A stretch of DNA of 64,000 bases from Corynespora cassiicola (lineage: Eukaryota > Ascomycota > Dothideomycetes > Pleosporales > Corynesporascaceae): contig JAEUWY010000015.1 in the NCBI GenBank assembly GCA_022059125.1, positions 1,909,913 to 1,973,912 of the forward strand. Reading direction: 5' to 3'. Of this stretch, positions 1 through 64,000 are shown piece by piece (within the stretch, counting starts at the first letter, position 1; every line of letters begins with the position of its first letter). The translations under genes were made by a program, and so were the position numbers. The notes beneath the pieces were generated by a model. It saw only the letters and a list, made by a program, of their open reading frames with translations. It had not been told where the DNA came from and did no database searches.

Positions 1-3000
1 ATTTATGGGGCGGGTTGATGAGTCTTCAGCCTTGAGGCCGAGGGACGAGGGCGGTCATGAGGTTCGCTGCACAGGAAGAGGTCCGCCGGTATTGGAAGCC
101 CTCGGGCTTCGAGGCCGGTGAGAGGAACTTCCCGGGGAACGGCAGTATGTTTAATCCCGTCTGCCGCCGACGGCCAAGAAGACGTTAGATGACGCCGGCG
201 GGTGGCTGAGAGACGTACAAGACATCCGTAGAAGTGTGCGAAACGTATCCTTGCCCCCTGAAACCCTTACCGCACGGCTGGTTCCTGCGGGCTTGATGCC
301 TCTTCACAGCGGGATAAGCATCACGTGGATAGCTTGTCGTTGATACTCTTGACATAGAGTAGGGAGACCCTGCGCGCCCTGTACGTCGGCGAACAGCAAT
401 ATAGTTTGAATCATAGTGCGTGCCACAGGACTTCTTCAACGAATCCGGACTGCATTCGGACCTGGTGCGGGTTGCGGTAGACGTGCTCCAAAAAACCATG
501 CATGTGCTTGCACGCCCTTTAGTTTATCGAGGTGCAGCCTCGCGAAAGAAAGGAAAGAAAAACAAGAACAAAAATCCGGCAAAAGCATCACGGTGTGTGG
601 GGACAGACCGGTACATGGTTAGATCACTCTCTCCTATTTTTCCTTTCCTTCTAGAAACATAGCGAAGACTCTTCTGAGTGATGCGACGGGCAGAGGCCAC
701 CCGTGGGCTCGATGACAGCGGAGCGTCGAGTTGGACGATATTGCAGGAACGGACGTGTCAACGCCGTAGGGCTGGCTGGTGTCGCGTACCCATGGAAAAT
801 GGACGCTCCGACCCGGTCAACGTTCGCGATGGAATTCAGGATGCCTGGCCCCTGAGCGGAAGCGGGAGACCGGGTGGCCGAGCGAGCGCGGATCCCGCGC
901 AAATTCGTCCTGGCAGCCAAGAGCGGAATGCCCCAAGTCCAAGAACGTCCTAAGTCGTAATTTTCAGCATGCGATACGCATGTGTGGCCCGCGAGCTCGG
1001 GTGCGGTGTGCGCGAGGCTCAATCTGTGCTTGGGCCGTCTCGTCGCTGGCGCTGGGCATCCAGTTGCGGACGAGTTGGTCCAGAAACTCCTTACTGAACA
1101 AAACTGGGGTGGCCAAGTACCGGTCCCTGTCCTCCCACCAGCCGGGCAGGGACGAGGCTGTGTGAGAGGGGTGATCTTGGACATTGCGTGTGTCTTCTGG
1201 ACCCAGGCCTTGGCTCGTATGCTGTCAAGACAATTGACCAAGAGACTCAAGAGGTGGAGTTGTGAGAAGGTTTGAGAGGTTGGACGAGGTGCTGTTTCGC
1301 CATGGAGCCAATGCGATTGGCCCGCCTCCACACTCTGCTTGGACATCACCTGTCACAGCCATTGTGATTTGAGAGAGGCCGAAAAATACGCCTACCCATC
1401 TCCCGCCTGCGCATTGGAGATCACTGTTCGCATCGCTGGTGTGTCGGTACTCGGAGTTCCCGTCCGTCGCTCGGACAGACAAAAGTCAACGGCCTGTGGC
1501 ACCGGTGGCTCCCTTTGGGCGTGAACCCACCATGCTCATCTACCGAAATTGAGAGTTCTGTAATCAAGCAGCACACAACTCATCCTCCGCCCTGTGCTCT
1601 GCCAGCTCATTGCCGTTGTTTTCACTTTACGTCAGTGACACGTTGGAAATGCTGCGCCCAAGTCGCCCATGGATAGGCCTGGTGGGCGTGACTGGGGTCC
1701 GTAGCCTCACATCGAAACCGTAACGTATCTGCCCAAGGCCCTTTGGAAGTGAGGCGCTCTTGTGCGCGATGATGAAATAGCGAGCATAACGATGGGGAAG
1801 GCAGGCAATATCGATTCGGCGAGTTTCAAACGTCAATTGACTTCTTTCGGAGAGATAGCCCGGCGATTAGAAAGCGCGGGGAATCATGCAGGTCGAAGGG
1901 ACACCAAGTGAGCAGCCACGTCTGTATATGGGTCTGGCCACAGTGTGCTGAGTGAGATGGAAGCGCATTCTTTGCTTTTCGATTCTGTTCGCTGCGTGAG
2001 CGAGGGGTCGTCCATGGCTGTACTGAGCGGAGCCACATCATATGAGTGATCGACTGGCGTGTACTCCAGGCCAAGCCAAGCAATGGGGTTGTGTGTCGCG
2101 ATCGACCAAGCTCATCGCTGTAGGAGGGCTTTTCCGGCTTTGGCTTGGGTGTGGTTGGGCTTCACTGGAAGTATTCACATACTAGGCCAATCAGCGTCGA
2201 TCGGACTCGCTCCGGTATGAGATGGCCCTACTCGGGCAGAGGCAGATCTGAGGTGTAGTTCCAGGGCTGCACAGTCCTTCCTTTTGTGCACAAGCTGTCG
2301 ATGCAAAAGAGCTGGGGGGTCAACAAAGGGGTAGGTAGTAGAGCCTTATCAATGCCACAAGCCAAGAACCGCAGAAACACCAGGCCGTTCCTGCAGCTTG
2401 GGAAAAATAATCCGGCAGTTAGACGTCCAGAGTTCGGGCCACCACCGATGCTCTTGTTAATCTAGGGCTTCGGTAGTCGCGAAAATAGAGGCTGCATATA
2501 CCCTGGATCCGCTGAAGATCGACTGAAACTGCGGGCTCAACCTTCTTTCTGGATGCATGATGGCAGTCGCCGACCCCACACTGAGCCAATTAATAGGCCC
2601 TGCTGGGTGCAAGGGAACGCGTTCGAGTAACTTGGCTTGAAACGCTGTCACACAGGTTGCGAACATTGGAGCGGACGAGTAGTCATGCACAAGTTAGCGT
2701 GCAGTGCTCCGAAGGCGAAAAGAGTTCATGTGGAGTCTTGGTTCGCCGCATTATTGCCCAAAGAGAACTCTTGTTGAAAAAAAGACAGAGATATAGACAC
2801 CGTGGCGCGAACGGTTACGATGCTCCTGCTGGCCTCGCGCAGTGCGTCGAAGAAGGCAATTGGAAATTGCTGACATTGCACGCGAGAATTAAGCGCAAGA
2901 AAGTGCACAGCCAGTGCGAATCGCACATTCGCTCTCTCGCTCTCTCTCTCGTTTATTAGAGCGGGAGCAGACGCGGGATGCGTGCGACCTGATACGACGA

Positions 3001-4884
3001 TACGGGGGTTCGCAAGCTTTCCCCAATTCAGTCTCTGAGCCACACCATTTGACGACGACCGTATCGACTGATTGTCTAGAGGGGAGGGATACGCTTCCAT
3101 TGCGCCTCGCCCTGCGCGCTGAACCTGAACTTAGCAGTATATGTCGTTCGACCAAGAGGCAGTGAGTGGTAGGGATATGCAGCATTGCGTCGATCAGGCG
3201 CCCGTGCGAAGACTCATTTTTAGTCGAAATGACTGCTCGGAATGAATGCGAACGTATTCACGTGCGAGAATGTTTACTATGCCTGGGACTACTGCAAACT
3301 AAGGGTGCTTGACGCGAAAAAGAATTCTGGGAGAGATAACCCTCGGCATGATGAGAAAACGACCGGTGGGGATGATGAAGATATACAAAGGATTGTTGAG
3401 TGTTAGTCGGACGATTACAATTGCTGCTGCAGAGCATTGATAAGCAACATGAGGCGCACAGACGGGGCTGACCTACAGCACATAAACTGTCACTTGCCAT
3501 GATTGGCAGCAAGAGGCTTGCTGCTAAGAAGAAATTTTGGGACAAAAGCACTCGATAGAGTCATGAAGCACGCGCAGTCAGCAATTGACTGTGGAGAAGG
3601 GCCACGCTGAATGATGAGACAGCAAGGGCTAGGCGTAACAGAAGGCAGCAGGGCCCGCTCGCTTCTCGCCTTCGATGAGGGCCGGAGCGCGACGTTGGCG
3701 AGCGGGGCGGGAGGGTGGCTGCAAATGTGTTGTTCGAAGAGGACAAAGGGTGCTCCTGCAGTGATGGCGCGTGAACGATTCTTTCGTACTCGGCATCGGA
3801 GGCTTCAAAGGTCCCAACGGACATTAAACGTACACGCTACCGCGCGCGCCAGCCGTGAGCCATTTTCCCGCATCCTGCTGGACGGCCGTCCTGGAAATAA
3901 TTCAGGACCCTGGAAAACTGGAAATGTGGATGACTGGAAAGGATGAGATTATGCTCGGCCGAGCATAGTGGGAGGGCACGCGCGACGTCCTCTCGAAAGG
4001 GCTTAGAATCTCGTCATTGAAGAAGATGAGTGATGGCGGCCGCGGTGATCATGGGGAAGGGTCTGCGGCCGCGTCTCGGGACGGACAACGCTGTCAAGAG
4101 TCTGGGTTGCTAGGGAGGTACCTTCGTCCGAACATTTTGTCGACGTTCAGGTTCGGGGCGCGGGAGCGGCTTTCGTATGGTTCCGATATCCGAGCGCAGC
4201 AGCGATCTTTGCTCTCCGGACGCCAGCATGGACGAGAAGACTCGAATTTCTCATCGCCCTTTTCCTCGCGGACATGATCTGATCAAATCCCTGGGGTTAG
4301 CTTTGCTGTGGTGCCGTCAAGCACGCACCTGCCAGCCCTGTCCGAATTGAAGCTGCAGCACTCCCATGGCCACGGTCAACGGCCCACCAGCTGGCCGATT
4401 CCGCGCCGCGCTTTGTCATTGCCCATCGTTTGCTCGCGACCTGAGCCCAGTGCCTTCGTAAGGATGGCGCAGCACGCCAATCCCAGTTCCCTGCCGCGGC
4501 CAAATGTAATCCAACGCGCTCCGACTGATGATGTGTGGCCGCCGATGGCTTGTCAGGGGGTTTTAGCACCCGCGCCGGGGTGGAGCTCATATTTTACGCT
4601 TTCGATACCGTGCTTCTGCCTCGTACGTCGCCAGCTTAAGGCCGAATCTCCGTCAAGACCTGCCTTCTGACGTGAAGTAGATATAATGCCATGCTGCCAC
4701 ACACATGCCACGCCTTTTTATTTAGGTCGAGCTGTCCCACCCCCAGTCCAACCACTCCTAGATCAGTTGAATGACTTTGTTCCTTTGACGAGCCTCAAAA
4801 GATACCACCATTCCAGGCTCCATTATCTGCCCTCCACCAATTGGTTCAACGCCAGCCCACCCTGCCTAACCATACCTTGCCGCC
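1..4884. other. Intergenic stretch, no supported gene
   Basis: No recognisable protein, tRNA or rRNA is seen on either strand. The open frames here overlap one another on both strands, lack family motifs and have the composition expected of GC-rich non-coding DNA. A CT-rich run lies near 2932-2955. The part next to 4885 is presumably the promoter and 5' leader of the Zn2Cys6 gene; a pyrimidine-rich leader is visible at about 4700-4880. One minus-strand frame at about 990-1190 (ending in a TGA near 970) looks more protein-like than its surroundings, but has no supported start, so it is not called. Confidence 0.5.
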
Positions 4885-5645
4885 ATGTCCCAGAGGTCGA
4901 GTTCAATGGAGGCTTCCCAAGACAACATAAGGAAGCGAGTCTGCAAAGCTTGCGACAGGTGTCGCCTGAAGAAGTCCAAGGTATGCTTCGCGTCAACCGT
5001 GTGATTTTGGCCTTGCTGACTTTTTTCTTCTTCCTAGTGCGATGGTGCCAGCCCATGCAGCAGGTGTAAAGCCGATAACGCCATTTGTGTTTTCGGAGAG
5101 AGGAAGAAGGCCCAGGACAAAGTGTACCCCAAGGGGTAAGCATGGTCCCTGGTCACCGTCCATGTCGACCTGTACTGACAGGACCTAGTTATGTCGAGAT
5201 GCTTGAGCAACAACAGACACAGTTGGTCGCTGGTCTTCGAGAATTGTACAGCCGGTTGCAGAATGGCCAGGGCTGGCCAGGACAGCCACTGCGCGAGGCC
5301 CAGGGCGGACATCCTCTTACACACGACATCCTCGAGAGGCTCGATCTCCTCCACCCCACGGGCGAGGGCAGCACCAACTATGAAGGCTTCGAGGAGGACT
5401 GCAACCGCATGCAACAGAAGCTGCTCGAAAGAGGCGCACCGTACACGCACAGGCGGGGGTCCGTGAGCTCTGACTCGGAACATGGCCACACGTCGTCACC
5501 ATCTTCGTACAGTGGCACCCCGACGACGCGATCGATACCGTTCAGCGACCCCTTCGCGCGCAACAACGCCCCGCCCACGCCTCCCATGCACAGCCCGTTT
5601 CCACGACAGTCGCAGATTGTACAGCCTCAGCAGCAGCATCATCAA

Positions 5646-5680
<35 letters not shown>

Positions 5681-5975
5681 CCAGCCGATCAAGCAGGAGG
5701 CGCCCATGGTCTCACCTGGATTCATGAATGCCGGCGCACTGGACCCATCGGCCCTGTCTCGATCAGCATGGGCGAGCGAGCCAATGATGCTCGACGAGCC
5801 CCTCGACTTCACCAAATCCATGTACAGCTTTGACTCTTACGGCGGCTTCGACCAGAACGCGATGAGCCTGGAACCCATGGTCATGGGCGATCCCGTGGAT
5901 CCCATGATGCCAGGATGGAACAACGCCAACGACTTGGACTTCAGCACCTTCATACATAACCCCGTGGGAGCATGA
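4885..5975 (+). CDS. Zn2Cys6 transcription factor, FCR1-like
   Basis: Three exons: 4885-4980, 5038-5135 and 5189-5975. The introns have GTATGC and GTAAGC donors and CTAG acceptors. The product is 326 residues. The start is the first ATG before the finger and has a CGCC context. The binuclear zinc cluster lies at about residues 20-47 with spacing CX2CX6CX5CX2CX6C, starting VCKACDRCRLKKSKC and split by intron 1. A short coiled linker follows (EMLEQQQTQLVAGLREL), which is usual for DNA-binding dimers of this family. The rest is low complexity, with a Gln/His tract at about 5630-5685 and an acidic aromatic C-terminus that may act in activation. No fungal-specific middle homology domain is present, so it is shorter than most members. 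The finger and linker resemble the fluconazole-resistance FCR1-like group from memory; targets are unknown. It sits alone, with large non-coding flanks. Confidence 0.9.
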
Positions 5976-7144
5976 TTGGGCCGGTCGTTCTCACCTATTC
6001 GTCCTTGGTTGGTGTTCTGTCTGCGTTCAAGCGTTTCGGGTAATAGATCCACAGTGGTGTCCGGATCTGGATTTTTTTTGGTTCGGCGTTAAACGGGCAT
6101 TTGGGAAAATGCGGGGATTAATCATCATGTTTCCTGGCTGGGATTCGCCGAAGCCATGATATGAGCAAAAGGAGGCTTCACTATGACGTTCCCCTTTGAG
6201 GTGAAACGGTGGGCATCGGCGGAGGGGGAGGAGTTCAGACTGCAGGGTTTGCAGAGACTGTGACGACAAAGACTGGAGCGTCGTCAGATCAGACACGGCG
6301 AGATTATTGAGCAGCTAGCAAATATTGTATCATACCTTTTCCACTCAAGAGTCGAGCCTTTCGGGCCTGTGACGATCGGCGGGATGCGAGCGTGAAGGGT
6401 CGAGATTGGGCATGCGTGGACGGCTTGTGCAGGGGCCCGGGCGTGTCAGCCAGCCGCCGCTTAGTCACCGGCAATAAGGCCGAGCAACGTCTGGCCCGAG
6501 CGCCTTGGCCACGGCATGCCCGCCGCACATCCCACCCACCATCCACATCGCCCTCGCGTCCAAGCCCAAGCCCAAGGGGGGGCGGCAGACCGACGGGGGC
6601 ACTGGCCGGGCAGCAGGGCCAACAGCACCAGCACCGCCAGCACCAGCATCACACGGCGGGCCGCTTGCCTCCTCCGTCCTGAGACACCGACCCGCCACGC
6701 GAAGAGCGACTCATACACGGCACCACGGAAGAATTGCGCGGGCTCCACAGCTTCATTAGGCTAATGAGGCACCAGTACGTACTTGATGGCCGTGGCCGTT
6801 GCCGTGGCCGTCTGCGCTGCCTCCACCTCCACCACCACCGCATCAACCCGCCGCGCGAGCCTGAGCCTGAAGCTGCACCATCTCCAGGGCCCTCGCTGCT
6901 CCTCACCGCCTCAACAACTTTCTGCTTGACGTAAAGGCGCTGCAACGTGCCCCAGGGAGGTGAGTGTGCCATCTGCTGCGCAGCCCCGCATTGCGGAGAA
7001 GCGCCGACCGCCGTGACACATCACCCAGTCCAGTGCCTCCATGTCACGCTATCCCCATCTCGATGTCCCCTACTGACGCCTCATGTTGCAGACTCGCCTG
7101 CAACCCCCATCACCGGCCATCCATTCCTGCCATTGGTGCTCACC
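5976..7144. other. Intergenic stretch between tandem genes
   Basis: Holds the 3' region of the zinc-cluster gene and the leader of the epimerase gene. GC-rich and repetitive in character at about 6500-6920, with short GCC/CCA runs that create open frames on both strands. None has a recognisable domain. The leader just before 7145 is rich in CCAT and ACC. Confidence 0.5.
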
Positions 7145-8200
7145 ATGTCTGCAGCTAATGCATTCACCTTCCTCCCGCTAGGGGCTATTATCCAGGAATT
7201 CAACATCAGCGGCAGGAACATTGTCCAAGGTTTCCCTACTCCCGACCTCTACAAGCAATATAACTTCCCGTACTTCGGTGAGACCATTGGCCGAATCGCC
7301 AACCGTGTCTCAAATGCAAAAATCAACAACCTAAACGGCAAATCCTACCCGCTGGCCGCCAACAACGGTCCGAACTCCTTACACGGTGGAGAGCTCGGCT
7401 GGGGGAAACGAGAGTTCCAAGGCCCCTCGACCGTGGAGCGCAATGGCCAAGAGGCCACCTTCTTCAAGTACCTGAGCAAGGATGGCGAGGAAGGCTACCC
7501 AGGCACCGTCGAGGTGCGCGTCTGGTATGTCCAGAAGAAAGAACATGAGGACGGTGTCCAGAAGGAGGTCCTGTACATCGAGTATGAAGCCGAGCTTGTT
7601 GGTGATGAAGTCGACGAGACTGCCATCAACATGACCAACCACAGGTGAGCCCAGCCCCAAGGAAAACATGGAAAAGCTTACTGAGGCCATGGGTGAAGCT
7701 ACTTCATCCTCAATGACGGACCCACTATCGCTGGCACAGAGGTCACCCTGATCACCAACAAATATCAGGTAGTAGACGATGGTGGCATTCCACAGGGCCC
7801 CATCGAAGAGTATCCCGGTGTCACGCCCAACGAGGCCTTCACCCTGGGGGAGAAGGAGCCAGACATCGACGACTGCTTCATCGTGAATGCCGACCCGGCC
7901 AGCATCCCCATTGATACTCGTTCGTCGCCACTACAACAGGTGGCTTCCTTCTACCACCCAGAGTCCAAGGTCCACCTTGACATCTCCACTACTGAGCCTG
8001 CATTCCAGTTCTACACGGGCAAATACATCGATGTACCAGCCGCTGGAGGGCTGCCAGCCCGCGGTGCTCGATCCGGTTTCTGTGTCGAGCCCAGCCGCTA
8101 CGTCAATGCAATCAATGTCCCAGAGCAAAAGTCGATGGTGGTCCTCAAGAAGGGTCAAAAGTACGGGACCAGGATCGTCTACAAGGGCTGGGCGGCATAG
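7145..8200 (+). CDS. Aldose 1-epimerase (galactose mutarotase)
   Basis: Two exons, 7145-7644 and 7699-8200, with a 54 bp intron (GTGAGC donor, GAAG acceptor). The product is 333 residues, the usual length for this family. It interconverts alpha and beta anomers of galactose and glucose, feeding the Leloir pathway, and is normally cytosolic. Family landmarks are all present: GRIANRV, NNGPNSLHGG (sugar-binding His), the catalytic His in NHS at about residue 166, rebuilt exactly across the splice site, then DDCF, and the catalytic Glu in FCVEPSRY at about residue 297. The start ATG opens MSAANAFTFLPLGAIIQEF, matching the first beta strand of the fold. No signal peptide is seen. The preceding frame is open further upstream, but without homology. 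Confidence 0.95.
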
Positions 8201-11200
8201 GTGCGCTTTTGCCGGGAATACTTTACGAGAGATTTCGCTATGTAGACCTTTCCAGTCGTGCGCGATAACTATTGGATAACATCAATACAACAAAGGATTC
8301 TGAGGCTGCATAGCTCCGGGAATATCTCGCATCGACCCGCTGTCGTCGCATCTCGTACGAGCGCAGACTCGCCCTTTTGCACGGACTTAACCTTGCTCAT
8401 TTGCGCGTCCTGTATCACAAAAATGCCTCAGCCATCAGACGATCTCCTCGCATCACGGCTGCCCTTTCCCATTTACGGCTTTGTATCAGGCTGTATTGTT
8501 GCAGAGGTCAGCAGCGTAGGTGGATGGTCGCACATTCGGAATCAGCTACTCACCGACGCCGACCGAGGTAAATTCTTCGGACTATTCCATGATACCTCTC
8601 TCTCCAGTGTCCATGTCGCCATGGCCTTTGTCGTTCCCACGAACAAATTTTCACGCGAGGTAAATCTTTTTTTTTTCCTCTTGCTCGTGCGTCTATCCGC
8701 GTCTGCAAGTGTGCGGAAATAGTTCGGACTCTGGCAACGGCCCCACTCCACCAAGATGCGATCCACACGTCAAGATGCTCTGCACTTCTGCAAACCAAAT
8801 TTTCGTTCGCGCTTCGTTCCGCCTAACTAGGAGTCCGCCAAACTGGAAGCTCCCCTTGGACTTTGCGTCATTTTCAAGCTGGGCATCTCATGCGAAAAAA
8901 GTTTATTTTAACCCTGTGCAACGGAAGTGTATCCGAAATCCTTTTTCCGTGGTGTTGCAACAGCCCACTTTTGGCCAAGCCGATCATCTTGCAGGACTAG
9001 CCGTCTTTCGCTCCCCAGCCCCAAAACGGCAACACCGCTCTGATGCGGATGATTCTTTTTTGTTTTTTTTATCCCGGCTGTAACATCCACACCAGAATGA
9101 CTACAGAGCTTGGGTCCAGACTTGTATTATTCCACCGAGACTAGCCAATTGACTGTTTAGCATCCCCACAGACAAGAGTTCAAGACCCTAAATTGTGCCT
9201 AGATATTGGACATGAAAGACTAATCACGAGTTTTCTCATCATCGGAAGAACAATCCTGCTCGCAGAGCAGTGCTATGACCCCCTCTTCCAAGTATGGTAC
9301 TCTAGCGCGCCTATGGTTCCATCCCTTTGCGCCATGGCTATCGACGTCAGGCGCTCGTACTATACCAACCAGCTCTCATGGAGACAGTTCCGCGGCGCGC
9401 CGTTCCTTGACCATGCCATTCTCTATCTGATGCCACGTTCTTTGGCTGATGTCTTGCGGCACTTGTCAGCCACTCGTCCAAAAGGGTTTTCTCGTATGCG
9501 GAGTCTGGACCTTCTGCTGTCAACCGTTCCCCGCTGCAGCATGCCGAGTGCCGTGTTCTGAGGGGTAGCTGAACAGATGCCTTGGGCCAGCATTGGCAAT
9601 TTGATCTCGATCTTTTTCAATCCTAACCATTATGCTTGGGTCTTTCGATTTATTCAATGGCGAAGCAGCCGAGCATCCAGTCTGGAAACTGTTCTATTGC
9701 ACCAAGCGTCAAGTCTCTCGGCATGGTGGTGAGTATCGCCGAAACTCGCCGCAACTCTTGCGTAGTACTACGCCTCTCTCTTGATCATCAAGTTTCCGGA
9801 AATATCAATGGAGAGTATCCCTGTGTTATTGGTGCCACCTCGAGATAGAAACTTCTGTGAGAACCCTGGCTCTGGAATTGTACAAAGGACCCATTTCTTA
9901 TCCTTGGTTGGTGACACGGTATTGCATGCAGCCTTTCGCTACAGGGACTCGAAAATAAGAAAAGTAATATCCAAAGAGATTCTGCCCCGACCCAATCATC
10001 AGTTGATGCATGTGACTGATGCACGACAGTGCTCAAGAATGAGTGGGCAACCCTTTTGCTGACACACCAGAGTCAAGGCCATATCCGCCAACCTAAATCG
10101 CGAGCTCGGTTACCGAACGTGGGAAAACCTTTGAGAGCATCATTGTATTACCATTCTCCCCGGTAGAGACGCTGCTGCTGACCAAGAGGTGGACCGGCAT
10201 GTAATCAACGCCTACTCGCTTAGACTGCTCACGCAAGACCCAACTATTTCGCTTTGCGGTATTGAGAATCATCATTCACAAACAATTTTTGTGCTGCGAC
10301 GTTGACTTTGCAGCTCCCGTGCTTACAAGCCGACCTAGGCATTGGGTCCGCCAACGTCATGGCCCGCTTTGATATCGCGATGCCTAAGGCGACGAAAATC
10401 TCTTTCATCACGACACAATCGACGCTGTGACCGCTTTTTCTTGGACCTCGGACGATTTCATGATGAGAAGACCATTACCACTGCACCTGCATAAGCTGCA
10501 ACCTCCCAGATCCCCCGTAGCCTGTAATTTTTTTCGTGACCGGGTCTATTCCTGCGCGCCCGAACTTTGGTTAGCCTCAGCTCTGGATGTTCCAGCCCGT
10601 CGCCTCGCACTGCCGTGCACTTCGTTGCCAGATATTCGTCATGAGATGTGTGAAGGCAGTGGACATCGGCTATTGGGCGGCGCACACTTTAGCTAGTCCA
10701 GCACTCGCCACATCACATCAGCGCATCAGGAACGAAGCTTGATTCGAGGAAGCTTTCTGCTATCCTTCCCAACGGACTCTCGAACCCACAATTCTGCCGT
10801 ACTGTCTTTGAGCTGCTGCACCCCCGGGGTTCGGTCAAGCGCAGTCCCTCGTACGAGTAAAGAACGAGCAAGACGTTGTGGAGCTCTACGTCACAAGGGA
10901 GCATGCTGTGCATGGCATACAACAGTTGCTTTTGCCGTCGCGATCGCAATTGCGGTTTGATATCGAGTCCAATGGCTGCCAGTGTTCCTTTGCGGCACCG
11001 CACCGGAACTCGGAAGCGACCCTTATCCGACGAAGGAGTTTCTTGGAAGCGTGCGTCGGCATCATGAGACCACGAATAGGAAACTGACATGTCAAGCCAG
11101 TCTAATCAAGGCACAGGGGATCCCCCAAAGAACCCAAAAACGGACTGTCGCCATGCAAACCAGGAAATCAGATCATATGATCGTCACTGGGATCATATGA

Positions 11201-14200
11201 TGGAGAATGAATGATGACGAGGGGACCAGGGAGGTCAGCCCCTCCCCCACAACCCAGCCTTATGGCCCCCACGGAAAAGGTAGCCGCATCCCATTGCTTC
11301 CGGGTTCCGCGGGAAGGGCTTCTCCTTATTCTATGATGAGCCGCACGCCTAGTCAGTTCATCGAACGATGGGTTCGAATATTCGGCGAGCAAAACACCAT
11401 CACAAGCCTCGTTGTCCGGAGAAGTTGACACCACCTCATTTGACCGCACTCTGGATCCCTCAAATGTTTTTACTTTTCCCAGCCTCCTCAGGTCTGATCG
11501 CTAATCTCTGCACCCAAGAGATTGTCCTCGTTTTGGGACTTGCGGGATGGCAAGTGAACAAGACACGCACGACTCATAGACGCGGCTTCTCCCGCCGAGT
11601 ACCCAACACCAAGAGACACATTGCAATTTTGTTGAGAGTATCATGCGACGATCATGAAATCAGAGTCTCCATCTCTTCCTCTCCTTCGAACCATTTCGTC
11701 TCATTCCAAGTCACTCCCTTCCCTCAGAAACTTGCACGCAGCCGTACCCACCGCAGATCGATTAAACACCTCTATCCACCACACCGTAAATAGTCCGCGC
11801 ATCGAAGATACATACTCTTAGTGGTTAACAGCTTGGACACATTGGTCATGCAAAAAAGGATTTTTCCATGGTGGTGATGGTGGTGGTTGCGTAGTAGCAA
11901 GTTGCATCTCGTAAGCCGGTGCAATACGCGGTGCTTCACCGGTGCAGACTCGGGACTCTGCCTATCACCATCAAGAAGTCCACTTCGCAGTGGATCTGGC
12001 GTCACGATAACGAAAAAACTCTCAGCCTCACACCACCTGCCTATTTTCCTCAGCCCCGCCAACATGGTGCTTGGTCATCGTTCGCCTTGACGTCAGGGTG
12101 GCCCACAGAGCCATGCAAGCCAGTCAGTTGCCGCGCAACTCTGCCATTCTGGAGCGCATGGCTGGCTCGTATCACTAGATTGCTGCCCAGCTCGTCCAGA
12201 AGGCTTTGTCATGCGTTGCAAGGATACGTGCGAAGCTGTTTCCTGCCCATGAAACGCAAGCTACACTGCTCGTTGTGCCATGCCTAGATGAGCTGAAGCT
12301 GATGCGCTTCGCGAGAGCGAGAACGAGAGCGAAAGAGAGGCGACTCGTTGAAGCGACCGCCAACACCACCATAGTATACAGAGCTTAATCACCTTTCTCG
12401 AAAATAAATTCGGTGGTTCGACGAGATCGAGACCTCTACTATCGCGATATCTTAGCGACACGTCTCGCCATGCCGCCTAGCCTGAAACCCCCAGCATGGA
12501 AACAAGGCATTAGAGAGCTTCCTGTATTCATGGGCGTTTTTGACGCATTCGTATGTTTCCGCAACTCCTTCGAGGCTTGTGCGTGCATATTTGACCGAGC
12601 ACGAGAGGAGATCCCGTGGGGCGTATGAAGTCATTGAAGTGCAGAAAAAACTCGGACTTTGCATGCCTGCGGGGAGGGATTTGCTCGAAGGCTCATGCAT
12701 GTCCTCTACCGCGATTCAGCGACCCTACCCTGCGTGTATGGAAACGAAAAAAAAAACCTGATATTCCGTTTCAGGGATCCAACCGTTGCCTATCCGTGGG
12801 GAAAGTGCCGTGAGCTTGGAGTTTTTTCTGGTGTTGAGGTCGATGGATAGGACCGATGGCGCGTGGATGCGCGCAGATTGATCTTCTTTGGCCAACGAGG
12901 TCGGGGATGTGTCTCGTGGTTCCCCGGTCCCCCAGCCCACGTGCCGAAGAATTTCGGTCTTGGGTCGTGGGCCTATCAGGGAACTGGATTCTTGACTTCG
13001 TGAGTGAACATGCCAATTTGGTGGTGATCTGTCACTTCAAAGGACCGAACGCCTAGTTGAGATCTCGATCTGATCTTGAAGCTGTTTCTGCTCATCGTGG
13101 ATATTTATGTCGGCGCGTACGCGTACGTGGAAAAGTGCTCCTTTGGGAGGGGAGTATCCTGTACCACAGTCTTCAAGAGCTGCGCAATCATCGCTGGATG
13201 GGGTAAATGCTGAGAACTTGAGTATTGTGGGCGAGTTGGTGGGGGCTTGGAGATTCCTCGGCGTTGTTGGCGGTTTTGCAATATGGCTGGCTCCCCCCCG
13301 ACAACTTGAGAGGAGACTCCAGCTATGGTACATCATATCTAGATTTTTTCATCTGTGAAACAATGTTGACTTCACTGATAGTGTGAGAATTTTATCTTGT
13401 CCGTGCGACGATCTTTGCGGCCAGACTGTGGCACTGTTAGTACTGGGCTTTTGTGTCTAGAGCAAGTAAATCGCCGACGAAGAAGCGGTAGATCAACAAC
13501 CGTAGTAGATACATATCAATGATGTCACAGATTGGTTTAAGCATGATTTGAAGTCGCGATTTTAGTGATGTGATGTACGCATAACCTATCGGCTAGGATG
13601 TAGCATCAGCAATAGTACATATGTGTCCTGTCCCTCATCACGTAATTACATTAATATTCTCATCAATCTCATATCTCTCTACCTAATCAATTTGAAAAAA
13701 ATTCTAGAATTCAACATAGACTTTATTCTATGTTATCATTTTTCACGAATGCTACACATTCCAGTCAATTCTTTGCCGGCTACCGCTTCTGGCCGCCACC
13801 ACGCCAGCCTTCCCACTCCCAAACCTCTATGCGCTAAGAATTTATGCCTTAATATATCCTGATCTACCATCGTAGCTGCACTTTGACTTGCAATATCTGT
13901 CCGACACACGCTTCCTACCTGATACCTTGCCAAGCCGCCCACCCTCGCCATTCCCTCTCTCCACTTTCCGCCCCGCCCTCAATCTCCCAAGAACCCATCT
14001 CCCCCCTAAGTCCATAGGAACGATACAGAAAAGCTCTCTATCTCTAAAATGACACGTGCATGTGGCCATTAAAGCCACCTCGGGTACACGTATCTATTGT
14101 TTGGCAAAAGCGGGTCGTCGTATCGTGCGTATTCGCCTGCGCCAATTAGGATACGGTGGATACGGTTGTAGTCATGTGGCGCGCGTCCAGGCAAACGGTG

Positions 14201-14619
14201 CCGAGGGGGGCTGTGTGGAGTTCTGGGGAGGGATTTTGCGTTGTTGATGTTTTGTTCGGGCGAAACAGAAGATGGGAATGGAAGACGGTCAAAATGGCCT
14301 CTTGTATATAAAACTTCGTAAACAAGCAAAAGAAAAGGCTTTATCCAGCGAGATTTGAGAGACTTGACGCCAAACTGTTAATAAATATCTCTTCTTTTAC
14401 TTTTTATTAGTCCTAACCGAATGGTAGAAGTCACATCGAGCCTTATTATTGGGTTCTAGTCGCTCCATTGCCGTCTGATTGCTGGACACCAATCTTGAAG
14501 GGGAAATCGACTCTTCCATCTCAAACCTAATCTCGCTTGGCTTCCATCCCCATAACTATACCCATTCTCCTTTCATTCCCCAGCCCTGTTTACATTATCG
14601 TTGTCCTCTTCCTTTCTTT
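8201..14619. other. Long stretch with no firmly supported gene
   Basis: About 6.4 kb without a recognised family. One weak two-exon candidate at 8423-8830 is listed separately. The remaining open frames are short, overlap on opposite strands and carry no motif. Short GGT/GAT runs occur at about 11868-11890. Composition becomes more AT-rich from about 13360 onward, with a CTTTT/TTCATTTTC-rich run at about 14540-14710 that encodes the acidic tail of the minus-strand pseudogene. No tRNA-like B-box with a matching A-box was found. Confidence 0.45.
8423..8830 (+). CDS. Possible small two-exon gene, unrecognised
   Basis: Tentative. A frame opens at ATG 8423, runs through 8659 and meets a GTAAAT donor; a T-rich stretch ends in an AATAG acceptor at 8721-8722, and the same phase continues from 8723 to a TAG at 8828-8830. 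This would give 114 residues starting MPQPSDDLLASRLPFPIYGF. I recognise no family and see no signal peptide or clear membrane segment. The support is only the in-phase splice and a fairly balanced amino-acid mix in the first exon. It could equally be chance in non-coding DNA downstream of the epimerase gene. Confidence 0.22.
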
Positions 14620-15480
14620 TCATTCCTCGATTTCACCGTTCTCATCTATATTTTCATTGTCATTTCCATCTTCATTTTCATTTTCACCAACCCCACAGAA
14701 TTTCTTCTTCTTGTCCAAATCCCAGTCTTGAGTTCCGGGGCTGCGCTGGAGTAGTTGCACTACAACATCTCTCATGAATTCAAGGGGGTAATCTGTCCAA
14801 TCTTCGTTTTGGAAATACTGGACTTCACCTGCAGTGACGTACAAATCGACAATTAGGTTTTTCAAGGTGCGATTGGCCATTCCCAGTTATAAACTTTTTT
14901 GATTGTTTCTAGCCCAGGAAGGTGATTTTGTCCATAGGCAATCTCCAGGGAATAAGCCAGTACTGCTTTGCAAAACAATTCATCGGCAAGCGCCTTGCCC
15001 AGTCCATAAGCCGCCACGGTGTTTGTAAAGTCGACGTATGTATTTTCGTCTCCATCTGTCCTTTCCTGATACGAAATATGACCAAAGTAGATATACTCTG
15101 AGTACATCTAGAAACCCTCTTCAACATGGTCTTTAAGCAGGTGAGTCTGGTTGTGCACTCGAATAGCCCATGGATGCCGGCATAATGGACACTCTAGTCG
15201 GTTACGAGCAGCTGTACGGAGTCGTCTCCATCGTTCCAGACAATGCTCATGAAAATTTCCGCCACAAGAAAAGACACAGAACACTATTTCTTCGCGATCT
15301 GGGACTAGCTCCTCGTGGCAAATAGGAAAATCTCCATCTACGGGCTTTCTCCTGCTCTGCAACTTGTCGTGGAAGAAACCTGAGCTTGCGCATAAGATAC
15401 CTTCATGGATGGCAAAAGGCCTCTTGCGAACTCCGACCTGAAAATTCACGATCTTTTTCCGTATCTTTGCAGGTGAGTTG
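14620..15480 (-). pseudogene. Broken BTB/POZ protein with inserted RING finger
   Basis: Reads right to left. The first part (about 15480-15111) begins a BTB fold (VNFQVGVRKRPFAIHEGILC, then SSGFF) that is interrupted by a RING-like module: CHEE, CVFSCGGNFHEHC, and CPLC. After an in-frame TAG at 15108-15110 the BTB fold resumes (MYSEYIYFGH, then YGLGKALADELFCKAVL). A second lesion near 14880 shifts the frame into NRTLKNLIVDLY, the typical C-terminal element of fungal BTB proteins, followed by an acidic Asn/Glu-rich tail ending at 14620. The TAG falls where a Gln codon CAG would fit, so one C-to-T change explains it. No good ATG is visible at the 5' end; only a GTG lies in frame, so an upstream exon may be missing. 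It is divergent from an intact BTB gene. A role as an E3 or cullin adaptor is only family-level inference. Confidence 0.65.
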
Positions 15481-15930
15481 TTAAAACGTTAAATAATCAG
15501 CCACCTGGTCTCACCTGCTATATATTTTCCTGTTTTCCCCCACAAGATTGCGTATTGGTGGCATTTTCGCCATAGGTTGCTGCTGAGAGCAGTGACAGTG
15601 CGGCCTGGGGGATGATATAGACTGTTTAATCGAGTATTGATGTGGTAAGTCATATACTTATGGATACTTCCAAGATACCTTATCTATCAGCGCCTAGACA
15701 GTTGCTAGTGGCAGATGCGTAGCTTAGTAGCCATACAAAACCCTTTTCTTGCTTTATAAATAGTGCTTAGATATTGCCTTCACCTTGGTAAAAGTAAGAG
15801 AGTCTCAGTAAGTGTCACCTGTCGCTAAGTGCTATTCTATCCGCCTTTACCCTCTTTTTTGCATACCTAAGTTCTCTTTCCTCGTACTTATTCTAAATAC
15901 AAGAGCCTTTTCTATCCGCTAGCTCCAGCA
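15481..15930. promoter_or_regulatory. Shared upstream region of divergent BTB genes
   Basis: About 450 bp between the 5' end of the broken BTB-RING gene (minus strand) and the ATG of the BTB gene at 15931. It is AT-rich, with pyrimidine-rich sequence just before 15931. No specific operator could be identified. Confidence 0.4.
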
Positions 15931-16752
15931 ATGCCACCCACACATACCTTTCTCATTGCCACTCTCCAACCTTCAAAGCGCCCCCGTAGTGCGACTGCAA
16001 CGATGGCGCCGACAAAGGACAATCGAATTATTTGTGCTAGCAACATGTGGTGGTATGTATAAGCTACACGTGAGAATGCGAGATCGTTAATCAAACCTTC
16101 CAGCTTTGATCAATCTGCCATGGTAGTCATCCGTGTCGGAAAAGCGCCCAACCAGAAGGACTTTTGTGCCCATCAATCAATCCTGACCACACGCTCAGAG
16201 TTTTTCCGCCGTGCATTGAACGGACCTTGGAAGGAATCTCAAATGCGCGCCATCACACTTTCCGACGAGTCGGCTGAAGCCTTCGGCCTTTATCTTCATG
16301 GCATCTACACGAACCAGTTTGCTGTTCGAGCTGGGAATCTGGAGAGCATCAGAACGGCAGGCAGAGATCATTACATTGCAGAGATTTATCGGGAGTACCA
16401 GTCACTCTTTGAAATCTACGTGTTGGCCGATTTCCTCCAGGACCTCAAAGCTAAGAACTCTCTCATGGAGGCTATCTTTGAGGTGGCCAATACAAACGAT
16501 GCCGGCGGACATTGGACTGCACCGGGCACCGCTACAATTAACTTCATTTACAACAAAACCTTAATGGGTAACCCTGCTCGACGCGTCCTCGTGGATTTGT
16601 GGGCATATATCCCTGAAGAAACCATGAAGAAATGTGGCGACAAGCTGCCAGGCGCTTTCCTATTGGATAGTTTGTTGGAGCAAAGGGCTGTCGGAAAGGG
16701 AAATCCTGCAAAGAAGAATGGTGCTTCGGCATACTTCGTGCCCGCAACTTGA
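15931..16752 (+). CDS. BTB/POZ domain protein
   Basis: Two exons, 15931-16052 and 16104-16752; the intron has a GTATGT donor and CCAG acceptor and restores a Cys codon. The product is 256 residues. The BTB fold begins VVIRVGKAPNQKDFCAHQSIL, continues with TTRSEFFRRAL, and contains FGLYLHGIYTNQF and EIYVLADFLQDLKAKNSLMEAI, followed by the NPARRVLVDLWAY element usual at the C-terminus of fungal stand-alone BTB proteins. Such proteins are thought to serve as protein-protein adaptors, but no partner domain such as BACK, Kelch or MATH is present. An in-frame ATG at 16003 or 16120 could also serve as start; the first is preferred because the splice is clean. Confidence 0.85.
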
Positions 16753-17097
16753 GGTCAGGTCGTAGCCTAGGCGTTTGGCCCTCATGCTAGCGCATTCCAT
16801 CACACACGGACAACTTGCCGTGGATTATTTCGGAAGTCTATCTAATTGCATCTACGATGCCCTTAAAATGTACCTACAGTTTACATAGGAGGGCTAAGGT
16901 TGGGAATGGATATGGAGCTACTGAGACGAATGGTGCAAATGGCGAAAGAAGCTGAAAAGTTTTCTATGCGTTTATGCTCTCAAACTCGTGGTAAATGATA
17001 AGACACATCTCAATAAAATTAATCATATCAATGATCCAAATAGCCTCACGATGAAGAAAGCCATGTGCATTCAGCCACTAATGTCTACCTACCACCA

Positions 17098-20000
17098 TTA
17101 TTCAACGCCCCTAGCATCCCTAACCACACTCGCCCATACCCCTTCCCAGTCCACTTCCCCACCCCCATACGTCGCCTCAAACGCCGCAATGCCCAGGCTT
17201 CCCAAAAATGGCCTCACAATCCTCTCTATTAACTCTCCCCGCGCCATATCCGTGACTTCCGCGCCCTCTTCTTTTCTCACCGCATCAACCAGTGGTTCAA
17301 GGAACAACCTGCGCTTAGGCTCCGCATCTTCCACGAGGCCCTGGTGTTGTACTGGCGCGGCCAAAGATCGCGGGCGAGCGGAGCCACCAGGGTCTGTTGT
17401 CGCCAAAATCTCAGAGATTTCGTCGCACAATGCTGTCGGGTACGTATTTGTTGGTGGCTTGTAAACAGCGTCGATGGTATCAGATATGTATAGCCACTGC
17501 AACAGTTGGAAGTCATCAGGGTCGAGAACGACGAGCTCGTCGAGGAGTTTGCAGGCCTGGATGATGCCGGCGTTGTTGTAAAGGTCTTTTGATTCGGCCT
17601 CGGGGAGGAGAGAGGAGAGTGCGGCGCTGAGCTCGCCATTGATGATGGGCCAGAGAGGAGCAAGGTGAATGGGTGAGGTCTTGAGGACGAGTGCACGAAG
17701 GAGAACAATGGCTTCAGCGCGGGTGGCGGATGAGGGAGATGAGGCTGGGGTTGCAGCCTGCAGCTCGACGATCTTGGCGCTGAGCTCCGAGAGATTGGGT
17801 GTAAAGGTATCCTCGGGGCTTGCGAGAATGAGGAGCGCAATACGCTTAAGTGTGAGCTGCGTTTTACGGTCCGCTTCTTGTCGGGCAGACGCAGCGCCCA
17901 CACCAAACATTATTCCAGCTGTTGTGGGGGCAGAGAGGCGAGAAAGAAGCTCAGGAAGGCGGTCTTTATCAGCATGAGCCCATTGTGCAAGAATGGGAAG
18001 CCATGAATCTTTGAGGAGCGAGAGAGATGCGTTAAAGAACCTGGGGTCGTTGAAAGCGTCATAAATGTCCTTTTTCCAGAATTTGTTAGACTGTGAGACC
18101 CCTGCTAAGCCATTTAAAAGATCCAGAATAGACTTTGAGACGTTCTCCGGGAACGCTTTGGAACGGAATGTTGGGCCTATGACGGAGGTTGAGATGGTCG
18201 TCACAACATTTGTGACTCGGTCATTTTCGACGAGGATGATAGGGAGATTTGGCACGATAGAAGTGAGAATCGATATGACATCCGTATTTCGCTTCTGCCC
18301 ATGGCCACCATTGGTAGTGCTAGTAGCCTTCTCAGAAGCCATGACTTGAGTTGGATCTTGCAGGAAGCCCATTGATCGCGTTGTAAACACTGCAGTCAAT
18401 ATCCTGTTGAAGATATCCTGGTCACCATGTTAGCTTGGAGTATAAAGCCCTTGATCCATCACTTACAGCGAGCTCTTTCCTCATTTTCCGCTGTTCACCG
18501 AAATTGGTATTGTCGACCTTCTGTCCGATTACCGCAGTGAACTCAAGTAAACTTGGCAATATTTGTCGATGAGGAAGAGGATTTGCGAGAACGTCGCGCA
18601 GAAACAGTGAGCAATCCTGCCAGATCTCGTCCATGGCGTCATCCTCTAAAGAATTTGTGTAGTCAACGAGGAAAGACACCAGATCTGTATCCGTCAGATC
18701 AGATGTCAAGGTTGACATTCTATTTGGATCGAGGGCATTCGGGTTGGTGCGACTGTAGACAGCATTAAATATAGCTGGTATCGTGTGTTTAGGCTTGGAT
18801 CCATTGAGGACGTTGAGAAGTCCCATTATGGCTGTTGCCTGTATATCATCCTTGGAAGAATGTGCCCACAAGACAGCAAGAGTCTCTAGGCATTCCAAAG
18901 CCTCCGCAGCGAACAAGTGCTCTAGAATGCGACGCGCGCGATTACGCATGCGTAGCGAAGTATAGCCAAATGAAGAAAGGCATGTTGGATCCTGCTTTCC
19001 GTCCTTTGGGCCGTATCCTCCCCATGACCAGATCTTGAAGCATATCCGAACAGTGTCTTGGAAACAGAGTAAGACTGTCAGTCTACTGTTGGCGGTGGGC
19101 GTGCGTTTCTGATTTGTCTCTGCCGCAAAAACCCCCGACACCATGTTTCCGAAAAATCCCTGAGGTACCTCAGGGGATTTGTTGGCAGTAGTCTGTGTTT
19201 CCTGAATCATGAGACGATCGTGGGCCTTTGCTAATATCTGTTCGAGGCCATTGATTAAGGAGATGAGCGTAGATTCTGGTGAGATATCTACGCCAAATTT
19301 GGGAGTACTGAAAGTAGTCTTCAGTTGGTCAAAAGTATTGGTGATTTGTTTACAGAACGTCTCGACCAATGGGAGGAGGTTTTGGAAGATGGTATCGGCA
19401 AAAAGTGGCAAGACTTCCACAAGGAATCGCACCCAGTCGTCCAACACAAGTCGACTTGGCGACGATGAAAACCCATATTTGAGGCACTCAATGAGTTGAG
19501 GGGGTGGCGGAATTGGCGGAGGCTCTACATCTTCAGAATCTCTGTTGACCGCCAATGACAATCTCGATCGCTGAGCAGCCTGGTTCGGCACCTTTTGCTC
19601 TTGAGAAGGCTCTTCTGGTGGACGAGTAAGACGCAACCGGAGGGCTGAAAGGACGGAATCGAGCAGAAGGCTCTGCAAGGAAGGGCAAGCAGTCTTCAAG
19701 CGTGCCATCAAAGGGACCTCTAGCTCTAAATCTCTTAGCGAGGTAGCAAACGGGCCATGATATACTTGGGAAATTATGGCCACTGAAGTCCGATATACGT
19801 CTTGCAGATGAGGCTCCTCAGTGGACCCAGCTGAATTGAGATTGAGGGAAAGTGTTCGCAAGCATGTTCGCACCAGCCATTGCTGCAAAGAAACTTGAGC
19901 AGAAGAGCCTTCTATCAAGGGAGCAGGTTCTTCCGCCAACGTGACCCAGGTATACTGAGTTGGCTTCTTCAAGATGTTGTGGACATGCTTCAAGAAATAC

Positions 20001-22848
20001 AAGCATTCCTTGGTATCATCTGCTTTTCTCGGTCGGTGCATTGGCGGTGAGGCTCCAGGAACTAGACCTTCGTTGCTCGCCAAGCAATCCAGAGACTCTA
20101 TGTGAATTGCGAGAACCTCGAATATCTTGTTCAAAGAGGGAAGGTCTTGTATCCAACTGCGAATGAAAGCCGAAGTCTCGGTCTCTTCCTCGGCAAGCGA
20201 ATCAAGCAGTAAAAGCAAGGGTCGTGTGAGTATCAATTGAAATCGGCCATTCAACGAAGGCGGGGGCGGTCCAATCCCGCTTACGCGACGGTTCAGGCCT
20301 CCTCGCTTTTCTGACTGCAGGCTCATTTCATGCATGGTATGCGTCCATAGGACTGCAAAACGACGGCCGTTATCAGCTGTATTCGTCGAAGGGTCATGGA
20401 CGATGATGGAGGAGATAGCAGCCTCTACCATGCGAGATGCGGGCGAGATAGTATGTAGTTGCAATATACATCGTACAGCCTCGACGTGATATTTGGGCAT
20501 GAGCGGCGATAGGTACTGCCAAAGGGAAGAAACAAGGGGATGGACGATTTCCGAGAGTTGCGAGGCGCTGATGTAGGGCTCGGATGGTCGAGCAGTCTGC
20601 AAAGCCAGCAGCATCAAAGTAATGGCGCTTAAGTGCGGGAACGCCAACCTCTTTTCTGACTTTTGGGCATCGCGTGTAAGTGCTTGCTGAAAGACGGAGA
20701 ATGGGTCCATCAAATCCAAAGCATTGAGATGCTGGACTTTGAAGACGAGGTTTGACAGTATCCTCGAGGGCATTTCCGGTGATATTTCACTGCTCGGCAA
20801 CAGTGATGCTGCAAGCATTCGTGACGCTTCGCGAAGGGCAAACTGCCCAAGTTCAGCTGCCGAGAACGGCGGGTCTACAACATCCAAACTTCCTTGTATA
20901 TCCTCATAAAAGCCCTCAATTTTTTGGAACACTGTCTCTCGCGGTATCCTGTTGGCAGAGTCCAGGGTCGTGTCATCAGCATGCTGGTCCTTCAGTGCGC
21001 GATCGGGTACAATCTGCGAGAGAGAATCTGCAATTTCGAAAGCAAGATCCACAGTGTCCTTGGATAACTTGGCCTTTTTCGCCGCGTCCTCAAAGGCTAC
21101 GTTTAATGAGGCTAATGTCGAGAGTATGGTGAGAGGCATGTGATAGACAAGCATGTCCTCCTCTTTCAGGTTGAAGCGGGCCAGGACGAACTTTGCTAGT
21201 TTTATCCTCCGTATAGATTCTTCTCGATTGGTGGCTTTGGGGTCAAGAGATGAGGAGATCAAATGTATTAGTTTCCCCCAAATTAACCCGCTGTCTACGC
21301 CGTCGAAAAAAGCACTCGCGCTCCTCATGACTTCGTCTACTTGATCTTTCGACGCGATCTCACTGTATGATTGCATGCTTTGCAAGGCAGGTAGGAACAC
21401 TTCTGGAACGATTAGGCCGCCAACCTCCCAGCGATCCATCAAAGACAGACACACGCGGAAGGGCCTCGCTCGATCGGCTGGGAGTTTACTAGGTCGATTG
21501 ATCATTTTCATGATGCTACGGGTCAATGCACCAAGCCCATTATTGGAAAAGTAGGCTGCATGGTGTGCAGACGAATCCATGCCAGAAGCGAGGGTCGGGG
21601 AAGTGACAGACTCATTACCTTCAGCAACTGCAGACGGCTCTGGTCCCAGGAACCATGCCCACAATCTGCGATTCAGGCTCATATCTCTCCGAGACACAAC
21701 ACCAGCAGCCGAAGCAACAAGACGTTCGAGGTCCTCCTTGCTTATGCGCTGTTGCAACACTGGGGCATCGAGTGGCAGATGCGTGACCAGCAAATCAAGG
21801 AAACCTCGCTGGATCAGAAGCTGTGGGTCGGAAAGGCCTGATTCAAAGCAACGGATAAGAAGCCCTGGCTCGGGCGATATAGCAGCCTCAGCTTCAGAAG
21901 ACAATCCCTCGGCTGTGGGCGCGCCGTCAGCGGTAACAGAGGGTCGACGGGCTGGCAGGCCAAATTTTGGCAAGCGTCGCACCAGGAAAGCGAGAGCGCC
22001 CTGTCTCCGTGATGGATTCGTGATGGTCGCGAGGAAAAAGGATTGCCAGAAATGCGAGGAAGCGGTGTCGCTTTTGGCATCAGCAATCTCGTCGGTCTGG
22101 CCCTTTACGGCATGGCGGAGCTTGTCCATGGCCGAGACCATGCGCTCAAAGTCCTCGCTCGTCTCATCTTCAAGGCCCGGGAGGAGGCAAAGTATTACGG
22201 CCTTCAAGGCTGGTCGGAGCGCAGCTCCTTCCAGCTTCAATATGTAGCTCTCAAGAAGTGACAGGAACAATGGGCGGACCGAAAGCGAGGCAAACGACAG
22301 CACAGGCGCAAGGCCGGGAAAGTAGAGGTTCAGGTCACGGGCGAGGGCTTCTTTCCCGATGGTGGAGAATATATAGCCATACACTTCAAGCGCCTTTTGG
22401 TGTACACCGGAGGGCAGGGCGGGGTTCAGACACTGGGCAAGCCGGAGCGCGACAGCATCGCAATGCGGGATGACGGGGATCTCGGAGGGGTGTGCTTGGA
22501 GGGCCTGAAGGAAACGGGTATGAGCAAATCGGTTTCATTGTGCAGGTACATGGAGCAATTGACCTTCAAGAGCCGGGCCAGGAACGATATGTAGTCGGCC
22601 CATTCCTGCTGCGCAGGGTCCCACAGGGCGAGTGCGCGCTCGACGCCCGAGGCATAGCGACGAAAGTTCTTATCCTTCTTGTAAAGAGCTGGCGGAGACG
22701 CTGGGTTAGCACTCGCATTGGTGTGGTGGGCCCGGCAGGTTCACATACCCTCCTCGGTGGTGTTGCGCGTTGCCCGCGGGGAAGGCGACGAGCGGCCGGA
22801 GCCGGTTGGCGAGAACAGCTGCAAGTTAGCAGATGGATCAAGAGACAT
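17098..22848 (-). CDS. DOP1: DOP1 family protein (endosome-Golgi trafficking)
   Basis: Four exons: 22848-22749, 22700-22564, 22504-18467 and 18417-17098. The product is 1864 residues, normal for fungal Dopey proteins. The N-terminal signature is clear after splicing: YKKDKNFRRYASGVERALAL, then WADYISFLARLLK joined to ALQAHPSE, and LPSGVHQKALEVYGYIF. Exon 3 to exon 4 joins RKELA to DIFNRILTAVF. The family is known as a large peripheral membrane scaffold that works with MON2 and the flippase Neo1 in recycling between endosomes and Golgi, and affects cell polarity and hyphal form. The middle and C-terminus are helical-repeat-like with Ser/Pro-rich linkers. The acceptor of intron 1 has a second AG 12 bp downstream in the same phase, so two isoforms differing by four residues are possible. 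It shares a roughly 360 bp promoter with the gene starting at 23213. Confidence 0.95.
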
Positions 22849-23212
22849 GCTGGGCCGGGCAGTAGATGGAGTGTCGGCAGATGCAAAGCCGGCCACGGGA
22901 CATGCTGGTACGGACAGAGGAGAGCAATGCGCGTCTGCTGCCTGCGCGCGCATCTCCCACGACGTTTCCAAAGCTAACACGAGGCGTCTCGGCGAAACGG
23001 CGAAACGTTGGGCCGGCCGCCGCGTCACATGCCCACGCCGCCCAGGCACGCGCCCCTGCTTGATACCCTGATAACCAGCTGGAAGTACCCAGATACCGAT
23101 ACCGCACACGACCACACGCCCCAGCTGCTTCTTGACCTTCTGCCAGAGCCGGTCCGACTCGGCATACTCTGTGACTGTCTGTGGTCTTTTGCCCGGGCAT
23201 GCTGCCAACGCC
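22849..23212. promoter_or_regulatory. Bidirectional promoter, DOP1 and membrane protein
   Basis: 364 bp separate the two ATGs of a head-to-head pair. It is GC-rich and has no evident TATA box, which fits constitutive expression. The arrangement implies shared control, but this is inferred from position only. Confidence 0.5.
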
Positions 23213-23633
23213 ATGAACAGCCAGCAGCCACCGGTATGCACCCCCATATCCCCCCCATATCCCCCCATATCCCGCCCCACCCATACGCTGTTCGCACCGC
23301 TGACATGACCAGAGATATGGCCCTCCCCCTCCACCAAACTACAGCCAGCACACCATCTACTACCCCCCTCCTCCAGATGAGCCCCCGCCGTCTTACGATG
23401 ATGCGACACACTCTGCCTCCACTCCCCTCTTGGTTGGTCCGCCTCCCGATTACGGCACCTACAGGGCCTATCCAGAACCGGACCAGTCGTCTGTGGCGAG
23501 CAGCGACATCGAGCAATCAGACAGGTCTCTCCCCGAGTGGGTCGGCCAAATCTTGGTCGTCTTTGTCTTCGTGGCCATTATATATGGCTTCTGGAAGCTC
23601 GTGAACGACCCAGATATCGACCTGCCTGGCTGA
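23213..23633 (+). CDS. Small proline-rich single-pass membrane protein
   Basis: Two exons: a 21 bp first exon, 23213-23233, and 23313-23633. The intron has a GTATGC donor, a GCTGAC branch-like site and a CCAG acceptor. The product is 113 residues starting MNSQQPPRYGPPPPPNYSQ. The N-terminal two thirds is rich in Pro, Tyr and Asp, including PPPPDEPPPSYDDA and GPPPDYGTY, which resemble PPxY-type ligands of WW domains. A single hydrophobic segment follows at about residues 84-105 (GQILVVFVFVAIIYGFW), with a short acidic tail. No signal peptide is seen, so it is probably tail-anchored. Function is unknown. PPxY-like motifs suggest binding of Nedd4/Rsp5-type ubiquitin ligases, which is an inference. 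The intron contains repeats of a CCCCATAT-type unit. Confidence 0.75.
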
Positions 23634-26040
23634 GAAAAGCCCATCATCACACGTCACTTGACCTACGGGCTTCCTGTGATACCAGATGCCTACTCGGCAG
23701 TCGCGCTCCAAACTGGCTGCGTTTTGTGCCACCTTCTACGGCCCCAAGACGGTACCCGGCAAAATGACGTCGGTGCCGTGCATTTGACCTACTTGTGCAA
23801 TACGATCCAAAATGCCATGCCCCGAGCGTCAAATACTCAAGGGCCTTGGTATGGTTTCGTACTTTGAATCTTCAACAGTGTATCGTGACGTAACGTCTAA
23901 GGACTACGGACTCGTTGGAAATGCCGATGGCCAGGTGGGCTGGACTAGGGCGAGCGTGACGTCTGGAACGTATGCTACTGCAGACAAATGTTTTCCCGAG
24001 GCTTGGAGATACCGAATCATTGGCCAAAGCTGAAAAAGCACACGTCCAACATTCTCTGATACCTGCCCACTAGAGGGATCATTCTTGATGACCAAGACGC
24101 GGCACAGGTCCGCAACAGCTCAAGTATTTGTCATTCACCTTCAGCAATGCGTCGGGCCCTAGTCCGAAGTGACAGCTCTCGGCACGCTACCACTTGTCTC
24201 CGAACGCCTTCCAGTGTAATTTGCTTTTCCGTGCTAGCATGTCCGCATCGTCAAACAAGCCAGCGCGGGACGGAACTCGCCCCGTCGAAGTCAACCTCCA
24301 CCGCAAGGTCAACGCAATTTCTCTCACCGACATTTCCGTGTCCCGTCATCTTCAGCTTGTACGTCGACTCCAGTCGGCAGCATCCACATGCTCAGATATT
24401 AAAATACATGTTAACACCGCCTTGTCCTATCCGGCTCCCGACATTTTCGTCTTAGCGCAGTGCCACTATCAGCCCTACTCTAGCGCAGCCAATCGCAACT
24501 AGTATCTCTCCGCACGATCTCCACTGCGGAGACCCTAAAAGGGCAAAGTTAGCTCAGTGTCATCGAAATAGACTCCATCATCTGCTAAACATACTTCCCA
24601 CACCGACTCGACGCCTATCACTGCCGTATGATACTAGAAGCTCCGGGAGCCTCCATGCAAGGCTGCAGCTCGCGCAATGTCGATCTCGCTACTGCGCCCA
24701 CCGAATGCTCGACACGAACGTAGCCGTTCTAACTCCAACGATAGTTCCGGCAGCAAACGTGATCGGCGGTTATTTCGAGGCCAATTGACGTCCTAGCGCC
24801 TACACTTGCCATCATTGCCTGGTTCGTTCTACCGGTGCTAAATATATCGCCGGTCGACGAACAGTCACCATGCTAGGAACGCACCCATGGCCAAAGCTTT
24901 GTGGCAGTGGTCCTCAAAGCGGTCCGAATGGCGCACTGCCAATTTCAGCGTTGATCTGGCGAGGCCGGCTGAAGCGATGGTCTAGTGCGAAAAGACGAGA
25001 CTAGGTTTATTCTGCATGGCGGCGGGCGGTTGTCAAATCGACGGGCGGAGATGACAAGGCAATACAATCCCGGATGGAAATCATATGGAAGGCACACGGC
25101 ATTGACGCTGCCCTCGCACCGAAACATGCGCCGAGGGGCCGCAGTCAGCCTTGGGAATCACAAGTATGATGACGACCCGCAGATATTATGATAAGAACGC
25201 ATAGAAAACTAGGTACTTGCAGCTATGAGCCTTGATTGACAACTGAGTGGAGATTTCTCTGCCATAGCTACAGCCAGTACCGAACAATGCCGAACATGGG
25301 CTACCTCGTGTGCACCCCAGCCAAAAACACCCGTCAGCTTCCCCCCGCTCCCAGGTCAATTGTATTGAGCAAGATTCACCGCAGCATCTGGAAACAATTC
25401 TCAGACGGATGGGCCGCGGGACCACCCGTGGCTTACTAGACTGATATACCCGGTCAGCACGCGTATGCGATATTGATTGGCACTTGCCAGGATTGCAGGC
25501 TGCATCTGCTGCAGCGAAGATACTGAGGAGCGAAGTTGAAGGGTCAGAACGGAGCAACCTTTTCGGCCATCCACCTCAAGCAGATAGCTGAAATGAGCCT
25601 AGATCTCAGCTCCGCGCCCCGAGCCATAGCACTACCGTAAAGAGGTACTGCAGTAGCTCAAGGTCAGAAACCCTGTCGCATCTCTGTCAGCATGCCGGAG
25701 CGCCACAGGCCAAGCATCAACATGTCCACATGCCTTGACGGACTTGCAACGGACTTGAGCCCAAGGCCGATCTCGAAAACTAGTATTGAACGATGCTCGA
25801 ATTTGTAGACGTTTGGTATGTATGAAAAGAGGTAGATAATCGGTCAGTCCGACATGGGTCAGAAAAGGAAACTCGATCGCCAAGTCTGCGTTTGCACCAC
25901 TGCCCAGAAGGCGCTATGCTTCGCATCTCACAATGGAAAGAAAACTCCGGTTCGAAATTATGTGATGTCCCGAGCCAAACTTCCATCTCTGGGGTATCAG
26001 GATCTAGCCCCGTATGTGCCGCATGCGCGGGATCCTCTCA
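23634..26040. other. Intergenic stretch between convergent genes
   Basis: About 2.4 kb between a plus-strand gene and the 3' end of the minus-strand secreted protein. A short frame at 24241-24502 is listed separately with low confidence. Nothing else is supported. Confidence 0.45.
24241..24502 (+). CDS. Possible small hypothetical protein
   Basis: A frame of 86 codons starting MSASSNKPARDGTRPVEVNL and ending NRN at a TAG. The first third favours C or G in the third codon position and has an ordinary amino-acid mix. I recognise no family, signal peptide or membrane segment. It may be a chance frame. Confidence 0.18.
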
Positions 26041-28341
26041 TTACAGCATCAATGCTGCAGGCAGGGATAGCCACTTCCGCGCGACATGCTTGACGCGCTT
26101 CCACATACCCCTCTCACCATGCTCACGCCCGGCACACCCCTTCTTCCCACCCCTCGCTCCATACCGAGCGCCCAGGCGCTTGGCCTGGCCCTGCGCATGC
26201 CGCCAACAGCCCTCGTCCTTTCTGCCTTTCTCGTCCTTGGGAGGGCGAGGCCCGCCGGGCCCGCGTCCCCAATATCCACCTCGGCTCGCGACCTGGTCCT
26301 CGTATAGGCACTTAGGCTGCTTGTGGTCGGAGAGGCTGCCCATGGGCCAAATGGGAATGACGCAGATTTGCTCGTCAGCGCAGGGTCCGCACTCTTTCCA
26401 CGTGGTCCACTGGAGGTAAGCCACCAGGTTGTCGATTACACCGAGGGCATGGACGGGCGGGGCGAACGTTGTGGACGAATGCGAGAGGGATTGCTCGGTT
26501 GCGGAGAGCGCGGCAAGAAGCGTCGAGCAGATGTTTGTGGTCACGCTGTGGATGGCGCGGTAGGCGAGAGGTACCGACGAGGACTCAGGGAGATGGGGGA
26601 CATGCTGCGCGACGCATCGATCTACCTCGAGAGTGGCATTCCTCCCCGTCACGTCCACGAAGGGCCTCAGGAGTGAAGTCAAATAGCTCGCAAACTCCTC
26701 CTTGCTACCCCTGACCCCCTCATTAGTGGCCAGATAATGCAGAGCCTTTGAGTACCGCATCACCACCATATCCGCTACGGCCTGCCAATTCCTCTTCCTT
26801 CCCGTCTTCTTCTCTCCCGACGCAAGCACCATGCCCGTCACCGCGCTCTTGATGGCCCGCAACTGTCCCACATGCGCATTGACTAGCCGCGGATGCCGCG
26901 TATCAGACACGACGTCGTTGTCCCATAGTCGTAGACCCTCGTACTCGAAGGCCGTAACGAAATCTTCGTAATCGATGTGCACGCGGCCGCCGCCTATGCC
27001 GTGGTACCGTCCCGCGACGGCCTTCATGTAGGACCATCCGCCCATGACGCCACGCGGCTTCAAGTCACCGTCCTTATCTTTGGGCGGCCCAAAGCGCAGA
27101 CCCGCATCCACGGCAACAATGCTAGATGTCCGTAGGTGGGTGGCAAAATCACAAAGGATGATCTCGAACCCGCCTTCCATACGCAGGATTCCGTCAACCT
27201 TGCTGGCCCACAGCGAGGACGCCAGCTTGCAGAGCCCCTCTGCGCGCTCCCTCTCGCGCATCATACCGCCATGGCCGCCGTCAGGGACAGAGGTCAGGTT
27301 CAGGAGCAAGATATCCTGCGTGTCGAGGGTGCCGTTGGAGGTTTTGCCAGCGGACATGCCGTCGATGTAGAGGAGGTGGAGCTCATGAATTGGCGTGTAA
27401 GTGTGCAAGTAGCCCGTCTGTGGGGTTTCTGAGGAGGAAATCAGAGGGCGCTGAGTTTGTCGACGGGACTGCTGCAAGTGGTCGCCGGAGGAGTAGGGGT
27501 GCGGCAAATGGTGAGGCCGAGGGGAAAATGCTTCGCTGTGGCCTCGGTGCTCAGTATTGGGCTGAAGGTGAGTATAAGGGCCGTAGCTGCGACTGGGAGA
27601 GTCATGGGGAGGTCCTTGAGGTGAGGTAGGGAAGTCATGGTGAGACCCGAGGGATGGGAGAACCCTATAAGAACGCCCTGAAGGTGGTGGGGAAGGAGGT
27701 TCATATGGGTCGGCTGGTCGTGGTCCTGGCTCGTATGGTCGATGCGGCTCGTCAGCGTCATGATGCGGCAGGGGAGGAGGGATGTGGTCTGGTATGGGCG
27801 CGTGAGGATGGTGTGGAGGCGGTGAAGGGAACTCATCACGGCTCGGTATCTGAGGTACTGGGTTGGGAGGAGAATGGTTCCCTGGTAGAGGACCGTGAGA
27901 TGGTGGCGGGCCGTGAGGGTGATGCTCCTTGAGTGGGAAGGGGTGGTTACATGGTTCTCCATGTCCATGCTGAAGGTCGTCTTCGCCAACCTTCCGCTCA
28001 CCCATGGATGATACATCATCAGGTGGAGGGTTCTGTCCCGGTGGAGGACCCTTTGGCCTCGCAAAGATTAGAGCGTGCTCGGGTTCAAAGGCCAACCATT
28101 CCATTCCCTCCACAGGCTCTGACTTTGATGTTCCATGGTAGAGCTGAGTGCCTTCGGGCACCTTGGCGAGAAAGAATGACATGCCATTATGGTTCAAAGA
28201 AGAGCCCCATTGGCGCATCGAAGAATGAACAGCGTTGAAGATGTGGTTCGCGTTGTGGGCCTCTGAATCGGCCAACTGCGCCAAAGCGCCAAAAAACCAA
28301 GAAACAAAGGAAACAGACAAAAGGAGAGCCTTGGAACGCAT
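26041..28341 (-). CDS. Secreted protein with proline-rich linker
   Basis: A single 766-residue exon. Residues 1-22 form a signal peptide (MRSKALLLSVSFVSWFFGAL, cut near AQLAD). The N-terminal module has an ordered look: IFNAVHSSMRQWGSSLNHNG, then VPEGTQLYHGT and EWLAFEPEHALIFARP. Residues about 97-290 are low-complexity Pro/His/Ser with many PPP and HHP runs. A second ordered module follows, containing HELHLLYIDGMSAGK, GFEIILCDF and YEDFVTAFEYEGLRLWDND, and a Cys-bearing tail (ECGPCADEQIC). The two ordered modules resemble an uncharacterised ascomycete secreted family from memory; I cannot name a fold or activity. The extreme C-terminus is Gly/Arg/Lys-rich. Several N-glycosylation sites such as NGT and NLT fit passage through the secretory pathway. 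Confidence 0.85.
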   Translation of the reverse strand: MRSKALLLSVSFVSWFFGALAQLADSEAHNANHIFNAVHSSMRQWGSSLNHNGMSFFLAKVPEGTQLYHGTSKSEPVEGMEWLAFEPEHALIFARPKGPPPGQNPPPDDVSSMGERKVGEDDLQHGHGEPCNHPFPLKEHHPHGPPPSHGPLPGNHSPPNPVPQIPSRDEFPSPPPHHPHAPIPDHIPPPLPHHDADEPHRPYEPGPRPADPYEPPSPPPSGRSYRVLPSLGSHHDFPTSPQGPPHDSPSRSYGPYTHLQPNTEHRGHSEAFSPRPHHLPHPYSSGDHLQQSRRQTQRPLISSSETPQTGYLHTYTPIHELHLLYIDGMSAGKTSNGTLDTQDILLLNLTSVPDGGHGGMMRERERAEGLCKLASSLWASKVDGILRMEGGFEIILCDFATHLRTSSIVAVDAGLRFGPPKDKDGDLKPRGVMGGWSYMKAVAGRYHGIGGGRVHIDYEDFVTAFEYEGLRLWDNDVVSDTRHPRLVNAHVGQLRAIKSAVTGMVLASGEKKTGRKRNWQAVADMVVMRYSKALHYLATNEGVRGSKEEFASYLTSLLRPFVDVTGRNATLEVDRCVAQHVPHLPESSSVPLAYRAIHSVTTNICSTLLAALSATEQSLSHSSTTFAPPVHALGVIDNLVAYLQWTTWKECGPCADEQICVIPIWPMGSLSDHKQPKCLYEDQVASRGGYWGRGPGGPRPPKDEKGRKDEGCWRHAQGQAKRLGARYGARGGKKGCAGREHGERGMWKRVKHVARKWLSLPAALML

Positions 28342-31300
28342 ATCGGCGACACAGAGCGCGGGACTCTGCGAAACAGTAAACGCACGGCGAGGCTGAGAGT
28401 TTCTGCAGCAGCACGATATTGGTGCCGCGTTGATAAGGCTGGAGGGAAATTTCGGCTTGCGAAGCAGCTGAGCATCACCACCTCATGGCTGGGCCTTAGT
28501 TTCTTCACGATGGCTGCTTTGGGTGCTGCGTACGCGTCCCATCATGAGGGGGAAAGGACGATATCCCGACTTCGGGATGGCTCGCCTAGTGGCCATCGAT
28601 ATCGATAAGATGGTCCGGTTTCATTGGCTAATAGCACCCGAGGCGTCGTACAACGCTTCCGTTGCGTGAACTCTGGTGACTGAGGATGCTTGCGAATGCT
28701 CGACAGGCGCTCTAATAAACCAGTGCTGCGTCTTCACATGCTTAATAATGGGCTTGGGGGACGTCGTCTTAGTTGGGTAACTACCCGAAGCGGGCGCCTC
28801 CAACTGTTGGAGTCCCCCTTCGGCTAGGGCCGAACCTGGTCCAAGCAGCGCCAACACAACGCCCAGGGCAGCACGGTAGCTTCGCATCCACTCGCCCCGT
28901 CACGTCAGTCAAGACGTTGCACATTTGGATGCCGACGGGACGGCGTGACATTATCAAATGCCGATGTGGTTGCTATGATTGCCGCTTACGGACCAATGTC
29001 GCGAGTCGTGCGCTGGCAGAGAGACTGTCATGGCCTGTGGACTGAGAGACGGAATGTAGACGTCGGCTAGTTGAAAGCTGGCATAGTAGAATCCTGCTTT
29101 GCCCTGAGCATTGAGCTCGGGCTTTTGTGATGCAATACCGACAGGGAAACGCTTTCGCTTTGGTATGGCTAGTCTGAAGTCGTTTGCGACGGACTGGAGA
29201 CGACAAGTCCGATAGTCCGATGTGCCTCCTCGGAATAAGAAATGCGAAGCCGTCCAATCGTCCTGATCGAGATGTAGTTCCAAAGTTGCGATGGTGCTAC
29301 GTCGTACGGACTTGAGAAGACGTCAGTGCATCTTGTCGACCAGGGCGCTCCAGGTCGCAAGTAACGCGAGACGCAGACTAAAAGAATAATGTTTTTTATG
29401 CTGTGCAGTGTCGGCTTTTTGGCAGCATCGGCTTTTTTCGCTCGGAGAAGGATTCATGTCGGCGACCTCTGCGTCATCGACGAATGACAGTTAACCGTCT
29501 TATGGAGTGAAAACATGACACCCCACTCTCGACATAGCCACCTCTATCGAAGAAGCAGCTGGCGCAATTTGAGCACCTCGCGAAACGTACCCTAAATTGT
29601 TAGCATCATCGGTTATCCATCCCGCTGCGCCCTCTTGCGGCAGCAGCAATGCTGGAGGACCCACGCCTGTGCGTCACGCTGTGGAGCTGAGCTGGTCTTC
29701 CGGAGAGAAGATGTGTTGAGATGCTGGCATGATGAGACGATGGGGGCCATTACTTGGGCTCGCGTGGACAGGTGTCAGAGCAGCTCCGAGTGAGCAGACA
29801 AGCTTGTCGGTTGGCGCGTCTCTTAAAGCACGGGACCACGGCCATGTCGGCCCAACGACGATTCGACCGCTTCGATGACCCACAGATCGACGCTAATGCA
29901 GCCTAGTCAAACATGGTTTGGCGCCTTTCAGCCGCTTACACGGACAAAATGAGCCCTGTCACTTCGCGCTCTGCCAGGGGCGAAAATGTGCGAAGCTTTT
30001 CCAACCTCGCGAAGCAAGCTCCGCCGGTAACTTGTTCGCTGGTGCCTGGAAATTGCGTAGACGGGAGAATGGGACCGACTGACTCCTGAGGCTGATTTTG
30101 ACTCACGGCGCGCCCGCCCATTGCCGCGTCTGGTAAGGTGGTTGAGTAGTGCAGAGGCTGTACTCGACCTTTGGGCCTGTACGCCATGGTTATCTCTCCG
30201 GGAACCCTCCGCAGAGTATACCCAGGCCCCTGTAATGCCTGCATGGAACGCGGGGGCGGCCGCTGCACCGCATTGTTGGATTGTGGCAGGGAGATTACCG
30301 AATGGCCGTGTCAACGGTTTGGCATGGCAGGATTCCGTTAGGAAGAAGGTACCGACAATTCTTAAATCTATAAAAAGCCTTGTACTGGCCTTGAAACAGG
30401 ACTTCGGCTGTGGATTACAAGGACGGATTGCGGGGGTTTGGGGATATCCGGCCTTGTTTGACGTCAAATCCGTGCCATTGCACAGTTCCTCTTGCTGGAC
30501 ATCCCAAAGGACGCGGCCGTGCTGATGGAAGAACTGCGGTCTGTTCGAAGGATTCTGCGAACCATACTGGAATCGTTCACCGCTGCCTGTGTGAAGGTGA
30601 CCATTTTCCTACTGAGCACTTTGAGGTCATGGGTAACCAGATCTGGTTGGCGCCTGACCGATTGTGTGAGCAGCTTCTAGTGAGATACTTGGCGTTTGCA
30701 TGGTAGAGAGACTAGAACCTGATGGTCTGCCTTTTTACTGGTGGTGGGTCTGGATTGATGCATTTTGACGTACACGTCCATGTTAAGCAGTTGGATTCGG
30801 AAAATCGGAGCCTTACACGTGCGACCCCTTTTGACCTTGGCTGCATCCTTTAGGATGTTGGAAAGGTGAAGCGCTCAGGATGCTGTATTCTAGCATTTGT
30901 CACAAGCGGCCGCGGAACGGGATCCCTACCGACAGCCGTGCCGTTATGATGACTGGCTTTTTGTGCTGATTGGTGTTTTTTCCCAAGCTGATCATGCCTT
31001 TTGCGCTAGCACAATCCCTTCCCCCTCACTATCGATCCTCACCCACGCGGAACTGTACGGTATTGTATGCTTATTCTGATCCCTGTAAGCACTTGGGTGG
31101 CGTGGTGAGCCACCAACAGAGTATCGCCCTATACCAAGTTTGTCTCTTGGGCTCGAATGAGCCAAGGAATCAACGGGCTGGCAATTCTAGAGCGAGCGAG
31201 CGGTGTCAACAAGCGCCTCTACAATGCCGTCCGAGATGAGTGGAGAAATCTGGCGCTTAATTTTTTTTTCGACTTCCGTAGCCTCGATAATGTCATTCGT

Positions 31301-31805
31301 TGTTCTCGTTGACCTGCAACAATGCCCTAGGCCTGTCAAGTCAGCCTTGTCGAAAAAATTAGGCCTCCCACTAACTGCGGGCGTTTCAGACTAGGAGAGC
31401 GATGCGGTTGCCCCAACCAGGAAAATGGCCTCGCGAACTCCGAAAGAGGAGAGGATGATCAGGCTGCAATTCATATTCTAACAAATGGTAAGTAGCTCGC
31501 GCAAGGAGCATCGCGCTGTCAGAATGGCGGTGTTGCGGAGATCTGCGCGGAACAGCGAAAAGCGTCCGGAAAAGAAAACAGAAAAAGTATGTTCAAAAGA
31601 TTACTTTGTAAAAATAGCTAGCGTTGATTCGAATGCATCTATCCAAGCCATGCACCTGAACAAGAGGGGGATTTTGCTCCATGATATTGCTCCATGATGC
31701 CCTGGTGGATGTATAACTCTTTCTTCGTGCTCTTGATCCAAAAAAAAAATGCCACATATATGAGCGACTGGGTTGCTTGTCGCCCCTATGAGTGCCTACA
31801 AGCAA

Positions 31806-31840
<35 letters not shown>

Positions 31841-32102
31841 TAAAACATGGGTATCGTAAAGGACGAGATTGAAAGGGGGGAGGGGGTCGTTGATGAGGGC
31901 CGCGTAGGACGGACGTTCCGTGCGGCTCTAGGTATGCAGCCACTGCACCTGGATCTCCGGAAGGATGCCTAACAACGGGCCCGCGCCAGAAAATCGATCT
32001 CAGACCGCCTGGTTATGTTCGTTGAAGGGGAGGAATTTGCTTGGCCATCTCGGTGGCAGAATGCGCACTTGGGCAGGGCAGTCATTGCCTGAAATGCGGC
32101 GC
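28342..32102. other. Intergenic stretch with one weak secreted candidate
   Basis: About 3.8 kb. Apart from the candidate at 28621-28887, no frame shows a family motif. A pure ATG/GAT trinucleotide microsatellite lies at about 31806-31840. Open frames at 29928-30525 overlap on both strands and are judged non-coding. Confidence 0.45.
28621..28887 (-). CDS. Possible small secreted protein
   Basis: An 88-residue frame opening with a good signal peptide (MRSYRAALGVVLALLGPGSA, probable cut after ALA) and continuing with a Thr/Pro/Ser stretch. It has no cysteines. No family is recognised. It begins about 540 bp upstream of the start of the larger secreted gene on the same strand. The signal peptide is the only positive evidence. 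Confidence 0.3.
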   Translation of the reverse strand: MRSYRAALGVVLALLGPGSALAEGGLQQLEAPASGSYPTKTTSPKPIIKHVKTQHWFIRAPVEHSQASSVTRVHATEALYDASGAISQ

Positions 32103-32978
32103 TCATTTTGAACCACTTCGTGAAGCTTTGAGGTGTATCCTTTTTACATGATCCCTCTGCAAACGGTGTGAGCTTAATGATCAAAGCTAAATTCTACGAT
32201 TGAAATAGCTCACCATGTTGTCCACTCGACTGAAAACTCTGTCGCAACCTTCCCAGTCGCAGAGCACGCCAGGGTTGTGTTTTGCTTCGTGTCGCGCCAA
32301 GTCCTTTTTGCTGGAGAACCCCCCACCAGTTGCCTGCGGGCACCCTTCATGACGGCAGAAAAAGGACTTTGTGTGTCTTTTGTGATGCTTCCTTAGGTCG
32401 CATCCGCGCGTGAATACCGCTTTTGAGGTGCATCCTGGATAGGCGCAGCTCCAAGTTCCGTTCTTGTTGGGAAACCCATAAGCTCGAAGATCCGGAGAGC
32501 TCGGCGAGAGTGATCGTGATAGCGTAGGTGGTGATCGATCGGCGGTAGCGTTGGAAGGCACCTCCAAGCCCGCACAAGATGATGCCGCCGAATGTGACCT
32601 TGAGGGCCGCGTTCCACCTAGGATCGGTTGAGGCAGCAGCGCGGAAGCATGGCCCAGCTGCTGCGTCGAGCTTAAGCCGGTGAGAGGTGGGTAGGTGGAA
32701 TAGGATACGTGAGCTTGGGGCATGGAAGAGGGCTGCGAAGTCCAGAAGTTGTGCTGTGGGTATGGAGAGGCGCCGAGTGGCCTGTAGTCATGAGCTTGTG
32801 GATAGATCTGACCGGTGCCAACGTGGCTGACGGGCGTCCGATGTGTCAGTTGATGTAGTGGTGGTGAATACATGATGCTGGGAGGTGATTGACAAGAGCT
32901 GGAAGGGAAAAGGTGGCCGAGGCCGTCGTCCTGTCCCATGAGGGCGAGTTCTGCTTCGGGAGAGAAGAAGTTTGTCAT
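32103..32978 (-). CDS. C2H2 zinc-finger transcription factor
   Basis: Two exons, 32978-32214 and 32156-32103; the 57 bp intron (GTGAGC donor, TGCAG acceptor) interrupts the third finger. The product is 272 residues. Residues about 1-170 are disordered, rich in Ser, Pro, His and Gln. Three C2H2 fingers follow: CAYPGCTSKAVFTRGCDLRK with its two His, then CRHEGCPQATGGGFSSKKDL with two His, then CDWEGCDRVFSRVDNM completed across the splice by RDHVKRIH. The last finger must be spliced to gain its histidines, which supports the intron model. The start chosen is MTNFFSPEAEL; the frame is open for 51 codons further upstream and could start at 33131. Targets are unknown. It stands alone between two large non-coding regions, as is common for regulators of development. 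Confidence 0.88.
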
Positions 32979-35900
32979 GGTGGGATGTGCAACTCCGGAG
33001 GAGCCAATGTCGGCAAAATACTTAGTTGGAGCTGTTATTGTGGGAGGATCCAGAGATGAGATGAGTCGAGTGCCCGTAAGTCGAGGGAAGCGTAGGCAGT
33101 AGGTATATCGTGCGAGGGTGGGCCTGTGCACTGGTAGATGCTGAGGTAGAGGAGGACAGCGGGTGGGTTTTAAGAGGTAGACCAGGCCGCAGTGAGTTAG
33201 GGCTAACGTAGGGATTGGGACCGGGGGGGTGTGAGTCTAGTGCCACCACATGCACCCAGTGTAGGAATGCCGTATCCGCAGAATAAGGCTGAAGGCTTTG
33301 TACTTGTGGGAACGTTGTGGCGGGTCGTGGCGGAGTCCTGCTTGTCTTGCAATGTGTGCACTTCCTGATCCAGAATGATTGGCCCGTGGAGATGGGCCTA
33401 AAAGCGACCAAGTTAGAAACGGGGAACAAACGTCCAGCGCAGTGGATTGAAGTATGTTGCGAGAACAGCTTGTGCGTAGATCTGGGGCGCAGGGAGGGCA
33501 GATGCTTATGATGATGGCTTCAGAAGGTGAGAGAACATGCTCACTCAGGGACGCTCGATCGATAAATAGAACCAAGCTAGATGGCGAGCATCAAAAGTGG
33601 GTAGCGCTGGCTAACGCTGGTTGACGCTGGTGGTGCTTTGGGCTTCTGTTTGGGTAGCGCACCATGGCTTGCCTCCCGCTCCAGCAGAAGTGCATAAGCC
33701 GTTCACAAATGCGGTGGGTGCTCAAGTGCGAGTGAGCCTTGGGACTAGCTAACGAACCCTGCAAAGTGAAGTGTACCGCCATGGCGGTTTACACCAAGCT
33801 CTCTCTAGCTCTGCCATGTAATGGGGCCCGGCAGGGTCAAACCTTACAGCCAGAGCGACTCATTCATACTACAAGACGAAGCCGCTCGCAAGGATGACTA
33901 CTGCGGGCATGTGGCACGTTCTCATCGCGACTCCTGTGCGACGGACAAGAGCGCATCGGCCATGGAAGGTTTCCAGAAGGTGTCGCAGGCCTCAGACAGG
34001 GAGGAATGTATTCTCCGAGCGGACGGGGGACAGGTGCTGGGAGGCCACCTGGACAGCGTCTCCCGCGACAACTCGTACGCAAGGTAAGCCGGCACCAGAG
34101 GCGGATGCGCCGCCAGGAGCGATTCCCCAGAGAGACCATCAAGGGTGGGAAATGACCGGGTCGGACGATCGCGCATGGCAGCGGTCGGTGTGCGGGCTCG
34201 GTGGGCTGGCTTACTCCTAGGGTCGTGCCAACGCCGGTCGAGTGTTGCACTGTAGCTCCGGCTACACATTGCCGGGCAGCATCTCGTGGAGGTGAGTGGT
34301 CGGGGCCAAAAGTCGGGCGAAGGCGATGTATTATTAGTAATGAAAGATCCGAGAAGCGAATGCAAAGCCATGCCACTGATCACTTAATTTCTGAGTCAGA
34401 ACGTTTCATGGCGGTGGCCGCGCGCAGGCTGTTTGACCTGCCACTTCTCTCACGCTCGCCCATGTAGTACATGCACGAATTCCGACCGTTGCCAGTGACG
34501 GCTCAACCTTGGATATTAAAAGGACAGCCAGGGCGAGGGCGAGACTTTCGTCATGGCCCGTGACGCCAAGCCTCTTAGCTCGTTGCTCTCATGCCGCTTG
34601 GCCGGATTCGAACGCGGTGCATGTCGGCAGGCATCATCAAGCCGCTGTATCTGCTCTGGAGTGATGATGATGGTGGTGGTGGTGGATGATGAGCGCGGCC
34701 GTTTCGAATTGGGGGAGGGGGACGAGAAACCTGCCCAACGGCGGGGGCTGCATAAAGTAAGGCCTCCCATCCAACATCGACCCTTCCCGTCAACAGCCTC
34801 TTGAAGCCCATGGCGCCTATTTGCATATGTCCCAATATGAATGGTCCCTTGATTTGAGTGCAGTTAGCCGCCTAAATGGCCTGAGATTTGATGACCAGTG
34901 CGATTTTGGCCACATCTCTTTCCATCACCTCCACCCGACCACTTGGCCTTGACCAGTTCGACCGCACTCCAATATGGCGTCCAAGACAGGTACATGACCG
35001 CAAAGAAGCTCATAGTCGTTTTCTGATCCCACATGGGGCGAGAGTCGTCCGTCGCATGCGGCCTTGAACTCTTGAACTGCGCCTTTCCTTCAGCTCCACT
35101 CCGCCTGCTTGGGCGGATGTGAGTGCAAAATCTCATGTGCAAACAGAGCGAGGGATTGTCCCGGCCCCAGGCAACAACAGCATCGGAATGCTGGGTTATT
35201 ACTGGGCCCCGTTCAGCCGTGACTGCTGCGGTTCGGGCCCATATGGGGGTGTGGGATGGGTTTGAGATCCTGTTTGAAGCAACAGCCGTCATCCAACCCA
35301 CCAAGGCGCTCCGCGAGGGCTGGGCTCCAGGCGGTGGAACAGGGTACACTGCGGTCGCGTCTGAGGGTTCGTAGATGGATGCAGCCCCGTGCGTGGCCGG
35401 GCCCTCTTGTTGGAGCGGCCCTCTCGGGACGCATGATGGACATGTTGAATGGTTTCAGTGAGGGGGAGAAGGCCCAGAGTGGAGTCTGCAACATGATTGT
35501 GTGTGGCAGTGGCAATGCAGGTGCGAGCATCGCGGCTGCCTCTTGCTGGCTTTCCCCGATATCGCACAACAACACCTGGACTGAGGCCACATGTCTGTAT
35601 ACGCCATCGACTCCCGCGCACCCCGTGTGCCTCTTCGCTCTTGGGGCCCAGCACCTCGCAGTCCAGGGAATATCCGTCCGTCTACGGGAGGACCTGGCTC
35701 ATTGACTCCGGACGCCAACTTCGCAGTATCCAGGACAGCGTGTCGGCAAAACTCTACCCGCGGATAGAGACATCAAGTCCGCAGCGAGCGGTAGTCGGCG
35801 AATCGCAACCCTCTGCTAGGTAACCATGTCGTTTAGTTAGACGCTCCAGCATCAAGTTGAGGGGTCATAGCGCAAGGCAGAATCTGAGCTCTTGCGGGCC

Positions 35901-38076
35901 AGGGCTCCGTGTAGTCCAGGGCTGTATCTGGTTTGGTTCCTAATCCGGTGTTTGCTCTGCTAACCGTCAAAGACAAATTCAGAACTCAGCCCTCAACAAT
36001 CTCGCCTGCTGTGGCTCATCAGAAGACGACCTGTGATGGACCAGGAAGCCGCTGATTACACTGCAAGACCTCTAATTACGCCCGCCGAGCGCGCCCTCTC
36101 CGCTAAGGTGGCGCCCTGATTGATCTCATACAGATCGGACTCCGGCCTCCTCAGCAACCAGGCTTCTAGAAGACCCTAAGAAGCTCACGCCGTAGTGGTG
36201 CGCCATCTTGGCTGCAGTACCGCGCCCAGTGGCCTGGATACCTCGACCTGCCCCCCATCTTCCACATAGCCAGTGCATGCGGCGCAGGGCACGCTAGTGC
36301 AACCATAGCCACGATAGCGGCTCACGGTAGCCCCCAAACTAGTATTCAAGCGAAACGTGCTGGAAAAAAATATCCGAGGGGCGGTTTGCTGCGCCCCAAA
36401 CACACGTGATGGGTCTTAACAAGGCCAGCAACCCGATGCAGAAGATCAGCGTCTCTTATCATGCCCATGCTGTAGGATCGGATCTCATACAGGGTAAGAC
36501 GGAACGAAAGAAGCTTAAAGTAAACCCCTGCTGTGGTACGCCCCCGTCTAAACCTGCACAATCGCAAAGACCAGGCCGTAGGCACTGCAGAGCCTTGCTG
36601 TTGGCTGACATGAAGTAGAGCACATGTCTGTTAGATTCATCTGTCTCAAAAAGGCAGAGGCGCACATTTGGAGTTCTGACAATGCCTTGCGTTTACAAGA
36701 GCAGCCATCTCAACTATCACGTTGTAGATGAATAGAGCACTGATCTGTCCTGTTCCTACCAACCCGAGTTCCAACCTGGCGAGAAGTTCGTATATTCGTA
36801 TAGTTCCAGATGGCGTTTAACATATGGCCAAGGCCAATCAAGATCCAATGATTGTTCTCATCACGTTTAGTGGCGAAAAAAAAACATAACCACCATGGAA
36901 GCTTGAATGCTAATTTTAACTACACTTGAAACTCTCACGGCGATCCCTTCGTGTATGCCGTTCGCGACGGCTAAATACGAGGTGTGATCGCGTGGCAAAG
37001 TCTCAAACAGTCGACCTGCTCTATCAGTACCCTTCTACGTGTACCGATTCGCTGGTCCAGCACCCAACACTGCTGCTTTCCCGAGCTGACCACGGCCCCT
37101 GATGTTGCACAGCTTGAATTCATGGTATTAGACTGGGCACGCCGGCCACAAGGTGGCATGCAAACTTGTTTGTGCGAGCATATACTACAAAGATAGTATC
37201 ATTTGCCTGATTATGCACTATTGCATGAGAGCCAAAGGTCCGCAATCAGGGCAAAACTACTCCGCTCCAACTTGGCCATTCGCATTTCGACTTTTGGCTG
37301 TCTCCAAGTGATTTGCCTCCTCGCTCCATGGGACTTGAATGGATTTCCGTAGCATCCGACCGGAGTTGGATCGGAATATGCAGGTTGTTTTTCCCGCAGC
37401 CGAAGTGGATGCTTGTAATCTGGAGTAGGGTGCAATATTCATACTATCCCTCGCGCAGCGATTAGAAATCACCATCTATTTTCGAAGTAGCAGAGTAGAC
37501 CATTGCATCCCTCCCGTTTCTATGGTATTTGCCGTTCCACAATGAGATTTGCGGTCCCGCATTCTTCGCTTGACTAACACCATTACTTTCCGCGGAACAC
37601 ACAGTCGGCCGTAAGTCGCAAAATCTGCAAAAGTCCACTTTGATTCACCACATGACTCTCAGCTGCCCCTAGTGGCCCTTATAATCACGTGTCGAACATA
37701 CACTTTGTTGGCAAAAGGTTGTTCTGCTCAAACATCGCCAAAGTCGGCCCGTGCCGTTTGATTTGCGTCACACCAGAGAGCGAAATATCTCAGCCAACTC
37801 CTCCCACCTTCCTCCTTCCTATCTGATTGCCGTAGCGGACCCAGTTTTACCGTTATCATGCGGGGGCCTGCGGGGAAAGTGTGCCCTGGCGTAAAATTTG
37901 CGGCGTAGTCCAAGAGCGCGCTTGCCGCGCGGTATTCTTCACGAGGGCGCTGTAGATTTGAACGGTCCCCTATACATAAACATTAGGACGGCACAGCTAT
38001 TGTGTGTATTTGTTTCGTCGACCGCGATCGTTCCCTGTTTTGATTGCTGGCCGATATAGGACCGAGAATCACAACA
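32979..38076. other. Large non-coding stretch between regulators
   Basis: About 5.1 kb with no recognised gene. Open frames of 150-170 codons at 33864-34383 and 34864-35705 overlap on opposite strands and lack motifs. A GAT/GGT-rich run occurs at about 34664-34692. A T-loop-like string at about 34610-34620 lacks a pairing stem and is not a tRNA. AT content rises from about 36600. Confidence 0.45.
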
Positions 38077-39202
38077 ATGGCTTTTGGAAAAGTTGCCGTC
38101 ATTACTGGCGGAGGTAAGAACAAACACGCTTTCTGTTCTCAGATATCTGTCTTCCATTTACTTGGTTGCTTTCTTTTACGGTGGGGTTCCATCATTATAT
38201 CGTTTTCAACACCATCAGCCTCCCATAAAATCTGTTTTGTAATCAAGCATGTGTTACACCCAAAATTCCCGTTCCTCATTCTCAGCGTACCGGATGAAAG
38301 ATACTTCTGCTAAAGCAATGCCGCTATCTATGACAGTCTTGATGCCTATATTTCTCCCCAACTAATATCTCACAGCATCCGGCATCGGCCTTACAGTCGC
38401 AACCCTTCTCTCCCGCCGCCCAGAGTGGTCCATCCACATCCTCGATCTCCCCACCTCCGCAGGCTCGCGAACCGCACCCGCCATCGGCGCCACATTCCAT
38501 GCCTGCGACGTAACCTTGGACGCTTCTTTGAGTGCGGCCTTCAAAGCCATCTTTGCGCAAACCGCACGCGTCGACTTCGTCTTTGCCAACGCCGGCATTG
38601 CCGAACATTCCAACTTCTACGCCGATCAGTCAGACGCCGAGGATCCCGAGCTGCCCATTCGCGGCATCAATATCCTGGATATAAATCTCAAGGCGGTGGT
38701 TGCGACAAGCTACCTAGCACTTCACTATTTCCGCAAGAGTCCTGCGAGTGCGGATAAGAGTCTGTTGTGTACGGCGAGCTGTGCGGCGTTTTACCCTAGC
38801 CACTATGCGCCCATGTATACTGCGGCGAAGCATGGCGTTCTTGGGTTTGCGCGCGCCATTACCCCGACATTTTTCAAGTCGGGGGTTAGGGTGAATTGTT
38901 TGTGCCCGAGTACAGTCAAGACGGGTTTGTTGACGCAGGAGGAGTGGGACATGTTCCCAGGGATTGAGTATACAAGAGCAGAGAAGGTGGGGGAGGTGGT
39001 GCTTATGATGATCGACGGTAAGGACGATGGCAAGGCGGTGTTTGGGAAAGAGATCGGAGAAGAAGAGAGAGAGAAGTTGAAGGTTGGTAAATTGACGGGA
39101 CGGGCGATCGAAGTAAGTGGCGAGGTTTATTACTATAGGGGTTTAATTGAGTACTGTGATGAGGGGATGAGAACTGTCATGGGAAGCACGGATATTTATT
39201 AA
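38077..39202 (+). CDS. Short-chain dehydrogenase/reductase
   Basis: Two exons, 38077-38113 and 38376-39202. Intron 1 is unusually long for this window (262 bp; GTAAGA donor, CTAAT branch-like site, CACAG acceptor) and splits the cofactor motif. The product is 287 residues. The spliced N-terminus MAFGKVAVITGGASGIG gives the TGxxxGIG dinucleotide-binding loop; FANAGIA supplies the NAG motif; the catalytic Ser lies in CTASCAAF and the YxxxK pair in MYTAAKHG. An acidic residue (ILDLP) at the end of the second beta strand suggests NAD rather than NADP. The overall order resembles fungal 15-hydroxyprostaglandin dehydrogenase-like SDRs, but the substrate cannot be told from sequence. No targeting signal is seen. 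Confidence 0.92.
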
Positions 39203-39348
39203 TAGGAGAAGATTGGATACAAGCCGAGAAAACTTCGGCATACATTGACGTTTAGCTCTATCCAGAGGCGTGTCCCTTCCAGGAATGACATGCTTTGGGA
39301 TCCGTACCCGCCATTACTTCTCCGTGTAACTCGGCTATCACTTACTTT

Positions 39349-40992
39349 TTACCACTCTTTACCCTGCGGTACCATGCCCTTGAAATTTTCCTTCCCACGC
39401 AGCAGATCCTCAACTTGCGGCGGCCCCCGTGGCTGACGAAACGGCTTCTGCACGTTTGGTCCATGTCCACCCCCAGGCGGACTAAGCTGCCGATTGCACC
39501 GCAAGACAGAGTTGCTGTACTGTAGAGATCCAGAACGCTGATTCCCGGCGAATGTGAGATTTGACTTTGAAATATGCGGTTCTTCACGCATAGAACCGCG
39601 GCGGGATGGCATGCCCGCGTTCTTGTTAGAACTAACTGCTGGTTGTTGCTCATGCTGCAAAGCCTGTGATTCCTGCTCGCCGGCCCGGCGGCTGATCCCC
39701 TTGTAGTCAGACCCAATGGACATCTTGTGACCTGAAGATCGGTCCATAGGCTTCTGGTTGCCACTAAGAAACTTGGTGCGCCAAGAATGAGAAAGAACAT
39801 CTGTACTGCCCTCGAGCATGGCTTTGGGGCGCTTCGATTCAGGGCCTGGACGTGAAAGGGGGGCAACAACTTCGCTCAGCATAGGGATGCGGGCTCCGGG
39901 AGGGACTTCGGGAAGGGGAATAGGAAGGTATCCAAGTTGTGCTGAAGGTGGCCAATCATGGTACTTGCGACGAGGAGGGACAGCCACTGATAAGGGTTTA
40001 AGCCTCGAGATGGAATTATCTTTCTTATGGCGCTTGGAAGGACCAGCAGACGTGTCATGCTCAATCTTATTCCCAACATATGAGGGGTGACTGCTTAAGG
40101 TAGGTGCGTGTACCCTCTGATCCAAGGAAGCAGTGAGCACAGATGCATTTGTCGCTAAAATGTCTGCTGCATTGGCTTCTTGAAGGGATGTAAGTCGCCT
40201 GGTGCGCTCCTTGTCGTCGGCCGCAGACTCCTCGAGGATTTCCCAATCGGCATCTACAACATCAAACCGTGTAGGAATATCGACATTCCTGATGTCACGC
40301 GTTGTGATGTAGTCGCAGACATCTTTGAAAAATGCAATAGGACCGCTGAACTTCTCCAAAGCATTCTCTTTGACAGCACGCTCAATTATGAAAACTTTGA
40401 AGGGAGAGTCGACGGCAAATCTTGAGTACACCCAGTCGAGCAGTGCTTGGTCAAGCTCTGGATAAATCCTGTCCATCTTGGAAACTGTGACAATGATCTG
40501 ATTTCCAGTAATTTCGTCCTTGACAACTTGGCACACGAAGGCGACTTGAGCAAGGATAGCCCAGTGCCTGCCACTAGCGAATTCGTTGAGCCTAGCTTGA
40601 TCCAAATATAGGTAAGCGAAGAGCCATGGCTCCTCCAGCTCCTCGAGCCATATGCGGCGTTCAAAAACTGGACGCTGAGCGACTTGCTGGAGAAGTGTCG
40701 CACCCTTGGGGATCAGCGTGATCGGCCAAGTCTTGTATACCTTATGGGGGCCCAGTTCCGTGATAATGCAGGAAAATTTGCAGGCGGTGAGTTGTTTGCC
40801 GAGCCAGCTATTGTGGACATGCTCCTGCTTTGGTTCGTGATCGAGGCCACGCGAACAGTACAACTCCTCAATCTCCGAATCATCAACAACTTCGTACTCC
40901 GCATCCTTCTGCTCCTCACTTAGAACCGGCGACTCGTTGGCCCTGTTGGCCTTTTGTTTGTCCTTTCTGTGGAATATCTTGAAGAACGGCAT
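39349..40992 (-). CDS. Uncharacterised protein, 547 residues
   Basis: A single exon starting MPFFKIFHRKDKQKANRANE. I recognise no family. Residues about 60-260 look folded, with alternating hydrophobic strands and helices (CKFSCIITELGPHKVYKTWP, HWAILAQVAFVCQVVKDEIT, FKVFIIERAVKENALEKFSG). Residues about 270-547 are low-complexity, rich in Ser, Pro, Arg and Gln, and probably disordered, ending in a basic RGPP-rich tail. There is no signal peptide or membrane segment. It converges with the SDR gene; their stops are about 150 bp apart. Length and uninterrupted frame make it a real gene; a nuclear or cytosolic role would be a guess. Confidence 0.8.
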   Translation of the reverse strand: MPFFKIFHRKDKQKANRANESPVLSEEQKDAEYEVVDDSEIEELYCSRGLDHEPKQEHVHNSWLGKQLTACKFSCIITELGPHKVYKTWPITLIPKGATLLQQVAQRPVFERRIWLEELEEPWLFAYLYLDQARLNEFASGRHWAILAQVAFVCQVVKDEITGNQIIVTVSKMDRIYPELDQALLDWVYSRFAVDSPFKVFIIERAVKENALEKFSGPIAFFKDVCDYITTRDIRNVDIPTRFDVVDADWEILEESAADDKERTRRLTSLQEANAADILATNASVLTASLDQRVHAPTLSSHPSYVGNKIEHDTSAGPSKRHKKDNSISRLKPLSVAVPPRRKYHDWPPSAQLGYLPIPLPEVPPGARIPMLSEVVAPLSRPGPESKRPKAMLEGSTDVLSHSWRTKFLSGNQKPMDRSSGHKMSIGSDYKGISRRAGEQESQALQHEQQPAVSSNKNAGMPSRRGSMREEPHISKSNLTFAGNQRSGSLQYSNSVLRCNRQLSPPGGGHGPNVQKPFRQPRGPPQVEDLLRGKENFKGMVPQGKEW

Positions 40993-41594
40993 CTTTCATC
41001 CGTCAGGTGGTTGCTCAAGAGGGTTTGATGATTGTCCGAGGTGTGTTGACTGCCACACAAGATGGTTGGTTGCGTTGGGATGTCACGCTAGTGATCCGTG
41101 AGTGAGTATTGCGCCTAGATTGTTAGATCGGGTTGGTTGTGGGTTGTGATTGGGATAGAAATCATAATCGGAAGAAACTGATTTGCGGGGAGCACTTTAG
41201 CGGAACAAGAGCCGATGCGCTTGTGAGGTAATTCGTGTGTCAGTATCGGGCGCTTTTTTTAATTTTTAAAATTCCAAGAAAACGAATTCAGCAGCAGGTG
41301 AAATTCTCATGTGAAAGGACTCATTAGCATCAATGTTTATGCACACTTGCATGACTGACCAATGCCTAGGCCTATACGGCTGTTGCCATCTCTTCACGAT
41401 CTAGGTTACAGGGAAAATTAGATCTACAGATGCATGGTCAGCACACCCAAGGATAAACGTTGAAGAACAAATATGAAATTCCATTGTCGTGCATTCTCAT
41501 ATGCAGTACAGCCGCTGAGGCAAGCCTTGATGTGCGCCACGCGCTTCTTTATATATACACTGCCGCCGACATGTCCCCTCGTTCACAGAGTTGT
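40993..41594. other. Intergenic stretch
   Basis: About 600 bp holding the upstream region of the 547-residue gene and the 3' region of the complex I gene. Poly-T and poly-A runs occur near 41258-41284. No gene is seen. Confidence 0.5.
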
Positions 41595-42088
41595 TTATTT
41601 CAAAGGAGTCTCGGGCGTCACAGCGAATGTCGGCCGGACAAATCTGCAGTTACCTTCATTAGCGATTGATTCCGTGGTTGCCTGCTCTGTACGCACCGGT
41701 CGCTGTTGTAAACCTTGGTCTCTGTGCCCAGAAGCTCCTTCTCTCTGGCCTTGTCGGCGAGGTATCGTCGCACCTGGTCGCGGTCCTCTTCGGCTTGCAG
41801 GGCAGGAATGAGGTGTATCCGAGCCCACATCTTCTCGCGCGCAAGTTCGCTAAACGATGGTCAGCAACTCCCAATCGAGCGACAGATTGGCCAGAATCCC
41901 CTGTCTGGCAGATCTTATAAGTCTACGCACTTGTGCTCGCGAATTCCCTGGCCAACCCTCCAGAAGCCGTAGGTCATAAGCGCAGCGGTACCGGCGAGGT
42001 AGGCGGCGGGGCGGAAGCCACGGGTGGGAAGGTTGCGCTTGTACTGGACGGGGCCGTAGCCGCCGACGGGCGGCATATCCTGCGGCAT
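41595..42088 (-). CDS. NDUFA13: Mitochondrial complex I subunit GRIM-19 homologue
   Basis: Three exons: 42088-41931, 41849-41697 and 41643-41595, with GTGCGT donors and TTAG/GCAG acceptors. The product is 119 residues. It is an accessory subunit of NADH:ubiquinone oxidoreductase in the inner mitochondrial membrane. The N-terminus MPQDMPPVGGYGPVQYKRNL is the family hallmark, followed by RGFRPAAYLAGTAALMTYGF, the single membrane helix, then a charged matrix or intermembrane helix (ARIHLIPALQAEEDRDQVRR). The final exon restores KVYNSDRFVRP. No cleavable presequence is present, as is usual for this subunit. Length matches fungal members. It is head-to-head with TRM10, with 179 bp between start codons. 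Confidence 0.94.
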
Positions 42089-42267
42089 GATGGCGGTATG
42101 TGTTTGGGTCTCAATGCGTCTTCGAAGAGGAGTATGCGGAGTGGTGAGGTTCGCGGAGCTCGCGAGAGCTGCCCGGGTCTTGGCGCGCTAATTAGTCAGC
42201 CAACCATAATTTTCCTATTCCTAATGCAAAGCAGCAGGCATCTGACTTGAACACCACAACGGAAAAG
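42089..42267. promoter_or_regulatory. Bidirectional promoter, GRIM-19 and TRM10
   Basis: Only 179 bp separate the two start codons, so both genes must share this region as promoter and both 5' leaders must fit inside or overlap it. No TATA box is evident. Confidence 0.55.
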
Positions 42268-43452
42268 ATGGAGTCAGACGAGAGGCCCTCCAAGATGCGT
42301 AAGCTGGAGCACGAGGACAATACGAATGAGCAAACGGTGGATCCAGCGCCCGAAGACGCATTAGGAAAAGAGCACAATGCGGCCGCGGAAAATGGCGAGA
42401 ACGAAGATGCTGGAGATGACGCAGCTGAGGGGGGAGGCGATGGCGAGGGCCCAGAGCCCAAATTGTCCAAAAACCAGCTGAAAAAGCAGAGGCGGCTTGA
42501 GCGCTGGGAGGCTGGACGCGAGGACCGCAAGGCCAAGCGGAGAGAGAAAATCAAAGCCAAGAAAGAGCGAAGACGAGAGGAATGGGCACAGAATAATGCC
42601 AATGGCGAAACCAAAGAACTGCCTAGGATCCGGGCCGGAAAATGCGCACCGAAGGGCACTCAAGTACCCGTCACCATCATATTCGACTGTGATTTCGAGG
42701 ATCTCATGTTTGACAACGAGTTGAAGAGCCTCGGACTCCAGATTACCAGGTCTTACTCTGACAACCGCAAGGCCGCTTACCGGGCTCACATAGCTGTTTC
42801 TTCTTTTGGAGAGTCGAGCAAGCTGAAGGAGAGGTTTGATGGCATCCTGGCGAAGCAGTACACGTCCTGGGAAGGTGTACGCTTCTTCTCGGAAGATTTC
42901 GTGCATGTGGCAGAGCAGGCAAAGGAATGGATGAAGGGCCCACAGGGAGGGGAGGTCGCTGGAGCTCTCGAACCAGACAAGGGCGCCCAAAATGATGGGG
43001 AAGAGGAGGGGGAGGTTGTCTATCTATCTGCAGAGAGTGATAACACGCTCGAGCGTCTCAAGCCGAATAGCACGTATATCATCGGCGGTCTAGTCGACAA
43101 AAACCGACACAAGGGACTATGTTACAAACGTGCCTTGGATAGAGGCATCAAGACGGCGAAACTGCCGATAGGAGAATTTCTCAAGATGAAGAGTCGACAG
43201 GTTCTGGTCACAAATCACGTCCTCGATATCATGCTCAAATGGATGGAATTTGGAGACTGGGGCAAAGCTTTCATGGAGGTGCTTCCAAAGCGAAAAGGGG
43301 GGGTCTTGAAGAGCGAGGCCGAAGAGGGCGATGGTGAAGACCAGGCAACGCCGTCTGGAGCAGGAGATGATGGTGAAGAGGCGCTTGAAATGGACGAGGA
43401 GACTGAGGCTCGGCCAGCTGGAGAGAGCAACAATGCGGCAATGGTGGCGTGA
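42268..43452 (+). CDS. TRM10: tRNA (guanine(9)-N1)-methyltransferase
   Basis: A single exon of 394 residues. The family methylates N1 of guanosine at tRNA position 9 using S-adenosylmethionine and is a monomeric SPOUT enzyme. Residues 1-130 are an acidic leader followed by a very basic helix (KNQLKKQRRLERWEAGREDR) usual for tRNA binding. The catalytic region contains VTIIFDCDFEDLMFDNELKS, then VYLSAES, the signature IIGGLVDKNRHKG and the knot-forming LPIGEFLKMKSRQVLVTNHV. A Glu/Asp-rich tail follows. The start is the first ATG (42268); an in-frame TTG lies 21 bp upstream but is not needed. Gene and neighbour are both housekeeping. Confidence 0.95.
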   Translation: MESDERPSKMRKLEHEDNTNEQTVDPAPEDALGKEHNAAAENGENEDAGDDAAEGGGDGEGPEPKLSKNQLKKQRRLERWEAGREDRKAKRREKIKAKKERRREEWAQNNANGETKELPRIRAGKCAPKGTQVPVTIIFDCDFEDLMFDNELKSLGLQITRSYSDNRKAAYRAHIAVSSFGESSKLKERFDGILAKQYTSWEGVRFFSEDFVHVAEQAKEWMKGPQGGEVAGALEPDKGAQNDGEEEGEVVYLSAESDNTLERLKPNSTYIIGGLVDKNRHKGLCYKRALDRGIKTAKLPIGEFLKMKSRQVLVTNHVLDIMLKWMEFGDWGKAFMEVLPKRKGGVLKSEAEEGDGEDQATPSGAGDDGEEALEMDEETEARPAGESNNAAMVA

Positions 43453-44320
43453 TGGGATTGACTCGGGTTAGAGCACAGCGAGTACATACCTCAGGTGCTA
43501 GGGCATTCTCGACGCAGTAATGGGGTAGTTTGACTGGATACCTGCGCTCGTTGAATTACACCCTCTCCATCACGCACCAACGCACGACAGAGTTTTTGAC
43601 ACATAAGTCACCCTCTACTGCTGCCTAGTGCGACGAATGCCTGTATACCTAGAATTCTGTAGCCGACCCACGGCGGCCGCACAGGTCTTGAAAACTTGAC
43701 GCAGAAAGCCTCAAAAGCATATACGTTTGCCTTTGTTCGAATGCTTTGTGCATGTTTATTCAGTTTTCAGTTCAGCCACGGCCTGCAAGAAGCCCGCGGC
43801 AATCTCGTTTTCCACCTGCCAAATAGCCCCTTTGCGTGACTGTTTTTATGGACCCACGCCTGCACGGTCTTCATTCATCACCCATGGCTTCGATCAGACC
43901 ATCACATGTCTTGATTCCATCTGTCCTTCCACCCGCCCTCCGTTGGGCCAACAGCCCTATCAGCGGCTAGCGGCAAAAACAAGCTTTTCGCGGGGAGCGC
44001 TAGGACAAGTGGCGGCAAGACACTCCAAGCAGCGCGGCCACCGCGAGACAACCCACCACGCGCGAGTAATCGCTTACACAATCGCCCGAAGACACCGACG
44101 GCTCTGAGAGAGTTGCGATCTGTCGTCCTGGTTGAAGGCTGGCCCCTTGGCAGGGACTTGCAGGCCCCGGTCAGCCCACCCGCGGCAGCCCTTAATTTCT
44201 GATGCAACAACGTCACAGCTGGCCAGCTCCCACGTAACAGCAACTCCACAAAACTCCACCACGCCGCAGATCACGCCCTCCCAGCCATTCCAGGCATTCC
44301 TTCCAGCCATTTTGTCCCCC
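43453..44320. other. Intergenic stretch, leader of OXR1
   Basis: About 870 bp with no gene. The frame of the OXR1 gene is open back to about 44132 without an ATG, and the last 100 bp are rich in CCA and ACAA, typical of a fungal 5' leader. Confidence 0.5.
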
Positions 44321-45404
44321 ATGCCCGACACCACCGACGCCTCGCGCTCCTCCCTCTCCAACTCTTCCCCGCCCTCGCGCTCGTCGTCCTACTTCACCTA
44401 CCCCGTCACATATGCAGTCTCCGGCCTGCTGCGACGCCTATCGACCGAGCCGACGGCCAAATCGACCTCCAACCCAGACCGATCAGGCACCACGTCGCTG
44501 AGCCAAAGCATCCAGAGCATCGGCAGCATGGATTCCGTCTTCCAGCCCCCGCGACGAAAGGCCAGCCCGTTCCAACCGCCACCCCTCACACCCCTCACCC
44601 TCAAGGGATACCGCCTGAACACGCAGCAGTCGGCGAAGCTGCTCACCAAGGCCCTGGCCGAGGAGATAAGGCTGCTGGTGCCTCCGCGCCTCCAGCTTGT
44701 CGACGAGTGGAATCTCGCCTACAGCCTGGAGCAGAATGGCGTCAGTCTGGCCACGCTGTACCAAAAGTCCGAGGACTATCGGGGGAAGCGGGGTGGTTTC
44801 GTGCTGGTGGTGCAGGATAGTTCAGGCGGCGTATGTCCGCCAACCTTTGTCGCGTGCTCAGCAGGCTAATGTGCAACTAGGTATTCGGCGCCTACCTCTC
44901 CGACGCCCCCCACCCCTCTCTACATTTTTACGGCAATGGAGAATGCTTTCTCTGGCGCGCCCACACACTGCCTTCGCTCCCCGACCTCATAGACCTCCCG
45001 CCACCCCCATCGGCCGACACAACGAATGCGGTACGAGTGACAACGGTTGGCGCCACCAAGTCCAACACCCTATCGCCTCCGTCATCCGAGCAAGCGAGCC
45101 GAAGCGGGACAAGCACACCAGAGCGAATAAGATTCAAGGCATTCCCGTACAGCGGAGTCAACGACTACATGATCTTTTGCGAGCAGGACTATCTGAGCAT
45201 TGGCGGAGGGTAAGGCCTTTTAGTTGCCTCACAGACGGACATGGCTAACCAGGCTGCAGGGATGGGCATTATGGCCTGTGGCTAGACGACAGCCTCGAGA
45301 ACGGCGTGTCAAGCACATGTCCAACCTTTGGAAACGAGCCACTGAGCGATGACGGCAACAAATTCGAGATTCTTGGCGTCGAACTGTGGTACATCGGCGT
45401 CTAG
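44321..45404 (+). CDS. OXR1: OXR1-type TLDc domain protein
   Basis: Three exons, 44321-44830, 44881-45209 and 45260-45404; 50 bp introns with GTATGT and GTAAGG donors. The product is 327 residues. Residues 1-100 are Ser/Thr/Pro-rich and probably disordered. The TLDc domain runs from about residue 105 to the end: LPPRLQ-like strand (LVPPRLQLVDEWNLAYSLEQ), GVSLATLY, GGFVLVVQDSSGGVFGAYLS across the first splice, then HPSLHFYGNGECFLWR, FPYSGVNDYMIFCEQDYLSI, and the terminal GGGDGHYGLWLDDSLENGVS and FEILGVELWYIGV. The family protects against oxidative damage and in yeast the homologue binds and disassembles the vacuolar ATPase. The final exon completes the conserved Gly-rich loop, confirming the splice. 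Confidence 0.94.
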
Positions 45405-48175
45405 CCGGCTTTCCTTCGTCTTCCATCTGTACCAAAAAGTCTCTTTCATATCAACAATTCGGGCGTTTGTGGCGACATGGCCGTGGAAACGATACCATCT
45501 CATCTCTAGTCGGTCGCGGTTCGGAGGGGTTATGCATTGATTTTGAACGCATGCATGGTGGGTGGGTGTGACTTGGGGGGAGAATGATAACATGATTCTG
45601 ACTTCTGGGGCATGAGATATCATTTTGATAATTTCTCAGCTACTGCATTTACCTAGCACTCTACAGCTGAGCAATCGACAGCATGTTACATTCTACATCT
45701 TCGTAGAGCGAGAGCGTTATTCTGAAATCACATGCTCCATGGGGTTCTAAAAAACCAGCCTTTTATAAGCCCCAACTCAAGGTCAATCCATTGTTAGTGG
45801 GTAGTGTAGGGCGGGCTGAGCGCAATGTATAGATAACCACAGCTACAGCCGCCATTCGTCAGCTAGCTCTCCTATAAAGCCCAGCTGTCGACTCAGTGAA
45901 TCGGAAGTCCGAATCTTTGACATCCCGAGCCTACTAAATGACCATCAACTCTAGCTTTTTTAGCGATATCATCGCTGCAGCCCAAGTCACTTGGAAGTCG
46001 TCGGAGATTCTCAATGCGCACAAGCCAAGCAAAATTTTCGCTATTTGGTAGTGGATCGAATCATAATTTATGGGGTTCTAAACTACATATAGTGACGTTT
46101 GCCATTGTCCAATTCTAGTCTGCTTTTTTAATTGGCGTGTTGCTTCTTTCAACATGGGAATCTCGCCAACAAGGCTCAGTTCTGGATGAATTATATAAAA
46201 TACGCTAACTGGTTATACATGACGTGCGAGCGGATATCCGTCCATTTCTGGAGGGTCATATCGACATTCGGAAAACACCTTGGTTCACCTCAAAAACACC
46301 GACTACCAGTTGTTGCACGCATGCTGCAGGGGTGCGTACTGGACCACGATGTTATTATTAGGTTGCGAGACAAACTCCGGAATTGTAAGGAAGGTTTGAT
46401 GATCATCCAAGCCCAAGCGAACATATAAGGATTGGAAAGTTCAAGCATGTCTGAGTTTCAACATGTTTTTGAAGGACAGCCGAAGAGCATAATGCGTCGG
46501 TGGCAGCAGGAAAAAATCGATGTTATTTTGGATATTGGGAGCAAATTCATAGCGAAACTGGATGATTGAATAGACCAGGCACAATAAAAACTTGAGCAAC
46601 AGAAAAGTATAATGGATTTGATACAGGATGGTATGTGTGTGTGTGGGGGGTGGGGGGGGGTGGTCTTTTCTCAACCATGAGGGTGTACTCATTGGATTTT
46701 GTAATACGAAAATTGCTTACAAAGAGTCAGTGGTCCCATTGCCAGCGCTAGAACTGGTATGCATACAATGGTGGTCAAAACGGCAGAATCGCCCACTCAG
46801 CCAGCGTTGCGTCTAAGAGTAAATCTATAAGCCAAAAATTCAGCATTTTTTTTAAGTTGTTCTGAGGCGCTCTCTCTCTATTCCTTTGGATTTTAAGATG
46901 TTACGGCGGGTAAGTTATTTTCGTTGTACTTACCACAAATATAAAAGTTATGAGCCCAGTCCTTCCATTCCTTTCTTTTTCACCAACTCAACAACGAACC
47001 GGGGATAAATCTCATCAGATCTGGTCACTAAGTTGTACATGACAAGGTCAACCCCAAAGACCTCTATTACAACATGCTTTCAAACACAATAATCCGCAAA
47101 GGCTAGAAGGTTAATTTCAGTATAACTTTCTTTTCCGATGAACGACCCAAGGGTTGCCCTTAATGTAATAAATTGACTCTTTAAATACAGAACAGTGATG
47201 CCACATGATAGTCCTCACTATTAAGTGTTGCAATGGGGTGCGATTTGCAATTATCAGGATATTCTCAGCATAGATCGAAATTGTAACCTGGAAATACTAC
47301 GCATCAAAGAACTTTTGGAAAAGGATAATATGCGAGTTATTGGAAAGTGAAGGTTCACTTGTCGCCTTGGAAACTGAAAGAAGCACTCTTGCCCTGGTGG
47401 CGGGCTTCGACGAAGGCTTCCCTGATAGACTCATTTTCTACATTTAAGAAGATTCATCCAGCGTATTCAAGCGAGTGTACTATTTTACTCGATGGGAAGA
47501 TCGAGGTAAATCAAGGGCAATCTTGATGTAGAGGACAGGAAAATATAGCTAGCGGTCCTGTCGTGGGAACGAAGGTCAGGCCACTTTCGATTACCTTGGT
47601 GAGAATCTGTGGAAAGGGAATTCCACCACGGGTCACATTAGATACAGACGTCTAATGCTGGTACAATATTACAATTTATATTATGTCCCCTGTAGACATG
47701 TCAATCCAGCAGTCAAGACCGATTGTGGTCATTGTTGACCTTTACAAAAGGTGCGCCAGGAACCATGCACGGAAACTCCAAGAGCTAGATTGCATTAGAA
47801 GTCGTCCGTCTCTTGCAGCCCTAATAGTCCCTCCCTGCTTTTCAAGGAGTATTTAATAGATGAATGGAACATGAGTATTAGCACAGAAAAAACAGCTGGA
47901 GAGTATGCAGAAGCTGGGACAACCTCAAAAGATTGGAAGATACTATGTAGAAGATGGTGATTGTTAAGGCCACGAATTTTGATACAAATACATGAGCAAA
48001 AAAAGGAGCCTCTATTCATGTTCTACCAAGTCTTGGCCGAGTGCGCTGCTCTGCAATGTGTAATGTTGTATTTAAGCGACAGCGGTGAGCGCGCTACTAT
48101 TCTAAAGGCAGACTACACCACTGAATCAATACCTACGCATGACTTTGACGAGGCTGGGACTTACCATGATATAAC
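45405..48175. other. Subtelomeric stretch, no intact gene
   Basis: About 2.8 kb, noticeably more AT-rich than the sequence to its left. A TG/G-rich run lies at 46625-46665. A frame at 46132-46428 (GTG start, no motif) is not supported. On the minus strand at about 47350-47450 a short stretch reads like decayed protein (NESIREAFVEARHQGKSASF) but is bounded by stops. No intact gene is seen. Confidence 0.45.
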
Positions 48176-48517
48176 TTAAGTGTCCACGCAGCTGATCGAA
48201 CCATACTTGTTCTGAGTAGCATCCCACCACGTAGCCTCGATCATCCCCTTGTTGCAGCTAACACCATTCGTGAAATGCCAGTGTAGACCGCCGTCGCGCG
48301 GTTCGCAGCCCGGCGAGCTTACGCCAACACAGTCTGCGAACTGCTTCAAGTTATCCCATAGCCCGCCGCAGATACCAGGAACGAGGTCAGCAGCAATGTT
48401 GTCGACCTGAATGCTGTATGTTGGAGCTTGTTGGCCAGCTGCACGGTTGCAGTAAGTAGCACCCGCTGAGGCAGAGAAGGTCGCAAGAGCAAAGAGGGTA
48501 ATAGAGGTGAAATGCAT
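48176..48517 (-). CDS. Small secreted six-cysteine protein, copy A
   Basis: A single exon of 113 residues. Residues 1-20 are a signal peptide (MHFTSITLFALATFSASAGA). The mature part is about 93 residues with six cysteines, in the contexts YCNRA, GICGGLWDNLKQFADC, PGCEPR, VSCNKGMIEATWWDAT and ISCVDT. It shares the core blocks CGGLWDNLKQFADC and IEATWWDAT/VEATWWDAT with copy B at 50152, and all six cysteines align. I know no function. Size, secretion, cysteine content and position next to a transposon-rich block fit the usual profile of candidate effectors or antimicrobial proteins; this is inference. The coding frame has no intron, unlike copy B. Confidence 0.85.
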   Translation of the reverse strand: MHFTSITLFALATFSASAGATYCNRAAGQQAPTYSIQVDNIAADLVPGICGGLWDNLKQFADCVGVSSPGCEPRDGGLHWHFTNGVSCNKGMIEATWWDATQNKYGSISCVDT

Positions 48518-50151
48518 GATGATATTCTTTTTAAAAAGGGTAGGAATTTGATAAAAGTCTTGTACAGAGCTGCGGTGAGTAGCAAAACTAGAGGGATCGA
48601 AAGAATCTTAAATATGTACAGACCTCAGCACTGCACTGACCTTCTTTGTCACTCGTCACTCTAAATAGAATATCAGCGATGGAACAGACATGAAAAATCC
48701 TAATTTCAATAGCGAGAAGACTAAAAGCCAAAAGACTGAACGACTAGCCCAGACTGGATCATGGTTGCTGGTCAGTAAGGACCTAACTCCTCCGGCCTTT
48801 GATCTCGGTGCCATAGTCAGGGCTCATTGAAGACGAATATTTTGAGAAATTCCGTAGATCTTTGCCCACGTCAGGAGGCTGTGTAGCCACTGTATCTTGG
48901 CGAGCATAACATATCCAGTCGTGCGCTATAAACAAACTCCACATTTCATACCCACTTAGTTATGCCAAGTCCATGGCAAGAAATGGGGCAAGCCTTTATG
49001 GTAGCAAGTTTGGCGATCGATTCTTTCAGCTCATCTCGGCAATTTACGAAATAGGGAACATTGCTATTACTCTAAATAGCATCTCTGTAATAATAAATTA
49101 TGCAAAGAAACATTGTACGAGTTGGTCCTCTTCCTATTAGGTCCGAATAGCACATATGAGCCAGACACCTGATCACAAGACTCAAATACTATTACCACGG
49201 TCGTTTCTTTTTTATTATGCAGCGACATCGCATACAACTAGAGAGAATGTCGACTAAGTTTGGGTATATTGGCCATTTTAGTTCGCTTTGGTGTGTCGTG
49301 TTTTCGGAGGTCTACAGTTATCCTGGCCCCCAATTGTTGAGACCGAGACTAGCAAGGGTGGATACAGTCTCTAAATAGCACTGTTACGATTTTTGCAACA
49401 TGCTTTTCATTCCTCAAATAGATAAATAGTGATATGAAAATGCTGGAGAATTAAAAATTGTGCAGGTGTCAAGGCTTGTCGGGATTGAAACATTCCACTG
49501 TTCAATTGACTTGGGAAGCAGCCGAATCCTTCAAAATGCAACGTTCTCCACAGTCTACAACAATATAATAAGTCGCCAAGAGTCCGTGAATGATGTCACT
49601 CATATTCAAAGTTTAAGTTGTATACGGATTCCTTTCACCATTACGGAATTTAGGCGATGCACAGGCCACTAAGCACCAAGGAAAGAAGTGGGCCCAGCAA
49701 CTTAGGATCTTCCCTTGTTTCCAATACGAAGATCTGTTGCGAAGCCCGCCCTAAGGACGCTACAAGATTTGGTTATTGACGCATTATGCACCCTTCTTTG
49801 CCTTGTGTGAACGTTCGATGATGCAAAGGAGCCACGAAGGAGTGAGACCTAATCCTTTGGCGCACAACCACGTACACAATCCATGATTGTCGAGTCCACT
49901 TCCAAAAGCCATGGAATTATTGCCAAGTTTTCCGTTCCTCTAATCACAGTCAGAAGCAATGCACATGCTTCTCGAAAACAGGGCGGTGTAGGAGGATGGT
50001 CCTCGCCTACTGACACCTGAAGGTATAAAAAGTCTGCCTCTACGCCGCCTCTCATCTCATCCACCATCCATTTCTAAACCTCATCGACATCTCTCTACTT
50101 GAATTCCCTTCATTTACAAACTTGACAATACAGTCCATCAAAGCATCCACT
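48518..50151. other. Region between divergent secreted paralogues
   Basis: About 1.6 kb, AT-rich, no supported gene. It must contain both promoters. The last 60 bp before 50152 are pyrimidine-rich (CATCTCATCCACCATCC-like). Confidence 0.5.
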
Positions 50152-50544
50152 ATGCACTTCCCTACTATTTCTGTAGCTCTGGCCGCTCTTACTGGCGGGG
50201 CTGTCGCGAATATCTGCAACTACGAAGTCCGTCAAGGGATGGCTTCTACCTACGCTATTGTGGTTCCAGGTGTTCCTGAGTAAGTTAAATTGCGTATAAT
50301 ATGAGTCGCATAGACACTGACATTGCAACTTTGCAGCATCCCAGGAGTATGTGGTGGCCTTTGGGACAATCTCAAACAATTCGCAGACTGTATTGGAGTT
50401 GGTTCCGCCCATTGTGGAGCGACGGATGCTGGGGAGTTGAACTGGAAGTTTACCAACGGGGGAAGCTGCAACCCTGGTATGGTTGAGGCGACATGGTGGG
50501 ATGCTACGAAGAATGAGTGGGGTGCTATTGACTGCGGTGCTTGA
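50152..50544 (+). CDS. Small secreted six-cysteine protein, copy B
   Basis: Two exons, 50152-50279 and 50337-50544; intron of 57 bp with GTAAGT donor and TGCAG acceptor, restoring an Asp codon. The product is 111 residues. Residues 1-20 form a signal peptide (MHFPTISVALAALTGGAVAN region). The mature protein has six cysteines (NICNY, GVCGG, ADCIGV, AHCGAT, GSCNPG, IDCGA) that align with copy A. Identity to copy A is strongest around GGLWDNLKQFADC and EATWWDAT. The pair is arranged head-to-head. It lies about 0.4 kb from the edge of the AT-rich block. Function is unknown. Confidence 0.88.
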
Positions 50545-51216
50545 TCTGACATGAAGACATTTTGCCTGTTTAGATAGATGATCATTGATCCTCGGAGTAG
50601 TGTATTTAACTTGGCGATGCGTTGTACAAGTCAATGCGTACACACAGTGTGTAGAAAACTGTCACCGTCAAGGGTACCTCTTAATAAATTTGATCATTTG
50701 TTTAACAGTCATGTATGGCGTTTAGATATAATCTACTGTTATATTCGATTATATTCTGATGTTTGAAATCTGTAAAGTTATTTCTCGTTCTCCTAGGTAC
50801 AGTTTAGGCCAATGATAGCAGAGCGTCAGAATGGCCGACCTGATCCGGCAGCATTGCTCTGCCGCCGGCCAGCTCAACTACGGTGCGCTGTTATAAGCAT
50901 ACCGGCAAAAACCCTACCAACTCTACTAACCTGTAGAAATTATCCACGTGTTCCTTCCTCTCTTTCTAAAAACAAATATTTTAATCTATTTTATTTTAAA
51001 ACTTTTATTTATTAACTGTTATCGAAAGAGCTACGGGAGTCCCTTTCTTCTAGCTGTGCTAGGCTAGAACTAAATAGTAAATATAAATTAATAAAAAAAA
51101 ACAGAAACAATACTACTTAGGTATCTAATAAAACAGTAACTAAAAATAATAAAAAATAATTAAGTTATTAATGAGTAAATAAGTAATTTCTATTTTATAA
51201 ATTTACTACTTTATTA
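50545..51216. other. Transition into the AT-rich block
   Basis: Ordinary composition to about 50940, then an abrupt fall in GC. The AT-rich part at 50945-51216 is not matched to the Tc1/mariner copies beside it and may be the remnant of another, older repeat. No gene. Confidence 0.5.
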
Positions 51217-52754
51217 CAGAGAGGTGACATTAAAAAAGAGTAATCGAAAAAACAGCACTTTTTAAACTTCTATAACTTTTTAACTAAACTAGTTATTTTT
51301 TTTTAAAAAAAAAAAATTATGTAGAGATTTTTCTAGTTTTTTATTAGAAAAAAAATAAATAATTACTTATATAATAATAATAGACTTAAAAGTTAGAAAA
51401 AAAGTAGACTAAAAAAAAGAGTAAAATTAAAATCTAATTTATATTTTATTAATAAAAATTTTTAAACCTTTTATTTTACGCTAACTATATTTAGCTAAGT
51501 CTGTATTACGTAAGCAAAAAACTAAAGTTAAATATTTAATTTAATATTAAAAAAATAAAATTTTAAAAATAAAGTTTTGCTTATATAAGCACTAATTATA
51601 TAATAATAAACTAGTTAAATTAGTATAAAGATAAATATTTTAGAAATTTAAACTTAAATTTCTATTTTCTCTAAACACAGATAAGATAGAACTTTAATTC
51701 TCAATATATAAAAAAAAAGTTAATTTTTTATATAAAGCTAATACATCTATCATAACTATTTCTAATATATTAAATAAAAGTAAAAAAAGTATTTATAATA
51801 CTATACAACGTATTAAAAGAAAAAAAATTATTTAATAGCATAATAAGAGATAGAAATTAAAATAAAATAAAGCTATTAAAAAAAGATAAAAAAATTATAA
51901 ATAGAGATTTAATTAAAAGCCCTAAAAAATAAAAATAAAAAAATATTATTAGAAAATAATATAAAAATATTTAAAAAAAGCTTATAAAAATATTTAAAAA
52001 AAGAAAATTATAGTACAAATATTAGTACTAAAAAGCTGTATTTAAATAAAAAAAAAACTAAAATAAAATTAAAATACGCAAAAAAACAATTAAAAAATAT
52101 AGAAAATATAATTTAAATAAAGTTTTGTTTTCTAATAAATTAGTAATAGAAAAAGGCCTAAGCTCTAGACAAAAATATATAAAAAAAAAGAAATAAAAGA
52201 GTAGAAGTTAAATTAGCTTTTATAAAATTAAATTATAAGTAAAAAAAAAATTAAAAAATTAAAATTAATTAAAAATTAATTATAATTTTTTAATTTAATT
52301 ACTTTTTTAAAAAAATTAATACTAATTAAATTATAGCTTAAGATATTATTATATTAGTATAAAAAGCTATTTAGATTAGAAAAAGATTAGAATTAGTATT
52401 TATTAAAACACTTTATTTTAAAAATAATTTTAATAATACGGATTATATATAAAAAGTATTAAAATTTATTATTAAAAAACAAATAAAACCCGGTTAGTTT
52501 ATATATCTTTTTTTTATTTTTTTATTAAATTTATTATTTAATTAAATTTATTTAATTAAATATTAAATTATAAAATTAATATAAATACTAATTACTTTAT
52601 AGACTGGAAATTTTAATAAAATAATTTAAAAATTTATACAGCTAAATATTAAGACTGTGCTACAGGCTATAAGCAAGACTAAAAAATAAGTAGCTGTTTA
52701 GATTAATTTTTAAAAATAAATACTAGTAAAGTTACGTAAGTAAAATAATATATA

Positions 52755-54884
52755 CAGAGGGGTGACATTAAAATAGTTTAATCGAAAAAAGAGCAGTTTT
52801 TAAACTGCTATAACTTTTTAACTAAACTAGCTATAAAAATAAAAAAATATTATTTAAATAGATATTTATTGAAATTTTAAGTTAAATAAAAAAAATATAG
52901 AGTTTATACTATAGTTTTAGGGTTATAAATAAGCTTAAAGTAGAGGTAAAAAAAAGTATAAATTTTAAAGCTAATTTATTTTTTATTTAAAAAATTATTA
53001 AAGCTTTTTATTTTACGCTAACCTAATTAGATCTAGTATGTATTACGTAAGCAAAAAACTGGAGCTATAATTCTATATTTAGATTATAAAAAATTAAAAT
53101 TTAAAAAATAAAGTTTTGATTATATAAGCATTATTATATAATAATAAGCTAGTTAAACTAGTATATAAATAAATATTTCAGAAAAAAAATTCTGAATCTC
53201 TATTTCCTCTAAACAAAGACAAGATGGAACCTCACTTTTCAGACTATGAAGAAAAAGTTAATCTTTTATTAAAAGCCAATACACCTATTATAACTATTTC
53301 TAATATATTAAATAAAAATAAAAGTAGTATTTATGCTACTATACAACGAATAAATAAAAAAAAAAATTATTTAATAGCTTAAATAAACAACAAAATAAAG
53401 ATAAAATTAAGCTATTAGAAAGAGATAAAAGAATTATTAATAGGGATTTAATTAAAAGCCCTAAAAAAACAAATAAAAGAATATTATTAGAAAATAATAT
53501 AAAAATATCTAAAAGAAGCTTACAAAGATATTTAAAAGAAGAAAATTATAGTATAAATATTAGTACTAAAAAGCCGTATTTAAATAAAAAAAGAGCTGAA
53601 AAAAGATTAGAATATACAAAAAAAAATATAAAAAATATAGAAAATATAAATTTAAATAAAATTATATTTTCTGATGAGTCAGCAATAGAAAGAGGCCTAG
53701 GTTCTAGGCAGGAATATATAAGAAAAAAGAGAAATAAAAGAGTAGGAGCTGAATTAGCTTTTATAAAACCAAATTGTAAGTAAAAAAAAAAATTAAAAAA
53801 ACTAAAATTAACTAAACATTAATTATAATTTTTTAATTTAATTACTTTTTTAAAAAAATTAGTACTAATTAAATTATAGCTCGAGATATTGTTATATCAG
53901 TATAGGGAGCTATTTGGATAGGAGGAAGATCAGAATTAGTGTTTATTAAAACACCTAATTCTAAAAATAACTTTAATAATACAGATTATATACAAAAAGT
54001 ATTAAAACCTATTATTAAAAAACAAATAAAACCCGGTTAGTTTATATACCTTTTTTTTACTCTTTAAATTAAATTTAATATTTAATTAAATATATTTAAT
54101 TAAATATTAAATAATAAAATTATTATAAATACTAATTACTTTATAGACTGGAAATTTCAACAAGATAATTCAAAAATTCATACAGCTAAACCAGTTTTAA
54201 ACTGGTTTAAAAAAAATAAAATTGAATTATTTGAACATCCAGCTTATAGCCCAGATTTAGCACCTATCGAAAACGTCTGGGCTATACTAAAAAATAATTT
54301 AAAAAAATTAAATCCTAATTTATTAGGCCAAAAAAATAATAAAAAAGATAATACTTTATTTATAAACGCTATAAATAAAGAATGGAATTTAATTCCACAA
54401 AAAATAATAGATAATTGTATATTATCTTTACCTAGGCGTTGGGAAGCAGTTATAAAAGCTAACGGATATTATACAAAATATTAATAATTTAATTAATTAT
54501 TAATTTATTTATATAGTTTGATTTTTTTAAATTTTTTTTTCTACTATTATTATTATTTTTTTTTAAAAGAGAAAGTTATATTAAAAATTTATATATATAT
54601 ATGTGTAGTTTATAAGTTTAGAATAATTAAAAAAAAATTAAATTATACGCTAGATGAAAAATAAATCAGCACTTAATTTTGTATTTTTTTTTACCTCTAC
54701 TTTAAGCTTATTTATAACCTTAAAACTATAATATAAACTCTAATTCTTTTTTTTTAACCTAAGGTTTTAATAAATGTCTATTTAAATAATTTTTTTTTAT
54801 TTTTATAGCTAGTTTAGTTAAAAAGTTATAGCAGTTTAAAAACTGCTCTTTTTTCGATTAAACTATTTTAATGTCACCCCACTG
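52755..54884 (+). mobile_element. Tc1/mariner element 2, nested, about 2.13 kb
   Basis: Left end CAGAGGGGTGACATTAAAAT at 52755 and right end ATTTTAATGTCACCCCACTG ending 54884, flanked by TA on both sides, the target of this superfamily. The terminal inverted repeats are long, roughly 230 bp, both carrying the block around GAGCAGTTTTTAAACTGCTA and the inner TTATAAATAAGCTTAAAGTA region. It contains a transposase relic at 53224-54484. It is less mutated than element 1, consistent with later insertion, and it sits inside the insertion that splits element 1. Confidence 0.85.
53224..54484 (+). pseudogene. DD34E transposase relic of element 2
   Basis: Begins MEPHFSDYEEKVNLLL with a helix-turn-helix region (ITISNILNKNKSSIYATIQR). 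After one frameshift near 53370 in a poly-A run the frame continues through KRSLQRYLKEENYSINISTK to the first catalytic Asp (IIFSDESAIERGLG). The second Asp lies in FQQDNSKIHTAK and the Glu in PDLAPIENVW, with 34 residues between them, the Tc1 DD34E spacing. It ends SLPRRWEAVIKANGYYTKY. Two intron-like segments, about 53778-53880 and 54037-54146, have GTAAGT or GTTAGT donors and TATAG acceptors and interrupt the frame exactly where homology does, so the ancestral gene probably had introns. Stops and the frameshift make it inactive. Confidence 0.8.
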
Positions 54885-55920
54885 TAATATACTATACAGA
54901 TTTTTATATTAGTAATAAAGTATAATAAATTAATAGTTAATTCTAAATAATAAATTTACTAATAAAGTAAATATAATCTATAAAGTATAATTATATAAAC
55001 TATATTTATATGTCTTAGTGCTTATTACTAAGTACTTTATATACTTATTATTAAGCGTGTTTATTTCTAAGCGTTTACTACTAAATATTTTATATATTTT
55101 TATTTACTACTAAGCTGTTATATAATATGTTATATATTATTTCTAAAACTCTGTATCTCTGCTTTTTAGTTAGTTTAGCTTTTACTATTCGGCGCTTAAC
55201 TAAGTACTTATAATACTAAACTAGTTTTAAAATAGTTTAAAAGAAATAAAATTAAATTATTTAAACATCTAGCTTATAGCCCAGACTTAACACCTATAGA
55301 AAATATCTGAGCTATGTTAAAAAATAAATTAAAAAAATTAAATTCTAATTTATTAGGCAAAAAAAATAATAAAAAAAAATACTTTATTTATAAACGCTAT
55401 AAATAAAGAATAGAATTTAATTCTATAAAAAATAATAGATAATTGTATATTATTTTTATTTAGACGTTAGAAGGCAGTTATTAAAGCTAACATAAATTAT
55501 TAAAAATACTAATAATTTAATTAATTATTAATTTATTTATATAGTTTATTTTTTTTAAAATCTTTTTTTCTATTATTATTATTATTTTTTTTTAAATGAA
55601 AAAGCTATATAAAATTTTTTTGTATATAATTATATAGTATATAAGTTTATAATAATTGAATAAAAAATAAAAATTATACGCTAGATAAGAAATAAATCAG
55701 CTTTTAATTTTACTCTTTTTTTTAGTCTACTTTTTTTCTAACTTTTAAGTCTATTATTATTATATAAGTGATTATTTTTTTTTGTTATAATAAAAAACTA
55801 GAAAAATCTCTATATAACTTATTTTTTTTTTTTTAAAAATAGCTAGTTTAGTTAAAAGGTTATAGAAGTTTAAAAAGTGCTATTTTTTCGATTAATCTTT
55901 TTTAATATCACCTCTCTGTA

Positions 55921-56326
55921 CTAATTTAACTAGTTTATTATTATATAATAAATGCTTATATAAGCAAAACTTTATTTTTTAAACTTTGTTTTTTTAATAT
56001 TAAATTAAATTTCTAGCTCTAGTTTTTTACTCACGTAATATATACTAAATCTAATTAGATTAGCGTAAAATAAAAAGTTAAAATAATTTTTTTAATAAAA
56101 AATAAATCTGCTTTAAAATTTACACTTTTTTTTACTTCTACTTTAAGCTTATTTATAACCTTATAACTATAATATAAACTCGAATATTTTTTTTGTAAAC
56201 TTAAAGCTTTAATAAATTTCTATTAAATTAATTTTTTTTTATTTTTATAGCTAGTCTAGTTAGAAAGTTATAGCAGTTTAAAAACTGCTCTTTTTTCGAT
56301 TAAACTATTTTAATGTCACCCCTCTG
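55921..56326 (-). mobile_element. Tc1/mariner element 3, 5' fragment
   Basis: The right edge reads AATGTCACCCCTCTG ending 56326 followed by TA, i.e. the left terminus of the same element in inverted orientation. Moving left it matches the first roughly 400 bp of element 2, through the AGCTTAAAGTAGAGG region and the leader before the transposase ATG, then stops at 55921 where it abuts element 1. The rest of this copy is missing. Its outer end lies about 20 bp from the stop codon of the esterase gene. Confidence 0.75.
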
Positions 56327-56347
56327 TACATACTTCAGAGCAACATG

Positions 56348-58502
56348 CTAGACACCTGATTCCATCCTTACGGTAGGACTATTAATAAATTCGCACCTCT
56401 TGAAAAGCTTTTCCCAGTACAAAGCACTCTCTGCTTGACCTAATGAAGAGTTTGGAGGGGGTTGAGTGATAGTTACAAGTCTCTGTCCGTAGGGCCCCCC
56501 GGTAAGTTTGATAGTTGCATAAGGTGGATACTCATCTTTCAACTCTTCCCCCATCGCCCCTGCAAAAGCGGGATTCCACGCGTCTTGACTGTAACCGCCT
56601 TGAGCAGGCCCACCAGAAACGATGAACTCAATGATACTACGACTGAACATCATCGAAAGCGCCAGTTGCCGGGCCGAGTTATCGGCGCCACCGCTCAATC
56701 GTTGATTATTGAGCGCATAGGGAACATCGCTGAGGTGCGACACATGCCACATTGGCACGCCAATATTTTCATAAACCGGTGTGAATCGGGTGGAGTTGTG
56801 CTCGTACAGCCAGATATCTGATAAGCTGCCATCCCCCTGTCTCGCATACTGCCACGCAAAGTCGATTACCGGGCACGTAAACCACAGATCTCGATTGATC
56901 TGAGCTGCGCGGTAGTATTGAGGAGAGATGGGGCCATCGTAATCCGGTCGAACCATGAACTCAAAGTCAGCTAGAGGATAGAGTTCGAGAAGCTTCGCCT
57001 TTGTAGAAGGTGAGTGATTGAAGAGCCAAGGACCGAAAGTGGCGAGTACTTCTTCATCCGTGGAGGTAGCGGGCGAAGCATACCATGCACCGTCGTTGGT
57101 GACCCACGAGGTGATGATGGGTATGCCTTTGACGAATTTTCCCGTCCGCATCAATTCTGTAGGTCGGTCGGGCAAGTAGTCGTCGTCGTACGTTGGATAG
57201 AAGAAGCCTTCTCCAAATGGTGGGCGAGAGGCACGGGACATCGACACGGAGAGGTTTGTAAGAGGCTCGAATGCGGCTTTTCGCAAACAGGCGAGAGTTT
57301 CTGCAGATTGGCTGTCTCCGTCTTGTGCACACCCAATTCCCTCTGCAATCGTTGCTGTGTTGTTTGCCACTAAGTCCGATTTAGTATTGAAGTTTAAACC
57401 GGAGGCGCCAGACATCATTCTAGGAGTCACCTTAGTCGGATTTTGCCTCAATAACAAACATTTTCTCTTACATTGCTTGTTGAAAAGGTACATCGCGCTC
57501 CCCGCCGAATGAAGTGAGATGGAGGTTGATATCGCTTCCGCCTACGCTTTGGCCCATCGCAGTGACTGGGAGAATATGGTAAGCAGCACATCTCAAGATA
57601 TGACTATCTGAAGTACACACACCTTTTTGCGGATTGCCTCCGAAAGTTGCGATGTTGTCGCGCACCCCTAATGGCAAATCAGTACAGAGAACAAGCATAC
57701 AAGAAGTGATGATCCGTACACTCGAGGGCAGCGCGTTGATCGCGTAGACCAGCATTGGTATGGCCAGCCTCAAGTAAGGCTTTGTTGGTTGCGAAGCCAA
57801 AAACTGTCCCAGTTTGTGAGAGCGATTACTTGCAAGGAGGTAAGCTTCTACTCACAGCCCAGTCGATAGTTGATGCTAACAAAGATCAAAGGATTTCCGT
57901 CAGCTTTGGCTTGCCTTACGAGACCGTCGGGATCATATAGTATATCCGAGCCGGAGCCCAAGGCATGTCCACCTGTATGATGAATCTGTCAGCAGTCTTG
58001 CCCGGCGTAAGAGCATAGGATACCGTAGTTCACCTCCATGTATCCACACAACCACCGGGAGCTTGTCATAAGGCTTGGTGGCATACGGACGTGCAATTCG
58101 TAGGCTCAGACAGTTTTCGCTGATGTTAGTGATTTGGCTGGTAAATGGGAAAATATCGCCTGTTGCTTGTGGGCACCATGCTCCTGGCTGTGTGGCATCA
58201 ATCACAGATCCTCTTGGATGAATCAGCTGAACCGGCGGCGCAAAACGATTTTCCCCAGAGGTGTCTTGGGCATAGAAGATGTTGTGGAAATGTTCAATGT
58301 CAGCAGAGTAGCTACCAATGTATTGGATATCGTGGGCTACATCAGTGACAAGCGGACTTTGTGCGAGGTTGAATAGCACGGGCATGCCATAGGCTACGCA
58401 TTTCTCAAGGAGAAACTGGCAAGGGAATTCCAAAAAGATGGCTAGTAGGGCGACAAACAGAGCGCCCATTGCCAATAGTAGTCCGGTGATGTTGGGAGCC
58501 AT
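56348..58502 (-). CDS. Type-B carboxylesterase/lipase, membrane-anchored
   Basis: Six exons: 58502-58034, 57972-57856, 57803-57720, 57667-57623, 57565-57472 and 57419-56348, all in phase with GT-AG introns. The product is 626 residues of the alpha/beta-hydrolase COesterase family. An N-terminal hydrophobic segment (about residues 6-27) acts as signal or anchor. The oxyanion loop HGGGHALG is rebuilt over intron 1; SENCLSL corresponds to the EDCL motif; the nucleophile elbow is GQSVG instead of the commoner GESAG; the acid residue is probably Asp in VTNDGAWY; the His lies in VSHLSDVPYALNN. All triad positions are filled, so it could be active on an ester of unknown nature. It ends about 20 bp from a transposon fragment yet has no lesion. 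It heads the telomere-proximal gene group; a tailoring role there is inference. Confidence 0.9.
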
Positions 58503-58946
58503 GGTGGAGGTGAAACGAAGCGGAAAGGCTGGCTTTTATGGCAACTGGTCGTGTAGGGGACACTGATATGGTGGGGCAGGGCACTGCTCGCATCCATGCA
58601 ACTCCCCGTAACGTAACTGGTCAGGATGTTGGTGCATGCGCGATGCTTACCTCGGTTATGCGGCAAGGCGATGCAAGGGTATACATCAATCTAATAAGTG
58701 TCACTCGGCTTACGAACAACTCTGGCTATTCGCACTCTTTTTATCATGACGACTAGTATTTTCTAGCCCTGTCAATGTCACTGGCCCAATTTCAGAAGAT
58801 CATGCCTGCTACAAGACCGAAGGAAATTAATGTACACGATGATTGTGCAGTTGCAGCCATCGCTAGCTGCTACAAATACCAGCTGGCGCTGCCTATGAGC
58901 TTGCGAACAATCTTTTATCTAGGACGGAAATGGATTCCCCAATTTA
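58503..58946. other. Intergenic stretch between tandem minus genes
   Basis: About 440 bp holding the promoter of the esterase gene and the 3' end of the rhodopsin-domain gene. No gene or clear motif. Confidence 0.5.
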
Positions 58947-60139
58947 TCACTTTCGATTCTCCTCTATCCTAGATATCTCCGTTCGCGCAACGATCCCTTG
59001 CGTATAGTCTGACGGAGACTCTTGCGGCGTGACATAGGTACAGCGCGTTTGACTTGCAGTCACTACTTCCAACGGTAAAGAAATTGGCTTCGACGAGCTG
59101 TTCAAGTTGCTGGTGCCTGACTTGTCAGTGGATAGAAGAATCCATTTGCTAAGTCCCACGGAGCGCACAATAGGAGCAAAGCCGTTGCTAGACTTGCCAA
59201 TCACAGGTCCCAGGATCGGCATGCAACAAACAATCATCGCCACGTTGACTTCAATCTCGGACCATAGGATAAACAATGTGAAATCTGCGATGAAGTCGGG
59301 GTTTAGTTCCTTCTCATATGACGTCACGAGATACGTGAACATGCGAGCAACACCGGCTCCGATAGTACTGGCCTTGTGTTAGTTGTCGGGTCCGTTTGCC
59401 ACCAAGGCCTTACTTACAATAAACCAACCATGAACATGCTTGTTACGCCAAGTTTCTTTTTGAATGGCATTTGAAGTCGCCAGATCATTGGAACTGGCAT
59501 CAACATGATGATGAAGTCCGTGACCAGATCAGTCGCCGTGAAAACAGTGAGCATGTTGAGGGTATCGCTGCATTGCGTCAAAAAGAAGAAGATAGGCGCC
59601 CAGTTCCACGACCAATTTGTTCCGCACTGAAACACTGTGGCAAAGGTGAACGCAGCTGTCCAAGCGATGATTATACCAATCATTATTTGACCGAATTTTC
59701 GGAACTTGCGGTTGGAACCAAATATCCGATTCCAGAGAAACAAAATGGACGCCTTGATCAATCCAAAAGTGATCTTCTCGGTAATCTGGAAAGCATACTT
59801 GTATTTTTGAACAAGCTCCTCCAGCTTCGTGGGCGTCGGTAGATAGTCCACCAAGACGGAATGGCCAGTAATAGCCCCCTGTACAGTCGCAGCAATAAAT
59901 ATTGCATTGCAAGCCAAAACCATAAACTGTGTCAAACTTCAGCAATCTTTCCTTGTTCAACATGTTCGGGGTGTGCTTGCCATGGATACTATCGCCAGCC
60001 AGTCGTCTGTTCGGATGCCTGCTTTGAGCATCGTTCTGGCATAGATTCTGAGCGTAACTGATGCAATTGCCGTGGCCGAAAAGATTGAAGCCATGACTAT
60101 GAGACCTGTCTGGTCATTGACATGGCGTAAGCGAGGCAT
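58947..60139 (-). CDS. Fungal rhodopsin-domain integral membrane protein
   Basis: Three exons: 60139-59990, 59926-59418 and 59367-58947. Donors are GTATCC and GTAAGT; acceptors ACACAG and GGCCAG. The product is 359 residues with seven probable membrane helices: GLIVMASIFSATAIASVTLR, VLACNAIFIAATVQGAI, ITFGLIKASILFLW, IMIGIIIAWTAAFTFATVF, LNMLTVFTATDLVTDFIIML, FKKKLGVTSMFMVGLL and WSEIEVNVAMIVCCMPILGP. The WxxIE and CCMPILGP motifs and the DDW at the end of the first loop are typical of the fungal rhodopsin-domain (PTH11-related, SAT20-like) family. Such proteins are frequent in subtelomeric and secondary-metabolite regions; ligands are mostly unknown. The tail after residue 300 is Ser/Thr-rich and cytosolic. 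It is divergent from the UstYa gene. Confidence 0.88.
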
Positions 60140-60755
60140 ATTCCTCTTTTTTCGTTTCTTCCTTCGCCCTTTTGTTTTCTGTGAGGATTCTCTTTTTATT
60201 AATGCTTAATTTGAGTGACCTATGGCCTATAGAGAAGAAGCAGAATTGGATAGTATTGAGGAGCTGGAAATAAGTGAATGCTGCTTCATGTATGATCTGG
60301 GCCTAGGTCAAGTGAGGTAAGCAACGCAGGTTGGTAGTCTTGGCAATGTTACACGGCATTAAGTGGCAATCTAGGCACTCCGCAATCAGATGCAAGGAAG
60401 CGGCGCTGAGCTGTGGGTGCGCTGTAAGCTGATTGCAGAAGGACGATGATCTAGGCTGAAGGCAAATTCGAGGCAAACGACAGGGTAACCGGTGGCAAGA
60501 GTCCCTCCCCGCACTTCGCACGAGGCACAAATGCCAATTGCAGGCAATAATCAATTGATGTTGCATCACATCCGACTCGAAAGCTCTAGAAAATGAACCC
60601 AACTGAACCATGCCAAACCAGAAAGGAGACATGTCTCTCATATAGTTCTTTCCTACTAGAATTTTCAGAACATCCATTACTGCCAGAGGCATTTCTTGCG
60701 CAGTGAGATCCCACCTCGATTTTTCAAACATCGAACCATCACACTGAAAGTTAAA
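60140..60755. promoter_or_regulatory. Divergent promoter, membrane protein and UstYa
   Basis: 616 bp between the start codons of the rhodopsin-domain gene (minus) and the UstYa-type gene (plus). No binding site of a named regulator could be assigned. Short palindromes such as CCTAGG (about 60302) occur but are not diagnostic. Confidence 0.45.
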
Positions 60756-61583
60756 ATGTCTGAGATCTTTGACGACGAGGAGCACGATGTCTTGATGCTC
60801 AAGAGTAACGACAAAGAGAATGGCTACACAGAGAAATCCACTCGGTCTGCTGGTTCAGCCAAAGCTCGAAGCTATGTATTATTTGGCATTTTGCTAGTAG
60901 CCTCGCTATCGATGAATGTCATATTCACAGTCTTTGCAATCTCATCCTCTGCACCGCCTGAGACACGATCGAGATTTGGAATGCTTCAACGCGATCGTGA
61001 GGAACCTTATGTCCAGCTGACGAAGTTTGCCTCCGAAAACGATACTCTTCAAAATGAACTGTGGCACAACATCAACGTCGACCACGGTGTAGTCGCACTT
61101 TCCGATGACTGGGCAACACAGCGCGGTATCCGAACCGCGCAGAGATTTCCTTGGGATCAATCCAAAGGCATCTATATCCTACATGGCTACCATAACCTCC
61201 ACTGCCTCAAAATCGTGTACATCTCCATCAGCGAGTATCGCAATGGAGAGCGTCAGTCTCGCAAATGGCATCATATCAGTCACTGTATGGACGCTTTGCG
61301 GAGACAAATCTTGTGCGACGCCGATGACACACCGCGAGCTACAGACCGACGAGCAGAGGTTGTGAGCGGCCTTTTGCAACATCGAAGATGCCGGAGCTGG
61401 GAAAATCTGGAAAGGTTTGCAAAACAACATACGGCGTGCTACAAGCGACCAGAACGGCCGGATGGAAAGCCAAGGCTAGAACGATTCAAGCACTGTCCAT
61501 CGGATAGTGGTTACGTTGTGGTAGATGATTATGTACCAACGGAGGATTTTCTAGTGGGACTTCCAGAGGAGTCACTAGAGTAG
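60756..61583 (+). CDS. UstYa-family oxidase (DUF3328)
   Basis: A single exon of 275 residues. One membrane helix lies at about residues 40-63 (YVLFGILLVASLSMNVIFTV). Both diagnostic HxxHC motifs are present: HNLHC at 146-150 in ILHGYHNLHCLKIV and HISHC at 173-177 in KWHHISHCMDALRRQ. The rest follows the family: CDADDTPR, LLQHRRCRSWENLERFAKQH and ACYKRPE. UstYa-type proteins catalyse oxidative cyclisation of fungal ribosomal peptides (dikaritins such as ustiloxin, phomopsin, asperipin and victorin), acting in the secretory pathway on the precursor. The start MSEIFDDEEHD is the first ATG with an AAAATG context; the frame is open 60 bp upstream without ATG. It is convergent with the repeat precursor gene, with 250 bp between the stops, which strongly suggests that the precursor is its substrate. 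Confidence 0.93.
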   Translation: MSEIFDDEEHDVLMLKSNDKENGYTEKSTRSAGSAKARSYVLFGILLVASLSMNVIFTVFAISSSAPPETRSRFGMLQRDREEPYVQLTKFASENDTLQNELWHNINVDHGVVALSDDWATQRGIRTAQRFPWDQSKGIYILHGYHNLHCLKIVYISISEYRNGERQSRKWHHISHCMDALRRQILCDADDTPRATDRRAEVVSGLLQHRRCRSWENLERFAKQHTACYKRPERPDGKPRLERFKHCPSDSGYVVVDDYVPTEDFLVGLPEESLE

Positions 61584-61833
61584 CAGCCCTAAAAGTAATT
61601 TTGGAGTTTTCGCGGCGCAAAAAAAAAAAACGATGACACGCAGCTGTTGGAATAAAACATACGATGTTATTACCGAGTGAACGTCGACATCCGCACCTTT
61701 GCTCCAAAATGATTGTGATTGTGGTTGTGGAATAATAACCAACTGAAGTAGTCCAACTGATACTTTTCAATATTCCAATTGCGTATCAACGTGACAGCTG
61801 ATTTTGATGCTCCAGCTACATGTTGTGTATGAG

Positions 61834-62139
61834 CTAAAACCCATCAGAGACGTCGACACTCTCTTCGCTGCGCTTGAATCCATCTGAGACGTCCACATTC
61901 TCCTCGCTGCGCTTGAACCCATCGGAGACATCTACATTCTCCTTGCTGCGCTTAAAACCGTCAGATACGTCAACTCCAATCTCCGCGTTGTCTCGGAGTC
62001 TAAGAGTGGTCGTTGCGGCTTTTATAGTCAGCGGATTTTCTTGAAGATGCGAAATGATAGATGACATACGAGAGATAGGGGCAGCAATAGTGAAAGCAAA
62101 AAAGCCGAAGAGGGCGGCAGAAACTGTTATGACTCTCAT
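61834..62139 (-). CDS. RiPP precursor with four identical core repeats
   Basis: A single exon of 101 residues. Residues 1-20 form a signal peptide (MRVITVSAALFGFFAFTIAA). A leader follows to about residue 55. The C-terminal half consists of four copies of VDVSDGF at residues 56-62, 69-75, 82-88 and 95-101, with an exact 13-residue period. The first three are followed by Lys-Arg (63-64, 76-77, 89-90) and then by spacers SKEN, SEEN and SEES; the last copy ends at the stop. Lys-Arg is the Kex2 cleavage signal. The four copies use different synonymous codons (for Val GTT, GTA, GTG, GTC; for Phe TTT and TTC), so the peptide rather than the DNA has been conserved. This is the architecture of dikaritin precursors and other Kex2-processed repeat proteins. 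The core has Phe but no Tyr. The neighbouring UstYa genes point to an oxidised or cyclised product. Confidence 0.88.
   Translation of the reverse strand: MRVITVSAALFGFFAFTIAAPISRMSSIISHLQENPLTIKAATTTLRLRDNAEIGVDVSDGFKRSKENVDVSDGFKRSEENVDVSDGFKRSEESVDVSDGF
61837..61974 (-). repeat. Four 21 bp core units, 39 bp period
   Basis: Core units at 61954-61974, 61915-61935, 61876-61896 and 61837-61857, encoding the same heptapeptide on the minus strand. The units differ at many third codon positions but at no amino acid. The 18 bp between units encode Lys-Arg plus a four-residue Ser/Glu spacer, where small amino-acid changes are tolerated. Confidence 0.9.
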
Positions 62140-63498
62140 TCTGGAGTTTGTTGTGTAATCAATATCTGTTCAGAGAGTCTAAGATAGGGAGTATTCAACG
62201 CGATACGCTCGTGAAGGATTTTGCTATCTACCAGATGGTTATCTTATACTATTAGGGCGCCCACTACCCAGAGCCACACCCAGGTCAGCGAGTATCAAAA
62301 ACTATTGAAGCAGTTATTGCACAACTTTCAGGCAACGGATTATTTCCAAAATCTATAGACAGCATTATCTCATTGCAGTGCATGATGCGGTCCTGTAAGC
62401 GCAATTGTCTCATTTTTAGTCGAAATTGGAACGCCGGATGCACTGCGGTCACCACTCGGTCCCCGACAATGCATTTGTAATTCACGAAGAACCCTTTTCT
62501 GGTCAGCGACAGCAGGGATAACATATTAGAATTGAACGAACTCGGTCACTGACTTGCCAGTTGAGGCATATCTTAGGCAACACTTCGGTGCGCAGCACGT
62601 AGCTATGCTGTTAAATGGTTAGGGGTTGGGCTACCCATTCAACAGCCTACACGTAGTCACGACCTCCTCCTGCACATCGCTCCACTCTGCTGAACGGGAA
62701 ATTCAGTTGGACCGAGCTCAGCAGAATACGAGGCTGCAGACATAGAAGGAAGGAACTTACGAACAAGCGAATGACCTTTAAATGCGTGATTAACATCAAG
62801 GCAAACAATAACGAACGTCCAGGGGCGGATGCATGATTAAGTTGTGGGACACCCTCGTCCCGCAGCAAAACATGGACTGAGGTTCGCCCCCTCAACAAAA
62901 TATGAACTTAGGTTCGGGGTTGAACCAAAGGGAGGGAGACGACATGGATGAAGGTTGGCATTAATAGGTGGGTGTTTTATAATCATAAAAGGGATAGATC
63001 CGATAATCTAGGCGGTTGATTTGACGATAATGCCCCTTCTAAGCTCCAGGGGTAACACAATAAAGAGTAGTTGATTAGCTACTAGACGTTTCAAATATTC
63101 GAGTATGGTGTTGGTCATTATTGAGGAGTCGATGACGAAGGGTAGCATAGAGGGGGAATGGTATTTTCTTCCCTGCCAAGCGCAGGCCGAGGAGTTAGCA
63201 CATATACTTTTTACCGGTGTTCGAGAAAGACATCAGCGCCCTATCATGGTATAAATCATCATATTTGTGTTCTCACCAAGAATATGAAAAGTATACTGGC
63301 GCCCGTGCCTGTGCTTCTTTGTAGTTGTTACGGCACTAATTAAGCAAACGGGCGACATCCCTGTCAATTGTCACACTCATCATTGCACTAAAAGTTCGAA
63401 CGCTTATCCTTTAAAGCTACGAATTAATCTCGTCTGCAAGAGTACACAGTTACCAATAGTTATAGAGATCTCAGGTATCCAGAGACTTTGAACGCAGT
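62140..63498. other. Precursor promoter and unassigned stretch
   Basis: About 1.36 kb. The part near 62140-62280 should hold the precursor promoter. A minus-strand frame at 62285-62524 (79 codons) has no motif I recognise. An imperfect direct repeat, 62866-62890 and 62896-62920 with a 30 bp period, differs partly by C/T and G/A changes. No intact gene is supported. Confidence 0.45.
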
Positions 63499-63871
63499 TT
63501 AACCTTCATCTACCTTGACATGACCATGATCTATTCCTTGCGCCAAGAATCCACTGGCATTGAACACTCCGCGTTGTTCCACGAAACTTTTCAGTGCCTC
63601 GTAGTCTCGACACTTTCGTTGGAATCCGCTACCTAGGAATTCATTATTTTCGTCCACTGCGGGTTCTACAGTAGTGTCTGCCGAGCAAGTCAAGCCTTGC
63701 TGAAGATAGTCAAAGCAATGCGCAATGTGGGCGCCACGCTCTTTCCCAAAGTCAAATTCTTGCAACTCTTCCGAAGAAAAGTAATATGCCCGCCTTAAAG
63801 TATAAAGACAATGTAGTTGGTGGAAAACTGTGGGTATGGAGGTCGTAGGAGCAAGCTGGGTGTCTTTGAAA
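63499..63871 (-). pseudogene. UstYa-family gene cut by the telomere
   Basis: Reading away from the telomere, an open frame begins directly at the repeat junction with NFKDTQLAPTTSIPTVFHQL and contains both family motifs, HQLHC and HIAHC, followed by CFDYLQQGLTC, ADTTVEP, FQRKCRDYEALKSFVEQRG and the C-terminus HGHVKVDEG at a TAA. This is the C-terminal half of a UstYa protein. The N-terminal part, including the membrane helix and start codon, is absent: the frame runs into CCCTAA repeats. No ATG precedes the first HxxHC, so it is probably not translated as a normal protein. It is a second, different member from the intact gene at 60756; the family often works as pairs (UstYa/UstYb), so the loss may have disabled the pathway. 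Confidence 0.88.
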
Positions 63872-64000
63872 TTAGGGTTAGGGTTAGGGTTAGGGTTAGG
63901 GTTAGGGTTAGGGTTAGGGTTAGGGTTAGGGTTAGGGTTAGGGTTAGGTTAGGGTTAGGGTTAGGGTTAGGGTTAGGGTTAGGGTTAGGGTTAGGGTTAG
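63872..64000. repeat. Telomere, TTAGGG array
   Basis: About 21 tandem TTAGGG units on the plus strand running to the end of the window, the orientation expected of a right chromosome end. One unit near 63944-63948 is a TTAGG variant lacking one G. The first unit directly follows the coding sequence of the truncated UstYa gene (TTTGAAA then TTAGGG). No subtelomeric helicase gene or other subtelomeric repeat lies between. Confidence 0.97.

Follow-up and report, generated by a model that had tools for sequence, protein, structure and literature searches.

Close to the end of contig C15 of Corynespora cassiicola lies a small gene whose product closes with four identical heptapeptides, VDVSDGF, and the question that it raises is what kind of peptide is made from such a protein. 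The initial annotation of the window (the whole 64 kb stretch of DNA analysed here) proposed an unfamiliar precursor on the plan of the dikaritins and other Kex2-processed repeat proteins. Our analysis makes it quite likely that the protein is a precursor from which a dikaritin-type RiPP, one with no Tyr in its core, is made.

The coordinates first given for the gene are correct and its strand, which had been left unstated, is the minus strand, where there is one open frame; the plus-strand translation contains stops (Table 1). The protein consists of a hydrophobic start of about 20 residues, a propeptide of about 35 residues and then the four cores (residues 56–62, 69–75, 82–88 and 95–101). 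Translation reproduces every element of the repeat as originally described: four exact copies of VDVSDGF in a 13-residue period, Lys-Arg after copies 1–3 and the spacers SKEN, SEEN and SEES. The N-terminus is signal-like as judged by hydropathy only, with Kyte–Doolittle means of 1.5–2.2 for 11-residue windows starting at residues 1–13. The absence of Tyr, claimed for the core, extends to the whole 101-residue protein, which also lacks Trp. A weak Pfam match to Lysostaphin_N (17.3 bits, under the curated cut-off of 60) was set aside.

Table 1. Positions in the window of the candidate precursor gene, its parts and the neighbouring features
Feature	Position	Strand	Basis or remark
UstYa-family (DUF3328) gene, UstYa1, 275 aa	60756..61583	+	PF11807, E = 5e-19; intact frame
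Candidate RiPP precursor gene (P0001)	61834..62139	−	Single exon, 101 aa; homologue P0002 at E = 1.1e-43
Signal-like peptide, about residues 1–20 (MRVITVSAALFGFFAFTIAA)	62080..62139	−	Kyte–Doolittle hydropathy
Core copy 1, VDVSDGF	61954..61974	−	Translation
Lys-Arg site 1	61948..61953	−	Translation
Core copy 2, VDVSDGF	61915..61935	−	Translation
Lys-Arg site 2	61909..61914	−	Translation
Core copy 3, VDVSDGF	61876..61896	−	Translation
Lys-Arg site 3	61870..61875	−	Translation
Core copy 4, VDVSDGF, stop codon immediately after	61837..61857	−	Translation
Second UstYa gene, C-terminal part, 123 aa left	63502..63870	−	PF11807, E = 2.5e-21; profile positions 129–219 of 220
Telomere repeats TTAGGG, end of contig C15	63872..64000	+	Sequence

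In each of the seven codons the third base varies among the core copies, and no other base does. This requires at least 11 changes, all of which are silent. Taking a silent fraction of 0.24–0.29 per random change, this pattern would arise with a probability of 1.4e-7 to 1.0e-6 if the peptide were not under selection, the value varying with the assumed transition bias. This bears out the earlier claim that differing codons and an unchanged peptide point to selection (11 of 11 changes silent, p of about 1e-7 to 1e-6). Two of the three changes in the spacers alter the residue (Lys to Glu and Asn to Ser), the third being a silent GAG to GAA. Across the six frames of the 64 kb window the precursor is the only ATG-started frame with such a repeat, defined for frames of at least 40 residues as a 6-mer that contains four or more different residues and is present at least three times. 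A degenerate pattern of core plus Lys-Arg occurs at three places in the 44.35 Mb genome, all of them within these copies (none with the reversed control), and no second match to the precursor is found in the genome at E ≤ 1. A chance repeat or artefact is ruled out because the changes between copies are all silent and relatives exist in other fungi.

These relatives came from the database comparison that the initial annotation had called for. A search with the precursor alone returned P0002 as a strong match, with five cores and 68% identity, and P0003 as a weak one (E = 0.69). When a profile built from these two and the window precursor was scored against the 8000 candidates with the most words in common, 12 proteins reached E ≤ 10, namely the two already inside the profile and ten more, nine of which score E ≤ 3e-4; P0133 scores E = 0.53. 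A scan of viral contigs with the precursor gave no relative. Organism names are given for four of the 12, and these all belong to Pezizomycotina: Fulgogasparrea decipioides and Squamulea squamosa (lichens, Teloschistaceae; records from metagenome-assembled genomes), Daldinia sp. FL1419 (Xylariales) and Diaporthe sp. PMI_573 (placed in Diaporthales from its genus name). Hydrophobic starts are visible by eye in P0126, in P0133 and in P0002 from Met45, and the region of P0002 that matches residues 1–20 or so of the window precursor is similar.

The repeat units of the relatives mostly read (V/I)D(V/I)(A/S)DGF followed by Lys-Arg, with spacers of varying length and sequence. In the 13 proteins we counted 36 cores: VDVADGF (16), VDVSDGF (10), IDVADGF (3), VDIADGF (3) and one each of VDISDGF, VDVVDGF, VNIADGF and IDVADAF. 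This tally omits nine of the 45 units, which fell outside the pattern used for counting: four in P0128, the first unit in each of P0003, P0124 and P0125, and a single unit in each of P0133 and P0131. Tyr takes the position of Phe in four of the 45, one each in P0003, P0124, P0125 and P0133, and one unit of P0131 ends in DRF; the Tyr of P0002 sits in an N-terminal extension outside the repeats. Eleven of the 13 precursors, including that of the window, end exactly on their last core, the exceptions being P0128 and, on a contig of 1035 bases, P0132, and since so many stop right there the sequences suggest that the core has Phe as its C-terminal residue.

Between the window precursor and P0002 the core is identical at 27 of 28 positions and Lys-Arg at six of six, against 32 of 55 in the leader and four of 12 in the spacers (Fisher test, core versus leader p = 2e-4, core versus spacer p = 5e-5). 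By this comparison of sequences, core and cleavage sites are held while the rest of the protein drifts. Freely decaying repeats in orthologues, in combination with the absence of any transcript, had been named as an observation that would speak against the proposal. The closest relative shows no such decay, whereas in P0128, from Diaporthe, DGF and Lys-Arg are kept and the residues upstream are rearranged.

UstYa genes flank the precursor on both sides. The intact one, UstYa1, is convergent with the precursor and 250 bp separate the two reading frames. It carries HxxHC motifs at residues 146 and 173, and both motifs are present in 116 of the 120 homologues among the matches listed (125 were found). 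The homologue P0004 aligns with 100% of the query at 77% identity. An AlphaFold model of medium quality (mean pLDDT 70.3, pTM 0.55) has a long N-terminal helix at residues 34–63 (block pLDDT of 95 and 94 for residues 41–60), which probably anchors the protein in a membrane, and a domain that is largely helical, with the HxxHC motifs located in helices 143–162 and 171–183. Comparison of the model with the PDB gave 14 matches, none with E below 2.5, and a profile of alignment A3 (39 of the 120 listed homologues plus the query) had no match among solved chains at E ≤ 1; because neither search gave a solved relative, no fold is assigned. A match to SLFN_GTPase-like (14.2 bits, curated cut-off 27) was discarded. 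The genome holds 26 matches to PF11807, exons counted separately, and a gene for a Kex2-type convertase, with its single P_proprotein match in the same frame as Peptidase_S8 (E = 2.1e-43).

The second UstYa frame reads out of the telomere repeats and its 5′ part is missing at the junction. Nothing lies beyond these repeats, the window being the end of the contig. It appears that a biosynthetic gene was broken here when the chromosome end was cut and then healed. The closest paralogue found of the telomeric fragment (47% identity, residues 5–99) is one of two UstYa matches that occupy opposite strands at C4:1509300-1510292. The start of telomere repeats directly at a broken frame is what one would expect of a former dikaritin pathway that lost part of its second UstYa, and perhaps further genes, at a healed chromosome end and is now silent and productless. 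This reading overlaps with ours as to what the gene is, and the probabilities of the two need not add up to one. We regard it as unlikely: the precursor and UstYa1 still have open frames, all differences among the core copies are silent, UstYa1 retains its similarity to P0004 over its whole length, and the asperipin-2a pathway, as described in the part of PMC7329392 drawn on here, has just one DUF3328 protein. Because the second UstYa gene is truncated the pathway may nevertheless be incomplete in this strain, and as the chromosome end has removed part of that gene, continued production by the strain is uncertain.

Inland of UstYa1, Pfam identifies a fungal rhodopsin-domain protein and a carboxylesterase, with no tie to the pathway seen. 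The carboxylesterase gene (56348-58502, minus strand) is spread over several frames or exons, with PF00135 in two pieces, and abuts a very AT-rich stretch (about 51000-56330) in which repeats in both orientations and DDE-transposase-like remnants can be read by eye; from its sequence this stretch looks like mutated (RIP-like) transposon copies. Further inland are two mutually similar small secreted-type proteins with several Cys (about 48176-48517, minus strand, and 50152-50545, plus strand), which share the sequences GLWDNLKQFADC and EATWWDAT; as read by eye, the gene of the second appears to have a single intron. In the Pfam scan of seven unspliced frames between 56 and 64 kb, no methyltransferase or transporter was recognised.

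Precursor and UstYa probably occur together elsewhere too. Three of the 12 relatives pair with a UstYa homologue: P0002 with P0004 (both on contigs of 68325, same source or organism), P0128 with P0050 (both 1885936, Diaporthe) and P0133 with P0020 (both 141326, Daldinia, with consecutive locus numbers 333861 and 333860). Since source or organism and contig size agree, each pair is presumed to share one contig. P0132 and the UstYa homologue P0010, both on contigs of 1035, were left uncounted because their sources differ, and the other nine relatives have no such partner among the matches listed. In a UstYa tree of 117 rows (the query and those 116 of the 120 listed homologues with at least 190 residues), the four precursor-linked rows are spread over three positions within a single group of 102 rows. 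This placement corresponds to three changes, a number as low in 15 of 500 shuffles, and the bootstrap is unsettled. An old pairing of precursor and UstYa would fit this tree, as would repeated transfer.

Dikaritins are RiPPs that originate from Kex2-repeat precursors and are cyclised by UstYa homologues; those listed in the part of the December 2022 review used here (PMC10512285) are ustiloxin, asperipin-2a, phomopsin, epichloecyclin and victorin, the five reported by then, set against thousands of KEP genes of which 22% have UstYa neighbours. The locus shares with them a signal-like leader, tandem cores between Kex2 sites and an adjacent UstYa/DUF3328 gene, features known here from the genes alone. 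Among the characteristics of a dikaritin system, a repeat precursor of the Kex2 type (as judged from its sequence), a UstYa protein containing HxxHC and a Kex2 protease gene are present. The initial proposal of a dikaritin plan thus gains support from the adjoining UstYa1, the truncated second UstYa, the Kex2-type convertase and the three relatives paired with a UstYa homologue. The difference is the core without Tyr, a residue found in ustiloxin, phomopsin and asperipin-2a that stands outside the definition in the part of PMC10512285 considered. Ustiloxin and phomopsin have a cluster tyrosinase, which is no general dikaritin feature; none was matched in the 64 kb window and the sole match on the contig is at C15:899907. 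Among plant peptides, the precursors of burpitides can carry repeated cores. The burpitide enzymes, BURP-domain copper cyclases, also perform copper-dependent crosslinking of side chains and are set beside UstYs (DUF3328) in the section of PMC12186524 used, in contrast to which they are listed there as an unrelated enzyme family and occur in plants.

A survey of 1461 fungal strains (PMC7329392, in the parts used here) found a DUF3328 neighbour, most often directly adjacent, for 22% of 7878 Kex2-repeat proteins. The window precursor apparently qualifies by the repeat criterion of that survey, with its signal judged by hydropathy, and likewise has its DUF3328 gene adjacent. Tyr is present in 65.6% of the repeats of KEPs with such a neighbour, so a Tyr-free core is in the minority and not unheard of, about a third of these repeats being likewise without Tyr. 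The same figures leave room for a linear secreted peptide, in which Kex2 and exopeptidases would set SxENVDVSDGF or VDVSDGF free without modification, to serve as a signal, an effector or a surface peptide, and the neighbouring UstYa proteins would have another substrate. No DUF3328 gene neighbours the remaining 78% of Kex2-repeat proteins, among which there are known linear peptides, and the residues noted in PMC7329392 for the major DUF3328-linked types are Tyr, His-His and Trp, none of which the core has. Moreover, DUF3328 proteins occur in polyketide and nonribosomal-peptide clusters as well (PMC12048977, in part), that is outside RiPP clusters, and this weakens the step from a UstYa neighbour to a RiPP. 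An unmodified product is nevertheless quite improbable in view of an intact UstYa directly adjacent, a second one on the other side and the presumed pairing of precursor and UstYa homologue in three other cases.

A mating pheromone of the alpha-factor type would have the same Kex2-repeat layout, and 17 of 76 putative Basidiomycota pheromones have DUF3328 neighbours according to the part of PMC7329392 used. In the Ascomycota-type groups of that survey such a neighbour is found for none of 227 yeast alpha-factor KEPs and for three of 216 fungal pheromone KEPs, so that the UstYa neighbours count against a pheromone here. The protein has no Trp, and homology to a pheromone, which the initial annotation had named as grounds for abandoning its proposal, is not seen in Pfam, where no pheromone family matched. 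We consider this identity extremely improbable.

For the dikaritin-type reading, we infer a route in four steps. The signal peptide would direct the precursor into the secretory pathway, where the neighbouring and probably membrane-anchored UstYa1 would oxidise the repeated VDVSDGF core, through a side-chain crosslink or a desaturation at the C-terminal Phe or at Val, Ser or Asp side chains. Kex2 would then cleave after each Lys-Arg and a carboxypeptidase would strip these two residues, so that every copy is proposed to end in Phe as copy 4 does; the acidic N-terminal spacer may be trimmed or kept. Finally, the product would be exported.

The VDVSDGF peptide is most likely a new, Tyr-free addition to the known dikaritin-type precursors, and the texts searched gave no description of its core. 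VDVSDGF and near variants occur in no full text searched, supplementary tables and figures lying outside that search, and five-residue strings of the core were not found in full texts that also name Kex2 or UstYa or that contain at least two of the strings. One of the KEP types of PMC7329392 may already contain the family. The conserved KEP motifs of PMC6339444 are similar in that a core motif is kept across genera of Pezizomycotina, and different in that none printed in the section examined resembles VDV(A/S)DGF.

The genome contains a second Kex2-repeat precursor of 125 residues (C1:1334435-1334812, minus strand; L006:271-648), which turned up in a scan that covered the flanks of the UstYa matches, about 1.5 kb to either side. 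It follows the same plan with four Tyr-rich AYPDEKLYAEEY units, three followed by Lys-Arg and the last by the stop, and is close to three UstYa matches at C1:1331411, 1332204 and 1335665; its presence counts in favour of the dikaritin-type reading.

More tentatively, and with the balance of probability somewhat against it, the precursors may mark a dikaritin lineage with a conserved Tyr-free (V/I)D(V/I)(A/S)DGF core that extends from lichen fungi (Lecanoromycetes) to Xylariales and is served by a dedicated group of UstYa proteins oxidising unactivated Phe (or Val, Asp or Ser). The Lecanoromycetes end of this range is given by the labels of two metagenome-assembled genomes, whose precursors are among the relatives that have no UstYa partner in the matches listed. 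If true, a peptide that is conserved between classes while its spacers drift would suit an endogenous signal better than a fast-evolving toxin. The pairing of a strictly conserved Tyr-free core with an intact UstYa allows the action of UstYa on a core with Phe but no Tyr to be tested, and the precursor family makes it testable whether some such peptides are conserved signals rather than toxins.
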